From contig NZ_CP032418.1 of the NCBI RefSeq assembly GCF_003595195.1, positions 446,501 through 510,500 on the forward strand: a stretch of DNA of 64,000 nt. The letters are read 5' to 3'. The position numbers were made by a program, and so were the translations under genes. This stretch comes from Paenisporosarcina cavernae (GTDB lineage Bacteria; Bacillota; Bacilli; Bacillales_A; Planococcaceae). Positions 1 through 64,000 of this stretch are shown here, one piece after another. The notes beneath the pieces were generated by a model that had not been told where the DNA came from, ran no database searches, and worked only from the letters and a program-made list of their open reading frames with translations. Position 1 is the stretch's first letter. Each line of letters begins with the position of its first letter.

Positions 1-340
1 CTCCTTTACATACAAGTACTGGGTCAATGACGACATTCTTGACGCCTGATTCTTGAATCCCTTTTGCAGCTGCTTCGATGATTTCTACCGTTGGAAGCAT
101 CCCAGTTTTCAAGGCATCGATTCCTGTGGAAAATGCTGTTTTCATTTGAGGAATTAACGTTTCAACAGGTAGTGGATGCACACCGTGACTCCAGCCCTTA
201 TCCGGATCCATCGTCACGATAACTGTTAACGCATTCATGCCGTAAGTGCCATGTTCTTGGAATGTTTTTAAATCTGCTTGTATTCCTGCGCCACCAGATG
301 TGTCAGATCCAGCGATTGTTAATGTCTTTTTCAATGTCAT
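1..340 (-). CDS. pdxK: Pyridoxal/pyridoxine kinase, N-terminal part (gene runs off the left edge)
   Basis: About 113 residues are visible from the ATG at 340, with a GAAAGGAAG ribosome site just upstream. The start carries the ThiD/PdxK signature (LTIAGSDTSGGAGIQADLKTF), followed by GMNALTVIV and a segment ending VVIDPVLVCKG. This matches the ribokinase-fold kinases that phosphorylate B6 vitamers or hydroxymethylpyrimidine. The neighbourhood (ung, ywdI, ywdK) is that of B. subtilis ywdB, which is PdxK, so PdxK is preferred over ThiD. The C-terminal catalytic half lies outside the window, so its integrity cannot be judged. Confidence 0.85.
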   Translation of the reverse strand, partial: MTLKKTLTIAGSDTSGGAGIQADLKTFQEHGTYGMNALTVIVTMDPDKGWSHGVHPLPVETLIPQMKTAFSTGIDALKTGMLPTVEIIEAAAKGIQESGVKNVVIDPVLVCKG

Positions 341-407
341 AAAAATCTTCCTTTCTATGCGAACAATCTCTATTTTTAATCGTATCAAAATGGTGTTAAA
401 TTACAAC

Positions 408-677
408 TTATTCAAACTGATCGTTGCCTTTCGCACGCCAAAGATTCCATACAATCCATAGAAGCCCGACAGAAAAAATACTTAACAAAATCCCTCCAAG
501 CCATACATGTTGCACGAGTAAGCCTACTGCTAACATGCCAAAAAAGACCGCGGCGATCAAAAGTCCTATCAAAAAGCACCCAGTACCTAGCGATTTCGCT
601 CGGTCCGACACGGGTAGTTCCTCCATTTTTGCTTCTTGCAGCTTTCGTAACTTCGCTTGTTTTTCCCAATCTGCCAT
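408..677 (-). CDS. Small membrane protein of unknown function
   Basis: 89 residues from the ATG at 677, chosen because GAGGTGGGAAA lies immediately before it. A longer reading to 725 has no such site. The first 40 residues are charged and helical (MADWEKQAKLRKLQEAKMEELP), then two hydrophobic segments (about residues 32-54 and 57-77) form a hairpin with a short basic tail. It lies between pdxK and the divergent DUF4230 gene. I do not recognise a named family. Confidence 0.65.
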   Translation of the reverse strand: MADWEKQAKLRKLQEAKMEELPVSDRAKSLGTGCFLIGLLIAAVFFGMLAVGLLVQHVWLGGILLSIFSVGLLWIVWNLWRAKGNDQFE

Positions 678-789
678 TTTCCCACCTCTATCTCGTACAA
701 TACCAAACGCACTGGACTTGTACAACGCGAAACTTTCTACTAATCTGAACGTATACTTAAAGTAGAAATTGCTCGAAAGGGAGGGTACT

Positions 790-1392
790 ATGTCGAAAAA
801 AATCGGATGGGGAATCGTAGGATTTCTCCTTGCAGTCGCTATTTTTGTGCCACTTGTCTTACGTGAATTTAAAATAGATAGTCAAATGACTGAAAGTAAG
901 TCGGTCTTTATTGAACAAATCAAAGGATTAAACGAGTTATCGACTGTTGAGGTTTTTTCAAAGGCGGTTATTAAGCGGGAAGACACGAAAAGTTTCTTTG
1001 GGAATGAATTGCCGGGTACAAAGCGACAATTATTATTCGTGATTCCAGGAACGGTGCGAGCGGGGATTGATCTCACCAATGTGAATGAAGGAGATATCAC
1101 GCTAAATGATGAAAAAAAGGAAGCGACCTTAACATTACCAAAAGCAGAATTTCTTGGGAAACCATCTCTCGACTTCGACAAACGACAAATCTTTTCCCAC
1201 GAAGAGATTTTTCGAGAAAAAGCGGATCTCGATGAAGCGTTTGACTTAGCGGAAGAAGCGGAACAAATTATTATGGAAGAAGCTACTTCTCAAGGTATTT
1301 TAGAACTCGCAGAAGAAAATGCGGAGAAATCGATCCAAAGCATGTTTCGACTTGTTGACTACAATGTAAAGGTGGTCTTTGAAGAAGAATGA
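790..1392 (+). CDS. DUF4230-domain protein with one N-terminal membrane anchor
   Basis: 200 residues from the ATG at 790, which has GGGAGGG upstream; an earlier in-frame start at 769 lacks a site. One hydrophobic segment (about residues 5-24) anchors an extracytoplasmic domain. The pattern of V-V-KRED...VIPGTVRAGIDLTNV followed by LTLPKAEFL is typical of DUF4230, a family of unknown function. The last four bases overlap ung (ATGA), so the two genes are translationally coupled. Confidence 0.75.
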   Translation: MSKKIGWGIVGFLLAVAIFVPLVLREFKIDSQMTESKSVFIEQIKGLNELSTVEVFSKAVIKREDTKSFFGNELPGTKRQLLFVIPGTVRAGIDLTNVNEGDITLNDEKKEATLTLPKAEFLGKPSLDFDKRQIFSHEEIFREKADLDEAFDLAEEAEQIIMEEATSQGILELAEENAEKSIQSMFRLVDYNVKVVFEEE

Positions 1393-2069
1393 CACTTGAA
1401 GACGCACTCATCGGCAACGACTGGCACGACGTACTGCAAAACGAATGGTCGAAACCGTATTGGCATCAACTCAACCAGTTCGTAGACGAAGAATATTCGA
1501 CACATACTATCTACCCTGAGCGAGAGGACATATTCGCTTGCTTCCGCCGCACTTCATTCCAAAAAACGTCCGTCGTCATCCTCGGGCAAGATCCTTACCA
1601 CGGGGCAGGACAAGCACACGGCTTGAGTTTTTCGGTTGCGGGGAATGAAACACTCCCCCCGAGCTTGCGAAATATGTACAAAGAAATGCGGGAGGACATA
1701 GGTTGCGCTCCGTCCACGGGAGACTTAGGAGCATGGGCGGACCAAGGAGTGCTCCTGTTGAACACGGTTTTAACGGTGCGCGAAGGACAAGCGCATTCGC
1801 ATGCCAATCGCGGGTGGGAAGTCTTAACAGACGCCGTTATTACGCATCTCTCCGAAAGGGAAGACCCGGTTGTTTTTGTATTGTGGGGAAATTTTGCGCG
1901 TAAAAAGAAACGGCTCATCGATCCCGCGAAAAATGTCATCATCGAAGGGGCACATCCGAGTCCACTAAGTGCGTATCGAGGGTTTTTTGGAAGTAAACCA
2001 TATTCGGCGATTAACGCCGAGCTTGTCCGTATCGGAAAAAAGCCGATTACCTTTTGCACGAAGCAATGA
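1389..2069 (+). CDS. ung: Uracil-DNA glycosylase, family 1
   Basis: 226 residues, normal length for bacterial UNG. It removes uracil from DNA as the first step of base excision repair. The water-activating motif is present as GQDPYHGAGQAHG, and the DNA-intercalation motif as HPSPLSAYRGFFG. The ATG overlaps the stop of the upstream DUF4230 gene by four bases. In B. subtilis ung lies in the same neighbourhood (ywdG). Confidence 0.97.
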   Translation: MTLEDALIGNDWHDVLQNEWSKPYWHQLNQFVDEEYSTHTIYPEREDIFACFRRTSFQKTSVVILGQDPYHGAGQAHGLSFSVAGNETLPPSLRNMYKEMREDIGCAPSTGDLGAWADQGVLLLNTVLTVREGQAHSHANRGWEVLTDAVITHLSEREDPVVFVLWGNFARKKKRLIDPAKNVIIEGAHPSPLSAYRGFFGSKPYSAINAELVRIGKKPITFCTKQ

Positions 2070-2142
2070 CAAGTCCCGCTGACTATATTTTCGCCCGCTT
2101 ATAAAACGTGGTAAAGTAAGAGAGGAAATGGGAGGGATAACG

Positions 2143-2325
2143 ATGCGTATCAATTGTTTTGAGTGTCAGCATTTTTTCATCACGTGGGACCAACGTAATC
2201 CGCGCGGGTGTAAGGCATTTGGATTCAAAACAAAAGAACTCCCTTCTGCAGTCGTTCGTCGTGCCTCTGGCATGGAATGTGCAAAATTCACACCAAAACA
2301 AGCGACAGGAGGAACGTCAAAATGA
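2143..2325 (+). CDS. Small four-cysteine protein (zinc-ribbon-like)
   Basis: 60 residues from the ATG at 2143. GGAGGGATAACG directly before it excludes the longer reading from 2128. The protein begins MRINCFECQHFFITWD and contains C-x2-C near the start, then single cysteines in the segments PRGCKAFGF and GMECAKF, a possible metal site. Its stop overlaps the ywdI start (ATGA). Some databases label such small proteins uracil-DNA glycosylase, probably by proximity to ung; nothing in this sequence supports glycosylase activity. Confidence 0.75.
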   Translation: MRINCFECQHFFITWDQRNPRGCKAFGFKTKELPSAVVRRASGMECAKFTPKQATGGTSK

Positions 2326-2606
2326 CTTATTCCGCATTTATCGCTCAAATTGAACACCAACTTGCGGGCGCAAAATCAGCGGCAACGGAAGCGGAAATTA
2401 GAGAATCGCTTGCTGCTATACGAGCAGTATGTGACGTAGGCTTGAACAGCAAGGCGGAGGCTAACAATGCTCGGAGCGTTTCCGTACAAACGAGCTTGCA
2501 GCAAAGTGAGCCGGTTTCATTACACAGTCAATCGCAAGTCATGCAACCAACAGAAAAACCGCTTGCAGAAGAAGATGCAAACGGCGAATCACTATTTGAT
2601 TTTTAA
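2322..2606 (+). CDS. ywdI: YwdI-family protein
   Basis: 94 residues from the ATG at 2322, chosen for AGGAGGAACGTCAAA upstream and the ATGA overlap with the preceding gene. The N-terminal half is an alanine-rich helical stretch (residues 1-45), followed by a low-complexity Ser/Gln region and an acidic end. Similarity to the B. subtilis YwdI family rests on length, helical N-terminus and gene order ung-ywdI-ywdK. The function is unknown. Confidence 0.7.
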   Translation: MTYSAFIAQIEHQLAGAKSAATEAEIRESLAAIRAVCDVGLNSKAEANNARSVSVQTSLQQSEPVSLHSQSQVMQPTEKPLAEEDANGESLFDF

Positions 2607-2624
2607 GAAAGTAGGAACAAGAAG

Positions 2625-3005
2625 ATGCCATTTTTTATCATCGCAGGAGCAGTAAATGCCTTTTTAGCCGTCGCTTTAGGCGCATTTGGGGCACATGCAT
2701 TAAAAGAAAAATTATCGGAAAAATATTTAGCCATTTGGGAAACAGCTGTTCAATATCAAATGTTTCATGCCGTAGCACTGTTAGTAATTGGCGTTTTACT
2801 GAGCACGAGCTTACTCGGACCAGTTAGTTCGCTAAATTGGGCAGGCTATTTATTGCTCGCGGGAATCATTATTTTCTCTGGATCCCTTTACGTGTTGAGC
2901 TTAACAGGTATTGGCGTACTTGGAGCGATCACACCAATTGGCGGTGTGGCATTCCTTGCTGGCTGGGTGATGCTCATTGTTGCAGTAGTAAAACACACAA
3001 ACTAA
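2625..3005 (+). CDS. ywdK: DUF423-family membrane protein YwdK
   Basis: 126 residues with four hydrophobic segments. It begins with the family pattern MPFFIIAGAVNAFLAVALGA and continues with GAHALKEKLSEK and FHAVALLVIG. DUF423 proteins are small polytopic inner-membrane proteins of unknown function. It is the last gene of the DUF4230-ung-ywdI operon. Its last four bases overlap the 3' end of the convergent gerQ gene. Confidence 0.85.
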   Translation: MPFFIIAGAVNAFLAVALGAFGAHALKEKLSEKYLAIWETAVQYQMFHAVALLVIGVLLSTSLLGPVSSLNWAGYLLLAGIIIFSGSLYVLSLTGIGVLGAITPIGGVAFLAGWVMLIVAVVKHTN

Positions 3006-3340
3006 AAGTAATTAATTTCTTCGTCAAAGGTGACGTAATCTAAGTAGATTAACGGGATTAAATAACGTTTGCCAGTCTTCGGTTCACTCACGATGACATG
3101 GTCGCGTCCCGCTGCTTCGATGACACCTTTGACGATTTTTGCATTCCATTCGGTATTGTTCTCAAATGTTAAATAGATAGTCGCGATTTTCCCTTTATTC
3201 AACCGTAAAATATTCTCAATATACGACTCTTCTCCAGGTGGAGGAGTGGACGGTCTTCCTCCACTAGACGGAGGGGTTACCGGAATTTGAGGGGCATACG
3301 TTTGAGCGGGATTCCAATAATAATGTACGATAGTGTTCAT
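3002..3340 (-). CDS. gerQ: Spore coat protein GerQ (short form)
   Basis: 112 residues. The conserved part is YIENILRLNKGKIATIYLTF followed by NAKIVKGVIEAAGRDHVIVS and PLIYLDYVTF. This is the GerQ core, cross-linked into the spore coat and needed for CwlJ function in B. subtilis. The protein is much shorter than the roughly 180-residue B. subtilis GerQ. The N-terminal region is reduced to a Pro-rich stretch (residues 15-36). It follows cwlJ on the same strand with a 9-base gap, consistent with their linked roles. Confidence 0.88.
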   Translation of the reverse strand: MNTIVHYYWNPAQTYAPQIPVTPPSSGGRPSTPPPGEESYIENILRLNKGKIATIYLTFENNTEWNAKIVKGVIEAAGRDHVIVSEPKTGKRYLIPLIYLDYVTFDEEINYF

Positions 3341-3349
3341 CCTTTCCGT

Positions 3350-3769
3350 TTAAACTCGTGGACAGTCCGCAGCAGTTGGAGAAAAGAAGCAGTGTGATTT
3401 ATAACGTCCTGTGTTCACTTGGTCATACCACGTTGCGGGACACTCTCCACTCGGCATGAAAAACCATAATGATCTTGTGGCAGGGTGAAAACGTTCCCCC
3501 TTAATGACACGCCTCGCAAGCTTCTTATCTTGCTCCCTCGCTCGCTGGTAAAAATACGACTTTGTTGTCGCTTCAAATCCCCCAGGAGACTGATACACCA
3601 TGTCATTAATCGAGCGAATGCCTTTAAAATCTAAGCAATTAGACAACACACGATTCACCCCAACATTCCCAACCATCAACATTCCAAGCGTACCTTCTCC
3701 TTCTGCTTCTGCTCGCATTAAACGGGCAAGAAGCTCTACACCTTTTTCCGTTGATTGAATAGCGGCGAT
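3350..3769 (-). CDS. cwlJ: Spore cortex-lytic hydrolase CwlJ, apparently with an ATC start codon
   Basis: Residues ARLMRAEAEGEGTLGMLMVG, the segment with FKGIRSINDMVYQ, and a C-terminal WF-P-G-CPATWYDQ...SHCFF match CwlJ/SleB-type hydrolase_2 enzymes that degrade spore cortex during germination. The first ATG (3718) would begin inside the conserved catalytic segment and has no ribosome site. Reading further upstream in frame gives 17 more residues that align without gaps to the N-terminus of B. subtilis CwlJ. They end at an ATC codon (3769-3767) seven bases after AGAGGAGG. The resulting 139 residues fit the family (142 in B. subtilis). Either ATC is used, or a base differs from ATG. Confidence 0.82.
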   Translation of the reverse strand: MAAIQSTEKGVELLARLMRAEAEGEGTLGMLMVGNVGVNRVLSNCLDFKGIRSINDMVYQSPGGFEATTKSYFYQRAREQDKKLARRVIKGERFHPATRSLWFFMPSGECPATWYDQVNTGRYKSHCFFSPTAADCPRV

Positions 3770-3843
3770 TAGCGAACCTCCTCTGACCTCAGATTATGAG
3801 TCGAAATCCGAAAATATGACTTCAAGAGTTGTCATGATTATTT

Positions 3844-3926
3844 GGATTTCTATCGTGCAACTATGGGGTTCTATCGTGCAACTTTTGGATTCTATCGTGC
3901 AACTTTTGGATTCTATCGTGCAACTA
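3844..3926 (+). repeat. Intergenic word array A (four copies, about 21-nt period)
   Basis: Four copies of TTCTATCGTGCAACT separated by 5-7 variable bases (usually TTTGGA) fill the space between the cwlJ 5' end and the hemQ terminator. The same core CGTGCAASTTTT recurs in array D near 24.65 kb. No open reading frame here looks real. The rest of 3770-4030 holds only the hemQ terminator. Confidence 0.85.
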
Positions 3927-3986
3927 TCAAAAATAAACAAACCATGCGAGAAAAGTATCGCCTGCTACGAAGGCATTTTTCCGCAT

Positions 3987-4021
3987 AGAAAAACCCTTCT
4001 GCGCGTGGAGCACAGAAGGGC
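3987..4021 (-). terminator. Intrinsic terminator of hemQ
   Basis: On the minus strand the arms CCCTTCTG and CAGAAGGG (4020-4013 and 4001-3994) enclose an 11-base loop and are followed by TTTTTCT. It lies 12 bases past the hemQ stop. Confidence 0.85.
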
Positions 4022-4032
4022 TGTATGGACGA

Positions 4033-4782
4033 TTACACTGCGAAGAATTCGCGGCGTGTATCGCCATCTAATAGCGTTCCAACAAAGAATTGACCGAACT
4101 CCCCGTAGCGAGCACTTACTTCGTCAAAGCGCATTTCGTATACTAATTTTTTAAATTGAAGTACGTCGTCTGAGAACAACGTCACACCCCACTCATAATC
4201 ATCGAAACCAACAGAACCAGTAATAATTTGTTTTACTTTCCCAGCATATCCGCGACCAATCATGCCGTGGCTTCGCATCATCGCTTTGCGGTCATCCATG
4301 TTTAACATGTACCAGTTATCGTTTCCTTCACGACGTTTGTCCATTGGGTAGAAACAAACGTATTGCGAGCGTGGCAATTCTGGATACAGACGCGCACGAA
4401 CATGTGGATTTTGATACGGGTCTTCATTTGATTCACCAGCCAAGTAGTTCGATAACTCGACGACAGATACGTAAGAATACGTAGGAATCGTGAAAGCTGC
4501 AATCGTCAATTTGTTGAATCGAGCTTCCAATTTTTGTAGCTCATCCATTGTTGGGCGTAATACCATCAACATGAAATCTGCTTTCTGACCAATAATTGTG
4601 TAAAACGCGTGCGTGCCAGTTCCTGCTGCGTGAACCGCGTCCATTTCCTCTAAATAGGCAAGAAATTCATTCGTCGCGGCAGTGCGCTCTTCTTCCGACA
4701 ATGCTTTCCATGCAGGCCAGTCCATCGAGCGGAAATCATGTAACGCATACCAACCATCTAATGTTTGTGCTGCTTCATTCAT
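4033..4782 (-). CDS. hemQ: Coproheme decarboxylase HemQ (chlorite dismutase family)
   Basis: 249 residues. It catalyses the last step of the coproporphyrin-dependent heme pathway of Firmicutes, turning coproheme into heme b. Visible are [18 protein letters not shown] (carrying the catalytic tyrosine region) and [12 protein letters not shown] with the proximal histidine. The ATG at 4782 is preceded by AAGGAG at 11 bases. A GTG at 4794 overlaps that site and is unlikely. It is divergent from pta, the same arrangement as B. subtilis ywfI-pta. Confidence 0.93.
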
Positions 4783-4891
4783 TGTATAGGTCACTCCTTA
4801 ATAGTAAATCATTCCTTCATAAGTGTAGCATACCGCCTGTCAAACGTGTAAACTGTAGGCATCTATTTCTATAAAGAAGGGACGTCTTCGC

Positions 4892-5863
4892 ATGACATTT
4901 TTTACCGAAGTCAAAGAGGCGATTCGCGGCAAAAATCGCACCATCGTTTTTCCAGAAGGGGAAGAAATCCGCATCCTAGAAGCGGCAGTAAGACTCGCAC
5001 AAGAAGGCATCATTCGTCCGATCGTTCTTGGCAATGAAAAACGTATTCGCGAACTCGCGGAGTCGAATGGACACAGCTTAGACACTGTTCACATAATAGA
5101 CCCAAATACTTCCGAGAAAATCGAGACCTTTGCCAACGAAATAGTTCGCATACGTCGTGGCAAAACAACGCTTGAACAGGCGAAAGAATTGCTGCAACAA
5201 GTGAACTATTTTGGCACGATGATGGTAGCGACAGGCGAAGCGGACGGCCTCGTAAGTGGAGCCGTCCACACCACCGCAGATACCGTTCGGCCCGCTCTTC
5301 AGCTGATTAAAACGAAGCCAGGCATTCAGAAAACAAGTGGGGCCTTCATCATGGTGCGCGGGGAGGAACGATATATCTTCGCTGATTGTGCCATCACGAT
5401 TGCTCCTACGGACGATGGTTTGGCAGAAATCGCCGTGTTGAGCGCGGCGACAGCGCGCGCATTTGGCATCAATCCGAAGGTAGCCCTTCTTTCATTCTCC
5501 ACAAAAGGCTCGGCAGATTCGGACGAAACGCAAAAAGTCGCAAGTGCGACAACGAAAGCGCGGGAGATGGACAAGTCGACTCCATTTGACGGAGAATTGC
5601 AGTTTGATGCGGCGTTCGTACCTGCTGTCGCGAAGCAAAAAGCGCCCGATTCGATCGTTGCGGGCGCAGCGAATGTGTTTGTGTTTCCGTCGCTTGAGGC
5701 AGGAAATATCAGCTACAAACTAGTGCAGCGTTTGGCGGGTTTTGAAGCAGTCGGCCCGATTTTGCAGGGGTTAAATAAGCCCGTGAACGATTTATCGAGA
5801 GGATGCTCGGCGGACGACGTGTACCATTTGGCGCTTCTGACCGCGGCACAAGTTGAAGGATGA
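4892..5863 (+). CDS. pta: Phosphate acetyltransferase
   Basis: 323 residues, the short single-domain Pta form. It interconverts acetyl-CoA and acetyl phosphate. It shows VFPEGEEIRILEAA near the start, then ATGEADGLVSGAVHTTADTV and FVFPSLEAGNISYKLVQRL near the end, all typical of the phosphotransacetylase family. AGAAGGGA precedes the ATG. The stop overlaps lipL by four bases, so acetyl-CoA metabolism and lipoyl-group assembly are co-translated here. Confidence 0.95.
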   Translation: MTFFTEVKEAIRGKNRTIVFPEGEEIRILEAAVRLAQEGIIRPIVLGNEKRIRELAESNGHSLDTVHIIDPNTSEKIETFANEIVRIRRGKTTLEQAKELLQQVNYFGTMMVATGEADGLVSGAVHTTADTVRPALQLIKTKPGIQKTSGAFIMVRGEERYIFADCAITIAPTDDGLAEIAVLSAATARAFGINPKVALLSFSTKGSADSDETQKVASATTKAREMDKSTPFDGELQFDAAFVPAVAKQKAPDSIVAGAANVFVFPSLEAGNISYKLVQRLAGFEAVGPILQGLNKPVNDLSRGCSADDVYHLALLTAAQVEG

Positions 5864-6690
5864 GTGAGTTGAACAACGAGAAAATGTGGCGCTTTTGGGA
5901 TCAGTCCATCAGCGCGAAAAATAAGTCGGCGCTCGAATCGTTTGCGGCCGATGATTTGTTGTGTGAGGCGGTTGGGAATGAAACATCTCTGCCAACTGTT
6001 CGCACGTGGGTGCATGATCGCACCATTGTTCTGGGGATTCAGGATCACCGTTTACCTCATGTTACGGATGCGATAGACTGGTTGCGCGGGCAAGGGTTCG
6101 ATGTGATTGTCCGAAATTCAGGAGGCTTGGCTGTCGTGTTGGACAGCGGGGTACTCAATGTGTCGCTCGTGTTTTCAGAACGGGATGCGGCCATTGACAT
6201 ACCTGCCGCTTACGAAATGATGGTGTCGCGCGTGCGAGAGCTTTTCCCGACACTTGCAGACCGTATCGAAGCGCGTGAAATTGTCGGATCGTATTGCCCA
6301 GGAACGTATGATTTGAGTGTCGATGGGAAAAAATTTGCTGGCATATCGCAACGACGTATGCGCCACGGCATCGCAGTGCAAATCTATTTGTGCGTGGAAG
6401 GAAGTGGCAGCGCGCGTGCTGAACTGATTCGAGAGTTTTACACGCGAGGTCTGCAAGGAGAGACGACAAAGTTTGTGTATCCAGTGATTGTGCCAGAAGT
6501 AATGGCGTCGCTTTGTGAAATAACAGGGGAAGCGGTGACAGTCAGCGAAGTTGTCGTAGACTTGCAACGATGGATGAACCGGACGTTTGCGGATGTTCAT
6601 TTGCAGTCGCTACGCGATAGTGAAATGGATCGCTATTTGTATTACTTAACACGCGTGCATGAGCGGAACAAAAAAATGCTCGCGAAATGA
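5860..6690 (+). CDS. lipL: Octanoyl-[GcvH]:protein N-octanoyltransferase LipL
   Basis: 276 residues of the lipoate-protein-ligase fold. LipL moves octanoyl groups from GcvH to E2 subunits during lipoate assembly. The nucleophilic cysteine is in IVGSYCPGTYDLSVDGKKFA, followed by GISQRRMRHGIAVQIYL. The usual RNSGG substrate-site segment is also present (VIVRNSGGLAVVLDSG). It is coupled to pta (ATGA), as in B. subtilis (ywfL). Confidence 0.92.
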   Translation: MSELNNEKMWRFWDQSISAKNKSALESFAADDLLCEAVGNETSLPTVRTWVHDRTIVLGIQDHRLPHVTDAIDWLRGQGFDVIVRNSGGLAVVLDSGVLNVSLVFSERDAAIDIPAAYEMMVSRVRELFPTLADRIEAREIVGSYCPGTYDLSVDGKKFAGISQRRMRHGIAVQIYLCVEGSGSARAELIREFYTRGLQGETTKFVYPVIVPEVMASLCEITGEAVTVSEVVVDLQRWMNRTFADVHLQSLRDSEMDRYLYYLTRVHERNKKMLAK

Positions 6691-6700
6691 TGCGTTGGTT

Positions 6701-6811
6701 GGGTTAACTAACTTTCGGATGTGTCAATTAACTTTCGGATGCGTCAACTAACTATAGTGTTGCGTCAACTAACTCTTGTGTTTCGTCAATTAACTTTCGA
6801 TTGCGTCAATT
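6701..6811 (+). repeat. Intergenic word array B (five to six copies, 20-21-nt period)
   Basis: Units such as GTGTCAATTAACTTTCGGAT and GCGTCAACTAACTATAGTGT follow each other at 20, 20, 21, 21 and 20 bases. The array sits between the 3' ends of the convergent lipL and rsfA genes. The core CGTCAAYTAACT recurs at 48.2 kb and, on the opposite strand, at 55.1 kb. Reading frames across it are periodic by-products, not genes. Confidence 0.88.
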
Positions 6812-6834
6812 TTCAACATCGCATACTCATAAGA

Positions 6835-6864
6835 AGAACCGCCAATCAACTGATCGGCGGTTCT
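6835..6864 (-). terminator. Terminator at the end of rsfA, overlapping its stop codon
   Basis: Arms AGAACCGCC (6835-6843) and GGCGGTTCT (6856-6864) form a 9-bp stem. The rsfA stop codon (6848-6846) lies in the loop, so the last coding residues are part of the hairpin. T-rich flanks on both sides (TTTT on plus, TTCTT on minus) could let it serve both convergent genes. Confidence 0.75.
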
Positions 6865-7439
6865 TTTAGTAGGAGATTTCCGTTTCGTTCCATCGTGAAG
6901 ATAGGAGCGATGGTCTCGTCGTTGTCATTAAATGCGACGAGTTTTCGTGCACGGTTCATGATACTGACGAATTGCTCATAGTCTTCTCGAATGGTGTCAT
7001 TTTCTTTTTGCAGTAACTCGATTTTTTCTTCAAGTGCATTGATTCTCTCACGTGACGCTTTTAATAAAAATTCTAATCGTACTCGGTCTCCGTCAGCGTT
7101 GCCTTGTTGAAGTTGCAATAAATAGCCGATGACCGTGTCGAGTGAGAGCTGTGATAGGTGAAGTCCCTTTGGCGTGTCCGATTTACGTTGAATCGATTTC
7201 TCGATCACGCGGATTTTTTGTTTTCGATCTCGTTTTGCTTCTACTAATTCTTTCTCGTAATCTTTTCGCACCGCAGCATTCCAACGAAATCCACATGCAG
7301 CTGATGTTCGTTCGAGCACATCTCCTGCTTCCTCAAAAGCTAGTAATTGCGTACTGCCTTCTCGCACATGTCGTAATACGGTTTCTGCTAATAATTGGTC
7401 TTGATCTTCTGACCAAGCATCTTGTCGAAGCTTTCCCAT
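6846..7439 (-). CDS. rsfA: RsfA-family prespore transcription factor
   Basis: 197 residues. The N-terminal Myb/SANT-like part ([20 protein letters not shown] then [18 protein letters not shown]) is the RsfA-type DNA-binding domain. The C-terminal half (about 110-165) is a heptad-rich coiled coil ([20 protein letters not shown]). In B. subtilis RsfA modulates sigma-F-dependent gene expression in the prespore and lies in the same place (ywfN). AGGAGGGAAAATAC precedes the ATG. Confidence 0.9.
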
Positions 7440-7554
7440 GTATTTTCCCTCCTAGTATGAATTCTTCTCCTAGTAGTAGCATTACCAGAGTCCTTTTGTT
7501 TTATTCAAACGTGCGGTAAAATGACTGGTAGAACACTAGAAGGAGTGGGATCAA

Positions 7555-7776
7555 ATGGCGAACGAATTTCGCGTTTGTGATGAGTGTCAGGCAGTTAACT
7601 TAAAAACGCTGATCCCGAAACTAAAATCATTAGACCCGGAAGCGGAAGTATCGATTGCATGCCAGTCGTACTGCGGTCCTGGGAGAAAAAAGACGTTTAC
7701 ATTTGTGAATGATCGCCCACTTGCGGCGCTAACGGAAGAGGAATTGCTAGAAAAAGTGAAATTGAAGCTGAAATAA
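7555..7776 (+). CDS. DUF1450 small cysteine protein
   Basis: 73 residues with C-x2-C near the N-terminus (VCDECQAVN) and C-x3-C in the middle ([19 protein letters not shown]). This is the arrangement of the DUF1450/YuzB group of small thioredoxin-like or Fe-S-like proteins without assigned function. AGAAGGAGTGGGATCAA precedes the ATG. It is likely co-transcribed with the HD gene that starts 17 bases after its stop. Confidence 0.8.
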
Positions 7777-7792
7777 GAGAGAAGGCGATTCA

Positions 7793-9100
7793 GTGACATA
7801 TAGCAAACAGAAACTTACCGAAGAAAAAGTATTTAAAGATCCAGTTCATCGTTACATTCACGTGACCGATCAAGTAATTTGGGATTTGATTAATGCGAAA
7901 GAATTTCAACGACTAAGGCGAATAAAGCAACTTGGCACGACGAATCTCGTATTCCACGGAGCGGAACATAGTCGTTTTAATCATTCCTTAGGCGTGTATG
8001 AAGTGGTGCGCCGAATTATTGAAAACGGCTTTCAAGGTCGTCCGGAATGGGATGAATCGGAGCGACTACTCGTATTGTGTGCAGCGTTGTTACATGATTT
8101 AGGGCATGGTCCATTTTCGCATGCATTTGAACATGTTTTTGACTTAGATCACGAACAATTTACGCAAGCTATTTTAACAGGGGATACGGAAGTACATGCA
8201 ATTTTGAGTCGTGTACGGGAGAATTTCGCGGAAGATGTGGCGGCTGTTATTGCAAAGAAATATCCGAATAAGCAAGTTATCAGTTTAATTTCCAGTCAAA
8301 TTGATGCGGATCGCATGGATTATTTGTTGCGGGATGCGTACTACACCGGAGTTAGTTACGGTCAATTTGATATGGAACGAATATTGCGTGTGATGCGGCC
8401 GAAAGACAACCAAGTCGTCATTAAACAAAGTGGGATGCACGCGGTGGAACACTACATCATGAGTCGCTACCAAATGTATTGGCAAGTGTATTTCCATCCT
8501 GTATCTCGAAGCGCCGAAGCCATTTTGACAAAAGCGTTGCACCGCGCAAAAGATTTATATGCGACAGGATATCAATTCGAATACGCTCCAAGACATTTAG
8601 AAAACTTCTTTAATCAAACATTTTCATTGGGAGAATACATTGATCTCGACGAAGGTATCGTCATGATGTATTTGCATGAATGGACAAAAGAAAAAGACGC
8701 CATATTATCGGATTTAAGCGGACGCTTCATTCATCGAAAGCTGTTCCAATACGTCGACTATGACCCTTACAAAGATAAGCAAAAATATGCAGATTTGCGC
8801 TTATTATTCCAAGAAGCGGGCATTGAGCCGACGTACTATTTAGTCATGGACTCCTCTTCAGACTTACCATACGACTATTATCGTTCTGGCAAAGAAGGAG
8901 AACGTGTACCGATACAATTATTACAAACAGACGGCACGTTAAAAGAACTTTCCTCCCAGTCGGACATCGTGGATGCAATTTCCGGCAAACGCCGCTCCGA
9001 CTCCAAAATGTACTTCCCGCAAGAAGTTCTAGAGGCAAGGAGAGGCGAAGAAGTCATCGAAAAAATCTGGTCATTACTACAACTTGATGCAACCAACTAA
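7793..9100 (+). CDS. ywfO: HD-domain phosphohydrolase YwfO
   Basis: 435 residues from a GTG start with GAGAAGG upstream. The metal-binding HD signature is complete: H in GAEHSRFNHSLGVYE, HD in LCAALLHDLGHGPFSHAFEH, and D in ISSQIDADRMDYLLRDAYYTG. The family includes dNTP triphosphohydrolases and other nucleotide phosphohydrolases. The B. subtilis orthologue YwfO has the same length. Ends at a good terminator. Confidence 0.9.
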   Translation: MTYSKQKLTEEKVFKDPVHRYIHVTDQVIWDLINAKEFQRLRRIKQLGTTNLVFHGAEHSRFNHSLGVYEVVRRIIENGFQGRPEWDESERLLVLCAALLHDLGHGPFSHAFEHVFDLDHEQFTQAILTGDTEVHAILSRVRENFAEDVAAVIAKKYPNKQVISLISSQIDADRMDYLLRDAYYTGVSYGQFDMERILRVMRPKDNQVVIKQSGMHAVEHYIMSRYQMYWQVYFHPVSRSAEAILTKALHRAKDLYATGYQFEYAPRHLENFFNQTFSLGEYIDLDEGIVMMYLHEWTKEKDAILSDLSGRFIHRKLFQYVDYDPYKDKQKYADLRLLFQEAGIEPTYYLVMDSSSDLPYDYYRSGKEGERVPIQLLQTDGTLKELSSQSDIVDAISGKRRSDSKMYFPQEVLEARRGEEVIEKIWSLLQLDATN

Positions 9101-9104
9101 CAAG

Positions 9105-9132
9105 CGGTGGACGCAAAGTCCATCGTTTTTTT
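9105..9132 (+). terminator. Intrinsic terminator of ywfO
   Basis: CGGTGGAC and GTCCATCG (one G-U pair) around a GCAAA loop, followed by seven T. It starts five bases after the stop codon. Confidence 0.85.
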
Positions 9133-9270
9133 GAATGAAAATCTGGACGACATGATAAAAGTGATTTTGAGCAAGTAAAACCGGACACAAATCTGATAAA
9201 GACCCGTGTAATATGTTGAATGAAAGATGGTATCATTTTACATATAACATAGCGAAGAGGGGAAATTAGC

Positions 9271-9660
9271 ATGAAGACGTGGTGTGGTTCAGCTGCTATA
9301 TGTCTCAATAAAAACAATGAAATATTAATGGTTAAAGGATACGATACTGAACATTGGAGCATTCCTTCCGGAGAAATCGAAAATGGTGAATCTGCTGAGG
9401 AATGTTGTCTACGAGAAGTCAAAGAAGAAACAGGATATGACGTGAAGATTTTAGAAAGATTGTGGGTTAAAGAAACAGTTATAAAGAATTTTGACGTGAA
9501 AGTGCAATATTTTAAAGTAGAGAAAATTGGCCGAAGTACGGGTATAAATGATCCAGATGGACTTATAGAAGAAATAGCATGGAAATCTATCTCAGAGTTA
9601 GAAAAATTTACTCATTTATATCCAGAAGACGTGGAGAACATTCTAGAAATGATGAAGTAA
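9271..9660 (+). CDS. NUDIX hydrolase
   Basis: 129 residues. The NUDIX box is intact from GEIENGESAEECCLREV through KEETGYD, so the metal-dependent pyrophosphohydrolase site is complete. The substrate cannot be told. The gene is AT-richer than its neighbours, is absent from the corresponding B. subtilis interval, and lies beside an insertion sequence, which suggests acquisition. GAGGGGAAATTAGC precedes the ATG. Confidence 0.85.
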   Translation: MKTWCGSAAICLNKNNEILMVKGYDTEHWSIPSGEIENGESAEECCLREVKEETGYDVKILERLWVKETVIKNFDVKVQYFKVEKIGRSTGINDPDGLIEEIAWKSISELEKFTHLYPEDVENILEMMK

Positions 9661-9838
9661 TAATAGTGCATTATCGGACACGGAGTGAAGCGATTTGTCG
9701 CCAAATCGCAACTAATCCTCCGTGCAACGTCGCACGAAAGAACAGTAGACCAAACAATCACCGAAAGTACGCACTCCGCAACCGAATCCGCCAAACAACA
9801 ACCGAATCGCCACCATAAAAACAAAAACATACTAAGAT
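9661..9838. other. Non-coding stretch with a 26-bp motif shared with 55.2 kb
   Basis: No convincing gene. Positions 9783-9808 match 55247-55272 at 24 of 26 bases, ending in AAACAACAACCGAATC. The surrounding C/A-rich sequence reads as a repetitive, decayed segment between the NUDIX gene and the insertion sequence. Confidence 0.55.
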
Positions 9839-9879
9839 TAGTAGCACGAACCAAGGCATTGGTTTGTGCTACTATTTTT
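9839..9879 (+). terminator. Strong hairpin terminator before the insertion sequence
   Basis: A 14-base arm (9841-9854) pairs with 9859-9872 around a GGCA loop, with A-T extension on both sides and five T following. It would stop transcription coming from the NUDIX side. Confidence 0.8.
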
Positions 9880-9887
9880 CAATTATA

Positions 9888-9960
9888 GTAGAGGTGAAGT
9901 CTAAGCCGAGGGAGTTTTAGGGTCTTGAATCCGTCACAAAAACCGGCTACCTTCACCTAC
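9888..9960 (+). ncRNA. Candidate bridge RNA segment in the upstream end of the IS110 element
   Basis: AGGTGAAG (9892-9899) pairs perfectly with CTTCACCT (9951-9958), then AGCCG (9904-9908) with CGGCT (9944-9948), then GTTTT (9914-9918) with AAAAC (9939-9943), leaving an internal loop of about 20 bases. IS110 elements carry a non-coding bridge RNA next to the transposase gene that pairs with donor and target DNA. In the IS621 group it precedes the gene, as this does. The assignment is inference from position and folding only. Confidence 0.4.
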
Positions 9961-10065
9961 CTTATCTAAGTCAGGTTTAAGTATGTTGGATCCTTTGAGA
10001 TCGTGTATAAGAAATGAGATTTGGTAAGGAAGGGTGGAGCTTCAATATTAGAATGGAGGGAGAAT

Positions 10066-11295
10066 ATGAAACATGTCATTGCTTTAGATGTCAGTATGGG
10101 AAAGAGTTACGTTGTACTGTACAATGCTTTGAAGAAATGCGAGAAGGAAATGGAACTAATTCACAACAGACCGTCGTTTAATCAACTTGCGGTCCTCATC
10201 AATGACTTAACTGACGGTTATGGTGAACAGCCTCATATCGTTTTTGAGGCAACGGGTGTGTATTCAAGACCTGTGGAGCGTTTTATGCGAGACCATGGTT
10301 TTACGTATTGTCTACTAAATCCTTTAGAAGCGAAATTACAGGGCGATTCATTGCGTATGCATAAAACAGATCGCGGTGATGCCCACCAGTTGGCACTCAC
10401 ACATTTTACAAATCTACGGCGTCAGAAAACAGAATCTCATGACATCTATCATCAATTGAATCAGCTATCGAGACATTATGATGAGTTAGAGGACGAGCTA
10501 TCAGTTGTCCGTAATCGTTTACACAAAACGCTTCAAGAAACTTTTCCTGAAATCGAGTCCGTTTTTACAAGTAAATCGGGCCAATTCTTAAATGTTGTGC
10601 AACTATTTCCTCATCCAGATTTTCTTCTCATGCATTCAAAGACCGTTATTAAAAACCGATTGATTGCGAACACGGAGAAAAGAATTTCGAGCAAAAAAGC
10701 AGAAGAAAAAGCGATTCAATTGTTAGAAGTCGCAAATAATTCCTATCCTGCGGCTCACGCAACAGACGTTGCTTGTGATCATGCTCGTATCTATGCAAGG
10801 CGATTTCAAGAATTGCTTTATCAAAAAGATGCATGTATTCAACAGATGGTATCCATGTCTGAACCACTAGAAGAATTTCATATTCTGAAGAGTATCCCGT
10901 CGATTGGAGACAATACAGCAGTACGAATCATCGGTGAAATAGGCGATATCCGACGATTTACTACGCACAAGCAAGTGAATGCCTATTGTGGAATAGACAT
11001 TCGGCGTTATCAATCTGGGAAATTCCTCGCAAAAGATAAGATTAATAAACGTGGAAACGCCCATTTGAGACGTTTGCTCTATATTGTCATTTCAAACATG
11101 ATTAAATCACAGCGACTCTCACCAAATCATGTAGTGGATTACTACTACAAATTAAAAAAGCAACCAAATAACAAATGTCATAAGGTTGCCGTTGTCGCCT
11201 GCATGAACAGACTTTTAAAAACTATTTATTTTTTAATAACTCAAAACAAACTGTACGATTATGGATTAGCCCCCGATATCGTAGTACCTAAATAA
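10066..11295 (+). mobile_element. IS110-family transposase gene and insertion sequence core
   Basis: 409 residues from the ATG at 10066 (GGAGGGAGAAT upstream). The N-terminal RuvC-like DEDD domain shows D in VIALDVSMGKSY, E in FEATGVYSRPVERF and D-D in HKTDRGDAHQLALTHF. The middle is a coiled coil. The C-terminal Transposase_20 domain shows KSIPSIGDNTAVRIIGEIG and the catalytic-serine region AYCGIDIRRYQSGKF. It is full length and looks intact. IS110 elements usually lack long terminal inverted repeats, and none is evident here, so the outer ends are not defined (probably within about 9880-11420). Confidence 0.92.
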
Positions 11296-11421
11296 TAACA
11301 TACACAAAGTCCTTTTGAAAATGATAATCAGAAGGTTTATTTAGTATGTCTTTCATTTTGTAAGTTCAAAATTGAAACAATTCGAAGAAAGAGTTTAAAG
11401 AAAATCATTGACTAATCGTAA

Positions 11422-11449
11422 GAAAAACTCCCCGTCCATCTGGGGAGTC
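11422..11449 (-). terminator. Terminator of the ywhB/small membrane protein operon
   Basis: On the minus strand ACTCCCC and GGGGAGT enclose an eight-base loop and are followed by TTTTTC. It lies just past the stop at 11456. Confidence 0.85.
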
Positions 11450-11455
11450 TTAGCG

Positions 11456-11656
11456 TTAATCTTTCGGTCGATCAGGCATGAACAGAAAATAAGTGATGAT
11501 ACCAGCGAATATTCCACCACCTAAAGAGATAAGATAGCGAGAACTTTCCACAATTTCTGCGTAATTTGCGCCGACATACCAGTTCGCTAAAAAGAAAACG
11601 GAGATGGCGACAGCAAGTGCAATGCCGATTCGGCTTTTTTTCGTGCGTGTTTCCAT
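11456..11656 (-). CDS. Small two-helix membrane protein
   Basis: 66 residues: basic start (METRTKKSR), hydrophobic segment about 10-27, short extracytoplasmic loop, second segment about 42-59, polar end. Its ATG shares one base with the stop of the upstream tautomerase gene (TAATG), so it is translationally coupled to it. Unrecognised family. Confidence 0.65.
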   Translation of the reverse strand: METRTKKSRIGIALAVAISVFFLANWYVGANYAEIVESSRYLISLGGGIFAGIITYFLFMPDRPKD

Positions 11657-11841
11657 TAGTTTTCGCTCGCTAGCTTTCCATTAACGGCATAATGGTTTTT
11701 TTTCATGTCCTCAATGAAGACAACTACTTTCTCCGTTGGTGCACCAGTTGTTTCTGCTACGACTTCTGTTACTTTTTCCACTAACGCTTTTTTCTGTTCG
11801 TCTGTACGTCCTTCTAACATTTTTACGGTTACATATGGCAT
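11656..11841 (-). CDS. ywhB: 4-oxalocrotonate tautomerase family protein YwhB
   Basis: 61 residues, typical for the family. The sequence begins MPYVTVKMLEGRTDEQKKAL, placing the catalytic proline directly after the initiator methionine. The arginine in EGRTDEQK is conserved. AAGGAGGACTAAAA lies before the ATG, which excludes longer readings. Location next to ywhD agrees with B. subtilis. The physiological substrate is unknown. Confidence 0.9.
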   Translation of the reverse strand: MPYVTVKMLEGRTDEQKKALVEKVTEVVAETTGAPTEKVVVFIEDMKKNHYAVNGKLASEN

Positions 11842-11908
11842 TTTTAGTCCTCCTTGTTTTCCATTCGTGTCTCTATTGGATATAATAACAGAACGGAGGC
11901 GACTACGT

Positions 11909-12421
11909 ATGTCTAATGAACAAAAACCAAAACAAAAAGTAGGATTTACGATTATTAAAGATGACCCGACGGATGGCCACGGTGGATATGGAGTAGGTTC
12001 CTTATCGCTTGAGCATGTTTCACCGGTGATTTTAGATGTGGAAGAAAAAATAGCACGCGTGGAAATTGGTGCGATGCATGCACGAAGTGATACAGAACGT
12101 GGGATTAAATTCACGACGAATCGAGAAGATTCAGAAGGTGGAAAACCGTACTGGCTTATTTGGGTAACTATCGACCATAAAGCTGAAGGTCCTTACTACG
12201 CAGGCGTGACTGCATGTGAGATGGTCATTAATCGAGAAAAGCGTCGAGGCTATAAAATTCTTGCCGACCACGTAAACAAAATGGATAAATCGATGAAGCG
12301 TCAAATTATCGTCGAACAAATGGACGACCCATCGAAAGAAGTACTTCGTGATTTTCTACAATCGCACAACCCAGAAATGTGGGAGAGAAGTGATTCGAAA
12401 CTACACGAAGATCTTGCATAA
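11909..12421 (+). CDS. ywhD: YwhD-family protein
   Basis: 170 residues from the ATG at 11909 (ACGGAGGCGACTACGT upstream). The body includes KVGFTIIKDDPTDGHGGYGV and PYWLIWVTIDHKAEGPYYAG, characteristic of YwhD proteins, whose role is unknown. It is divergent from ywhB, and a longer in-frame reading from 11705 runs antisense through ywhB and is not real. Confidence 0.88.
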   Translation: MSNEQKPKQKVGFTIIKDDPTDGHGGYGVGSLSLEHVSPVILDVEEKIARVEIGAMHARSDTERGIKFTTNREDSEGGKPYWLIWVTIDHKAEGPYYAGVTACEMVINREKRRGYKILADHVNKMDKSMKRQIIVEQMDDPSKEVLRDFLQSHNPEMWERSDSKLHEDLA

Positions 12422-12529
12422 TAAGCTTTCTCAAATGTGACGATTCCGTTAACCTTTTTTTCTTGGTTGAATTGACACCTTAAAATAAGTAAACTTAAAC
12501 GTAGCTGACAAAAATGTGAGCTAGGACAT

Positions 12530-12589
12530 CTAGAAAATGGAAAAACATGAGCTTAGTACACTCATGTTTTCCGATTCTAGACTTTTTTT
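12530..12589 (+). terminator. Terminator after ywhD, between convergent ywhD and pbpG
   Basis: CTAGAA/TTCTAG outer pairs and AAAACATGAG with CTCATGTTTT (12542-12551 and 12561-12570) form an interrupted long stem followed by seven T. Confidence 0.8.
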
Positions 12590-12603
12590 ATTTCTGGGCA
12601 AAT

Positions 12604-14664
12604 TTAATCCTTCCCACCTGTAAACCACGAAAAAGGAAACAAATCGTTCGTTTGCTTCAACGGACCTTCCTCTAATACATCTGGATCTGTACATAATCGT
12701 TTCGGAATATCCTCTTCTTTTAAATACATCAACCGTTGTTTTGTACACGACGAAACAGCGATTCCACCCGTCTCAATATCAATCACCGCCGCTTTTACCC
12801 CTTTTGGAGGAATGAAAGGCCGAGCAGCTTGTCCCGCATGCACTTTCTCCATAAAATCGATCCAAATCGATTTCGTCACTAGCTTATCCGCCGCGTGTGT
12901 TAACGTTTCCCCACTGTCATAGCCATTCCAAACACCTGCAGTTAACGTAGGAGAAAATCCTAACATCCACTGATCTGAATTGGTCGTTCCAGATTTTCCC
13001 GCGTACGGTCGCGTTTGTTTACTCCGAATTGCTAAACCTGTCGACGGCGTGTAATCGTTAAATACAGGATCGAACATCCCTGTCATCATATGTGTCAGCA
13101 CGAATGTCTCTTTCTCTGGCAAAATGCGCTTATCCGATTTCGCCGGGTCTTTTTCGTATACCACATTCCCATCCGCGTCTTTAATCGAGAGAATCGTCGT
13201 TGGCTTGCGCTCAATTCCTGTACTTGCCAACTGATTATACGCAGCCGTTAACTCTTTTAACGTCACTTCCGCTGTACCGAGCGCCATTGACGGCGTATCT
13301 TGAATCGCCATATGCACCCCTAATTTTTTTGCCCACTTTTTTAACGGCTTGTAGCCAATCGTTTCGATCGTCTTCACCGCATAAATATTGTCGGAAATCG
13401 CCAGTGCCTGTGCGAGCGAAATCGGATGGTTCGCAAACTGTCCATTCACATTTTTCGGCTCATACTCACGTCGCCCATCATCATACGTAAAAATCGTATG
13501 TTCACTTTTCATAAAAGTGAGCGGCGTATAGCCTTCTTCTAGCGCACCGCCGAACAATAACGGTTTAATTGCCGAGCCCGGCTGACGCTTCGCCATCGTT
13601 GCCCGATTAAACGTACTATCCTTGTACGACTTTCCACCGACAATCGCGGTAATCGCACCAGAAGCAGGATTCATACTGATGAACGCAACCTCTAGCTTAT
13701 TTGCCGGCATGTATTGTTCCACCACTTCTTCTGCCACTTGCTGATGAAACGTATTCATCGTTGTTTTAATCGTCCAACCACCTTCCTCTAAGCGGCGCCC
13801 GCTCTTGGCAAGAATGGTATCCGCTTCGCGCCACGCCTCATCGAGAAAGAACGGGGAAGTCACGTGCTTCTCCTGCCACTCGTCATTTTTATACACGAGT
13901 GTTTCTGTTGCAGCACGTTCTTTTTGTTTTTTGGTAATGAAGTGCTCTTCTTCCATCTCGCGAAGAATGAGCTGTTGGCGGTTTACCGCTTTTTTCTCAT
14001 TCACAAGCGGCGAAAAGCTAGAAGGACCTTTCGGGATACCGACTAACATTGCTGATTCTGCAAGGGTCAAATCGTGCGCAGACTTCCCGAAAAAATAATT
14101 ACTCGCGGCCTCAACACCGTACATCCCGTGACCAAAGTAAACCGTGTTCAAGTAACCTTCGAGGATGGTGTCTTTGTCATAAAACACTTCCATTCGGTAG
14201 GCATACAGTGCTTCTTTTATTTTTCGCGTCCATGTTTTATCATGCGTCAAAAACAAATTACGCGCATATTGTTGTGTAATCGTACTGGCACCTTCTACTT
14301 TTCGCATTGCTTTCGCATCCTTTAGCAATGCAGCAGCGATACGGGTGAAATCAAAGCCATGATGGGAGTAAAATTCCTGGTCTTCCACTGAAACAATGGC
14401 GTCTGCCAAATATGGCGACATCTCTTGAAGCGAAATCCAATATCGTCGTTCACCAGCAAATTTATCGCCAATCGGTTGGGAATGTTCATCTAAAAAGACA
14501 GTCGCTTTTGGAACGGCTAACGATGGAGCACCAGTCATCTGTGCATAAATTCTCAAAAAGACAAACATGGTAACTGCAGCAGAAAGGGCAACAAGAAACA
14601 ACCGGAAAAAACGTTTAAAAAGTTCAGCACGCCTCGCTTTTTTACGATACTCCGCTCTGTTCAT
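12604..14664 (-). CDS. pbpG: Class A penicillin-binding protein (1A family)
   Basis: 686 residues: short cytoplasmic start, one membrane helix (about 22-42), GT51 transglycosylase domain (VSVEDQEFYSHHGFDF with catalytic Glu, then GASTITQQYARNLF), and transpeptidase domain with SxxK (RQPGSAIKPLLFGG), SxN (AISDNIYAVKTIE) and KTG-type GKSGTTNSDQW. Both peptidoglycan-synthesis activities should be intact. It lies between ywhD and speE as does B. subtilis ywhE/pbpG, which acts with PbpF in spore peptidoglycan synthesis. Confidence 0.9.
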   Translation of the reverse strand: MNRAEYRKKARRAELFKRFFRLFLVALSAAVTMFVFLRIYAQMTGAPSLAVPKATVFLDEHSQPIGDKFAGERRYWISLQEMSPYLADAIVSVEDQEFYSHHGFDFTRIAAALLKDAKAMRKVEGASTITQQYARNLFLTHDKTWTRKIKEALYAYRMEVFYDKDTILEGYLNTVYFGHGMYGVEAASNYFFGKSAHDLTLAESAMLVGIPKGPSSFSPLVNEKKAVNRQQLILREMEEEHFITKKQKERAATETLVYKNDEWQEKHVTSPFFLDEAWREADTILAKSGRRLEEGGWTIKTTMNTFHQQVAEEVVEQYMPANKLEVAFISMNPASGAITAIVGGKSYKDSTFNRATMAKRQPGSAIKPLLFGGALEEGYTPLTFMKSEHTIFTYDDGRREYEPKNVNGQFANHPISLAQALAISDNIYAVKTIETIGYKPLKKWAKKLGVHMAIQDTPSMALGTAEVTLKELTAAYNQLASTGIERKPTTILSIKDADGNVVYEKDPAKSDKRILPEKETFVLTHMMTGMFDPVFNDYTPSTGLAIRSKQTRPYAGKSGTTNSDQWMLGFSPTLTAGVWNGYDSGETLTHAADKLVTKSIWIDFMEKVHAGQAARPFIPPKGVKAAVIDIETGGIAVSSCTKQRLMYLKEEDIPKRLCTDPDVLEEGPLKQTNDLFPFSWFTGGKD

Positions 14665-14731
14665 TTTCCTGCCACCTTTCCCTACTTTTTGTTAGTATGG
14701 ATGTAGAACGGGAATACTAAACGAAAAAGTA

Positions 14732-14759
14732 TTGCACTTTTACAGAAAAGCTCTATACT
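14732..14759 (+). promoter_or_regulatory. Candidate sigma-A promoter of speE-speB
   Basis: TTGCAC (14732-14737), a 16-base spacer and TATACT (14754-14759), about 35 bases before the speE start. Confidence 0.6.
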
Positions 14760-14793
14760 TTTTCTGTATTTGCATTTTAAGGAGGAAACTTAC

Positions 14794-15627
14794 ATGGCAG
14801 GATTTTGGTTTACAGAAAAGCAGACCGAGAATTTTGGTATTACGATAAAAGTGAACAAAACATTACACGCAGAACAAACTGATTTTCAATTACTGGAAAT
14901 GGCAGAAACAGAAGAATGGGGGAACATGCTGTTTTTAGATGGCATGGTCATGACAAGTGAAAAAGACGAATTCGTTTACCATGAAATGGTGGCACACGTG
15001 CCGTTATTTACGCATCCAAATCCCGAAAACGTATTAGTCGTTGGTGGTGGAGACGGTGGCGTTATTCGTGAAATCATGAAGCACCCACAAGTGAAAAAAG
15101 CGACGCTTGTCGATATTGACGGAAAAGTAATCGAGTTCTCGAAAAAATATTTACCATCTATTGCATCGGAACTAGAAAATCCACGAGTGGATGTACAAGT
15201 GGGAGACGGATTCATGCACATCGCGAAATCGGAAAACGAGTATGATGTCATCATGGTCGATTCGACAGAACCGGTGGGACCTGCAGTGAATTTATTCACA
15301 AAAGGATTTTACGCAGGAATTTCCAAAGCGTTAAAAGAAGACGGTATTTTTGTTGCGCAGTCTGATAACCCGTGGTTTAAAGCGGACTTAATCGAGCAGG
15401 TGCAAAAAGACGTCAAAGAAATTTTCCCAATCACACGTTTATATATTGCGAATATCCCAACGTATCCAAGTGGTATGTGGTGTTTCACACTTGGTTCAAA
15501 AAAATACGATCCTCTTGCAGTAGAGGATGCGCGTTTCCACGATATCGATACGAAGTACTACACAAAAGAATTGCACAAAGCAGCATTCGTGCTTCCGAAA
15601 TTTGTGAAAGATCTTGCGGGGGAATAA
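14794..15627 (+). CDS. speE: Spermidine synthase (polyamine aminopropyltransferase)
   Basis: 277 residues from the ATG at 14794 (AAGGAGGAAACTTAC upstream). It transfers aminopropyl from decarboxylated S-adenosylmethionine to putrescine. The nucleotide-binding [19 protein letters not shown], the [19 protein letters not shown] catalytic stretch and the N-terminal SpeE tetramerisation strand region are present. speB follows directly, so agmatine to putrescine to spermidine is encoded in one operon, as in B. subtilis. Confidence 0.96.
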
Positions 15628-16503
15628 ATGATGCGATTTGAAGAAGCCTATTCTGGAAATGTATTCATTAAAAGCCATCCAAACTACAATGAATCACAAG
15701 CAGTTATTTACGGAATGCCAATGGACTGGACGGTTAGCTACCGTCCGGGATCTCGTTTCGGTCCGCAACGTATTCGCGAAGTATCTATTGGTTTGGAAGA
15801 GTATAGCCCTTATCTAGATCGCGAACTAGACGATGTGAAGTATTTTGATGCAGGGGATATTCCATTGCCATTTGGGAATGCGCAAAAATCGTTGGATCTG
15901 ATCGAAGGATTTATTCGCCAATTGTTACAGGACGGAAAAGTACCAGTTGGAATGGGTGGAGAGCATCTTGTATCTTGGCCTGTGATGAAAGCCGTGTCAG
16001 CAAAATATGATGATTTAGCAATTATTCATATGGACGCACATACGGATTTGCGTACATCATACGAAGGCGAGCCGCTTTCTCATTCCACGCCAATTCGCAA
16101 AATTGCCGAACATATTGGACCAAATAATGTGTACTCGTTTGGAATCCGTTCTGGTATGAAAGAAGAATTCGACTGGGCAAAAGAAAATGGCATGCAAATC
16201 GCGAAGTTTGAAGTGCTAGAGCCGTTGAAGAAAGTGCTACCAACACTCAAAGGACGACCGGTTTACGTGACGATTGATATCGACGTACTCGATCCAGCGC
16301 ATGCTCCAGGAACAGGAACTGTCGATTGTGGAGGTATCACATCACGTGAATTACTAGCTTCTATTCATGCAATCGCGGCATCTGGTGTCAACGTTGTTGG
16401 CTTTGATTTAGTCGAAGTCGCACCTATTTATGACACAAGTGAACAAACTGCAAACACAGCAAGTAAACTCCTACGAGAAATGATTCTCGGTTGGATAAAA
16501 TAA
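15628..16503 (+). CDS. speB: Agmatinase (ureohydrolase family)
   Basis: 291 residues. It hydrolyses agmatine to putrescine and urea. Metal ligands are all present: GMGGEHLVSWPV, IHMDAHTDLRTSYEGE and VTIDIDVLDPAHAPGTGT. It starts directly after the speE stop with two consecutive ATGs. The second (15631) would give the family-typical MRFEEAYSG beginning and is equally possible. A perfect 12-bp terminator follows. Confidence 0.95.
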   Translation: MMRFEEAYSGNVFIKSHPNYNESQAVIYGMPMDWTVSYRPGSRFGPQRIREVSIGLEEYSPYLDRELDDVKYFDAGDIPLPFGNAQKSLDLIEGFIRQLLQDGKVPVGMGGEHLVSWPVMKAVSAKYDDLAIIHMDAHTDLRTSYEGEPLSHSTPIRKIAEHIGPNNVYSFGIRSGMKEEFDWAKENGMQIAKFEVLEPLKKVLPTLKGRPVYVTIDIDVLDPAHAPGTGTVDCGGITSRELLASIHAIAASGVNVVGFDLVEVAPIYDTSEQTANTASKLLREMILGWIK

Positions 16504-16510
16504 GAAGAAT

Positions 16511-16543
16511 AGCCGGTTCTCGCACTCGAGAACCGGCTTTTTC
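16511..16543 (+). terminator. Terminator of speE-speB
   Basis: A perfect 12-bp stem (16511-16522 with 16527-16538, AGCCGGTTCTCG) with a four-base loop, followed by TTTT. Confidence 0.93.
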
Positions 16544-16584
16544 ATTGAACAAATTAGAGGGCAAAAGAATATTATCCTTACGCG

Positions 16585-16735
16585 AAATATAGTGCAAATC
16601 ATCGTTTGTTAGCGGATATACGCCATTTATAAGCGTGATTTGCTTCGCTATAAGCGCAGGGGAACTCCCTGTCAGCGCAAATCGCTTTCTATAAGAGTAA
16701 ACGACAATTCTATCAGCGTAAATCAGGTGGTACGA
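16585..16735 (-). repeat. Intergenic word array C
   Basis: On the minus strand the words TACGCTGATAGAA, CTCTTATAGAAAG, TTTGCGCTGACAGG, TGCGCTTATAGCG and CACGCTTATAAATG follow one another every 20-25 bases. The same word (GCGCTKATAGAA) builds array E at 36.3 kb on the plus strand. The remainder of the 16.54-16.97 kb gap shows nothing else apart from the promoter region of the next gene. Confidence 0.75.
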
Positions 16736-16970
16736 ATCTCGGTTCGCCGAAATCCACCTATCGAGACGAAAAGGTCGTTTTGCCTCTGCAAAAAGTTCCA
16801 CTGGAAAGCCCAATCAAACAAAAGACATAACTCGACATACAATTCTTCTGAACTAAATTTGACGAATGTGTGTCATCCTCTACTAGTAAATTCGTGTTGA
16901 AGTCCGTCAATTTTGCCTATGCGTTCTTTCAGGAGTATGATTATTTTAACAAAAAAAGGAGAGATGTCGA

Positions 16971-17381
16971 ATGCCGCTTCACCCATTAATTGTCCATTTT
17001 CCGATTGCCTTATTATTACTTGCTACTGTAATTGAACTGCTTGCGTTATGGAAACGGTCAACGTTTAACACGACCGGAACAGTATTGCTTGTAGTTGGAT
17101 TCCTTTCTGGAATCGTGTCGTATATGACAGGTGACGGAGCAGAGGAATTCGCAGAAGAAAAATGGGGAAGAGATGTCTTTTCGCTAATTCATACGCATGA
17201 GACATTAGCTGCCATTTCACTTGTTTTATTTGGAGGAGCAGCTGGACTTAAATTACTCAGCTATTTCTTTCCGAAATACCAAAAAGCAATCTATATTATC
17301 GTTGTTGTATTAGCGGTTATAGGAAGTATCACGCTTGCGATTACTGGCCATTACGGTGGTAGAATCGTATACGAAAGTTAA
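16971..17381 (+). CDS. DUF2231 membrane protein
   Basis: 136 residues with four hydrophobic segments (about 9-27, 36-56, 75-95, 106-128). It begins with the family hallmark MPLHPLIVHFPIALLLLATV and ends with a conserved TGHYGGRIVY. DUF2231 proteins are related to small heme/ferric-reductase-like membrane domains; histidines (LHPLIVHF, THETLA, GHYGG) could bind a cofactor, but this is inference. AAAGGAGAGATGTCGA precedes the ATG. Confidence 0.8.
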   Translation: MPLHPLIVHFPIALLLLATVIELLALWKRSTFNTTGTVLLVVGFLSGIVSYMTGDGAEEFAEEKWGRDVFSLIHTHETLAAISLVLFGGAAGLKLLSYFFPKYQKAIYIIVVVLAVIGSITLAITGHYGGRIVYES

Positions 17382-17416
17382 GCGGAACACTAAAAATTTT
17401 TTTAAAATGAAAATAA

Positions 17417-17467
17417 AATCCGGACGAGCCTCCTCATTGTGTTAGAGAAGAAATCGTCCGGATTTTT
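17417..17467. terminator. Bidirectional terminator between DUF2231 and diguanylate cyclase genes
   Basis: AATCCGGACGA (17417-17427) pairs with TCGTCCGGATT (17454-17464). T-rich on the plus side (TTTTT) and A-rich before the left arm, serving the two convergent genes. Confidence 0.75.
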
Positions 17468-17507
17468 CTGTGCTATTAGTTGTATCGTTCGCATAAGCAG
17501 GAATAGA

Positions 17508-18596
17508 CTAAACGCTTCTTTTATTCACATAGTGCACGACCCGGTTACGTCCAAGGTGTTTCGCTTCGAGTAGCGCGCAATCGGCACATTGATAAAGTTC
17601 TTGAATCGAGTTGCCATTGTCAGGATAGGTAGAGACACCAATGGAAACGGTGATGTTGATATCTCGTTCGTTTTCGATGTGATACGGTGATCTAGCTATT
17701 CGAGAACGAACCTTCTCTGCTACATCCAGTCCGACAGAACCTGGTGCATCGGGTAGGAAAACAACGAGTTCTTCCCCACCATTTCGTGCAATAATTCCGT
17801 CATAGCGATTAATAAGCGGCTGGATTCGATTTGCTAGTTCTTTTAAAATTTCATCCCCTGCGGAATGTCCGTACGCATCATTGACACGTTTGAAGTGGTC
17901 GATGTCGATCGTCAAAAGAGAGAACGTATCATGCAATTCTTTCGATTGTTCAATGAGCTGGGAAAATTTCCGGTTATTATATAATCCAGTTAAATAATCT
18001 GTCTCCGAAAGTTTTTCAAACTCTCGCATTTTCGTGAAATGATTTTGAAGTTCATCAAGCACTGCAAGGAGAACGAAAAAAGAAATGACACTAAAGATAA
18101 CAAAGTACAGAACATAGACAAATGTCAGCGATAATTCAAGACTCAAGTATGCAATGAGGCCAGCGGTTTGAACGGTGGCATACGCAAAATAATAAGGCGC
18201 ATTTCGAAATGTCATGCGGTATTTCATGCTGACAAAACCAATGACTAACCCCATTGTCATTGCATTGTATCCGGCTAACATCGACACATGAGACATGTCT
18301 TGCATACCCATTCTGGAAATCCCAATAATAATGCCACTGACGATCGGAGCAATTGGACCACCAAGAATGCCGCTAATTACAATCATGACATGGCGCGAAT
18401 CGACAAACATGGAGTCTGAAATTCGTACGCCTGTTTGCATTAATATAAGTCCAGTTATGCCGGCTAATATGCCGATCAACACCGGATGGAGTTTAGGGTA
18501 AGGAATGTGGACACGAGATGTTGCTTGAAACGGCCAGTAAGACAATACGGCAAATGTGAATAGTATGCTAAAGTTAATGAGTAAGTCGAGTAACAT
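17508..18596 (-). CDS. Membrane diguanylate cyclase (5TM-LYT plus GGDEF)
   Basis: About 362 residues if started at the ATG at 18596, nine bases after CGGAGG. An ATG at 18617 precedes the ribosome site and is unlikely. Five to six membrane segments fill residues 1-180 (5TM-5TMR_LYT type: GITGLILMQTGVRISDSMFV and GGPIAPIVSGIIIG). A GGDEF domain follows: SETDYLTGLYNNRKF, TIDIDHFKRVNDAYGHSAGD, and ARNGGEELVVFLPDA. The signature reads GGEEL, with Leu in place of the usual Phe. The site otherwise looks competent for c-di-GMP synthesis. No RxxD inhibitory site at the usual place. Confidence 0.88.
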   Translation of the reverse strand: MLLDLLINFSILFTFAVLSYWPFQATSRVHIPYPKLHPVLIGILAGITGLILMQTGVRISDSMFVDSRHVMIVISGILGGPIAPIVSGIIIGISRMGMQDMSHVSMLAGYNAMTMGLVIGFVSMKYRMTFRNAPYYFAYATVQTAGLIAYLSLELSLTFVYVLYFVIFSVISFFVLLAVLDELQNHFTKMREFEKLSETDYLTGLYNNRKFSQLIEQSKELHDTFSLLTIDIDHFKRVNDAYGHSAGDEILKELANRIQPLINRYDGIIARNGGEELVVFLPDAPGSVGLDVAEKVRSRIARSPYHIENERDINITVSIGVSTYPDNGNSIQELYQCADCALLEAKHLGRNRVVHYVNKRSV

Positions 18597-18723
18597 GACC
18601 ATTTTCCTCCGAAACAAAATTGTTCTACTAGTATATCATACCTATTCATGAAGATGACACTTGATTTTTTACCCAAAAAATAAGAAAGTTAAGGGATACT
18701 AAAAATCGGAACGAGGGACTTAC

Positions 18724-19146
18724 ATGGAAACGGCTGTCAAAGTAAAACTTAAAACGGTTATTCAGCAATCTGGAGAACAGCCAGAAATGTATGAACTTTG
18801 GTCGAGAGGAACAAGCCGACGACGAGGCGACAGTTTGTATTTACAATATGAAGAAATTCAAGACGAAAAAGCAATTAAAACGACGTTGAAAATAAAACAA
18901 TCAGAAGCCCTTATTTTGCGAAGTGGTGGGGTGAATATGCGCCTAGCTTTTACGAAGGGTGCTGAACAAACGGGTTCGTATGAAAGTGAATACGGGACGC
19001 TCATGGTGAAGACGAAAACAAAACAATTAGAGCAACGAGACACGGAACATGGTGGAGAAATTGATATTTCGTACGACTTAATCGTTGGCGGACAGCATGT
19101 CGGGTTTTATACGCTTGAATTTACGTATACGGAGGAAACAATATGA
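18724..19146 (+). CDS. ywiB: DUF1934 protein YwiB
   Basis: 140 residues, predicted beta-rich barrel (calycin-like) with alternating strands such as [20 protein letters not shown] and [17 protein letters not shown]. Family DUF1934, function unknown. Its stop overlaps the argS start by four bases, the same linkage as B. subtilis ywiB-argS. GAGGGACTTAC precedes the ATG. Confidence 0.88.
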
Positions 19147-20813
19147 ATGCAGTAGAGCAAGTGCAACAAGCCATTAAAGAAGCCTTTCAGATGGCGATTA
19201 CGAAAGCGGGTCTTTTAGAAGATGCAGAGTCGACACCCGCTATTCATTTAGAAACACCACGAGATAAAACAAATGGCGATTATGCAACGAACATTGCCAT
19301 GCAACTGACGAAGCTTGCAAAAAAAGCCCCTCGTCAAATTGCTGAAGCGATCATAGAAAATTTGGATACTTCCTCCACTGAAATCGAGTCCGTGACGATT
19401 GCCGGACCAGGTTTTCTGAACATTATATTGAAAAAAGATTACTTAGCAAAAGTTGTGGAAACAATTGATGCACAAGGCGCGGAATACGGTCGAAGCGATT
19501 CTGGTAATGGCCAAAAAATTCAAGTGGAATTTGTTTCAGCTAATCCTACAGGGGATCTACATTTAGGACATGCACGTGGAGCAGCAGTTGGTGATGCGTT
19601 GTGTAACGTACTCGATTTCGCGGGATACGACGTTTCTCGGGAGTACTATATAAATGATGCTGGGAATCAAATCAACAATCTTGCATGGTCATTAGCAGCA
19701 CGATACAAACAAGCTCTTGGGCAAGACGTTGCAATGCCAGAAGATGGCTATCACGGGCAAGATATTAAAGATATCGCTGCGAAGTTAGTCGATGAAAAAG
19801 GAGACGCGCTACTCGCTTTGTCAGAAGATGAGCAGTTTGAGTTTTTCCGTTCGTACGGGTTGAAAGTCGAGTTAGCGAAACTTCAAACAGATTTAGAAGC
19901 ATATCGCGTGCCATTTGATCATTGGTTCTCCGAAACGTCACTTTATGAGAATGGAAAAATTGACATCGCGTTAAACAAATTACGGGAAAACGGGCATGTG
20001 TATGAAGAGGATGGAGCGACATGGTTCCGTTCCACCACTTTTGGAGACGATAAAGACCGTGTGTTAATTAAAAACGACGGATTGTTTACGTACTTAACGC
20101 CGGATATCGCGTACCATGAAGACAAAATTAGTCGCGGCTTTGAGAAGTTGATCAACATTTGGGGCGCAGATCATCACGGCTATATCCCGCGTATGAAAGC
20201 GGCAATTGAGGCGTTAGGATATGGCAAAGACACGTTAGAAGTGTCCATTATTCAAATGGTGCAGCTTTATAAAGACGGCGAAAAAATGAAAATGAGTAAA
20301 CGTACTGGTAAAGCAGTCACTCTTCGTGAATTAGTGGATGAAGTAGGGTTAGATGCGGTTCGTTATTTCTTCGCAATGCGTTCTGGCGATTCTCATATGG
20401 ATTTTGACTTAGATTTAGCTGTTTCACAATCGAATGAAAACCCAGTGTTCTACGCACAATATGCGCACGCGCGTATTGCGTCGATTCTACGTTCTGCAGA
20501 AGAACAGGGAATGAAAGCGTCGCTTGAGCATTTGGATTTATTAACCGCAGAAAAAGAACTCGATTTATTGAAAAAAATGGGAGACTTCCCGAAAATCGTC
20601 GCAGATGCTGCGAAATTCCGTTCACCACATCGAATTACGACGTATATTCAAGAACTAGCATCCGCATTCCATAGTTTCTATAATGCTGAAAAAGTGTTGG
20701 ATGCGACGAACAAAGACTTGAGTGAAGCACGTCTTGCACTCATCACGTCAACAAAAACGACTATTGCGAACGCACTTCGTTTAGTGGGCGTTTCCGCACC
20801 AGAAAAAATGTAA
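19143..20813 (+). CDS. argS: Arginyl-tRNA synthetase
   Basis: 556 residues, normal length. Class I synthetase with N-terminal tRNA-recognition domain, HIGH as [17 protein letters not shown], the KMSK loop as [17 protein letters not shown], and a C-terminal DALR anticodon domain ([18 protein letters not shown] onwards). A good terminator follows. Confidence 0.97.
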
Positions 20814-20815
20814 GC

Positions 20816-20874
20816 GAACGTCTCGATTGTTACTAGGTACTTTTTGCCTATAGCGGTCGGGACGTTCCTTTTTT
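20816..20874 (+). terminator. Terminator of ywiB-argS
   Basis: GAACGTCTCGA (20816-20826) pairs with TCGGGACGTTC (20857-20867) around a loop of about 30 bases, followed by six T. It separates argS from the riboswitch. Confidence 0.8.
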
Positions 20875-20901
20875 ATACTTAAACAGTAACTACATATGCA
20901 A

Positions 20902-21060
20902 CACGTTGGTGCTCTAGTTCAATCCTAGAGTTAAAAGGGAAGTCGGTTCAATTCCGGCGCGGTCCCGCCACTGTAAATGGGAGAACCTTGCAATACGTCA
21001 CTGACACTGTCGGGAAGACGCAAAGGTTTGTCGATCATAAGCCAGGAGACCTGCCACGTG
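20902..21060 (+). promoter_or_regulatory. Cobalamin (adenosylcobalamin) riboswitch
   Basis: The conserved elements occur in order: TTAAAAGGGAA, GGTTCAATTCCGGCGCGGTC, CCGCCACTGT and the B12 box AAGCCAGGAGACCTGCC. P1 closes between CACGTTGG near 20902 and CCACGTG ending 21060. It controls the downstream btuF-btuC-btuD::cbiZ operon: high B12 should favour the terminator at 21132. Confidence 0.95.
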
Positions 21061-21131
21061 CGTTACACCCGCAAACCTACGAGGATAGGTCAGGTGCCAA
21101 TCAGGATGTATCATGCCTATTTGACCCTACT

Positions 21132-21162
21132 ATCTTCCGTGCATTTCGCGGAGGATTTTTTT
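21132..21162 (+). terminator. Riboswitch-controlled intrinsic terminator
   Basis: ATCTTCCGTG (21132-21141) pairs fully with CGCGGAGGAT (21147-21156, two G-U pairs) around CATTT, followed by six T. It lies between the B12 aptamer and btuF, which makes control transcriptional. A second hairpin (ACCTACGAGGATAGGT) in between could be part of the switching region. Confidence 0.85.
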
Positions 21163-21185
21163 ATTGCCCAAAAGGAGGAAACACC

Positions 21186-22139
21186 ATGTTCAAAAAACTT
21201 CGACTTGCACTACTCGTCCTCACGCTCAGCGTATTTGCTGCAGCATGTAATGACGAAACTCCCGTCCAGGAAAACAACACCGCTGCGACGGAGAATGAAA
21301 CGACTTATCCAATGACACTGACTGATGTCACGGGAGAAGAAATTACGTTAGAAAAAGCACCTGAACACATTGTCTCGATGATTCCGAGCAACACCGAAAT
21401 TTTGTTTGAACTAGGATTAGACGAGCAAGTAGTAGGTGTCTCTGACTTCGATAATTTCCCTGAAGAAGCGGCAGACAAAGAAAAAATTGGGGGAATGGAA
21501 TTTAATGTGGAAAAAATTATTTCCTTATCCCCAGATCTAGTATTGGCGCATGAATCAGCACTCGGCACGTGGGATGCAGGACTTACGCAGCTACGTGATG
21601 CGGGTATCAAGGTATATACAGTGAAAAATGCAGAAAGCTTCGAGGAGACATATGAAACAATCGAAACGATTGGGGAATTAACAAATACGTCAAAAACTGC
21701 ACGAAATGTTGTAAAAGACATGAAAGCCCACGTGGAAGAAATTACAGCAGCAACAAAAGGGATGGAGCCGAAATCGGTCTTAGTAGAAGTATCTCCGTCA
21801 CCAGAAATTTACACGTCTGCTGGAAACACATTAATCGATGAAATGCTAAAAATGATTGGAGCAGAAAACGCTGCCGCTGATTTAGAAGGATGGGTAAAAC
21901 TTGACCCAGAACAAATTATTGAACGTAATCCAGATGTTTTAATCACCACGTACGGCTCATACACCCCAAACGCAGTGGAACAAGTACTTTCACGTCCAGG
22001 GTTTGACGCAATAACTGCGGTGAAAGAAAAAGCAGTTGCGGATATCGATGCAGATATGACGAGTCGAATGGGACCCCGTTTAGATGACGGCTTAGAAGTG
22101 TTAGCGAAAGCAGTGTATCCGGAGGCGTTTAGTGAATAG
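21186..22139 (+). CDS. btuF: B12 ABC transporter substrate-binding lipoprotein
   Basis: 317 residues from the ATG at 21186 (AAGGAGGAAACACC upstream). A longer in-frame reading from 20988 runs through the riboswitch and is not real. The start is a lipoprotein signal with lipobox FAAAC, then a Thr/Glu linker and a type III periplasmic-binding domain (EHIVSMIPSNTEILFELGLD, VVGVSDFDNFPEEAADKEKI). The riboswitch and CbiZ fusion downstream point to corrinoid rather than iron-siderophore uptake. Confidence 0.9.
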   Translation: MFKKLRLALLVLTLSVFAAACNDETPVQENNTAATENETTYPMTLTDVTGEEITLEKAPEHIVSMIPSNTEILFELGLDEQVVGVSDFDNFPEEAADKEKIGGMEFNVEKIISLSPDLVLAHESALGTWDAGLTQLRDAGIKVYTVKNAESFEETYETIETIGELTNTSKTARNVVKDMKAHVEEITAATKGMEPKSVLVEVSPSPEIYTSAGNTLIDEMLKMIGAENAAADLEGWVKLDPEQIIERNPDVLITTYGSYTPNAVEQVLSRPGFDAITAVKEKAVADIDADMTSRMGPRLDDGLEVLAKAVYPEAFSE

Positions 22140-23133
22140 ACGTGTGGCAATCATGGGAATTTCCATCGCAATCCTTGTGGCGGCAATTCTACTTGGGATC
22201 ACAGTGGGAAGTGTCTCCATTCCCGTCTCCACGTTATGGGATAAAAATGCACCAATAGGTGACCAAAATATTTTATGGCAAATACGTATGCCTCGTGTTG
22301 TGTTAGCTGGAATCGTGGGAGCGGCCCTTGCAATTGCAGGGGCTTCATTCCAAGGATTGCTACAAAATCCGTTAGCGGATCCATATACACTTGGTTTGTC
22401 GTCCGGAGCATCCGTTGGTGCTGTTGCCACACTCTTTTTCGGCTTGCAACTTCCACTTCTCGGAGCTTTTACACTTCCGGTTATGAGCATGCTTGGAGCT
22501 TTTCTCACGATGCTCGCTGTCATGACTTTTGCGAACTTAGTGGATCGGCAAATGAAAATGGAGACGCTTATTTTGACTGGAATTATTATGAGTTCGTTTC
22601 TCGGCTCGATTATTTCACTCATGATTGCCTTAACGGGCGATGAGCTTCGCCAAATCATCGGTTGGCTCTTAGGCTCCGTTTCAATGCGAGGATGGACGTA
22701 CGTTCAGATGGCTCTCCCTTTCATTGCCATCGGAAGTGTTGCATTGCTGCTAGTGCGAAGAGAGTTAAATGTGCTCGCATTTGGAGAAGAGCGCGCCCAA
22801 CATTTAGGGGTCTCCGTTAAACGAAGTAAATTTGTCGTGCTTGTCGCAGGATCGGTCGTCACTGGTGCTGCCGTCGCAGTGTCAGGAACGATAGGCTTTG
22901 TCGGACTAGTTGTTCCACATATGGTGCGACTTCTTGTAGGAGCGGATCACCGATATGTGTTGCCGCTTTCAATCATCAACGGCGCATCACTCCTCATACT
23001 GTGTGACTTAGTCGCCCGTACCATTATTGCCCCAACGGAACTACCGATCGGTGTCATCACCGCATTTTTAGGCGCACCGCTATTTGCATTTATCTTCTTT
23101 CACCACCGCAAAAGGGGAGGAGCGACGACATGA
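22132..23133 (+). CDS. btuC: B12 ABC transporter permease
   Basis: 333 residues, FecCD/BtuC family with about ten membrane helices. Typical segments are QIRMPRVVLAGIVGAALAIA, GLLQNPLADPYTLGLSSGAS and GTIGFVGLVVPHMVRLLVGA. The GTG start has GGAGG six bases before it, within the end of btuF, so the genes overlap by eight bases. Confidence 0.93.
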   Translation: MNRRVAIMGISIAILVAAILLGITVGSVSIPVSTLWDKNAPIGDQNILWQIRMPRVVLAGIVGAALAIAGASFQGLLQNPLADPYTLGLSSGASVGAVATLFFGLQLPLLGAFTLPVMSMLGAFLTMLAVMTFANLVDRQMKMETLILTGIIMSSFLGSIISLMIALTGDELRQIIGWLLGSVSMRGWTYVQMALPFIAIGSVALLLVRRELNVLAFGEERAQHLGVSVKRSKFVVLVAGSVVTGAAVAVSGTIGFVGLVVPHMVRLLVGADHRYVLPLSIINGASLLILCDLVARTIIAPTELPIGVITAFLGAPLFAFIFFHHRKRGGATT

Positions 23134-24596
23134 TACGCATTGAAAATCTCTCGGGAGGATACGATACTCGACGGGTTATTCAAGATCTTTCATTTGAAGT
23201 AGCAAAAGGAGAAATCCTTGGCATCCTTGGACCGAATGGTAGCGGAAAGTCCACTTTAATGAAGTTCATGAGTGGAGTTCTCACGCCAAGTCACGGAGAA
23301 ATCTATTTAAATGATCGGAACATTCGCGATTTCCGGCAAAAAGAACTTGCACAAAAAGTGAGCGTCCTTCCGCAGTTTCAAGGCAACACCTTTGATTATA
23401 CGGTGCGCGAAACGATCGAACTCGGTCGCTACCCTTTTCGAAAAGGCTTTTTTCACGACTGGACGGAGGAAGATGAACGTGCCGTGACTTCTGCGATTGA
23501 ACAAATGGAACTTGCTCGATTCGAGCACGTGTCGATCGACAGCTTATCTGGTGGTGAGCGCCAACGAGTCTTCTTAGCCCAAGCACTTGCGCAAACCCCG
23601 GAAATTCTCTTACTCGATGAACCGACGAATCACCTAGACATCGCACACCAAAAACAACTACTCGACACCGTGCGAAACTTAAGCAAAACGAGCGGGGTTA
23701 CCATCATCGGAATTTTTCACGACATTAATCTCGCCTCCCTCTACTGCGACAAACTATTGCTCCTGCAAAATGGCAGCATCGCGCACTACGGAGAACCGCA
23801 CGAAGTCATCAACTCACGCAACATCGACCAAATCTATCAAGCACGCATCATCACTCACCCACACCCGGAAATGCCAAAGCCGCAAATCACGCTGATGCCG
23901 GGAATAAAAAGAAGTGAACCAATGACGTTGTCGATTTCAGACTTCACATGCACGGACGACTATGTCCTTCTGCAAACAGCGCATCCTTGGAAAACGCTCT
24001 CTTCAGCTATTAACGGAGCTGGCATTGGCTGGGCAAAAACCTTTGTCAACCGGTGTGTAGCCCCGAATTACACCCATGCAAATGTGGAAACAGAAATGGA
24101 ACAGTACCTACTGGAGCACCACTTCGTTCCTACTGAAACAATGGCCATGATGACCGCGATTTCACCACACAAGGCAGTCATCAAACAGTACTCGGGAACC
24201 GAATTCGTCGTTACCGTCATGGTAACCGCCGGGATTGGCAATGCAATGGACGTTTCCAAAAGTCACATGCAAAACCGGACGGCACCCGTTGGAACGATTA
24301 ACACATGGGTATTGATAGAAGGTCACCTTCGGGAAGAAGCCTTCATCGAAGCCATGATCACCTCTACAGAGGCAAAAGCAAAAGCGCTGCAAATCGCAGA
24401 AGTACTCGACCCAGTTACACGAACAATCGCTACGGGAACACCTACCGATAGTCTACTTATTGCTGGTTCACAACAAGGCATCGATATCCCATTTGCAGGA
24501 CCAGCAACAGAAGTAGGGAAAATCATCGGCAAAGGTGTGTACGAAGCAACACTGGAAGCCATCTATACGTACCGCCAAAAAACCTCTACATTGTAG
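23130..24596 (+). CDS. btuD: B12 ABC transporter ATPase fused to adenosylcobinamide amidohydrolase CbiZ
   Basis: 488 residues in two parts. Residues 1-250 are an ABC ATPase: Walker A GPNGSGKSTLMKF, signature LSGGERQRVFLAQAL, Walker B ILLLDEPTNHLD. Residues about 270-485 are a CbiZ domain (NRCVAPNYTHANVETEMEQY and TGTPTDSLLIAGSQQG). CbiZ removes the aminopropanol side chain of adenosylcobinamide so salvaged corrinoids can be remodelled. The same fusion is known in other Bacillaceae. It overlaps btuC by four bases. The stop codon is inside the terminator region. Confidence 0.92.
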   Translation: MIRIENLSGGYDTRRVIQDLSFEVAKGEILGILGPNGSGKSTLMKFMSGVLTPSHGEIYLNDRNIRDFRQKELAQKVSVLPQFQGNTFDYTVRETIELGRYPFRKGFFHDWTEEDERAVTSAIEQMELARFEHVSIDSLSGGERQRVFLAQALAQTPEILLLDEPTNHLDIAHQKQLLDTVRNLSKTSGVTIIGIFHDINLASLYCDKLLLLQNGSIAHYGEPHEVINSRNIDQIYQARIITHPHPEMPKPQITLMPGIKRSEPMTLSISDFTCTDDYVLLQTAHPWKTLSSAINGAGIGWAKTFVNRCVAPNYTHANVETEMEQYLLEHHFVPTETMAMMTAISPHKAVIKQYSGTEFVVTVMVTAGIGNAMDVSKSHMQNRTAPVGTINTWVLIEGHLREEAFIEAMITSTEAKAKALQIAEVLDPVTRTIATGTPTDSLLIAGSQQGIDIPFAGPATEVGKIIGKGVYEATLEAIYTYRQKTSTL

Positions 24597-24605
24597 GGGT
24601 TTTTG
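24578..24605 (+). terminator. Terminator of the btu operon, overlapping the coding end
   Basis: AAAAACCTCTAC pairs with GTAGGGGTTTTT (one G-U pair) around a three-base loop. The last codons and the stop of btuD::cbiZ form the hairpin. Confidence 0.85.
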
Positions 24606-24639
24606 TTTGGGGCTCTACTTCATTGCTATAAGACCAGTT

Positions 24640-24745
24640 AACAATCGTGAAAAACGTGCAAGTTTCGGCTGAAAACATGCAAGTTTTGCCTCAAAACGTG
24701 CAAAAAACGGAAATCTCCTGTTAATAAACGCAAAAAACTTGCAAC
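24640..24745 (+). repeat. Intergenic word array D and rest of the 24.6-25.07 kb gap
   Basis: AAAACGTGCAAGTTTCGGCT, AAAACATGCAAGTTTTGCCT and AAAACGTGCAAAAAACGG follow at 22-base steps. A looser copy (ACGCAAAAAACTTGCAACG) comes after. The core CGTGCAASTTTT is shared with array A. Downstream, 24779-24812 can form an imperfect hairpin ending GCGTTTT (weak terminator), and 24830-24855 contains the direct repeat TTAAGTCCTC twice. Otherwise nothing before the fadF promoter. Confidence 0.78.
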
Positions 24746-24966
24746 GAGCCATATTTTTCCAAAAATTTTTCGCTGACGAAAACGCCCATCAAAAGACTGA
24801 TCGGTGCGTTTTGCTCTACAAAACGTTTCTTATTTAAGTCCTCTTTAAGTCCTCAGAGATTGCAAAAATAGGAGAGATTTCCTTCTAATGAAAGTCCCAA
24901 GCGCCATCTTCTTTCTCTATGGAAGCACACGATTTCATCTTAACAACGAATATTCAGAAGAATCTA

Positions 24967-24995
24967 TTGACTGAATGCTCATTCAGTTTTACACT
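24967..24995 (+). promoter_or_regulatory. Promoter of the acyl-CoA operon with a palindromic operator in its spacer
   Basis: TTGACT (24967-24972), exactly 17 bases, TACACT (24990-24995). The palindrome CTGAATGCTCATTCAG (24971-24986) covers the end of the -35 box and most of the spacer, where a bound repressor would block polymerase. Its half-site TGAATG/CATTCA is that of the B. subtilis FadR box, but with 2 rather than 6 bases between the halves. Confidence 0.75.
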
Positions 24996-25072
24996 AGAAG
25001 TTAATATCGACATTCGTAGGTGGATACCCTACACTAAAAACAAAGGTCATCATCACGAAAGGGGCGCTTCAC

Positions 25073-27226
25073 TTGCAACCATTATTGATTGCAAACTGGA
25101 TATTATTCATTGCTGTAACCGCTTACGCAATTGGACTATTCATTTATCTCATCAAGACACGCTATGAATTTATCAAGCTCGGGAAGAAAGTTGAGTTTGA
25201 AGATAACGTGAAAGAACGTTTACGTAAAATTTGGGTGTATGTATTTGGTCAAAAGAAACTATTGAAAGATAAGAAGTCTGGTGCAATCCATGTCATGTTT
25301 TTCTATGGATTCTTACTTGTACAATTCGGTGCCATCGACTTCATTTGGAAAGGGTTAGCTCCAGGGTCGCATTTGCCATTAGGTCCAGTGTATCCTGCAT
25401 TTACGTTCTTCCAAGAAATTGTCACAGTCGTGATTTTAATTGCGGTTGTGTGGGCGTTTTACCGCCGTTATATTGAAAAATTAGTACGTTTAAAACGTGG
25501 TTGGAAATCTGGATTAGTTCTCATTTTCATCGGTGGATTAATGGTTTCCGTTTTAGTCGGAAACGCAATGAACATGATTTGGCATGACCATGCAGCGACG
25601 TGGTCTGAGCCGGTTGCATCATCCATTGCATCTGTGTTCAGATTATTACCTGATCCTGCTGCCATTACGATTTTCGCTATCATGTGGTGGGCACACTTAT
25701 TATTCTTATTAACATTCTTAGTCTACGTTCCACAGTCAAAGCATGCGCATTTAATTGCGGGTCCTGCAAACGTCTATTTCAACCGATTAGACAATGTTGG
25801 AAAGCTTCGTGCCATTAACTTTGAAGAAAGCGAAGACGAAGAAGCGGATGAAGACGAAATGCCGTCCTTCGGTGTTGGTCGAATAGAAGAGTTTACGCAA
25901 GCACAAATGATCGACTTTTATGCATGTGTAGAATGTGGACGTTGTACGAATATGTGTCCAGCGACTGGAACAGGAAAAATGCTGTCTCCAATGGACTTGA
26001 TTACAAAACTTCGTGATCACTTAACAAAAACAGGTGCAGTAACAACAAAGCAAAAGCCGTGGGTTCCTGCATTTGCATTTAACAACACGCAAGGAAACCA
26101 ACTAGCAATGGCTGCTGGTGCTGAAGGTGCTGTTATTGAAGATATTTATAGCCCGTCATTAATTGGAGAAGTCATCTCGGAAGAAGAAATTTGGGCATGT
26201 ACGACTTGCCGTAACTGTGAAGACCAATGCCCAGTAATGAATGAGCACGTGGACAAAATCATTGACCTACGTCGTTATCTAGTTATGACAGAAGGTAAAA
26301 TGGACAAAGATGCCCAGCGTGCGATGACGAATATCGAAAAACAAGGAAATCCTTGGGGATTAAACCGTAAAGAAAAAGAAAATTGGCGAGATGCTCGTCC
26401 AGACGTGTCGATTCCAACCGTGAAAGAACTTTCGAAAGCTGGCGAAGAATTCGAGTACTTATTCTGGGTAGGTTCTATGGGAGCGTTTGATAATCGCTCA
26501 CAAAAAATTGCCATTGCATTCGCTCGTTTGATGAACGAAGCAGGCGTGAAGTTTGCCATTCTTGGGAATAAAGAGAAGAACTCTGGAGACACACCACGTC
26601 GACTAGGAAACGAGTTTTTATTCCAAGAATTAGCGTCATCGAATATCGCGGAGTTTGAGAAAAATGACATCAAGAAAATTGTCACAATCGATCCTCACGC
26701 ATACAACATTTTCAAAAACGAATATCCAGACTTCGGGTGGAGTGGAGAAGTATTGCACCATACTGAAATGCTATATGACCTTGTTATGCAAGGGAAGTTG
26801 AAGCCGCAGTTTGCAATTGATGAAACGATTACGTTCCATGATTCATGTTACTTAGGCCGATACAATGATGTATACGATCCACCACGTGAAATCTTAAAAG
26901 CCATTCCTGGTGTGAAACTAGTGGAAATGGAACGTAACCGCGAAACGGCAATGTGCTGTGGAGCTGGTGGAGGATTAATGTGGATGGAAGAACATGTTGG
27001 AACTCGTATCAACGTCGCTCGAACAGAACAAGCACTTGCTGTGAGCCCAACGATGATTTCATCGGGATGTCCTTACTGCTTAACGATGCTTTCAGATGGA
27101 ACGAAAGCAAAAGAAGTAGAAGAAACAGTTGGCACATATGATATTGCGGAATTACTAGAGCGTTCGGTGTTAGGGGACTTCGAACCTCCTGTAGAAGAAG
27201 TAGAAGAAGAGCCAATCGTTCAATAG
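25073..27226 (+). CDS. fadF: FadF-like iron-sulfur membrane oxidoreductase
   Basis: 717 residues from a TTG start (GAAAGGGG upstream). Residues 1-240 carry about six membrane helices (nitrate-reductase-gamma-like). Two 4Fe-4S motifs follow: CVECGRCTNMCPATG and CTTCRNCEDQCPVMN. The C-terminal half has two CCG domains of the heterodisulfide-reductase type (HDSCYLGRYNDVYDPPRE, TAMCCGAGGGLMWME, SSGCPYCLTML). It probably passes electrons from acyl-CoA dehydrogenases/ETF to the quinone pool; this role is inferred from context and from B. subtilis fadF (ywjF), which is next to acdA and rpoE. Confidence 0.88.
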   Translation: MQPLLIANWILFIAVTAYAIGLFIYLIKTRYEFIKLGKKVEFEDNVKERLRKIWVYVFGQKKLLKDKKSGAIHVMFFYGFLLVQFGAIDFIWKGLAPGSHLPLGPVYPAFTFFQEIVTVVILIAVVWAFYRRYIEKLVRLKRGWKSGLVLIFIGGLMVSVLVGNAMNMIWHDHAATWSEPVASSIASVFRLLPDPAAITIFAIMWWAHLLFLLTFLVYVPQSKHAHLIAGPANVYFNRLDNVGKLRAINFEESEDEEADEDEMPSFGVGRIEEFTQAQMIDFYACVECGRCTNMCPATGTGKMLSPMDLITKLRDHLTKTGAVTTKQKPWVPAFAFNNTQGNQLAMAAGAEGAVIEDIYSPSLIGEVISEEEIWACTTCRNCEDQCPVMNEHVDKIIDLRRYLVMTEGKMDKDAQRAMTNIEKQGNPWGLNRKEKENWRDARPDVSIPTVKELSKAGEEFEYLFWVGSMGAFDNRSQKIAIAFARLMNEAGVKFAILGNKEKNSGDTPRRLGNEFLFQELASSNIAEFEKNDIKKIVTIDPHAYNIFKNEYPDFGWSGEVLHHTEMLYDLVMQGKLKPQFAIDETITFHDSCYLGRYNDVYDPPREILKAIPGVKLVEMERNRETAMCCGAGGGLMWMEEHVGTRINVARTEQALAVSPTMISSGCPYCLTMLSDGTKAKEVEETVGTYDIAELLERSVLGDFEPPVEEVEEEPIVQ

Positions 27227-27266
27227 ATTGAAATGGGATGAAATTCACGATACAATAAAGGTAATT

Positions 27267-27295
27267 AAAAAGGGAGTCGATGTACTCCCTTTTTC
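27267..27295 (+). terminator. Terminator after fadF
   Basis: AAAAAGGGAGT (27267-27277) and ACTCCCTTTTT (27284-27294), a perfect 11-bp stem with a six-base loop. Confidence 0.88.
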
Positions 27296-27310
27296 TTTGC
27301 GTATTTTCCG

Positions 27311-27328
27311 ACTGAGCGTTCGCTCGGT
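27311..27328. promoter_or_regulatory. Palindromic operator upstream of the thiolase operon
   Basis: ACTGAGCG-TT-CGCTCGGT, 15 of 16 arm positions symmetric. It lies 50 bases before the thiolase start and differs in sequence from the fadF operator. TetR-family repressors commonly bind sites of this kind; the TetR gene at 32271 is the natural candidate (inference). Confidence 0.65.
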
Positions 27329-27377
27329 TAATAATCACGTATTTTTGAAAGCGATTTCATACAAAGGAGCGAGATAG

Positions 27378-28571
27378 ATGACAAAGACAGTTATTTTAGC
27401 AGGCGCACGTACACCGTTTGGGAAAATGGGTGGTTCATTAGCATCGAAAACAGCAAGTGACTTAGGGGCAGTTGCCATCAAAGCTGCAATGGAAAAAGCA
27501 GGAGTAACGCCAGAAGCAATCGATGAAGTAATCATGGGTACTGTCTTACAGGCAGGACAAGGTCAAATTCCATCAAGACAAGCTGCAACGAAAGCTGGTC
27601 TCCCTTGGTCCGTGAAAACAGAAACAATCAACAAAGTATGCGCATCGGGCATGCGCGCTGTATCTCTTGGAGATCAACTAATTCGTCTTGGCGAAGAAGA
27701 AGTGATCGTCGCTGGTGGAATGGAGTCAATGTCTAATGCACCTTACTACTTACCTAAAGGACGCTTTGGGCTTCGTATGGGAGATGCCCAAATGGTCGAT
27801 GGCATGATCTACGATGGACTGTCATGTGCGTTTAATGCGGGACGCCCTCACATGGGAACATACGGAAACGGCACAGCGGAAAAGTTTGAATTAACGCGTG
27901 AAACACAAGATAAATGGGCGGAAAGAAGCCATACATTAGCACTTCAAGCGATGGAAGATGGCAAGTTTGACGAGGAAATCGTTTCGGTCGAAATCCCTCA
28001 ACGAAAAGGCGATGCCGTTGTCGTATCAAAAGACGAAGCGCCTCGCCCTGGAACTTCTGTAGATGTACTCGCTAATTTAAAACCAGCCTTCGGCAAAGAT
28101 GGAACGATTACTGCTGGAAATGCACCTGGGGTAAATGATGGTGCTGCCGCTTTAGTTCTCATGAATGAAAGCCGTGCACAACAAGAAGGCAAGGACATTC
28201 TTGCAACGGTGATTGGGCATGCAGAAGTCGCGATCGAACCTGAACGTTTCCCTGAAACTCCAGGCTTAGTAATCAATGCGATTCTAGAAAAAACAGGCAA
28301 GAAATTAGAAGAAATCGATTTATTTGAAATTAATGAAGCATTTTCCGCAGTAGCGCTTGCATCGAACAAAATTGCAGGACTAGATGACGAAAAAGTAAAC
28401 GTAAATGGCGGAGCAGTAGCACTTGGTCACCCAATCGGAGCGAGTGGCGCACGCATTATTTTAACATTAGCGAACGAGCTTAAACGTCGCGGTGGCGGTA
28501 TTGGGATTGCCGCAATTTGCTCTGGTGGCGGACAAGGCGATGCAGTAATGATTGAAGTGGCGAAAAACTAA
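27378..28571 (+). CDS. mmgA: Acetyl-CoA C-acetyltransferase (thiolase)
   Basis: 397 residues. It joins or splits acyl-CoA and acetyl-CoA. The active-site cysteine is in TINKVCASGMRAVSLGDQ. The C-terminal His and Cys are in VALGHPIGASGARIILTL and AAICSGGGQGDAVMIE. It is the first gene of a run with 3-hydroxybutyryl-CoA dehydrogenase and acyl-CoA dehydrogenase, like B. subtilis mmgABC. AAAGGAGCGAGATAG precedes the ATG. Confidence 0.92.
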   Translation: MTKTVILAGARTPFGKMGGSLASKTASDLGAVAIKAAMEKAGVTPEAIDEVIMGTVLQAGQGQIPSRQAATKAGLPWSVKTETINKVCASGMRAVSLGDQLIRLGEEEVIVAGGMESMSNAPYYLPKGRFGLRMGDAQMVDGMIYDGLSCAFNAGRPHMGTYGNGTAEKFELTRETQDKWAERSHTLALQAMEDGKFDEEIVSVEIPQRKGDAVVVSKDEAPRPGTSVDVLANLKPAFGKDGTITAGNAPGVNDGAAALVLMNESRAQQEGKDILATVIGHAEVAIEPERFPETPGLVINAILEKTGKKLEEIDLFEINEAFSAVALASNKIAGLDDEKVNVNGGAVALGHPIGASGARIILTLANELKRRGGGIGIAAICSGGGQGDAVMIEVAKN

Positions 28572-28616
28572 ATTTTATTCCATTAAAAACAACGATTTCC
28601 CTAAGGAGGACGAAGA

Positions 28617-29468
28617 ATGACTATTCAAAAAGTACTCGTAATAGGTGCTGGACAAATGGGTTCAGGGATTGCACAAGTGTGTGCACAAGCAGGTTTTGAT
28701 GTGAAACTGAATGACCGCGAAGAACAATTTTACAATCGCGGTATTCAAGTCATCACGAAAAACCTTTCCCGAGACGTAGAAAAAGGACGTAAAACAGAAG
28801 AAGAAAAAACGGAAATATTAAATCGTATCTCCAAATCACTTGATTTAAACGATGCAGCGGATGTTGATTTAGTCATTGAAGCGGCAGTGGAAAACATGGA
28901 GATTAAACAACAAATTTTCCGCCAGTTAGATGAAATCACACCTGCACATACGATTTTAGCGACCAATACATCGTCTCTTCCGATCACGGAAATTGCTGCA
29001 GTGACAAATCGTCCGGCCAAAGTGATTGGAATGCACTTTATGAATCCTGTACCAGTGATGAAACTGGTTGAAATCATTCGTGGGCTTGCAACGACGGATG
29101 AAGTGTATGCAGCAATTGAAGAAATGACGAAAAAATTAGCGAAAGTTCCAGTAGAAGTAAACGACTTCCCTGGTTTCGTCTCTAACCGTATTTTAATGCC
29201 AATGATTAACGAAGCGATTTATACGCTATATGAAGGTGTCGCGACGAAAGAAGCTATTGACGAGGTCATGAAACTCGGTATGAATCACCCAATGGGACCA
29301 CTTCAACTAGCAGACTTTATCGGGCTTGATACATGTCTATACATCATGGAAATACTACACGAAGGATTTGGCGACAGTAAGTACCGTCCATGCCCACTGC
29401 TACGTAAATACGTAAAAGCTGGCTGGTTAGGGAAGAAAACGGGTCGCGGATTCTACGTGTACGAATAG
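28617..29468 (+). CDS. mmgB: 3-hydroxybutyryl-CoA dehydrogenase
   Basis: 283 residues. Rossmann NAD(P) motif at the start (VLVIGAGQMGSGIAQVCAQA), then ATNTSSLPITEIAAVTNRPA, the catalytic-His motif GMHFMNPVPVMKLVEIIRG, and the C-terminal dimer domain (NHPMGPLQLADFIGLDTCL). It oxidises 3-hydroxyacyl-CoA to 3-ketoacyl-CoA, the step before the thiolase. CTAAGGAGGACGAAG precedes the ATG. Confidence 0.94.
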   Translation: MTIQKVLVIGAGQMGSGIAQVCAQAGFDVKLNDREEQFYNRGIQVITKNLSRDVEKGRKTEEEKTEILNRISKSLDLNDAADVDLVIEAAVENMEIKQQIFRQLDEITPAHTILATNTSSLPITEIAAVTNRPAKVIGMHFMNPVPVMKLVEIIRGLATTDEVYAAIEEMTKKLAKVPVEVNDFPGFVSNRILMPMINEAIYTLYEGVATKEAIDEVMKLGMNHPMGPLQLADFIGLDTCLYIMEILHEGFGDSKYRPCPLLRKYVKAGWLGKKTGRGFYVYE

Positions 29469-29480
29469 GAGGATCCTCTC

Positions 29481-30617
29481 GTGCAACTGAAATTTACCGA
29501 AGAACAACTGATGATGCGCAACATGGTACGAGACTTTGCTCAAACAGAAATCACTCCTTTCATTGATCGGATGGAAGCAGGGGAATTTCCTCGCGACATC
29601 ATGAAGAAAATGGGCGAGCTTGGACTGATGGGTATCACTTCTCCTGAAAAATATGGAGGAGCAGAAATGGACTTCACCAGCTACATTATCGCAATTCACG
29701 AATTGTCAAAAGTAAGCGCGGTCGTGGGAGTCGTGTTATCTGTTCATACGTCCGTTGGGACAAATCCTATTTTGTATTTTGGGAATGAAGAGCAGAAAAC
29801 CAAATACGTTCCAAAGCTAGCATCTGGCGAATGGTTAGGCGCATTCTGTTTGACAGAACCTTCCTCTGGATCAGACGCATCCGCGATGAAATCACGTGCT
29901 GTGAAAAAGGCTGATCACTATGTGCTAAATGGCTCTAAGATTTTCATTACAAACGGGGGAGAAGCAGACGTCTATATCGTTTTTGCATCCACAGATCCGT
30001 CACAAGGATCACGCGGCGTATCGGCATTTATCGTCGATAAATCTTCACCAGGACTGATTATCGGAAAAGATGAAGAAAAAATGGGATTACACGGATCACG
30101 AACAGTGCAACTCACATTTGAAGATATGATCGTTCCAGCGGAAAACCTTTTAGGCGAAGAAGGAGAAGGATTTAAGATTGCGATGGCGAACTTAGATGTA
30201 GGTCGTATCGGAATAGCTGCACAAGCACTTGGCATCGCGGAAGCAGCATACGAAGCAGCCGTTGCGTATGCAAAAGAACGCGAACAATTTGGCAAACCGA
30301 TTGCCGCTCAACAAGGTGTTGGCTTTAAACTTGCCGACATGGCAACAAAAGTAGAAGCAGCAAAATTACTTGTATACAAAGCAGCCAGCCTTCGTGCAGC
30401 AGGAAAAGACTGTGGGAAAGAAGCAAGTATGGCGAAGCTCTTCGCGGCGCAATCCGCCATGGACATTGCAATCGAAGCTGTTCAAGTATTCGGTGGCTAT
30501 GGCTATACAGAAGACTACCCAGTAGAGCGCTACTTCCGTGACGCGAAAGTGACGCAAATTTACGAAGGTACATCTGAAATTCAACACATCGTGATTAGTA
30601 AACATTTGTTGAAGTGA
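29481..30617 (+). CDS. mmgC: Acyl-CoA dehydrogenase (first of two)
   Basis: 378 residues from a GTG with AGGAGGATCCTCTC upstream. FAD enzyme with [18 protein letters not shown] (FAD-binding) and the catalytic Glu region [18 protein letters not shown]-like at the C-terminus (positions about 355-370). It oxidises acyl-CoA to enoyl-CoA and should deliver electrons to ETF. It closely resembles the second dehydrogenase at 31129 and is separated from it by a 500-base repeat-filled gap. Confidence 0.92.
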
Positions 30618-30632
30618 AGAAAAGATAATCAC

Positions 30633-30765
30633 GCACCTTTGCTTGTTCAGGATGTTTCACCGCAGGCGCCGTCTCAGCCTCCTCATGCAGCTAAAAAGCT
30701 GCACTGCGGGGTCTTCAACTGACGCTACTCCTGCAGGTTCAACACCTGAACTTATACAAAGGTGC
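30633..30765. repeat. 133-bp foldback element (inverted copy of the Bacillales CTCCTGC..GACCCCGCA..GAGGAGG repeat type)
   Basis: The ends are near inverted repeats: GCACCTTTG...TTCAGG...GTT pairs with AAC..CCTGAA...CAAAGGTGC. Inside, GCAGCT-AAAA-AGCTGC caps a second hairpin. Read on the minus strand it has the order CTCCTGCAGG, GACCCCGCAG, GAGGAGGCTGAGACGG, which I recognise as the layout of a repeat common in Bacillaceae intergenic regions. It begins 15 bases after the stop of the first acyl-CoA dehydrogenase. Confidence 0.7.
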
Positions 30766-30856
30766 CATGCTACAACTCTTAAAGTGTAGAGGTCTACTAA
30801 ATTAGTCAAGAGTCGTAGAGGAGTACTGAGTAAACTCTTTCTCATTCGATTGAAAT

Positions 30857-31012
30857 GGAGACGGCAACTCCTGTGGGAAAAAGGTCAGAATGTGACCCCG
30901 CAACGAGCATGCGAGCGAGGAGGCACATTGACCTTCCGGGTCGAAAGAACGCGACATCCATGTCGCATTTAGACATGCGAGCATCCTTGCTCTTAAAGCG
31001 TCCGCCGAAATG
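30857..31012 (+). repeat. Second copy of the Bacillales intergenic repeat, opposite orientation
   Basis: GGAGACGGCAACTCCTGTGGGA, then GTGACCCCGCAACGAGCATG, GAGCGAGGAGGCAC and a 3' end AAAGCGTCCGCCGAAATG. This is the same order of blocks as the foldback element but on the other strand, with an expanded middle containing GCGACATCCATGTCGC. It is followed by a GAAAATC-GAA-GATTTTC palindrome (31012-31028). The 510-base gap holds no gene. Confidence 0.65.
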
Positions 31013-31128
31013 AAAATCGAAGATTTTCGAGCATCTAATTTTATAAAACGTTCGAAAAAATGAAGTTAATTTAAAAAGCCAATTAATAAATTTCTTAAAA
31101 TAAACTAGATTTAAAGGAGCAAATCAAA

Positions 31129-32268
31129 ATGAATTTCCAACTATCTGAAGAACATGAAATGATCCGCAAAATGGTACGCGATTTTGCGACGAAAGAAGTA
31201 GCACCAACAGCTGCAGAACGTGACGAAGAAGAGCGTTTTGACCGCGAGTTATTCGACAAAATGGCAGAGCTAGGGTTAACAGGTATTCCATGGCCAGAAG
31301 AGTATGGCGGAATTGGTTCAGATTATCTTGCATACTGTATCGCGGTAGAAGAACTTTCACGCGTGTGTGCTTCTACAGGTGTTACGTTATCTGCACATAC
31401 ATCACTTGCTGGATGGCCAGTATTCAAATTTGGTACAGAAGAACAGAAGCAAAAATACTTACGTCCAATGGCGGAAGGTTCTAAAATTGGTGCTTACGGT
31501 TTAACAGAGCCAGGTTCAGGTTCAGACGCGGGTGGAATGAAAACATACGCGAAATTAGATGGCGATCACTATGTATTAAATGGTTCAAAGATCTTCATTA
31601 CAAATGGTGGAATTGCGGACATTTACATCGTGTTTGCAGTAACAGACCCTGAATCGAAACATAACGGAACATCTGCATTTATCGTAGAAGCTGATTTCGC
31701 CGGATTCTCTGTTGGTAAAAAAGAAAAGAAACTAGGAATTCGCTCTTCACCTACTACAGAAATTATCTTTGATAACTGCCGTGTACCGAAAGAGAACATG
31801 TTAGGTGCTGAAGGAGAAGGCTTCAAAATCGCGATGAAAACGCTAGATGGCGGACGTAACGGGATTGCTGCTCAAGCAGTAGGGATTGCACAAGGTGCGA
31901 TGGATGCAGCAATTGACTATGCGAAAGAACGTGTACAATTCGGGAAACCGATTGCAGCAAATCAAGGGGTTTCATTTAAATTAGCAGACATGGCAACATC
32001 GATTGAAGCATCTCGTTTATTGACATACCAAGCAGCTTGGTTAGAGTCTAACAATTTATCGTACGGTAAAGAGTCTGCGATGGCGAAATTGATGGCTGGC
32101 GATACAGCAATGAAAGTAACAACGGAAGCAGTGCAAGTGTTTGGTGGATATGGTTATACAAAAGATTATCCAGTAGAACGTTATATGCGCGACGCGAAAA
32201 TTACGCAAATTTACGAGGGTACACAAGAAATTCAACGTCTTGTCATCTCTCGAATGATTACGAAGTAA
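31129..32268 (+). CDS. acdA: Acyl-CoA dehydrogenase (second)
   Basis: 379 residues. [20 protein letters not shown] and [20 protein letters not shown] give the FAD/substrate site. The C-terminal segment with [20 protein letters not shown] contains the catalytic Glu. By position upstream of rpoE and by sequence type it corresponds to B. subtilis acdA. AAAGGAGCAAATCAAA precedes the ATG. Confidence 0.93.
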
Positions 32269-32270
32269 TT

Positions 32271-32915
32271 GTGCGAGCAGTAGATGCTAAACGTGAAGTT
32301 CCTTCGAATGTGAAAGATGAGAGCCTGATTAACAAACGCAGGATGCAAATGATCCGCGGGGCTGTCGCGCTCTTTAAGCAAAAGGGCTATCATCGAACGA
32401 CAACGAGGGAAATCGCGAAAGAAGCGGGCTTTAGCATAGGAACGTTGTATGAATACATTCGTACAAAAGAAGATGTACTGTATTTAGTGTGTGACAGTAT
32501 TTATGAAGAAGTGCAGCAACGACTTTCAGGTATAGCTCAACAAGAAGGAAGTTTAGAAGGCTTAGAAAAAGCGATTCGACAGTACTATGAATTGATTGAC
32601 GAAATGCAAGACGAATTTGTCGTGATGTACCAAGAATCAAAGTCGTTGCCTAAAGATGCACTAGAATATGTGTTGAATAAAGAGCTTGAAATGGTGGCAC
32701 TTTTTGAAAATATTCTTCGGGATTGTCAAAAAGCCGGTGAAATTCATGTGAAAGACGAGTCTATTTCACTTGCGGCACATCATTTAGTGATTCAAGGACA
32801 AATGTGGGCGTTTCGGCGATGGGGTCTTCATTCCCACTATACGTTGGATCAATTTATGGATGACCAATTGCAGTGGCTACTACATGGAATAAAAGGGAAC
32901 GGAGGAACAACATGA
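32271..32915 (+). CDS. TetR/AcrR-family transcriptional regulator
   Basis: 214 residues from a GTG two bases after acdA. No clear ribosome site lies before it, so translation may depend on coupling to acdA. The N-terminal helix-turn-helix is typical: [20 protein letters not shown] followed by [20 protein letters not shown]. The C-terminal ligand domain is helical. Sited within the acyl-CoA/icmF operon, it probably senses an acyl-CoA and represses this block, possibly through the palindromes at 24971 and 27311. The stop overlaps icmF. Confidence 0.9.
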
Positions 32916-35900
32916 CGCAAACAGTGGAAATTTATCGACCAGCAAACCCAGTTCGATTTGTCACGGCATCGAGTTTATTTGACGGACATGACGCTTCGAT
33001 CAATATTATGCGCCGAATTCTTCAATCAAGTGGAGCAGAAGTGATCCATTTAGGACACAACCGTTCGGTAGAAGAAGTCGTCAATGCGGCGATTCAAGAA
33101 GACGCACAAGGAATCGCGATTTCATCGTATCAAGGAGGACATGTGGAGTATTTCAAATACATGCATGACTTACTTGCTGAGCGAGGGGCACCACATATTC
33201 GCATTTACGGCGGTGGTGGCGGGGTTATTATCCCGAAAGAAATCAAAGAATTACAAGATTACGGTATTGCAGGGATTTTCTCCCCTGAAGACGGTCGTAC
33301 GCTTGGTTTACAAGGTATGATTAATCGCATGTTAGAAGAGTGTGATCAAGCCGTGAAGACTTCTGGTATCGAAGCGGCTATGGAAAAATTAGATACAGAG
33401 CACCCGGAAGTGCTGTCCAAACTAATCTCAGTCGCAGAGGCAGGATATGGAACGGATAATGCAGATGCGAAGAAATTGGTAGCAGATGCAAAATCTCGCA
33501 CAAAGAAAACACCTGTACTTGGCATTACAGGAACAGGGGGAGCAGGGAAGTCATCTTTAACGGATGAATTAATTCGCCGCTTCTTACACGAACTTCCAGA
33601 CAAAAAAATTGCCATTTTATCAATTGACCCGACGAAACAAAAAACGGGTGGAGCGCTTCTAGGAGACCGTATTCGGATGAATGCGATTTTTAACAAACGA
33701 GTGTTCATGCGTAGTTTAGCGACTCGTGGATCGCGTACAGAATTATCTGGAGCGACTGCCGATGTGCTAGACGTTGTTCGTGCAGCTGGGTACGATTTAA
33801 TTGTTGTAGAAACGAGTGGAATCGGACAAGGAGACGCAGAAATTGCGAATATCTCCGACTTATCCATGTATGTCATGACGAGTGAATTTGGAGCACCATC
33901 GCAATTAGAAAAAATCGACATGATCGATTACGCAGATTTAATTGTGATTAATAAATTCGAACGAAAAGGTTCGGAAGATGCACTTCGTCAAGTACAAAAG
34001 CAATATCAACGCAGCCGTGGTTTATGGGATGCGAAACTGGATGAAATGCCTGTCTTCGGAACAATTGCGAGCCAGTTTAACGATAAAGGAACGAATTCGT
34101 TATTCGCTGCATTAGTGAAGAAGGTAAATGAAGTAGCAGGTACTGACTGGACAACATCGTATGAAATGTCTGTCTTAACGCAAAAACAAGACGTCATTAT
34201 TCCAAATGACCGCCGCTATTATTTACGCGAAATTACGGACACAGTTCGGGGTTACCATAAGAAAAGTGAACAGCAAGTGGAACTTGCACGTCGATTGTTC
34301 CAATTAGAAGGAGCGATTGCAGCGGTAAAAGAGCAAGGGTCAAACGAAGGAATGGTGGAATCTCTTCAAACACTTGCAAATAGCGTTAAAGAGGAATTGT
34401 CAACAGAATCTCGTCGCATTTTAGACAACTGGTCAGCGTTAAAAGAGGCATATGCGGGAGACGAATTTGTTACGAAAATTCGCGACAAAGAACTCCGGAC
34501 GATTTTACGTACAGAGAGTTTATCAGGCTTGAAAATTCCGAAAGTCGCATTACCTAAATTCGTTGACTATGGAGAAATTTTACGCTGGGTATACAAAGAA
34601 AATGTTCCGGGTTCATTCCCTTATACTGCAGGTGTTTTCCCGTTCAAACGAGAAGGCGAAGATCCGAAACGTCAATTCGCAGGTGAAGGAACGCCAGAAC
34701 GTACGAACCGTCGTTTCCATTACTTGTCAAAAGACGATGATGCGAAACGTCTTTCGACGGCATTTGACTCCGTCACGTTGTACGGGGAAGATCCAGATCA
34801 CCGTCCCGATATTTACGGGAAAGTGGGAGAGTCAGGCGTAAGTATTTGTACATTAGAAGACATGAAAAAGCTGTATGCAGGCTTTGACTTATGTGCACCG
34901 TCGACTTCTGTATCCATGACGATTAATGGTCCTGCTCCGATTATTCTTGCGATGTTTATGAACACAGCGATTGATCAACAAGTGAAAAAACGCGAAGAAG
35001 AACTTGGTCGCGTGTTAACTATGGAAGAATTTACGGAAACGCGTGAACAAACAATGCAAGTAGTGCGTGGAACGGTGCAAGCGGATATTCTGAAAGAAGA
35101 CCAAGGGCAAAATACGTGTATTTTCTCGACAGAATTTGCGCTTCGCATGATGGGGGATATTCAACAGTTCTTCATTGACAAAAAAGTACGCAACTACTAT
35201 TCTGTGTCGATTTCTGGCTACCACATTGCAGAAGCGGGTGCTAATCCGATTTCACAACTTGCCTTTACACTCGCAAATGGCTTTACGTACGTGGAATATT
35301 ATTTAAGCCGTGGAATGAACATCGATGATTTTGCGCCAAACTTATCGTTCTTCTTCTCCAACGGTTTAGACCCAGAATATACGGTGATCGGACGTGTTGC
35401 TCGTCGTATTTGGGCAGTCACAATGCGCGAAAAATACGGCGCAAACGACCGCTCGCAAAAACTGAAATACCACGTCCAAACATCTGGACGTAGCTTGCAC
35501 GCTCAGGAGATTGACTTTAATGACATTCGTACGACATTGCAAGCATTAATGGCCCTTCAAGACAACTGTAACTCACTTCACACAAATGCGTATGATGAAG
35601 CGATTACAACGCCAACAGAAGAGTCCGTTCGTCGTGCAATGGCGATTCAAATGATTATCACAAAAGAGCACGGCTTATCGAAAAATGAAAATCCGTTGCA
35701 AGGTGCTTTCATTGTCGAAGAATTAACCGATATCGTGGAAGAAGCAGTGCTACAAGAGTTCGATCGCATCAACGATCGCGGTGGCGTTCTTGGAGCAATG
35801 GAAACGCAGTACCAACGTGGAAAAATTCAAGAAGAATCCATGCATTATGAAATGTTGAAGCACACTGGGGAATTACCTATCATCGGGGTAAACACGTATT

Positions 35901-36172
35901 TGAACCCGAACCCACCTTCATCAGATGATATCGATAACATGGAACTCGCACGTGCGACAAAAGAAGAAAAAGAAACGCAAATTTCCAATCTTCGTGCGTT
36001 CCAACAAACACACGAAACGGAAACGGAAGCTGCATTGCGAAAACTGAAAGATGTCGCAGTTTCTGGTGGTAACTTATTTGCGGAATTAATGGAAACCGTG
36101 AAAGTAGCATCACTTGGCCAAATCACAAATGCTTTATACGAAGTAGGCGGACAATACCGTCGTAATATGTAA
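32912..36172 (+). CDS. icmF: Fused isobutyryl-CoA mutase IcmF
   Basis: 1086 residues from the ATG at 32912 (ACGGAGGAACAAC upstream, overlapping tetR by four bases). Residues 1-150: B12-binding domain ([18 protein letters not shown] then [15 protein letters not shown]). Residues about 195-420: MeaB-like GTPase chaperone (P-loop [17 protein letters not shown]). The rest is the substrate-binding mutase subunit ([38 protein letters not shown]). It interconverts isobutyryl- and n-butyryl-CoA using adenosylcobalamin, and related pairs in some members. Its presence 8 kb from the B12 salvage operon gives that operon a likely customer. Confidence 0.95.
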
Positions 36173-36181
36173 AAGAGGAAG

Positions 36182-36214
36182 CGATCTCGGAGAAATTCGG
36201 GATCGTTTTTTTTT
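36182..36214 (+). terminator. Terminator after icmF
   Basis: CGATCTCG (36182-36189) pairs with CGGGATCG (36198-36205), followed by nine T. Confidence 0.85.
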
Positions 36215-36239
36215 CGATTGAAGCCGGGAAGATGGTTTC

Positions 36240-36445
36240 GACCATACTCATTTTGGCGGAACCGTCCGATAGAAAGTATTTTTTTGAAAAGTGTCAGTAG
36301 TGGAAAATCATCCTTTCGGAATGCCGCGCCGATAGAATGGACTGTTACGCCAATAGGAAGGAAATTGCGCTTATAGAAAGAGGATCCGCGCTTATAGAAC
36401 GGCATTCTGCGCCGATAAAATAGCGTTTTGCGCTGATAGAAGGTG
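36240..36445 (+). repeat. Intergenic word array E
   Basis: Words GCGCCGATAGAATGG, ACGCCAATAGGAAGG, TGCGCTTATAGAAAG, CGCGCTTATAGAACGG, TGCGCCGATAAAATAG and TGCGCTGATAGAAGG follow one another at about 20-23 bases. The same word is in array C on the opposite strand. The array sits between the icmF terminator and a 22-residue peptide gene. No other gene in the gap. Confidence 0.85.
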
Positions 36446-36545
36446 TGTTATAGTATGATAAAATCATTTATATTAATTTTCCGATGCGACATTTGATGCT
36501 TTACGTTCATTGTTAAACATACCTTATGGTAAGGGGGGAACAAAC

Positions 36546-36614
36546 ATGGCAAAAGGATTTTTTCTTCTCGTCATTGTCTTAATCGTAATTGTCATCATCA
36601 GACGATCAAAGTAA
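36546..36614 (+). CDS. 22-residue single-helix membrane peptide
   Basis: MAKGFFLLVIVLIVIVIIRR plus SK: a basic start, one hydrophobic helix of about 15 residues, and a basic end. It has its own strong ribosome site (AAGGGGGGAACAAAC) and is followed directly by a terminator, so it looks like a complete single-gene unit. It is too short for ordinary gene finding. The function is unknown; small membrane peptides of spore formers and of stress responses look like this. Confidence 0.7.
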   Translation: MAKGFFLLVIVLIVIVIIRRSK

Positions 36615-36652
36615 AAAAGAACGCTTCATCAGTAGTGATGAGCGTTCTTTTT
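36615..36652 (+). terminator. Terminator after the 22-residue peptide
   Basis: AAAAGAACGCTTCATCA pairs with TGATGAGCGTTCTTTT (one bulge) around GTAG. It starts right after the stop codon, and its A-rich left side means it could also end transcription of the convergent gene at 36668-38203. Confidence 0.88.
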
Positions 36653-36667
36653 ATCTCGTTCGGCATA

Positions 36668-38203
36668 TTAAACAAAATAGGATCCAACAATCACCATTAA
36701 TATAGCTAAATTGAGTAAGGTAACGTGTAAAACCATGCGCATCAAGTTGTCTTCTGTTACTTTTTTCCGGGTGATTAGCATTGGTGAAATACTTAAAATG
36801 CCTGTAAGTAAAAGAATTAGACTAAGTTGCCAGTCCTCGGTTAGATACGGGATGCGCGCCACAATTCGATCCGAGTTAAACAAGGTCACAAATAGAATGA
36901 CTTGCACGACAACTAACATGACAATATGCGAAGCATACGTAAAATGCATGGAGACGCCTTCTTGTCGTTTTTGTAACAATAGCATGACGCCGTAGCTAAC
37001 TGCATAAGCAGGTAATATCCATAGGAAGGATAATAGTACAAGTACTAGTCCTTTAAATATATAAAAGCCCATCGAAAAGAATGCTTCGAGATAGTCTCCA
37101 GGAATTCCGTTAACCGTTGATTGTCGAACTTGTTGATCAGACGATGCGTAGACTAATGTATTTTCGCTATACTTTTTTTCAAAGTATAGGACAGTCGTGT
37201 CATCTACCATGCTTGGACGGCTATACAATTCGCCAGGTTTAGAGATAGGCGTTGCGGTCATTTCCTCTGGATTAAAATCTGCGATAAACACTGTGTTCGC
37301 TTCGGAACCGTCTTCTAAATACGTGTCGGCTGTAAACAGGAATTTCTTTTGACCTTTTACATCGTGAACCGTTGGATATCGAGGGAAATCGACCTCTCGT
37401 CCTGTTTGTACATCGACAAGCTTCACTAACGTTAACGTTGGAGTAGAAGGTTCTGTTAGATTAAATGTCAACGTTCGTACAGATTGAACTGTGGCCCCGC
37501 CTGAATTTTTGGCTGACCCAACCATTAACGTATAATCTGTTGCATTTTTCGGGAAGATGGATACGCTTTGAATCATATCGCCCGCATTTATTCTGAATGA
37601 AAAGAGTTCCTTCACTTCGTTTTGTTGTACAAGCGAAATGCCCATTGTATTTTTATAAATATCTTTTGTGACGACAAAGAGATCGTCATTGTCTAAATTC
37701 ACATCAAAAATGTCCCCTTCAATTGTATAGGTGTGTGAAAGAGATTTACTCTCCACATGCAAGGTATGTTGGTCATTTAACCAATAGGCAAGCGTCTCTT
37801 TTGTTTTCGAAAAATCGAGAACATCTTTTGAGATGACATCCTCTTTGTTTGCAGAGTCACGATATATAAGGGTGCTATCACGAATGAAATATGTATCTGT
37901 ACCATCTGCCCAAACATTTTTGTAGGCATTTAAATCATTTATGGAACCTTCTTTTACACATTCCATATCGACCGTACATTTCGCAAAGTCTACCTTGTCA
38001 AACGTATGGAGCGTTAAAAAATAACCTTCATTTACTGGGACAGTTGTGAGGCGAGAATATGTATCTTGAAAACCTTCTATTGGTAACGTTCTGCTCCACT
38101 CATCGGATGGTAGCTTATGTTGTTCCCGCAGCATGATCCCATATTGAAAAGAGACGACGAGTAAGAAAATAATGACAGTAACTACAGTAAATTTGTTCTT
38201 CAT
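36668..38203 (-). CDS. Membrane protein with a large extracytoplasmic beta-rich domain, unknown
   Basis: 511 residues. One N-terminal helix (about 5-24), then about 330 residues of short strands with charged turns (beta-propeller-like; two cysteines near 75-80 in AKCTVDMECVKEG), then four membrane helices in the last 130 residues (from MGFYIFKGLVLVLLSFLWIL onwards). No enzymatic motif is seen. Convergent with the small peptide gene and divergent from the 52-residue gene at 38405. I do not recognise the family; an extracellular sensor or assembly factor is possible. Confidence 0.7.
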   Translation of the reverse strand: MKNKFTVVTVIIFLLVVSFQYGIMLREQHKLPSDEWSRTLPIEGFQDTYSRLTTVPVNEGYFLTLHTFDKVDFAKCTVDMECVKEGSINDLNAYKNVWADGTDTYFIRDSTLIYRDSANKEDVISKDVLDFSKTKETLAYWLNDQHTLHVESKSLSHTYTIEGDIFDVNLDNDDLFVVTKDIYKNTMGISLVQQNEVKELFSFRINAGDMIQSVSIFPKNATDYTLMVGSAKNSGGATVQSVRTLTFNLTEPSTPTLTLVKLVDVQTGREVDFPRYPTVHDVKGQKKFLFTADTYLEDGSEANTVFIADFNPEEMTATPISKPGELYSRPSMVDDTTVLYFEKKYSENTLVYASSDQQVRQSTVNGIPGDYLEAFFSMGFYIFKGLVLVLLSFLWILPAYAVSYGVMLLLQKRQEGVSMHFTYASHIVMLVVVQVILFVTLFNSDRIVARIPYLTEDWQLSLILLLTGILSISPMLITRKKVTEDNLMRMVLHVTLLNLAILMVIVGSYFV

Positions 38204-38404
38204 TCAAAAAACTCCAATCTATTCCATCCATCCATTATGCCATTTCTTCCCACATTGTATCTACCCAATTTTTCGACTGAAATAGATATCCAGGACTCGT
38301 TGTGAAACAACATAGGATGGAAGTACTTTAGTGGGTATAGTAGATATAGCATTTTAAATGGCGAAATCGTATAATAAGAAGGACATTTGAAGGAGGCGCA
38401 CTCC

Positions 38405-38563
38405 GTGAAAATATGGATACATATTCTTGTGATTGGTGCATGTTTAGTCGCAACTTATTTTCTGTATAATAAGCAAGTAGGAGCAGTTCCACTCCTAATT
38501 CTGGCTATTTACCTGTTTTTCTTTAGTGTGATGAAAATGAGACAAGCAAAAAATAGCAAATGA
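38405..38563 (+). CDS. 52-residue membrane protein
   Basis: GTG start seven bases after AAGGAGG. Two hydrophobic segments: MKIWIHILVIGACLVATYFL and VPLLILAIYLFFFSVM, with a short positive end (KMRQAKNSK). It is just upstream of rpoE. Family not recognised; the ribosome site and helix-hairpin layout support a real gene. Confidence 0.7.
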   Translation: MKIWIHILVIGACLVATYFLYNKQVGAVPLLILAIYLFFFSVMKMRQAKNSK

Positions 38564-38635
38564 CACTGGCATAATGGAGAGATAGTTGTATATAATGGTC
38601 AGTATGCCAACGTAAGATGAAAGGACGTGCAAGAC

Positions 38636-39184
38636 TTGGATATTCGTGGAATGAGTATTGAACAATTAAGAGAAGAATCATTTATCGATGTCGCGTTTGC
38701 GATTTTAGAAAATGGTAAACAAACATTAACGTTGCAAGAATTGAGCAAAGAAATTCAAAAAGTGAATGAAATGACGGATCAAGAGATTAAAGACCGCATG
38801 CTTCAATTTTATACAGATATGAACGTCGATGGTCGTTTCCTTGCAATCGAAGGAAATCGTTGGGGCTTACGTGAGTGGTACCCAGTAGACCAAATCGAAG
38901 AAGAAACAGCTCCAACTGTAAAAGTTCGCAAGAAAAAAGCGAAAGTCGTTGCTGATGATGACTTGGAAGACGATTCAGATGACGACGAAATTGGTTTCGA
39001 CGAAGACTTTGATGAGTTTGTGGAAGATCTAGATGACGACGAAGAAGAAGACTTCGATTTAGATCCTGCGGATGAAGAAGAAGACGAAACAGAAGAAATC
39101 GAAGTGGTCGATGCAGATGAACTGCTCGAAGCGGACGATGAGTTAGAAATTGTCGAAGATGACGAGGAAGAAGACGAAGAATAA
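38636..39184 (+). CDS. rpoE: RNA polymerase delta subunit
   Basis: About 182 residues. The N-terminal HARE-HTH domain (residues 1-90: MSIEQLREESFIDVAFAILE, GNRWGLREWYPVDQ) binds core polymerase. The last 90 residues are almost entirely Asp/Glu, the disordered tail that promotes polymerase recycling. A GTG at 38627 or TTG at 38636 are both possible. The TTG has AAAGGA at a better distance and gives MDIRGMSIEQL. The position upstream of pyrG is conserved in Bacillales. Confidence 0.93.
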   Translation: MDIRGMSIEQLREESFIDVAFAILENGKQTLTLQELSKEIQKVNEMTDQEIKDRMLQFYTDMNVDGRFLAIEGNRWGLREWYPVDQIEEETAPTVKVRKKKAKVVADDDLEDDSDDDEIGFDEDFDEFVEDLDDDEEEDFDLDPADEEEDETEEIEVVDADELLEADDELEIVEDDEEEDEE

Positions 39185-39188
39185 TCGC

Positions 39189-39230
39189 TTGACGAAATCA
39201 TGCAACCCGAGTATTCTTTTACTTGGGCTC
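39189..39230 (+). promoter_or_regulatory. pyrG promoter with GGGCTC start (reiterative transcription control)
   Basis: TTGACG (39189-39194), 17-base spacer, TATTCT (39212-39217), then seven bases to GGGCTC at 39225. In B. subtilis pyrG the transcript begins GGGC; low CTP stalls polymerase before the C and extra G residues are added, and the G-tract pairs with the C-rich arm of the downstream terminator. All required sequence elements are conserved here. Confidence 0.85.
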
Positions 39231-39265
39231 CCTAAAAAAGGGAGACATTGCATGCAAACTTACTA

Positions 39266-39302
39266 TGCTCCCCCTGCAACTGCGCAGGAGGGGGCATTTT
39301 TT
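39266..39302 (+). terminator. pyrG leader attenuator
   Basis: TGCTCCCCCTGC pairs with GCAGG-A-GGGGGCA (one bulged A) and is followed by TTTTTTA. The 5' arm carries a run of five C, the target expected for a poly-G antiterminator. It lies 108 bases before the pyrG start. Confidence 0.85.
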
Positions 39303-39352
39303 ATTTTTCCAATGAAATGCGGCATGTGCGATTCCACGACATGCTTTCATGA

Positions 39353-41005
<1,653 letters not shown>

Positions 41006-41012
41006 AATGACG

Positions 41013-41044
41013 AAACCCGCACTCACTAGATGAGTGCGGGTTTT
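41013..41044 (+). terminator. Terminator of pyrG
   Basis: AAACCCGCACTCA (41013-41025) and TGAGTGCGGGTTT (41031-41043), a perfect 13-bp stem with five-base loop and TTTTC tail. Confidence 0.93.
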
Positions 41045-41065
41045 CTTACGGCATTCCATTGGGTG

Positions 41066-41327
41066 GGATTTTGCGTGCGCAAAATCCTTCCGCTTCGGGT
41101 TTCGGACAGAGTGTCCTAATGTTTCGAGAAAGTGTCCCAATGTTTCGAGAAAGTGTCCCAATGTTTCGAGAAAGTGTCTCAATGTCGACGAAAAGTGTCC
41201 TAATGTTTCGAGAAAGTGTCCCAATGTTTCGAGAAAGTGTCCCAATATTGACGAAAAGTGTCCTGAACTTCAGCCAAAGATTGCTAGTGCTTTTCTAGAA
41301 GGATAGGATTTTACGTGCGCAAAATCC
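41066..41327 (+). repeat. Word array F (eight 21-nt units) framed by two identical palindromes
   Basis: Eight units of the type AGTGTCCCAATGTTTCGAGAA occupy 41101-41265 with a 20-22 base period. On each side is a near-identical hairpin: GGATTTTGCG-TG-CGCAAAATCC (41066-41087) and GGATTTTACG-TG-CGCAAAATCC (41306-41327), both followed by TTCC. The region separates convergent pyrG and ywjG. Reading frames through it encode seven-residue periodic peptides in all frames and are not genes. Confidence 0.88.
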
Positions 41328-41338
41328 TTCCTCATTTT

Positions 41339-41842
41339 TTACCCTTGTACCATGTCGTCGTGTTCGAATTTGACGGCTTCATATGCATATAGTGCGGCAA
41401 GTGAAAGTGGTTGTATGACGCGTTCGCCAAGGTCGTTAGGTAGAATGCCTTTTTCGATTCCGAGTGCAATGCAAGCGTCCGCGCTTTCGACTAGTACTCC
41501 GTTTCCCTTGTCGCCGACTAATACAGCAAAAGGTTGGAAGTTTGAGCGAAGGTGGTTCGCGAGATCATTCGCAACAGTGTCCGCGCTTTTTTCGGCAAGG
41601 ATCCAGACGCGATCGGCGGAGTTTATTTCCGCGTCTGGTGTCCAAGGTTTTATTCCCAAAAAAGGCTCCGGGCCTAATAGTGCGTGCGTTACGACGGATT
41701 GCAGGCTATCGAAGGCAGCGATATAGATGGTGCCTTGGCCGATCGTTGCTTGGGCTAGTATGCGCGCGGTTGTTTCGATTTGTTCTTCTTGTGCGGAAAT
41801 TCGGTTGAAGACCGCTGTAAGTTGTGTTGTGAGTATTTTCAT
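41339..41842 (-). CDS. ywjG: DUF2529 protein YwjG
   Basis: 167 residues, sugar-isomerase-like fold pattern: GQGTIYIAAFDSLQSVVTHA, DRVWILAEKSADTVANDL and FAVLVGDKGNGVLVESADAC. Function unknown. It lies between pyrG and spo0F as in B. subtilis, but is divergent from spo0F. GAGAGGTGAACACAC precedes the ATG. Confidence 0.85.
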   Translation of the reverse strand: MKILTTQLTAVFNRISAQEEQIETTARILAQATIGQGTIYIAAFDSLQSVVTHALLGPEPFLGIKPWTPDAEINSADRVWILAEKSADTVANDLANHLRSNFQPFAVLVGDKGNGVLVESADACIALGIEKGILPNDLGERVIQPLSLAALYAYEAVKFEHDDMVQG

Positions 41843-41893
41843 GTGTGTTCACCTCTCGTTTAGTATAATAGATTGAAAGTTTTTTTGGAATTT

Positions 41894-41922
41894 AGCAGGA
41901 AATGGAAACTAATATGTGGAAT
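41894..41922 (+). promoter_or_regulatory. Candidate sigma-H promoter of spo0F
   Basis: AGCAGGAAAT (41894-41903), a 14-base spacer, then GGAAT (41918-41922), resembling the sigma-H consensus (AGGAWWT and GAAT). In B. subtilis spo0F has a sigma-H promoter as well as a sigma-A one. No clear Spo0A box was found. Confidence 0.5.
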
Positions 41923-41967
41923 AATACTTTTATAGCGATTCTAAAGTTTTAAGGGAGAAGGTTAGAG

Positions 41968-42327
41968 ATGAAGAAATTGCTTATCGTGGATGATCAGCAA
42001 GGGATTCGGCTTTTGCTCAATGAAGTGTTCAAGCGAGAAGGGTATGAGACGTTTTTAGCTTCGAATGGTCAAGAGGCATTTCAAATTGCTTCCGAACAAA
42101 AGATCGACGGCGTTCTACTCGATATGAAAATCCCTGGAATGGATGGGATTCAAATTTTAAAGCGATTAGTCCAACAGTCGCCTGATTTGCCCGTGTTAAT
42201 GATGACGGCATACGGCGAATTGGATTTAATACAGGAAGCACTGAGCATTGGCGCGGCGAAATATTTCACGAAGCCATTTGATATTTATGAAGTTCGAGAT
42301 GCGGTGAATGAATTGGTTCTCAAATGA
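41968..42327 (+). CDS. spo0F: Sporulation phosphorelay response regulator Spo0F
   Basis: 119 residues, a stand-alone receiver domain. Acidic pocket in LLIVDDQQGIRLLLNEV, phospho-accepting Asp in GVLLDMKIPGMDG, conserved Thr in VLMMTAYGELDLI and Lys in KYFTKPFDIYEV. It carries phosphate from the sensor kinases to Spo0B. AAGGGAGAAGGTTAGAG precedes the ATG. Confidence 0.96.
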   Translation: MKKLLIVDDQQGIRLLLNEVFKREGYETFLASNGQEAFQIASEQKIDGVLLDMKIPGMDGIQILKRLVQQSPDLPVLMMTAYGELDLIQEALSIGAAKYFTKPFDIYEVRDAVNELVLK

Positions 42328-42366
42328 GAAAAAATTTCAACTTCATGACGTTTGCATGACAAAGTG

Positions 42367-42395
42367 ACAGGCAGTGGCATACATTGCCTGTTTTT
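42367..42395 (+). terminator. Terminator of spo0F
   Basis: ACAGGCA (42367-42373) and TGCCTGT (42385-42391) with 11-base loop and TTTT. Confidence 0.8.
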
Positions 42396-42459
42396 GTTAT
42401 GATAAGTTGGTATAAAGAAGGCAATTTAACTCCCACATGATGAATTGGAGGCAATTTAA

Positions 42460-43317
42460 ATGGCATTAGTTTCAATGAAAGACATGATGATAAAAGGGAA
42501 AGAAGAAGGCTATGCAATTGGCCAATTTAATATTAATAATCTAGAGTTTACACAAGCGATTTTACAAGCAGCGGAAGAAGAAAAATCTCCTGTGATTTTA
42601 GGGGTTTCAGAAGGCGCAGCAAAATATATGGGTGGTTTTACGACAGTTGTTCACATGGTGAAAGGGCTAATGGCAGATTATAACATTAGTGTTCCTGTGG
42701 CGATTCACTTAGACCACGGTTCTAGTTTCGAAAAATGTAAAGCGGCTATTGACGCTGGTTTCACATCTGTTATGATCGATGCTTCTCATCATCCGTTAGA
42801 CGAGAACATTGAAACAACGAAGCAAGTGGTGGAATATGCACATGCACGCGGCGTTTCGGTGGAAGCGGAGCTTGGTACAGTTGGTGGACAAGAGGATGAC
42901 GTAATTGCAGATGGCGTTATTTATGCAGATGCTGAAGAGTGTGTGCAATTGGTAAATGAAACAGGCATCGACTGTTTAGCTCCAGCGTTAGGTTCTGTTC
43001 ACGGTCCTTACAAAGGAGAGCCAAATTTAGGCTTTGCGGAAATGGAAGATATTTCGAACCGTACGAATATGCCACTTGTTTTACATGGCGGAACAGGAAT
43101 TCCAGTGAAAGACGTTCAACGTGCGATTTCTCTTGGAACGGCAAAAATTAATGTCAATACAGAAAACCAAATTGCTGCAACAAAAGCAATTCGCGAATTT
43201 TTAGCAAAAGACGAGAATGTGTACGATCCACGCAAGTATTTAATTCCTGCGCGTGATGCAATTAAAGCAACGGTTCAAGGAAAAATGCGTGATTTCGGAA
43301 GTTCAGGTAAAGCATAA
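42460..43317 (+). CDS. fbaA: Fructose-1,6-bisphosphate aldolase, class II
   Basis: 285 residues. Zinc ligands in [34 protein letters not shown] and [20 protein letters not shown]. The sequence also has the [15 protein letters not shown] segment of class II aldolases. Reaction: fructose-1,6-bisphosphate to glyceraldehyde-3-phosphate and dihydroxyacetone phosphate. Followed by a hairpin and tal. Confidence 0.96.
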
Positions 43318-43335
43318 AAGATAATGCACATAATA

Positions 43336-43369
43336 AGGAGAAGGTGCGTCTGATTGCCTTCTCCTATTT
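43336..43369 (+). terminator. Hairpin between fbaA and tal
   Basis: AGGAGAAGG (43336-43344) and CCTTCTCCT (43357-43365), 9-bp stem followed by ATTTTCC. The T-run is weak, so it may reduce rather than stop transcription into tal, and its left arm resembles a ribosome site. Confidence 0.6.
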
Positions 43370-43396
43370 TCCATTTACAGAAGGAGTAAACTGACG

Positions 43397-44047
43397 ATGA
43401 AATTTTTTATTGATACAGCAAATTTTGATGAAATTAAAGAAGCACATGCATGGGGCTTAATTGATGGCGTTACAACGAATCCGTCTCTAGTCGCGAAAGA
43501 AAATATTTCGTTTCATGATCGTTTAAAAGAAATCACGGCACTTGTAGATGGTTCTGTTAGTGCCGAAGTGATTGCATTAGACGCAGAAGGCATGATTCGT
43601 GAAGGTCGCGAGCTTGCAGCGATTGCACCTAATATTACGGTGAAGCTTCCAATGACTCCAGATGGATTAACGGCATGTTCGACATTTGCAAAAGAAGGTA
43701 TTAAAACAAATGTCACCCTTATTTTTAGTGCAAACCAAGCACTTCTTGCCGCGCGAGCTGGTGCAACTTATGTGTCTCCATTTTTAGGTCGTTTAGATGA
43801 TATTGGCCATAATGGTATGGATTTAATCGCCACAATTTCGGAAATTTTTGACATACACGGTCTGGATACACAAATTATTGCGGCATCTATTCGCCACCCT
43901 CAACACGTGACGGACGCTGCACTTAACGGTGCTCACATTGGAACAATGCCGATTAATGTGCTTCGCCAATTGTTTAAACATCCATTAACGGATAAAGGAA
44001 TTGAAGCATTTTTAGCGGATTGGAATAAGCGAACGGAAGCAAAATAA
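43397..44047 (+). CDS. tal: Transaldolase (fructose-6-phosphate aldolase/TalC type)
   Basis: 216 residues, the short subfamily. Starts [20 protein letters not shown], then [13 protein letters not shown], the Schiff-base lysine in [16 protein letters not shown], and [13 protein letters not shown]. subtilis ywjH is the orthologue at the same position. GAAGGAGTAAACTGACG precedes the ATG. Confidence 0.94.
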
Positions 44048-44079
44048 CGTAACTTTTGAAATGAATGTAGGTGAATGAA

Positions 44080-45372
44080 ATGGAAGTATTTAAAATACGA
44101 GGACAACAACCATTAAAAGGGACGATCAAAGTTAGTGGTGCTAAAAATAGTGCGGTTGCGTTAATTCCTGCATCTATTTTAGCGAATTCTCCCGTGACGA
44201 TTGATGGCTTACCAGAAATTCTGGACGTCTGGACGTTAAAGGAGTTGCTCGAAGAAATTGGTGGGACGGTTTCATTTGAAAATGGCAAAATGGCCATCGA
44301 ACCAACGGAAATGCAAGGAATGCCACTACCAAACGGTAATGTGAAGAAATTACGTGCGTCCTATTATTTAATGGGTGCAATGCTTGGTCGTTTTAAAAAG
44401 GCAGTCATTGGATTACCTGGAGGTTGTTTCTTAGGTCCACGTCCAATCGATCAGCATATTAAAGGATTCGAAGCGCTTGGTGCGAAAGTGACAAATGAGC
44501 ACGGAGCGATTTACTTGCGTGCAGATGAGCTTCGCGGAGCGAAAATCTATTTGGATGTCGTGAGTGTCGGTGCGACGATTAATATTATGCTTGCTGCTGT
44601 CCTGGCAAAAGGACAGACCATTATTGAAAATGCGGCAAAAGAGCCTGAAATTATTGACGTGGCTACACTACTTTCCAACATGGGTGCGAGGATTAAAGGT
44701 GCTGGTACCAACGTGATTCGAATTGATGGTGTGGAAGAGTTACATGGAACGAACCATACAATTATTCCTGATCGCATTGAAGCGGGTACGTTTATGATTA
44801 TGGCTGCACTTGCTGGTGACGGAATAACAGTGGATAACGTGATTCCGTTCCATATGGAAGCAGTCACAGCTAAACTTCGTGAAATGGGCGTGAAGGTAGA
44901 GGAAGACGAAGAGAGTGTCTTCATTCCAAAAACGGCGAATTTGTCAGCGGTAGATGTAAAAACGCTTGTTTACCCTGGTTTTGCGACTGATTTACAGCAA
45001 CCGTTCTCGGTGTTAATGACGCAAGCGACAGGTTCTTCTGTTATTACTGACACGATTTACTCTGCTCGTTTTAAGCATATCGACGAGTTGAAACGTATGA
45101 ATGCAAGTGCGCGTGTAGAAGGACGTACAGCGATTATTAACGGACCAGTGTCGTTACAATCAGCATCCGTTCGAGCATCTGATTTACGTGCAGGAGCTGC
45201 GCTTGTTCTTGCAGGTTTGATTGCCGAAGGAGAAACAGAAATTCACGACATTTATCATATTGAGCGTGGCTATAGCAACATCATTGAGAAGTTACGTGGT
45301 CTTGGTGCAGATATTCGAAAAGAAACGCTAGAAGTCGAGACAGTTGGTGCGACAGAAGACGGGAGGAACTAA
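44080..45372 (+). CDS. murZ: UDP-N-acetylglucosamine 1-carboxyvinyltransferase (MurZ/MurAB type)
   Basis: 430 residues from the ATG at 44080; a GTG at 44071 lies inside the ribosome site region. First committed step of peptidoglycan precursor synthesis. [20 protein letters not shown] is the substrate loop, and the catalytic cysteine targeted by fosfomycin is present in [20 protein letters not shown]. The neighbourhood (tal, glpX, rho) and the sequence match the second murA paralogue of Bacillales. Confidence 0.95.
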
Positions 45373-45377
45373 GAGAA

Positions 45378-46346
45378 ATGGAACGTAGTTTATCGATGGA
45401 ATTAGTTCGTGTAACGGAAGCGGCAGCAATTGCTTCTGCAAGATGGATGGGACGAGGATTGAAAAATGAAGCGGACGATGCAGCAACGTCCGCAATGCGT
45501 CGAGTGTTTGATACAATTCCGATGCAAGGTGTGGTGGTAATTGGTGAAGGTGAAATGGACGAAGCACCCATGTTGTATATCGGAGAAGAGCTTGGTTTAG
45601 GGAACGGCGGTCCTACAGTGGACGTGGCTGTGGACCCATTAGAAGGCACAAACATTGTGGCTGCTGGTGGCTGGAATGCACTTGCAGTACTTGCAATTGC
45701 AGACAGAGGAAACCTTCTTCATGCACCAGACATGTATATGAACAAGCTAGCAGTTGGTCCAGAATCAGTTGGGAAAGTGGATATTAACGCGAGTGTAACA
45801 GACAATTTACGCGCTGTTGCGAAAGCGAAAAATAAAGACATTGAAGACGTTGTTGCAACGATTTTAAATCGACCTCGTCATCAAAAAATCATCGATGAAA
45901 TCCGTGCATCAGGTGCTCGTATTAAATTAATCAACGACGGTGACGTTGCGGGTGCAATTAATACGGCATTCGATGAAACAGGTGTAGATATTTTATTCGG
46001 CATGGGCGGCGCACCAGAAGGTGTAATTGCAGCTGTTGGATTAAAATGTCTTGGCGGAGAAATACAAGGGAAATTAGTTCCTCAAAACGAAGCTGAATTA
46101 GAACGCTGTACAAAAATGGGTCTAAACGTGTCACAAGTATTCCGCATGGAACACTTAGTAAAAGGCGACGACGCAATTTTCGCTGCAACAGGCGTAACAG
46201 ACGGCGAATTGCTTCGCGGTGTGCAGTTTAAAGGTACATATGCTGAGTCTCACTCATTAGTCATGCGTGCGAAATCTGGAACTGTCCGATTTGTAGAAGG
46301 GCGTCACAGCTTAAAGAAAAAACCTCACCTAGTTATGCACGACTAA
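45378..46346 (+). CDS. glpX: Fructose-1,6-bisphosphatase class II
   Basis: 322 residues. [20 protein letters not shown] and [20 protein letters not shown] carry the metal site. [20 protein letters not shown] and the C-terminal [14 protein letters not shown] follow. It reverses the fbaA-side glycolytic step for gluconeogenesis. Starts five bases after murZ with GGGAGGAACTAAGAGA as ribosome site. Confidence 0.95.
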
Positions 46347-46360
46347 CCACGTAGAATATG

Positions 46361-46390
46361 TGCCTGGCGAGTTTGTCAGGCATCTTCTTT
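46361..46390 (+). terminator. Weak terminator after glpX
   Basis: TGCCTGGC (46361-46368) pairs with GTCAGGCA (46375-46382, one G-U) and is followed by TCTTCTTTTA. It lies 30 bases before rho. Confidence 0.65.
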
Positions 46391-46419
46391 TATAATCATC
46401 CAAAGAGCGGAGAAAATTC

Positions 46420-47703
46420 ATGAAACCACTTACAATTGCAGAGCTTGAAAGCATGACGCTGAAAGAGCTTTATGCACTCGCAAAAGAACTGAAAATTTCC
46501 TATTATAGTAAATTAACAAAAAAAGAATTGATTTTAACGATTCTGAAAACACGCGCAGAACGGGAAGGGTTCTTCTTCATGGAAGGCGTGCTAGAGATCA
46601 TCCAGTCAGAAGGGTTCGGATTTTTACGTCCAATCAACTACTCTCCTAGCTCGGAGGACATCTACATTTCAGCCTCTCAAATTCGCCGATTTGACCTTCG
46701 AAACGGGGACAAAGTAACGGGGAAAGTTCGTCCACCAAAAGAAAACGAACGCTATTACGGTTTGTTACAAGTAGAAGCAGTAAACGGGGAAGACCCGGAT
46801 TCTGCAAAAGAACGAGTACATTTTCCCGCATTAACACCACTCTATCCAGATCGTCATATTAAGCTCGAAACGACACCTAACAAGCTTTCCACTCGTATTA
46901 TGGACTTAGTTGCACCTGTTGGATTTGGGCAACGTGGATTGATTGTTGCTCCACCAAAAGCAGGGAAAACGCTTTTATTAAAAGAAATCGCAAACTCCAT
47001 TACAACGAACCATCCTGAAGCGGAATTGATTGTCCTATTAATCGATGAACGCCCCGAGGAAGTAACGGATATTGAGCGTTCTGTTCAAGCGGATGTCGTC
47101 AGTTCGACGTTTGATGAAGTGCCAGAAAATCATGTTAAAGTCGCAGAATTAGTGTTAGAACGTGCGATGCGTTTAGTCGAGCACAAACGGGACGTCATTA
47201 TTTTAATGGACTCCATTACACGTCTTGCGCGTGCATATAACTTAGTTATACCACCGAGCGGACGTACGCTATCAGGTGGTATTGATCCTGCCGCATTCCA
47301 CCGTCCGAAGCGATTCTTTGGGGCAGCTCGTAATATCGAAGAAGGCGGAAGCTTAACTATTCTTGCAACGGCATTAGTCGATACAGGATCTCGTATGGAT
47401 GAAGTGATTTACGAAGAGTTCAAAGGAACAGGGAACTTAGAACTTCACTTAGACCGCAGCTTAGCAGAACGTCGAATCTTCCCAGCACTCGATATCCGTC
47501 GATCTGGAACGAGAAAAGAAGAACTTCTCATTCCGGCTGAACAACTCGACAAACTATGGGCTATTCGCAAAACATTCTCGGATTCGCACGATTTCACGGA
47601 ACGTTTCATGAAAAAATTGCGCCAATCCAAGTCGAACGAAGACTTCTTTGAACAGTTAAATGCAGACATGAAAGCGCATCGTAACGGCAAAGGACTTATT
47701 TAG
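46420..47703 (+). CDS. rho: Transcription termination factor Rho
   Basis: 427 residues. N-terminal helical region, RNA-binding cold-shock domain (EGVLEIIQSEGFGFLRPINY), Walker A VAPPKAGKTLLLKEIANSI, Walker B region RDVIILMDSITRLARAYN, Q-loop VIPPSGRTLSGGIDPAAFHR, and R-loop LDRSLAERRIFPALDIRRSG. Intact hexameric helicase. Confidence 0.96.
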   Translation: MKPLTIAELESMTLKELYALAKELKISYYSKLTKKELILTILKTRAEREGFFFMEGVLEIIQSEGFGFLRPINYSPSSEDIYISASQIRRFDLRNGDKVTGKVRPPKENERYYGLLQVEAVNGEDPDSAKERVHFPALTPLYPDRHIKLETTPNKLSTRIMDLVAPVGFGQRGLIVAPPKAGKTLLLKEIANSITTNHPEAELIVLLIDERPEEVTDIERSVQADVVSSTFDEVPENHVKVAELVLERAMRLVEHKRDVIILMDSITRLARAYNLVIPPSGRTLSGGIDPAAFHRPKRFFGAARNIEEGGSLTILATALVDTGSRMDEVIYEEFKGTGNLELHLDRSLAERRIFPALDIRRSGTRKEELLIPAEQLDKLWAIRKTFSDSHDFTERFMKKLRQSKSNEDFFEQLNADMKAHRNGKGLI

Positions 47704-47789
47704 TGTGTAATGATTGAGTGGTTCTTTTTAATTCAAACAGACTACTTGAAAAGATGTGGCAATGCGTGATATACTGAAAGTCGGTAATT

Positions 47790-47890
47790 TAACCAATCCT
47801 GTTACATATGCAACTGACATTCGGGTTGCGTAAGGTGGCAGTTTCATATTACAACTCTGTTCCAGATGGTTCAGGGCGAGAGGAGAATTG
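47790..47890 (+). promoter_or_regulatory. Structured leader upstream of rpmE (possible L31 autoregulatory leader)
   Basis: Between a TATACT-like -10 region (about 47770) and rpmE lies about 110 bases with GCAAC-tgacattcgg-GTTGC and other partial complementarities. Conserved L31 leader motifs are known in Firmicutes; whether this one matches needs a covariance model comparison. Confidence 0.3.
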
Positions 47891-47892
47891 AG

Positions 47893-48108
47893 ATGAAACA
47901 AGGAATTCATCCAGACTACAAAGAAGCAACAGTAACATGTTCATGTGGTAACTCATTCAAAACTGGTTCTGTAAAAGAAGACATTAAAGTCGAGTTTTGT
48001 AATGAATGTCACCCATTCTACACAGGACGTCAGAAATTCGCATCAGCGGATGGTCGTGTGGATCGCTTCAACAAAAAATACGGTCTTAAAGAAGAAGGAA
48101 GAGAGTAG
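47893..48108 (+). CDS. rpmE: Ribosomal protein L31, zinc-binding form
   Basis: 71 residues from the ATG at 47893 (GAGAGGAGAATTGAG upstream); a longer reading to 47866 is not supported. Starts [20 protein letters not shown]. Cysteines C-x-C and C-x2-C ([16 protein letters not shown]) make it the zinc-containing type. In B. subtilis it is displaced by YtiA under zinc starvation. Confidence 0.95.
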
Positions 48109-48122
48109 TCTCTTTCCTCTGG

Positions 48123-48157
48123 TACCAGTGGGCTTTATGCCTACTGGTATTTTTTTT
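48123..48157 (+). terminator. Terminator of rpmE
   Basis: TACCAGTGGGC (48123-48133) and GCCTACTGGTA (48139-48149, one mismatch), followed by eight T. Confidence 0.9.
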
Positions 48158-48197
48158 GAGGAGAAAAGGTTCTGAGAATTACATATGGGATGATGGT

Positions 48198-48335
48198 TGC
48201 GTAAGATAAGATTGCGTTTCGTAAGATAACTTTGAGATACGTAGAATAACTCTTCGATGTGTAAGATAACTTTGCGATGCGTAAGATAACTCAGCAATAG
48301 GTAGAATTACTTCACGTTGCGTAGAATAACGCTAC
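48198..48335 (+). repeat. Word array G (seven units, about 20-nt period) and following palindrome
   Basis: CGTAAGATAACTTTGAGATA, CGTAGAATAACTCTTCGATG, TGTAAGATAACTTTGCGATG and further copies with a 20-base step. The core CGTAARATAACT is a variant of the array B and I word. Downstream at 48384-48404 is the palindrome GATTTTCGGC-T-GCCGAAAATC, which recurs at 51.2 kb. The gap 48158-48523 has no gene. Confidence 0.88.
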
Positions 48336-48523
48336 AATTTCAAAAAAAGTATCCTCTCAAAAGCACTTCTTCCAATCTAAGAAGATTTTCGGCTGCCGAA
48401 AATCATCCGCTCTAAAATCAAATCTTTCCGAATTTTCCTTCTTGATTTTATTCGCAAAAAAAGAAGAAATCTCGTCCGAAATTCGATATGATAGAACGTA
48501 GAGAGTTGAAAGGAGTGTCGTAC

Positions 48524-49135
48524 GTGTATGTGATGACACAATCGGGCTGGTTAGAAGTCATTTGTGGGAGCATGTTCTCCGGAAAATCAGAAGAGTTAAT
48601 TCGCCGTGTGCGCCGCGCACAATTTGCGAAGCAAAAAATTGCCGTATTTAAACCAAAAATAGATAATCGATATAGCGAAGAAGAAGTGGTTTCTCATAAT
48701 GGAAATAAAGTGATTGCGTACTCGATCTCGCGTTCCAAAGACATTTTTGACTTTGTAACAGACGAGTATGACGTGATTGCAGTTGATGAAGCACAGTTTT
48801 TTGATGAAGAAATTACACAAGTAGTCAAACGTCTTGCAGATCATGGCTACCGAGTGATTGTGGCAGGTCTAGATCAAGACTTCCGAGGAGAACCGTTCGG
48901 ACCAATGCCAACAATGATGGCAATGGCAGAACAAGTCACAAAATTACAAGCAGTGTGCCAAGTTTGTGGCTCACCTGCCAGCAGAACGCAGCGCCTCATT
49001 AACGGCCAACCTGCCGGATACGAAGATCCAATTATTTTAATCGGTGCGACAGAAGCGTACGAGCCAAGATGTCGCCACCACCACGAAGTTCCGTCCGGTG
49101 TCACGCACCAAGCGGCACTTGAAATTGAAAACTAA
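48524..49135 (+). CDS. tdk: Thymidine kinase
   Basis: 203 residues from a GTG at 48524, eight bases after AAAGGAG. This gives [20 protein letters not shown], aligning with the B. subtilis start; a reading to 48488 includes the ribosome site. P-loop [17 protein letters not shown], catalytic segment [12 protein letters not shown], lasso region and zinc cysteines C-x2-C ([11 protein letters not shown]) with a third in EPRCRHH. dT salvage kinase. Confidence 0.95.
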
Positions 49136-49153
49136 AAATGAAAAGGTGATCAC

Positions 49154-50233
49154 ATGTTTGATCGATTACAATCGGTAGAAGACCGATATGACCGTCTAAA
49201 CGAACTTCTGAGCGATCCAGAAATCGTCAACGACACAAATAAATTACGTACACTTTCGAAAGAACAATCGGATTTACAGCCGACTGTCGATGCGTATCGT
49301 GAATATAAATCATTAAAAGAGCAACTTGCAGACGCAAAAGCAATGCTCGATGACAAATTAGACGCAGAAATGCGCGACATGGTCAAAGAAGAAATGAATG
49401 AAATTGAACCGCAAATTGAAGCGATGGAAGAAAAACTTCGTATTCTCTTAATTCCAAAAGATCCAAACGATGACAAAAACGTTATCATGGAAATTCGCGG
49501 AGCAGCTGGCGGAGAAGAAGCAGCGCTATTTGCCGGAAACCTCTTCCGTATGTACAGCCGTTATGCTGACGCGCAAGGCTGGAAAATTGATATCATGGAC
49601 GCATCTCCTACAGGAATTGGCGGATACAAAGAAGTCATTTTCATGATCAATGGAACGGGCGCTTACTCGAAGATGAAATACGAAAACGGTGCACACCGTG
49701 TGCAACGTGTTCCTGAAACAGAATCAGGCGGACGTATCCATACGTCCACTGCAACCGTTGCGTGTCTTCCAGAAGTAGAAGAAGTAGACGTGGAAATTCA
49801 TGACAAAGATATTCGCTTTGACGCTTACGCATCATCTGGTGCCGGCGGACAATCCGTTAATACAACGATGTCAGCCGTTCGTTTAACGCATTTACCTACC
49901 GGAATCGTCGTAACGTGTCAGGACGAAAAATCTCAAATTAAAAACAAAGCGAAAGCGATGACCGTACTTCGTGCGCGTGTAGCGGACAAATTCCGCCAAG
50001 AAGCACAAGCAGAATACGATGCTGTTCGTAAATCCGCAGTAGGAACCGGGGACCGCTCGGAACGAATTCGCACATACAACTATCCACAAAACCGCGTAAC
50101 CGACCACCGCGTCGGCTTGACGATTCAAAAATTGGATCAAATCATGGAAGGCAAACTCGATGAAGTCATCGAAGTGCTCATCATGACCGACCAAGCAGAA
50201 CGACTCGAACGCATGAACGACGAAAATGTCTAA
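49154..50233 (+). CDS. prfA: Peptide chain release factor 1
   Basis: 359 residues. The peptidyl-tRNA hydrolysis motif is GGQ in [19 protein letters not shown]. The anticodon-like PxT region (VPETESGG neighbourhood) and [20 protein letters not shown] are typical of RF1. Reads UAA/UAG. It overlaps prmC by eight bases; PrmC methylates the GGQ glutamine of this protein. Confidence 0.96.
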
Positions 50234-51083
50234 AGCAATCTACGAGGCCCTCTCATGGGCTTCTTCTTATTTAACCGAAAAAAACCGCGAACCCCGAGCA
50301 GCGCAGTTACTGTTGCAACACGTCACATCTAAATCACACGCAGCACTTATCGCCGATGCACACGAACAGCTAAAAGCGGATGAATGGGCGCAATTCGAGC
50401 ACTTCATTCACCAACACGGCAAAGGAATCCCCATTCAATATCTCATCGGTGAAGAAGAATTTTACGGTCGTCACTTTACCGTCAACCCGAGCGTCCTCAT
50501 CCCGAGGCCTGAGACCGAAGAACTCATCGAGCTCGTACTTACTCGTGCAACTGCTGTTTTTGGCAATGAAACATCCCTGCGAGTGGCAGACATCGGAACA
50601 GGTTCTGGCATTATCGGCATCACGGTGAAGCTCGAACGACCAAATTGGAACGTTACGGTAACGGATATTGATTCGGATGCGCTCCACGTGGCCCTGGCAA
50701 ACGCTGCGCGGCTTGAAGCAGAAGTAACAGGAAAAATCGGTGACGGAGTGAAAGCTCTACTAGACTCGAGTGGAAAATTGGATATAGTTGTTTCGAATCC
50801 TCCGTATATCGCAGACTCCGAAGCAGCCGACATGTCGGAAGTCGTGCTTGACCATGAACCGCATCTTGCACTATTTGCGGATAATAAAGGATTAGCCATC
50901 TACCAACAACTCTGTCGTGACTTGCCTTCTGTCATGAAATCGCCTGGCATAGTCGCATTTGAAATTGGCTATTTGCAAGGAAAATCCGTCCAACAACTGC
51001 TGCAAAATGCCTTTCCATCAGCAATTGTAGAAGTACACAAAGATATCAACGGGAAAGATCGTATGGTGATTGCGACCGTATAA
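50226..51083 (+). CDS. prmC: Release factor glutamine methyltransferase
   Basis: 285 residues. N-terminal helical domain, SAM site [18 protein letters not shown], catalytic NPPY in [17 protein letters not shown], and [12 protein letters not shown]. It modifies the GGQ motif of release factors. The ATG lies inside the end of prfA, a conserved pairing. Confidence 0.95.
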
Positions 51084-51119
51084 ATAGTAAAAGGTCCAAA
51101 TCGTATACACGAGTAGAAG

Positions 51120-51424
51120 CAATTCTAGGAGTCGCTGTGAATATCCGCCTAGTGAATGTGCGATTTTTCATGAAATGGTGCGATTCGTTGCGCAGATTTT
51201 CGGTTACCCGAAAATCATCCAAATTAGAGCCCTTCAGTAGATTTTCGGCCTGCCGAAAATCATCAAAACGATAGATCCTCCAATTTGTACTAGGATGAGA
51301 GTGGGAAACAAGTGCTCGCTATGAAAATCCTCCTAGTAGATGTGCGATTTTCTGTAAAATGGTGCGATTCAAGGATTTTATGTGCGATTCGTAGCGAAGA
51401 TTTTCGGGCAACCGAAAATAATTG
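51120..51424 (+). repeat. Word array H: two copies of a roughly 95-115-base unit with palindromes
   Basis: A block running TCGCTGTGAATATCC-CCTAGT-ATGTGCGATTTTT-AAATGGTGCGATTC-GATTTTCGG hairpin (51132-51216) recurs with changes at 51314-51419. A third hairpin (51240-51261) lies between. The words ATGGTGCGATTC and TGTGCGATTC repeat within each block. Palindromes: 51195-51216, 51240-51261, 51400-51419, all of the GATTTTCGG..CCGAAAATC type. The whole 51084-51485 gap has no gene. Confidence 0.82.
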
Positions 51425-51485
51425 AGAAGTTGCTAGAATAAGTGAATCGTTTCTTGGTCATACTGTTTTCCAGGGGGCGATTGAT

Positions 51486-52058
51486 ATGTTACCATCATTA
51501 AAAGTTATTGGTTTAGAAGAGAAAGCGGTTCCGAAGAAGCGGTTTGGGAAGCTTGTTCCGTTTGTTGAGTTGATGATTGGGTTGTTTTTGTTTTATGTGA
51601 TTTTTACGGGGATTCCAGCAGAGGATCCGACTGCGGAGGCGTTTCGTGTTCGAATTATTGCGCATAGTAATTCGCTTGCAGATCAAGCGGAAAAAATGGC
51701 AGTAGAACAAGCGATTCAACCGATCCTTTTAGAAGCCGTCCGCGGCTCGGTTTCGGTGAATGATGTGAAGATAGAAGTCGAAAAAGCGATTCCTGCGATG
51801 AAAGAAGTGGCAATGCAGCTTGTTTCAAAGCCAGTTGCGATTGCAATCAAACAAGAGTTGTTTCCGCCAAAAGTATGGGAAGCGATGTTCACGTCGCAAG
51901 ATTTTTATGAAGCGCTGGTCATTGAAATCGGTGATGCGAGAGGTGACAATTGGTGGTGTAATTTGTTCCCTTCTCTTTGTTATAAAGAAGATACATTGCA
52001 AGAGGAAAAGACGAAGTTTTTTGTGTGGGAATGGTTGAAAGAGAAGTTTGACTGGTAG
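51486..52058 (+). CDS. spoIIR: Stage II sporulation protein R
   Basis: 190 residues. One N-terminal membrane/signal segment (about 23-42), then AEAFRVRIIAHSNSLADQAE and a C-terminal GDARGDNWWCNLFPSLCYKE, both SpoIIR signatures. Made in the forespore and sent across to trigger SpoIIGA processing of pro-sigma-E. Same relative position (after prfA-prmC) as in B. subtilis. GGGGGCGATTGAT precedes the ATG. Confidence 0.93.
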   Translation: MLPSLKVIGLEEKAVPKKRFGKLVPFVELMIGLFLFYVIFTGIPAEDPTAEAFRVRIIAHSNSLADQAEKMAVEQAIQPILLEAVRGSVSVNDVKIEVEKAIPAMKEVAMQLVSKPVAIAIKQELFPPKVWEAMFTSQDFYEALVIEIGDARGDNWWCNLFPSLCYKEDTLQEEKTKFFVWEWLKEKFDW

Positions 52059-52089
52059 TAGATTCAGTAGTTAGTAGGGGTGAAGAACA

Positions 52090-53100
52090 ATGAAGACGGA
52101 AGTGTTAGATGCATCGATAGAAGTTTCTTATGACATTGCGGCAAAATCGCTATTGCAAGACGAACTTGTCGCGTTTCCAACAGAAACCGTGTACGGTTTA
52201 GGTGCGATTGCGACAAGTGAACAAGCGGTAGCGAAAATTTTCGCAGCGAAGGGACGTCCTAGTGACAATCCGTTAATTGTGCACGTGGCTTCCATTTCCC
52301 AAGTGGAGCAATATGTCACGACGATTCCAGATAATGCCCGTAAAGCAATGGAAGCATTTTGGCCAGGTGCATTAACGGTTGTTCTTCCAGCTAAACAAGG
52401 TGTATTTCCTCCAAATGTGACGGCTGGTTTATCTACTGTTGGTTTACGTGTTCCGAATCATCCTGTTGCAAGAAAGCTTCTCGAGAAAGTAGCAGCACCA
52501 ATTGCAGCACCAAGTAGCAATCGTAGTGGGAAGCCAAGCCCGACGTCTGCCGCACATGTCGTACAAGATTTACAAGGAGTTATTCCATACATAGTAGACG
52601 GTGGCGAGACAGCTATTGGTGTCGAGTCCACGGTCGTCGATTTTACCGTCACTCCACCGGCTATTTTACGCCCAGGTGGCGTGACGGAAGAAATGCTTCG
52701 CGAATGTCTCGGGGACGTTGCGAGTGCCCGCCTCGCGCACCAAAGTGATGCTCCGAAAGCGCCGGGGATGAAGTATGCCCATTACGCACCGGATGCACCG
52801 GTTTTTCTCGTGCATGAAGACAGGACGCGGGTCGTTACTGCCCTTCATTCTGCCAAATCGCAAGGACACAAAGTGGCGCTTATTGCTCCTTCTTCGTTCG
52901 CAGATGTGGGTGCGGACGTCTTTATGGATGCTGGGGAGTCGGTGGATTCTTTTGCAGCTCGCGTGTTTTCGTTGTTTCGGGCGTGTAATGCATCAGATGC
53001 GTCGGTCATTTTGGTGACGGTTCCAGAGCGCGCGGGTGTTGGAGAAGCGTTGTTTAATCGAATAGAGAAGGCTGCTGCTGGGAAGTGGTGGGTATCGTAA
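52090..53100 (+). CDS. ywlC: Threonylcarbamoyl-AMP synthase (Sua5/YwlC)
   Basis: 336 residues, so the long Sua5 form. Residues 15-210 are the YrdC domain (LVAFPTETVYGLGAIATSEQ, IFAAKGRPSDNPLIVHV, APSSNRSGKPSPTSAAHV). Residues about 220-336 are the C-terminal Sua5 domain, joined by the conserved APGMKYAHYAPDAPVFLV. It makes the activated carbamate for t6A modification of tRNAs reading ANN codons. Confidence 0.94.
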   Translation: MKTEVLDASIEVSYDIAAKSLLQDELVAFPTETVYGLGAIATSEQAVAKIFAAKGRPSDNPLIVHVASISQVEQYVTTIPDNARKAMEAFWPGALTVVLPAKQGVFPPNVTAGLSTVGLRVPNHPVARKLLEKVAAPIAAPSSNRSGKPSPTSAAHVVQDLQGVIPYIVDGGETAIGVESTVVDFTVTPPAILRPGGVTEEMLRECLGDVASARLAHQSDAPKAPGMKYAHYAPDAPVFLVHEDRTRVVTALHSAKSQGHKVALIAPSSFADVGADVFMDAGESVDSFAARVFSLFRACNASDASVILVTVPERAGVGEALFNRIEKAAAGKWWVS

Positions 53101-53154
53101 TCTCTCGTGTTTTCGCATAGGTTGTTATAATGGCGAATGGCAGGGGAGATTTTT

Positions 53155-53652
53155 TTGATCGGTTGGACGGAGTTTGTTGCGGGTGTTGTGACGGCGATTG
53201 ATGTGTTGGCGGTGTATAGTGTGTACCGAGTGGTGGAGAGACCGGCTGTGTTGGCGCTTTGGACGGGTGCGCTTCATGTGTTGTTTCCGTTAGCGGGTTT
53301 TGTAATTGGGGAAGATATTATTGCTCGGTATTTGGTAGGCGCGGATGCGTTTGCGACGATTTTCTTATTTTTAATGGGGCTACAGATGGTGTTACATCAA
53401 TCAGACCAAGGGGTTCTAAGGATTCCGGCGCCTTTACTTGCGGCGGTGGTTAGTGTGGATACCTTTTCAGTGAGCTTATCTTTTGGTATGCTCGAGTTAC
53501 AGAGAAGTGTTTTTTTAGTCAGTGCAGGCGTTAGTGCGACGGTGTTTGCGTATGCAGCGCTGAAGCGACGATTTGGACGAGGTGCTCGTTTGAATCGTTT
53601 GGCGGGTGTGTGTCTGATGATTATTGCACTGCTCACTTTTGGGAATGATTGA
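53155..53652 (+). CDS. mntP: MntP-family manganese efflux protein (YwlD)
   Basis: About 165 residues with six hydrophobic segments. TTG at 53155 is preferred since AGGGGAG lies just before it; an ATG at 53137 would contain that site within the coding region. The repeated half-signatures TAIDVLAVYSVYR and VSVDTFSVSLSFGM with Asp at the centre match the family; both repeats keep their Asp. Position between ywlC and ywlE as in B. subtilis. Confidence 0.82.
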   Translation: MIGWTEFVAGVVTAIDVLAVYSVYRVVERPAVLALWTGALHVLFPLAGFVIGEDIIARYLVGADAFATIFLFLMGLQMVLHQSDQGVLRIPAPLLAAVVSVDTFSVSLSFGMLELQRSVFLVSAGVSATVFAYAALKRRFGRGARLNRLAGVCLMIIALLTFGND

Positions 53653-53662
53653 GGGGAATGCG

Positions 53663-54112
53663 ATGAACGTTTTTTTCGTTTGTACTGGAAATACGTGCCG
53701 AAGTCCGATGGCGGAGGCGATTTTACGCGCAAAGCAATTACCAGCGGTAGAGGTTCGTTCGGCAGGTTTATTTGCGATGGATGGAGGCGATATTTCCGAT
53801 CATGCACGAGATGTACTGCTTGAGGCTGGTATAGAGGTAGATCATTCGTCATCGCTATTAACACGAGAGGATGTCGAGTGGGCGACGATCATTTTGACGA
53901 TGACAACCGGTCATAAGGCAGGCATTTTGCAGCAACATCCATCTGCAAGAGAGAAGACGTTTACGTTAAAAGAGTACGTTCGGCCATACGGATCACATGA
54001 TATTTCCGATCCATTTGGCGGGGATGTGTATCAATATAAGCAGACGTTTAAAGAATTACAAGTATTGATAGAAGAATTAGAGGCAAAATTAGCAGGAGGA
54101 GACGACATATGA
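53663..54112 (+). CDS. ywlE: Protein-arginine phosphatase YwlE (low-molecular-weight phosphatase)
   Basis: 149 residues from the ATG at 53663. The P-loop VCTGNTCRSPMAEAILR has the Cys and Arg nucleophile site plus the Thr that gives phospho-arginine preference in B. subtilis YwlE. The general-acid Asp lies in DISDPFGGDVYQYKQ. It counteracts the McsB arginine kinase. It overlaps rpiB by four bases. Confidence 0.93.
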   Translation: MNVFFVCTGNTCRSPMAEAILRAKQLPAVEVRSAGLFAMDGGDISDHARDVLLEAGIEVDHSSSLLTREDVEWATIILTMTTGHKAGILQQHPSAREKTFTLKEYVRPYGSHDISDPFGGDVYQYKQTFKELQVLIEELEAKLAGGDDI

Positions 54113-54546
54113 AAATCGCAATTTCATCCGATCACGGTGGCAACAATTTACGTAAAGAAATTATTAGCTTATTAGAAGAACTAGGTCAGTCTTACGAAGA
54201 TTTCGGACCGCAAACGAGCGACTCGGTCGATTACCCAGATTACGCAAAGCCAGTAGCAGATGGTGTTGCGAGCGGCAAGTTTGATCGAGGGATTTTAATT
54301 TGTGGGACAGGAATTGGCATGTCGATTGCGGCGAATAAAGTAAAAGGCATTCGCTGTGCGTTAGTGCATGATGTATTTAGCGCAAAAGCAACTCGCGGTC
54401 ACAATGATTCGAACATTATCGCAATGGGAGAACGTGTCATCGGCGGAGGTTTAGCACGAGAAATCGTCTCCACTTGGCTTGCAGGTGAATTCGAAGGTGG
54501 ACGTCACGAACGTCGTATTGAAAAAATTTCTGCGTTAGAAGAGTAA
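54109..54546 (+). CDS. rpiB: Ribose-5-phosphate isomerase B
   Basis: 145 residues. MKIAISSDHGGNNLRKEIIS, active Cys in FDRGILICGTGIGMSIAANK, and ARGHNDSNIIAMGERVIGGG match the RpiB/LacAB family. Interconverts ribose-5-P and ribulose-5-P. Coupled to ywlE (ATGA); AGGAGGAGACGACAT precedes it. Confidence 0.94.
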   Translation: MKIAISSDHGGNNLRKEIISLLEELGQSYEDFGPQTSDSVDYPDYAKPVADGVASGKFDRGILICGTGIGMSIAANKVKGIRCALVHDVFSAKATRGHNDSNIIAMGERVIGGGLAREIVSTWLAGEFEGGRHERRIEKISALEE

Positions 54547-54575
54547 AAGGAATTGTTTCGTTAGGAGGGTTCGGC

Positions 54576-55115
54576 ATGAATGCTCGCGAGGATTTGGAAA
54601 CCGTACTGCGTGAATTGGAAGAACAAGTGACATATACGCAAGGACAATTATTTGTTGTGGGATGTTCGACATCTGAAGTTTTGGGTAAGCGTATCGGAAC
54701 GGCGGGTGGCATGGAAACAGCGGAAGAATTGTTTCCTGTACTGCAACGTTTTGCCGAGCGCAATGGTGTCTATTTGGCTTTCCAAGGCTGTGAACACATT
54801 AACCGCGCCGTGACTCTTGAGCGGGAAGCAGCGGACATGTATGGGCTAGAGCCTGTCACAGTTATCCCTATCGCGAAAGCAGGTGGTTCAATGTCTGCGT
54901 ATGCTTTTGGGCAAATGAAAAACCCTGTCGTAGTGGAAACGATTCGCGCACACGGCGGCATCGATATTGGACAAACGTTCATCGGGATGCATCTAAAAGA
55001 AGTCGTCATTCCGATTCGAACTTCAATCAAAACGGTAGGTGAAGCCGTCGTTGCAGTAGCGACTACACGACCGAAACTCATTGGAGGCGTACGCGCGTCT
55101 TACACGAGAGAGTGA
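54576..55115 (+). CDS. ywlG: YwlG-family protein (TIGR01440)
   Basis: 179 residues. FVVGCSTSEVLGKRIGTAGG, LAFQGCEHINRAVTLEREAA, and GQTFIGMHLKEVVIPIRTS are typical of the family, of unknown function. It lies between rpiB and glyA as in B. subtilis. TAGGAGGGTTCGGC precedes the ATG. Confidence 0.92.
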   Translation: MNAREDLETVLRELEEQVTYTQGQLFVVGCSTSEVLGKRIGTAGGMETAEELFPVLQRFAERNGVYLAFQGCEHINRAVTLEREAADMYGLEPVTVIPIAKAGGSMSAYAFGQMKNPVVVETIRAHGGIDIGQTFIGMHLKEVVIPIRTSIKTVGEAVVAVATTRPKLIGGVRASYTRE

Positions 55116-55216
55116 GAAGTTAGTTTACGCAAGGCGTAGTTAATTGACGAAACGAGAGAGTTATTTTACGTAACGAGAAGTTAATTGACGCAAGACGAAC
55201 TTATCTTACGAATCGC
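55114..55216 (-). repeat. Word array I (five units, about 20-nt period)
   Basis: On the minus strand: GCGTCAATTAACTTCTCGTT, ACGTAAAATAACTCTCTCGT, TTCGTCAATTAACTACGCC and TGCGTAAACTAACTTCTCAC. This is the same word as arrays B and G in opposite orientation. It fills the gap between ywlG and glyA; the 26-bp motif shared with 9783-9808 follows at 55247-55272. Confidence 0.85.
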
Positions 55217-55342
55217 GTTTAAAATTTCGCTGCTCGACTCTAAATCCGACTCCGCGAAACAACAACCGAATCACTCTAAAAGCAATCCAGTCTCAACGCA
55301 CTACCGACCATCACATTACATAATTAAAGGGGAATTTTTCAC

Positions 55343-56578
55343 ATGGAGAAAATTGCAGCGCAAGATCAACAAGTATATGAAGCAATGTTAGCGGAGAAGA
55401 AGCGTCAACAAGGCAATATCGAGTTAATCGCGTCAGAAAACTTTGTGTCAGAAGCAGTAATGGAGGCGCAAGGGTCTGTGTTAACGAACAAATATGCGGA
55501 GGGGTATCCTGGCAAGCGTTATTACGGCGGCTGTGAGTATGTGGATGTTGTGGAAAATATCGCGCGCGATCGTTTGAAAGAGTTATTTGGTGCGGAGCAT
55601 GCGAATGTGCAGCCTCATTCAGGTTCTCAAGCGAACATGGCGGTGTACAATACCGTTTTACAGCATGGCGACACGGTTCTTGGGATGAATCTTTCTCACG
55701 GTGGTCACTTAACGCACGGTTCTCCGGTTAATTTCTCGGGGATTCAGTACACGTTCGTGGAGTACGGAGTAGATAAAGAAACAGAACGCATCGATTATGA
55801 AGATGTTCGTGCGAAAGCACTTGAGCACAAGCCAAAAATGATAGTTGCTGGGGCGAGTGCATATGCACGAGAAATCGATTTTGCGAAATTCCGTGAAATT
55901 GCAGACGAAGTTGGCGCATATTTGATGGTCGACATGGCACATATCGCTGGACTTGTTGCGACTGGTGCACATCCAAACCCAGTGCCGCACGCACATTTCG
56001 TGACGTCTACAACACATAAAACACTTCGTGGTCCTCGCGGAGGCTTAATTTTAACAACGGAAGAATTCGCGAAGAAAATCGATAAAACCATTTTCCCGGG
56101 AATTCAAGGTGGCCCGTTAATGCACGTCATCGCAGCAAAAGCAGTGGCATTTGGCGAAGCGCTTCAACCTGCATTTAAAGAATACATCGACCAAGTCGTG
56201 AAAAATGCGAAAGTCTTAGCTGACAGCCTGATTGCAGAGGGTATCGACATTGTCTCAGGCGGTACGGACAACCATTTAGTGCTAGTGAACCTACGCTCAT
56301 TAGGCTTGACTGGTAAAGTGGCAGAGCACGTACTAGATGAGGTAGGGATTACGGCGAATAAAAACACCATTCCTTTCGATCAAGAAAGCCCATTTGTAAC
56401 AAGCGGGATCCGACTGGGGACACCAGCGGTCACAAGTCGAGGATTTAAAGAAGAGGAAATGAAAGAAATCGCGTCGATTATGGCTTTGTTATTAAAAAAT
56501 CCAGAAGATGATGCAACGAAAAAAGAAGCGGCAGAACGAGTGAAAGCGTTAACGGATCGTTTCCCATTGTACGAATAA
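55343..56578 (+). CDS. glyA: Serine hydroxymethyltransferase
   Basis: 411 residues. PLP enzyme linking serine, glycine and one-carbon folate pools. [39 protein letters not shown], and the PLP lysine in [19 protein letters not shown] are present. AAAGGGGAATTTTTCAC precedes the ATG. Confidence 0.97.
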
Positions 56579-56596
56579 CAAAATAAGTGAAAATTC

Positions 56597-56628
56597 GCTA
56601 TCTTCTAACATTGAAGATAGCTTTTTTT
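56597..56628 (+). terminator. Terminator of glyA
   Basis: GCTATCTTC (56597-56605) and GAAGATAGC (56613-56621), seven-base loop, seven T. Confidence 0.92.
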
Positions 56629-56683
56629 GGGTAATTCTACTAGTATAGTAAGAAAGCAGTTCACTGAAAGAGGTGTCTGACAC

Positions 56684-58903
56684 GTGAAGTCGAATATCTC
56701 CAAAGAAATACAAAAGGAATTGCTCTTCACGTGGTTAAAACGATTAGGAGAGCAATATGAAACAAGTTTCGTCGTGACTGACCCTGCTTTACCAGACAAT
56801 CCACTCGTATTTGTCAATGACGCATTTATACGATTATCCGGTTATCGTCAGGAAGAACTTCTCGGCAGGAATTGTCGATTTCTTCAAGGGAAAGAAACGA
56901 AAAAAGAAACCATTCTTACGATTCAAGAGCTCCTGAAAGATGAAATTTCGGTCCATACAGAAATTCTGAACTATCGAAAAGATGGCATGCCTTTTTGGAA
57001 CGAATTAGTCATTCAGCCGCTTCGAGATGATTTTGGACGTTTACTGTTTTATGTAGGCTTGCAATTAGACGTGACGCATCGTAAGCAAACCGAAAGCTTA
57101 TTTCTAGTGCAGCAAGAGATGTACGAAGGAATTGAACGGGGCTATACGATCGCGAGTTTACTTCAGCGTGTCTGCAATGAAGCAGAAACGTTTTTTCAAC
57201 ATGGCACGATGTGTTCTATCCTGTCGTTAGATGAACAAGAACGAGTACATGTAGTGGCTGCCAAGTCTCTACCCACTGCATATAATCTCGCGTTGGAAAA
57301 CCAAAAGATAGGTCCTAAAACTGGCTCATGTGGTACAGCGATGTATCGGAAAGAAGCTGTTATCGTAGACGATATCGAACAAGATCCATTGTGGGAAGAT
57401 TACCGTGAACTCGCAAGGGCAAATGGATTACGGGCATGCTGGAGTACGCCGATTATTACGGGTGAAGGGAAAGTGCTTGGTTCATTTGCGACGTATTTTC
57501 CAATGACGGCTAAACCGAGAGAAGTGGATATCGACTTCATTAATCGGCTCGTCCCGCTCATTTCACTGGCGATTCTTTATTCACAAAACAAAGAAGAGAC
57601 GTTACGTCTCGCTTACATAGACCCTACTACTGAGTTGCCAAATCATCATTTTTTTGTGAATGAATTGCAAGATCTCATGAACGAAAAAGAAGAAGGTTTT
57701 CTAGCGATCATTGAACCGGCGGAATTTGCCCATATTGTCGATGTATTTGGTCGCGATGCCGGGGATGAGCTGATGAAACAACTAGCGCTCCGCGTACAAC
57801 GAAAATGTCGACGAGCGGATGATTTCCTCGCTAGATTTACGAATACATCGCTTATTCTTGCGGGATTGAACGATTTTGACGAAATTGAAGCCTATATATC
57901 ACTTGTGTTCCAAACCACTCAAGATCCTTTTATGGTTGCGGATAGTGAAGTGTTTATTACGCTCAAAATAGGGGTCACGCCATTCAAAGGAAATGCGCTA
58001 GTAAAAGAAGAAATTATTCGATTAGCCGACATGGCATTATCCGACTCCAAGAAAAAATCAGGCAATTCCTTAAGCTTTTTTGCATTGGAACAAGATAGTG
58101 GAACGAAACGAGAAATGCTGCTAACAACGCTTCTTTCGCAAGCAATTTTACGAAATGAATTAGATGTTCATTTCCAACCGAAAGTATGGTTAGAAACCGG
58201 TGAAATATATGGATTTGAAGCGCTTTGTCGATGGAAATCGGTAGAATTAGGAGATGTTTCACCTGCGACATTCATTCCATTAGCCGAAGCGACTGGGAAG
58301 ATACGATCGTTAGAGTTGCATGTATTGGACAAAGTAATCGCGTGGTTAAAGAAACGACAAGATAATCATCAAAAATTGTATCAAGTCGCCATTAATATAT
58401 CGACAGACCATTTTTATCATCCACAATTTTTATCGGATATTATGCAGAGAATGACGGAATGTGCTATTGACCCAAAATGGATTCGCATCGAAATTACCGA
58501 AAGTATTGGAATGGTCGATTTTGACCATGCGATTCAATTGATTTCTGAGCTTCGGAAAGCTGGTTTTGAAACATCCATCGACGATTTTGGAATGGGATAT
58601 TCAAGCCTAAGCTACTTACAGCAATTCCAAGTAGACGAACTGAAAATTGATCGAAGCTTTGTATTAGATAGTGCGAATGCTGGAACACTAGCCATTATAC
58701 GTACCATCGTCCAACTAGCAGAAAATCTTCAGCTACAATCCATAGCAGAAGGCATTGAAACGGAAGAACAGTTGCAGACGTTACGGTCGATCAATTGCAA
58801 GCATGGACAAGGTTTTTATTTTTATAAACCAATGCCACTGTCAGAAATAGATGCTTTAGTAAACAAGGGACAACAGATGAACTCGCAACTTTCAATAGAT
58901 TGA
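56684..58903 (+). CDS. Blue-light (LOV) sensor with GAF, degenerate GGDEF and EAL domains: predicted c-di-GMP phosphodiesterase
   Basis: 739 residues from a GTG. Residues 20-140 form a LOV domain: VTDPALPDNPLVFVNDAF and the flavin-cysteinyl motif GRNCRFLQGKET (Cys64), then NYRKDGMPFWNELVIQPLRD. Residues about 150-300 are GAF (GTAMYRKEAVIVDDIEQDPL). The GGDEF domain at about 300-465 has lost its signature (RFTNTSLIL where GGDEF should be). The EAL domain (about 485-730) keeps its catalytic residues: YGFEALCRW, VAINIS, IEITES, SIDDFGMGYSSLSYL, DELKIDRSF, AEGIE and GQGFYFYKP. So it should cut c-di-GMP, possibly under light control. The gene separates glyA and upp, which are adjacent in B. subtilis. 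Confidence 0.9.
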   Translation: MKSNISKEIQKELLFTWLKRLGEQYETSFVVTDPALPDNPLVFVNDAFIRLSGYRQEELLGRNCRFLQGKETKKETILTIQELLKDEISVHTEILNYRKDGMPFWNELVIQPLRDDFGRLLFYVGLQLDVTHRKQTESLFLVQQEMYEGIERGYTIASLLQRVCNEAETFFQHGTMCSILSLDEQERVHVVAAKSLPTAYNLALENQKIGPKTGSCGTAMYRKEAVIVDDIEQDPLWEDYRELARANGLRACWSTPIITGEGKVLGSFATYFPMTAKPREVDIDFINRLVPLISLAILYSQNKEETLRLAYIDPTTELPNHHFFVNELQDLMNEKEEGFLAIIEPAEFAHIVDVFGRDAGDELMKQLALRVQRKCRRADDFLARFTNTSLILAGLNDFDEIEAYISLVFQTTQDPFMVADSEVFITLKIGVTPFKGNALVKEEIIRLADMALSDSKKKSGNSLSFFALEQDSGTKREMLLTTLLSQAILRNELDVHFQPKVWLETGEIYGFEALCRWKSVELGDVSPATFIPLAEATGKIRSLELHVLDKVIAWLKKRQDNHQKLYQVAINISTDHFYHPQFLSDIMQRMTECAIDPKWIRIEITESIGMVDFDHAIQLISELRKAGFETSIDDFGMGYSSLSYLQQFQVDELKIDRSFVLDSANAGTLAIIRTIVQLAENLQLQSIAEGIETEEQLQTLRSINCKHGQGFYFYKPMPLSEIDALVNKGQQMNSQLSID

Positions 58904-58993
58904 TTCGTCTAGGCTATAAAATCTTAGAAATGATGTTTCCTGAACAACGTTATTTTACGTGTGCAATGTAACAAATTCATAACAATTATAAAT

Positions 58994-59037
58994 AAACACG
59001 GTGGCGGACTAGCGCTTCCGTGTTTATTTGATATAAT
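58994..59037 (+). terminator. Hairpin after the LOV gene, followed by a TATAAT box for upp
   Basis: AAACACGG (58994-59001) pairs with CCGTGTTT (59018-59025), with inner GCG/CGC pairs. Its tail TTTATTTG is moderate. TATAAT at 59032-59037 fits a -10 box of a upp promoter; no good -35 is seen. Confidence 0.6.
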
Positions 59038-59076
59038 AGGTAGGGTTTATTTAACGGACGAAAAGGAGAGATTCGA

Positions 59077-59706
59077 ATGGGAAAAGTATACGTTTTTGAT
59101 CATCCATTGATCCAGCATAAGTTAACATATATTCGTGACGTGAAAACAGGTACGAAGGAATTTCGTGAGCTTGTGGACGAAGTCGCAACATTAATGGCAT
59201 TTGAAATCACTCGCGACATGCCACTCGAAGATGTAAAAGTGGAAACGCCAGTAACAACTGCAAATGCAAAAATGCTCGCAGGGAAAAAACTTGGAATCGT
59301 TCCCATTTTACGTGCAGGAATTGGGATGGTAGATGGAATATTAAAGCTTATTCCAGCTGCAAAAGTTGGCCATATTGGATTATATCGGGATCCTGAAACG
59401 CTCCAGCCCGTCGAATACTATGTCAAGCTTCCTGCGGATGTGGAAGAACGTGACTTTATCGTCGTCGATCCAATGCTTGCAACAGGTGGATCAGCAGTAG
59501 AGGCAATTAATTCACTTAAAAAGCGTGGCGGTAAAAACATTAAATTTATGTGCTTAATCGCAGCTCCTGAAGGTGTAGACGCTTTACAAGCTGCGCATCC
59601 GGATGTGGATATATATATTGCAGCGCTAGACGAAAAGTTAAATGATCACGGCTATATCGTGCCAGGACTTGGTGATGCAGGCGACCGATTATTCGGGACA
59701 AAATAA
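59077..59706 (+). CDS. upp: Uracil phosphoribosyltransferase
   Basis: 209 residues. PRPP-binding segment [39 protein letters not shown], and C-terminal [18 protein letters not shown] are typical. Salvages uracil to UMP. AAAAGGAGAGATTCGA precedes the ATG. Confidence 0.97.
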
Positions 59707-59728
59707 GGTAAGGAAGTGCAATAACTTG

Positions 59729-60841
59729 ATGAAAAAATGGAAAGTCATGACGATTTTCGGTACAAGACCTGAGGCGATTAAAATGGCTCCACTTGTACTC
59801 GAACTTCAACAGCATGAAGAAATCGAGTCCATTGTGACGGTCACTGCGCAACATCGTCAAATGCTCGATCAAGTGTTAGAAACATTTGCAATCACTCCTG
59901 ATTTTGATTTAAACATGATGCGTGATCGTCAAACACTTATTGACGTGACAACGCGTGGTTTAGAAGGACTAGACGCAGTCATGAAAGAAGCAAAACCGGA
60001 CATTGTACTTGTCCATGGTGATACAACTACAACATTCGTTGCGAGTCTTGCTGCATTTTACAATCAAATTGCCGTTGGGCACGTGGAAGCGGGTCTACGC
60101 ACGTGGAATAAATATTCCCCGTATCCAGAAGAAATGAATCGTCAATTAACTGGCGTGATGGCGGACCTTCATTTTGCACCAACAGAAGTTTCTGCTGAGA
60201 ACCTTCGTCGTGAGAACAAACCGGAAGATCGTATTTTCATTACTGGGAACACAGGAATTGACGCCCTAAAAACAACGGTACAAGAAGAGTACACACATCC
60301 AGTATTTGAAAAAATGGGATCGGACCGGATGATTCTGATGACCGCGCATCGTCGTGAAAATTTAGGCGAGCCGATGAAAGGTATGTTCCGTGCCATTAAA
60401 CGATTAACGGAAAAACATGCTGATGTACAAGTTGTGTACCCGGTGCATATGAATCCAGCCGTCCGCGAAGTGGCAAACGAAGTGCTAGGAAATGATCCTC
60501 GAATTCATTTAATCGAGCCATTAGAAGTGCTGGACTTCCACAACTTTGCTGCACGCTCTTTCATGATCTTGACGGATTCTGGTGGCATTCAAGAAGAAGC
60601 ACCTTCTCTTGGAAAACCAGTAATCGTTCTACGCGACACAACAGAACGACCAGAAGGAATCGCTGCTGGAACGCTGAAATTAGCTGGAACGGATGAAGAA
60701 ACCATCTTTACGCTGGCAAATGAATTACTAACAGATGAAACTGCTTACGCAAAAATGTCGCAAGCTTCCAATCCATATGGAGACGGACAAGCATCTAAAC
60801 GAATTGTCGAAGCATTAAAGACATTTTTGGAGAAAGAATAA
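59729..60841 (+). CDS. mnaA: UDP-N-acetylglucosamine 2-epimerase
   Basis: 370 residues from the ATG at 59729; longer readings overlap upp. KVMTIFGTRPEAIKMAPLVL, VHGDTTTTFVASLAAFYN, VGHVEAGLRTWNKYSPYPEE and LTDSGGIQEEAPSLGKPVIV give the family. Makes UDP-ManNAc for teichoic-acid linkage units or other surface glycans. AAGGTAAGGAAG precedes it by about 12 bases. Confidence 0.95.
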   Translation: MKKWKVMTIFGTRPEAIKMAPLVLELQQHEEIESIVTVTAQHRQMLDQVLETFAITPDFDLNMMRDRQTLIDVTTRGLEGLDAVMKEAKPDIVLVHGDTTTTFVASLAAFYNQIAVGHVEAGLRTWNKYSPYPEEMNRQLTGVMADLHFAPTEVSAENLRRENKPEDRIFITGNTGIDALKTTVQEEYTHPVFEKMGSDRMILMTAHRRENLGEPMKGMFRAIKRLTEKHADVQVVYPVHMNPAVREVANEVLGNDPRIHLIEPLEVLDFHNFAARSFMILTDSGGIQEEAPSLGKPVIVLRDTTERPEGIAAGTLKLAGTDEETIFTLANELLTDETAYAKMSQASNPYGDGQASKRIVEALKTFLEKE

Positions 60842-60864
60842 TCGAAGAGTCTACATTTCCTATA

Positions 60865-60908
60865 GGACTGCCAATAAGTCGTGATGACTTGTTGGTTGTC
60901 CTTTTTTT
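60865..60908 (+). terminator. Terminator after mnaA
   Basis: A 16-base arm (60865-60880) pairs with 60886-60901 with one mismatch and two G-U pairs, followed by seven T. Confidence 0.9.
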
Positions 60909-61207
60909 ATGGACGATTTTTCGATCTTTACGTTATTCGCCAAGGAGTAGGGGAATACAAAGAGGTAAGATATGCCATTTAATTAGCAAAATAGGCTGTT
61001 AAGTCAAAAAAATACCATTTAATTTATCGTCATTTGTCGTTCGATGTCGAATATTAGCTTTGTAATGAATTGAAATACCTAATATTAGAAGGGGTTTTCA
61101 TAAAAATGTTAAATTTTATTGAAAAATGAATCGAATGACTCATTCAATTTATAGTACTTATTATATAATTCATTCAACAACATTCGACAGGAAAGGAGGA
61201 AAAATTG
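60909..61207 (+). promoter_or_regulatory. AT-rich upstream region of the response-regulator/HEAT/glycosyltransferase operon with a perfect palindrome
   Basis: No gene in about 300 bases. GAATGA-C-TCATTC (61133-61145) is a perfect 13-base palindrome flanked by further ATTCAT/ATTCAA repeats (61141-61146, 61168-61177). A TATAAT lies at 61163-61168. Half-site resembles that of the fadF operator at 24971. A DNA-binding regulator acting here is likely but unnamed. Confidence 0.5.
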
Positions 61208-62038
61208 ATGGAAACGACAATCTGGAATACGAGAGGTGCAGAGCAGTTATTTAACGTTCTACAAGGCACGCTCGTTCGACTAAGGATGCCTATCACGTTA
61301 GCGCGGTTAGTGATGAAGAAAGATGGACAGTCAAAGGAAGCTTTCTTGAAGTTAAACGAAACATTGCGACAAGAAGATATTTTATTTCGAGAGGAAAATG
61401 AGTCAGATGGATGGTTGCTTATGCCGAGCAGTGGGGAACGTGAACTTGCTGGATTATGCGATCGTTTCAAGAAAATGATGAGTCACACAGAATCGGTCTT
61501 TCAACGGTGTGTATTTTTAGAAGTTCACAATGGGGCATTCGAACTTCGACCGTTATTAGAAGAATTACGAAAAGTAGATATTGAAACCGAAATGGCACCT
61601 AATTTTTTACAACGGATAGATGGCCCTTGGTCGGAATTTACTAAGCAGATAGTGAAAGTGAGCATCATTGAAGACGACGAGTTGATTCGAGAAGTAATCA
61701 GTCGATCTTTGAGCTCGATGGAAGTTCCACGATTTGAAATGGTCATCCAAGAGTTTTCGGACGGACTATCATTTGAACAATCAGATTGGCACTTATCTGC
61801 CGATCCCCATATTGTCATCTTGGATGATGTTCTGCCGAAAAAGAATGAAATTGAAATTGTTCATTATTTACGAAACCGCCCGAACAACCGGAAATTTCAT
61901 CTCTATTTACTAACGAGCCGTGGATCAGAAGAACATACGGTAAATGCATATCGCCTTGGCGTAGATGAAGTAATCCAAAAACCGTTCAACTTACGTCTTT
62001 TTGAAGCGCTTCTTTCACGTACAATCGAAAGGTTGTGA
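61208..62038 (+). CDS. Response regulator with C-terminal receiver and novel N-terminal domain
   Basis: 276 residues from the ATG at 61208 (AAGGAGGAAAAATTG upstream; the TTG at 61205 is also possible). Residues 150-276 are a receiver domain: acidic pair in VSIIEDDELIREVI, phospho-Asp in HIVILDDVLPKKNE, Thr in LYLLTSRGSEEH, Lys in EVIQKPFNLRL. Residues 1-145 have the strand/helix rhythm of a degenerate GGDEF domain (LRQEDILFREENESDGWLLM) but no signature; this is inference. Order (output first, receiver last) is unusual. The stop overlaps the next gene. Confidence 0.8.
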   Translation: METTIWNTRGAEQLFNVLQGTLVRLRMPITLARLVMKKDGQSKEAFLKLNETLRQEDILFREENESDGWLLMPSSGERELAGLCDRFKKMMSHTESVFQRCVFLEVHNGAFELRPLLEELRKVDIETEMAPNFLQRIDGPWSEFTKQIVKVSIIEDDELIREVISRSLSSMEVPRFEMVIQEFSDGLSFEQSDWHLSADPHIVILDDVLPKKNEIEIVHYLRNRPNNRKFHLYLLTSRGSEEHTVNAYRLGVDEVIQKPFNLRLFEALLSRTIERL

Positions 62039-63093
62039 GAATAATGTGGCTATCAAGTACATTGCTCGTGAATTTTATTATCGTCCTTCTCGTATTACTT
62101 GGGATTTTTAGTTTTTATTTAACAATCCTAAGTATGCTTCAAACTCAATCACGTAAAAAACAACTAGCATACATGGACCGATCAAAATGGAAATGGATGG
62201 ACTACTTGTATCATGATGGAGACTTTGAAGAAGCAATGATTCCTACTACCCGAGATGAAATGAAAGCTGCTGAAAAGTTACTGGTTAGTTTTTTGAATGC
62301 AGTATACGTAGAAGGAACGCAATATAAAATACGGAAATTTGCGAATCAATATATGACGACTTACTATCGACGCATGTTAACGAGCCCTGAGTGGAGTATT
62401 CGGATGAATGCGCTCTATAGGGTTTTAGACTTTTATTTAATCGATTTAGCAGAAGAATATATGACATTTTACAAAAAGAAAAAAGTTCGTAATCGAGAAG
62501 AAAGCTATTATTTCACGTTAGTACAGTTAATGATTGGTAAAGTCCAGCCCTATCAATTTTTATTAGACGATTCTCGTCATTATACAGAACAACAAATCCG
62601 TGCAATCGTGAAGAAATTGTCTGACCGTCAGCTAAAAGACTTGTCCAAACACTATGATTATTTAAATCAACAGACAAAGTTAGCATTTTTTGATGTGTTA
62701 GCAGAAACCTATCGTGTTGATTATGAACCTTTTATGGTAGAAAAGTTAGAAACGGAAAAAGATTTTGAAGTCCATTTACGAATTTTAAAGTCCTTTCAAA
62801 CAATGGGATATGCAAGTTCGTTTGAACCGTTTTTACCATATCTCGCATCTAGTTCCTGGGAGGAACGAATGGTTGCTGCAAAAATTGTTGGTTCATTCCC
62901 GGTAGCCTCCACATCATCTTACTTGTTGCCTCTTTTAGAGGATGACAATTGGTGGGTACGCTCTGTCGTGGCTTCCACTTTAGCAACACATAAAAATGGA
63001 TCGTCAGTCTTAAACGATTTTGCACATCAGACAAAAGATCGCTATGCTGCTGAAATGATTTCTGAACAATTATGGAAGAAGGCGATGGCATGA
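62035..63093 (+). CDS. HEAT-repeat protein with N-terminal membrane anchor
   Basis: 352 residues from a GTG overlapping the previous stop; ATG at 62044 is an alternative with better spacing. One hydrophobic helix (about 8-32), then a fully helical body. The last 120 residues contain HEAT-type repeats (ASSSWEERMVAAKIVGSFPV, LEDDNWWVRSVVASTLATH). Likely a membrane-tethered scaffold for the glycosyltransferase it is coupled to (overlap of four bases). Confidence 0.78.
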   Translation: MRIMWLSSTLLVNFIIVLLVLLGIFSFYLTILSMLQTQSRKKQLAYMDRSKWKWMDYLYHDGDFEEAMIPTTRDEMKAAEKLLVSFLNAVYVEGTQYKIRKFANQYMTTYYRRMLTSPEWSIRMNALYRVLDFYLIDLAEEYMTFYKKKKVRNREESYYFTLVQLMIGKVQPYQFLLDDSRHYTEQQIRAIVKKLSDRQLKDLSKHYDYLNQQTKLAFFDVLAETYRVDYEPFMVEKLETEKDFEVHLRILKSFQTMGYASSFEPFLPYLASSSWEERMVAAKIVGSFPVASTSSYLLPLLEDDNWWVRSVVASTLATHKNGSSVLNDFAHQTKDRYAAEMISEQLWKKAMA

Positions 63094-64000
63094 ATACCAT
63101 TTGGGATGCCTTGTTATTGTTTTTTGGGAAATTTTTAATCTTCTACATGTTAATTGTCATTGGAATTTATACCTTAATGCTTTTATTATCATTCATGAAA
63201 TTGCGAAAAGAGTATCGACTGGACAAAGAGGAATTAGATGACGACTTTTTAAGTAGCTTTTATTCGAAGCCGGTATCTGTACTTGTTCCAGCATTTAACG
63301 AAGAGAAAGGTGTAGTTGATAGCGTTCGTTCCTTATTGAGTTTGAGGTATCCGCAATTCGAGGTCATTGTCATCAATGATGGTTCGACTGACAATACGAT
63401 GGAGGTGCTCATCGAACAATTTCAACTCGTTCCTATCAATAAAGTCGTACGAAAACAACTCCCGAATGAACAGATTCACGCGGTGTATCAATCGAAAATC
63501 CATCAGAATTTATGGTTACTAGATAAAGCAAATGGGGGAAAAGCCGATGCATTAAATGCAGGGATAAATATGTCGAAGTATCCTTACATTTGTTCGATTG
63601 ACGGGGATTCCATTTTAGAAGAACGATCACTCCTTCGTATTATGAAACCGATTGTCTATTCGGACGGGGATGTAATTGCGGCTGGAGGAAACGTTCGCAT
63701 TGCGAATGGAATTTTTGTGGAACATGGCACAATGTCAGAAGTTGTGCTTTCCAATTCGTTATTAGTCGTCATGCAAGCAGTCGAATACTTACGCGCTTTC
63801 CTGATGGGAAGAATTGCACTAAGTAAATACAATTTAGTACTCATCATCTCAGGAGCGTTCTCCGTTTTTTCGAAAGAATGGGTCATTAAAGCGGGAGGAT
63901 ACTCTAAAAATACAATTGGTGAGGACATGGAATTGGTCGTTCGATTACACCGAGTTCTCGCAGAAGCAAAAGAGAAGAAACGAATTGAATTTGTGCCAGA
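63090..64000 (+). CDS. Family 2 glycosyltransferase, membrane-bound (runs off the right edge)
   Basis: About 303 residues visible from the ATG at 63090. A membrane helix (about 13-37), then GT2 catalytic core: VSVLVPAFNEEKGVVDSVRS, VIVINDGSTDNTMEVL, DKANGGKADALNAGI, DxD as CSIDGDSILEE, and ENTIGEDMELV-type motif (NTIGEDMELVVRLHR). Layout resembles processive polysaccharide synthases (PgaC/BcsA/HasA type). The remaining TM domain is outside the window. Coupled by ATGA to the HEAT gene. Confidence 0.88.
   Translation, partial: MNTIWDALLLFFGKFLIFYMLIVIGIYTLMLLLSFMKLRKEYRLDKEELDDDFLSSFYSKPVSVLVPAFNEEKGVVDSVRSLLSLRYPQFEVIVINDGSTDNTMEVLIEQFQLVPINKVVRKQLPNEQIHAVYQSKIHQNLWLLDKANGGKADALNAGINMSKYPYICSIDGDSILEERSLLRIMKPIVYSDGDVIAAGGNVRIANGIFVEHGTMSEVVLSNSLLVVMQAVEYLRAFLMGRIALSKYNLVLIISGAFSVFSKEWVIKAGGYSKNTIGEDMELVVRLHRVLAEAKEKKRIEFVP

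Follow-up and report, generated by a model that had tools for sequence, protein, structure and literature searches.

The gene considered here lies between glyA and upp in Paenisporosarcina cavernae, in a window of 64,000 nucleotides (the whole stretch of DNA that was analysed), and encodes a 739-amino-acid protein with LOV, GAF, GGDEF, and EAL domains in this order (Table 1). The Pfam matches of this protein are far beyond chance: PAS_9 at residues 37–131 (E = 5.9e-19), GAF_2 at 156–297 (1e-17), GGDEF at 310–461 (1.4e-18), and EAL at 484–716 (1.3e-65), with a weak score for GGDEF (67.7 bits) and a strong one for EAL (221.6 bits). As a terminator-like hairpin follows glyA, the gene is probably transcribed from a promoter of its own; the region contains eight terminator-like sites of this kind compared to 4.5 expected in shuffles. 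Farther downstream, from 61205 to 64000 of the window and on to 6930 of a fetched stretch (L315), genes were seen for a response regulator (REC 152–265), a HEAT-repeat protein, a family-2 glycosyltransferase, and a 988-amino-acid protein with no Pfam match at 0.001. These genes are located downstream of wecB and before open reading frames (ORFs) resembling ATP synthase subunits, and possibly form an exopolysaccharide cluster.

Table 1. Features of the glyA–upp locus of P. cavernae, in coordinates of the window.
Feature	Position	Strand	Basis
glyA, upstream neighbour	55343..56578	+	NCBIfam NF000586
Terminator-like hairpin 3' of glyA	56597..56621	+	consensus match only
GAGGTG, probable ribosome-binding site, 8 nt 5' of GTG	56670..56675	+	by eye
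LOV–GAF–degenerate GGDEF–EAL protein, 739 aa, GTG start	56684..58903	+	ORF, Pfam domains, AlphaFold2 model
LOV core, residues 26–133	56759..57082	+	Pfam, structure match, alignment
Cys64 codon, predicted flavin-adduct cysteine	56873..56875	+	
LOV-to-GAF linker, helix 131–152	57074..57139	+	DSSP of model
GAF domain, residues 156–297	57149..57574	+	Pfam
GAF-to-GGDEF helix, residues 280–311	57521..57616	+	model
Degenerate GGDEF domain, residues 310–461	57611..58066	+	Pfam
FTNTS replacing GGDEF signature, residues 385–389	57836..57850	+	
GGDEF-to-EAL linker, helix 468–489	58085..58150	+	model
EAL phosphodiesterase domain, residues 484–716, nine catalytic residues present	58133..58831	+	Pfam, alignment
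upp, downstream neighbour	59077..59706	+	NCBIfam TIGR01091

The N-terminal PAS domain was assigned as a LOV domain on the basis of two matches. Residues 22–134 match the phototropin (NPH1-1) LOV structure at 3.9e-33, the best among solved structures, and residues 25–140 match the NCBIfam model YtvA_fam (NF052652) at 142 bits, which is below its curated cut-off of 250. The latter match covers the LOV part only, and STAS is absent among the Pfam matches of the protein. The adduct-type cysteine of the N-C-R-F-L-Q motif is present as Cys64 in GRNCRFLQG, together with Gln68, Asn96, Asn106, Gly125, and Gln127 in the alignment; these five we take to be flavin pocket residues by the roles generally assigned to them in LOV domains. 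In a comparison with 61 other cysteine-bearing LOV domains (six of them from Planococcaceae), each of these six residues was found in at least 59. Position 81, presumably the second FMN-phosphate arginine site, which is common rather than invariant, is Gln in P. cavernae and Arg in 54 of the 61, so flavin affinity could be weak. A preliminary description of the gene had proposed a LOV flavin motif with Cys64, a GAF domain, a GGDEF domain without its signature, and an EAL domain with all catalytic residues; the first two agree with the motif, with most of the flavin pocket, and with the GAF_2 match.

The two output domains likewise correspond to what had been described. The GG(D/E)EF site of diguanylate cyclases was not found in the GGDEF domain, where FTNTS stands at 385–389. 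By alignment, the EAL domain has E512, N571, E603, D633, D634, K654, E689, E692, and Q709, all nine of the residues examined, which we take from general knowledge of EAL domains to be catalytic. Against solved structures, the GGDEF–EAL part matches DosP, the oxygen-sensing phosphodiesterase of E. coli, best (4.1e-69). An AlphaFold2 model built on a 30-sequence alignment (mean pLDDT 87.7, pTM 0.54) has good domains with uncertain packing, and in it helices 131–152, 280–311, and 468–489 (DSSP) connect the four domains. DosP also ranked first in a Foldseek search with the model (731 columns, 25% identity, TM 0.38, rmsd 19.9), a match that, given the TM and rmsd values, says more for the order of the domains than for how they are arranged overall. 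With a pTM of 0.54 and a TM of 0.38 to DosP, the arrangement of the full-length protein in the model is tentative.

DosP thus ranks first among relatives by both sequence and fold, and shares with the P. cavernae protein a PAS sensor, a signature-less GGDEF domain, and an EAL domain. The two differ in their sensors: DosP uses a heme PAS domain for oxygen and is not known to have a GAF domain, whereas the P. cavernae protein has a LOV domain of the flavin type and a GAF domain. They differ also in degree of similarity, as the full-length TM is low and the DosP equivalog (NF008467) was matched at 339 bits, short of its curated cut-off of 857. None of the 25 NCBIfam matches shown for the protein reached an equivalog cut-off.

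The preliminary description had the gene inserted between glyA and upp, and the position is correct but the insertion is not supported. A LOV query matched all 261 genomes of the GTDB family at E ≤ 0.001, but many of these matches were weak and, by identity, ordinary PAS domains, and full-size frames among the matches listed were therefore used to fetch 40 loci of relatives (L070–L109; L-numbers denote fetched loci). In 39 of these, from five genera, the gene is preceded by glyA and followed by upp, with all three on one strand, the exception being L103. Two of 20 further stretches, L241 (from a sixth genus) and L254, have the same flanks. The place is occupied in Planococcus, Sporosarcina, Tetzosporium/Chryseomicrobium, and others. 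On these counts, a recent arrival of the gene at this site, by insertion or horizontal transfer, was rejected. Eleven further full-size relatives (L242–L252; 36–39% identity) have neither flank within the 4.8–7.0 kb fetched; L253, also with neither flank in its fetched stretch, was excluded from trees and counts. In places the gene has decayed, or assemblies contain errors, as the reading frame is broken in one Planococcus (L087, genome G116) and shortened in one Sporosarcina (L254, genome G218). A Sporosarcina-type copy (L176) also occurs in a record under the title Arthrobacter beigongshangensis, a name that is probably wrong.

Within Paenisporosarcina the gene is present in five of nine genomes. 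In three of the gene-less congeners, glyA and upp are separated on that strand by a single ORF of at least 80 amino acids; it is 461 amino acids long and, judged by eye, resembles an amino-acid permease. The fourth genome is 81% complete, and no upp was found in it. At L070, an ORF 95% identical to the permease-like one (over a 459-residue match) lies between glyA and the gene. This order of glyA, permease-like ORF, gene, and upp indicates that the three congeners most likely lost the gene. L071 and L072 gave no match to the permease-like ORF.

Sixty-nine orthologs were compared: 42 with flanks seen, including that of P. cavernae, and 27 taken from short Planococcus loci (L288–L314). Residue 64 is Cys in four, Gly in 46, Leu in 11, Val in four, Ile in two, Tyr in one, and Ala in one. 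The four cysteine owners (the P. cavernae gene, L070, L071, and L072) are all Paenisporosarcina, and they alone have the full set of Cys64, Gln68, Asn96, Asn106, Gly125, and Gln127; small departures in the motif are Asn65 in L071 and Asp63 in L072. The form predicted from these residues to sense light is therefore the exception within the ortholog family. The enzyme is the rule. All nine EAL residues are intact in each of the 66 orthologs long enough to be scored (excluding L087 with its broken frame, L254 with its shortened one, and L314 at a contig end). These residues, together with the higher rank of DosP than of LapD by both structure and sequence, make it very improbable that the protein is a c-di-GMP-binding effector such as LapD or FimX with no enzyme activity, an explanation to which the degenerate GGDEF beside EAL, as in the structural match LapD, would lend itself. 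The GGDEF signature is missing in all 67 orthologs scored (excluding L087 and L314), and its loss is accordingly old.

The pockets of the cysteine-free orthologs differ by genus. In Planococcus, where the 46 Gly64 orthologs are found, Asn96 and Asn106 are present in all 46, Gln127 in 38, and Arg81 in 42, with His68 and Met/Leu125 throughout; to judge by these residues, the pocket looks flavin-competent, and those of the other genera look less so. Gln127 and Gly125 are missing in all 12 Sporosarcina orthologs, and Phe106 is found in all four of Tetzosporium/Chryseomicrobium. The congener L073 has Tyr64 and has also lost Gln68, Asn96, Asn106, and Gln127, a total of five pocket residues. Excluding the pocket sites, L073 has 53–55% LOV identity with L070–L072 (EAL 72–76%, GAF 70–77%), compared to 63–67% among L070–L072 themselves (EAL 76–79%, GAF 77–79%). 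These values suggest that the LOV domain came under weaker constraint with the loss of the cysteine. A more general claim, that the LOV domain is more constrained in cysteine-bearing pairs, was rejected. Among pairs at 58–62% EAL identity, LOV identity is 58.8% in cysteine-bearing (three pairs) versus 37.7% in cysteine-free pairs (105 pairs), but GAF (57.2% versus 33.5%) and GGDEF (52.8% versus 39.6%) contrast too, and only the L073 comparison is specific to the LOV domain.

The P. cavernae genome is a single contig of 2,537,131 bases with 26 GGDEF matches, 12 EAL matches (one weak and partial), and three PilZ matches. Twenty-three of the GGDEF domains keep a G/S-G-D/E-E-F/L signature, which makes synthesis of c-di-GMP probable. 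The window itself encodes another GGDEF protein, with GGEEL in place of GGDEF (G000:C1:464041-464505, window about 17541–18005, minus strand). The preliminary description had also called the host a spore former; here, Spo0A_C was matched in the genome at 152.5 bits, and a SpoIIR-like ORF in the window reaches 85 bits, against a model cut-off of 151.9. The 739-amino-acid protein is the only LOV protein found in the genome, the other two matches being PAS regions of 20–21% identity.

LOV–STAS proteins (E ≤ 1e-33) were found in 75 of the 261 family genomes. Their absence from all nine Paenisporosarcina genomes would fit a complementarity in which the cysteine is kept only where LOV–STAS is missing, as would their presence in 42 of 46 Planococcus, but this was rejected as a general rule, since 12 Sporosarcina owners of the gene have neither. 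In Sporosarcina, LOV–STAS occurs in none of 12 gene owners versus 24 of 56 non-owners (Fisher p = 0.006, kinship ignored). In a separate observation, a protein of about 432 amino acids with a full cysteine-bearing LOV domain is encoded in two family genomes (L255 and L256).

With the cysteine, the main pocket residues, and the EAL catalytic residues present, and the full pocket set confined to the cysteine-bearing members, the 739-amino-acid protein is best read as an SL2-type c-di-GMP phosphodiesterase under blue-light control, in line with the prediction of the preliminary description that blue light controls c-di-GMP degradation. This explanation, including its mechanism and family history, is considered probable from the sequence. 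SL2 of Synechococcus elongatus is described in a passage of PMC8846402 as a LOV–GGDEF–EAL protein and a blue-light-activated phosphodiesterase. Compared with it by architecture, the P. cavernae protein likewise has a cysteine LOV domain, GGDEF, and EAL on one chain, with c-di-GMP hydrolysis predicted to be light-regulated; it differs in the GAF domain added between LOV and GGDEF, in the loss of the GGDEF signature, and in its Bacillota host.

For this protein we infer flavin binding, photochemistry, a dimer, coupling, and a sign of the light effect as follows. The LOV domain would bind flavin, and blue light would lead to a covalent bond between flavin and Cys64. The Gln127 side of the pocket would relay the change to helix 131–152, from which the signal would pass through the GAF domain and helix 280–311, cross the catalytically dead GGDEF domain, acting as dimer and relay as in DosP, and reach, via helix 468–489, the EAL domain predicted to hydrolyse c-di-GMP. 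The GAF domain probably adds a second input. Light most likely activates the enzyme, by analogy with SL2, and would then lower c-di-GMP.

The sign of this effect is not readable from sequence, and a dark-active enzyme inhibited by light is an alternative. LOV outputs can be inverted, as in the inverted YF1 variant mentioned in part of PMC4682037, and an excerpt of PMC12805367 has the activity of LOV–GGDEF proteins set by linker register. This opposite sense is nevertheless unlikely, as blue light acts positively on the phosphodiesterases SL2, BlrP1, and RmcA according to a passage of PMC8846402. A second alternative concerns the input itself. As 65 of 69 orthologs keep the enzyme with a cysteine-free LOV domain, light cannot be the sole input of the ortholog family, and the LOV domain could bind flavin mainly as a redox sensor, with light as a side effect and the flavin redox state or a GAF ligand as the input. 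Cysteine-free LOV domains can signal via flavin reduction (part of PMC4682037), and the Planococcus orthologs with Gly64 retain Asn96, Asn106, and mostly Gln127. For the P. cavernae protein this is equally improbable, as it has retained as a set the photochemical residues that a pure redox sensor does not need.

How four light-sensing candidates came to stand in a largely cysteine-free family depends on its history. In trees of the post-LOV domains, Paenisporosarcina forms one clade (support 100 and 93) in which the P. cavernae gene branches first. L073 lies inside this clade beside the cysteine-bearing L070–L072 (support of 97 and 98 for these three), and its Tyr64 is, given this nested position, most simply explained by recent loss. 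Among genera, the branching order in these trees is weakly supported (49–70). The best-fitting history is most likely an ancestral photoreceptor at glyA–upp, kept in most Paenisporosarcina owning the gene and blinded several times elsewhere. Next in rank comes a domain swap, and then regain of the cysteine.

A swap of the Paenisporosarcina LOV core from a canonical LOV protein, or a regain of the cysteine, is a serious but less probable explanation of the four genes. It would account for cysteine-bearing members amid cysteine-free genera in the trees of the remaining domains, and for a midpoint-rooted LOV-only tree in which Paenisporosarcina groups with canonical LOV domains (support 60) and one Devosia LOV joins at 94. 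Sixteen core sites, including every diagnostic site in 32–91, are canonical-like, such that residues 32–91 hold canonical-like diagnostic sites only. Furthermore, the 12 unlinked relatives compared all lack the cysteine (seven Leu, five Ile), which would count against retention if they are early-branching. Several observations point the other way. First, much of the cap and sites 29, 31, 93, 109, 111, 121, and 122 are ortholog-like, and Trp17, Gly22, Phe29, Glu93, Val109, and Gln111 among the ortholog-like residues flank and enter the core. Second, no donor with more than 54.2% LOV identity was found among the 68 LOV sequences from the matches listed. Third, a regained cysteine alone would not suffice, as Gly125 and, in many lineages, Gln68 and Gln127 would have to be correct too. 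Fourth, the replacing residues differ by genus (G, L/I, V, I, A, Y), as expected from independent losses. Finally, in a sample of 398 genomes of the class, two proteins of another family, L281 (by Pfam) and L282 (by alignment), were found to combine a cysteine-bearing LOV domain with GAF, an intact GGDEF, and EAL. They fit a cysteine-bearing ancestor with both functions, although they could have been assembled independently.

Retention with repeated loss leads to a broader proposal, to which we give an even chance: the glyA–upp phosphodiesterase was blinded repeatedly, such that with the same EAL output its LOV domain is now a photoreceptor in four Paenisporosarcina, a cysteine-free but flavin-competent domain in Planococcus, and a collapsed pocket in Sporosarcina, Tetzosporium/Chryseomicrobium, and one Paenisporosarcina. 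A few substitutions would then have turned light into redox or other inputs, and the P. cavernae gene would be among the last light-sensing forms.

Compared to other LOV proteins, this family has both familiar and new features. YtvA, the LOV–STAS blue-light photoreceptor of Bacilli, shares the LOV motif and pocket, but its output is STAS and that of the P. cavernae protein EAL. Natural cysteine-less LOV proteins such as BAT (part of PMC4682037) resemble the family in the replaced cysteine; here the forms with and without it are orthologous, share their output domain, and occupy one locus where tested. According to an excerpt of PMC4844311, GGDEF or GGDEF plus EAL is found in about 18% of LOV proteins from bacteria, and the architecture class is thus already known. 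In the open-licence papers searched, no description of this glyA–upp LOV locus and none pairing LOV domain, Planococcus, and blue light was found, and the genus name Paenisporosarcina was absent among the matches listed on blue light, c-di-GMP, and LOV. What is new is not the architecture of the individual protein but an ortholog series with one conserved output and a varying sensor.

A passage of PMC4682037 asks whether cysteine-free LOV domains are relics of an earlier redox sensor, photoreceptors that have degenerated, or functional flavin sensors. The ortholog series lets this question be tested directly, as scaffold and assay are the same and the state of the sensor differs, and it offers a natural series for how LOV domains shift between photoreceptor and cysteine-free sensor. 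The series also draws attention to P. cavernae, a member of the Bacillota in which the one LOV protein found is connected to c-di-GMP and the genome, of 2.5 Mb, has 26 GGDEF and 12 EAL matches.
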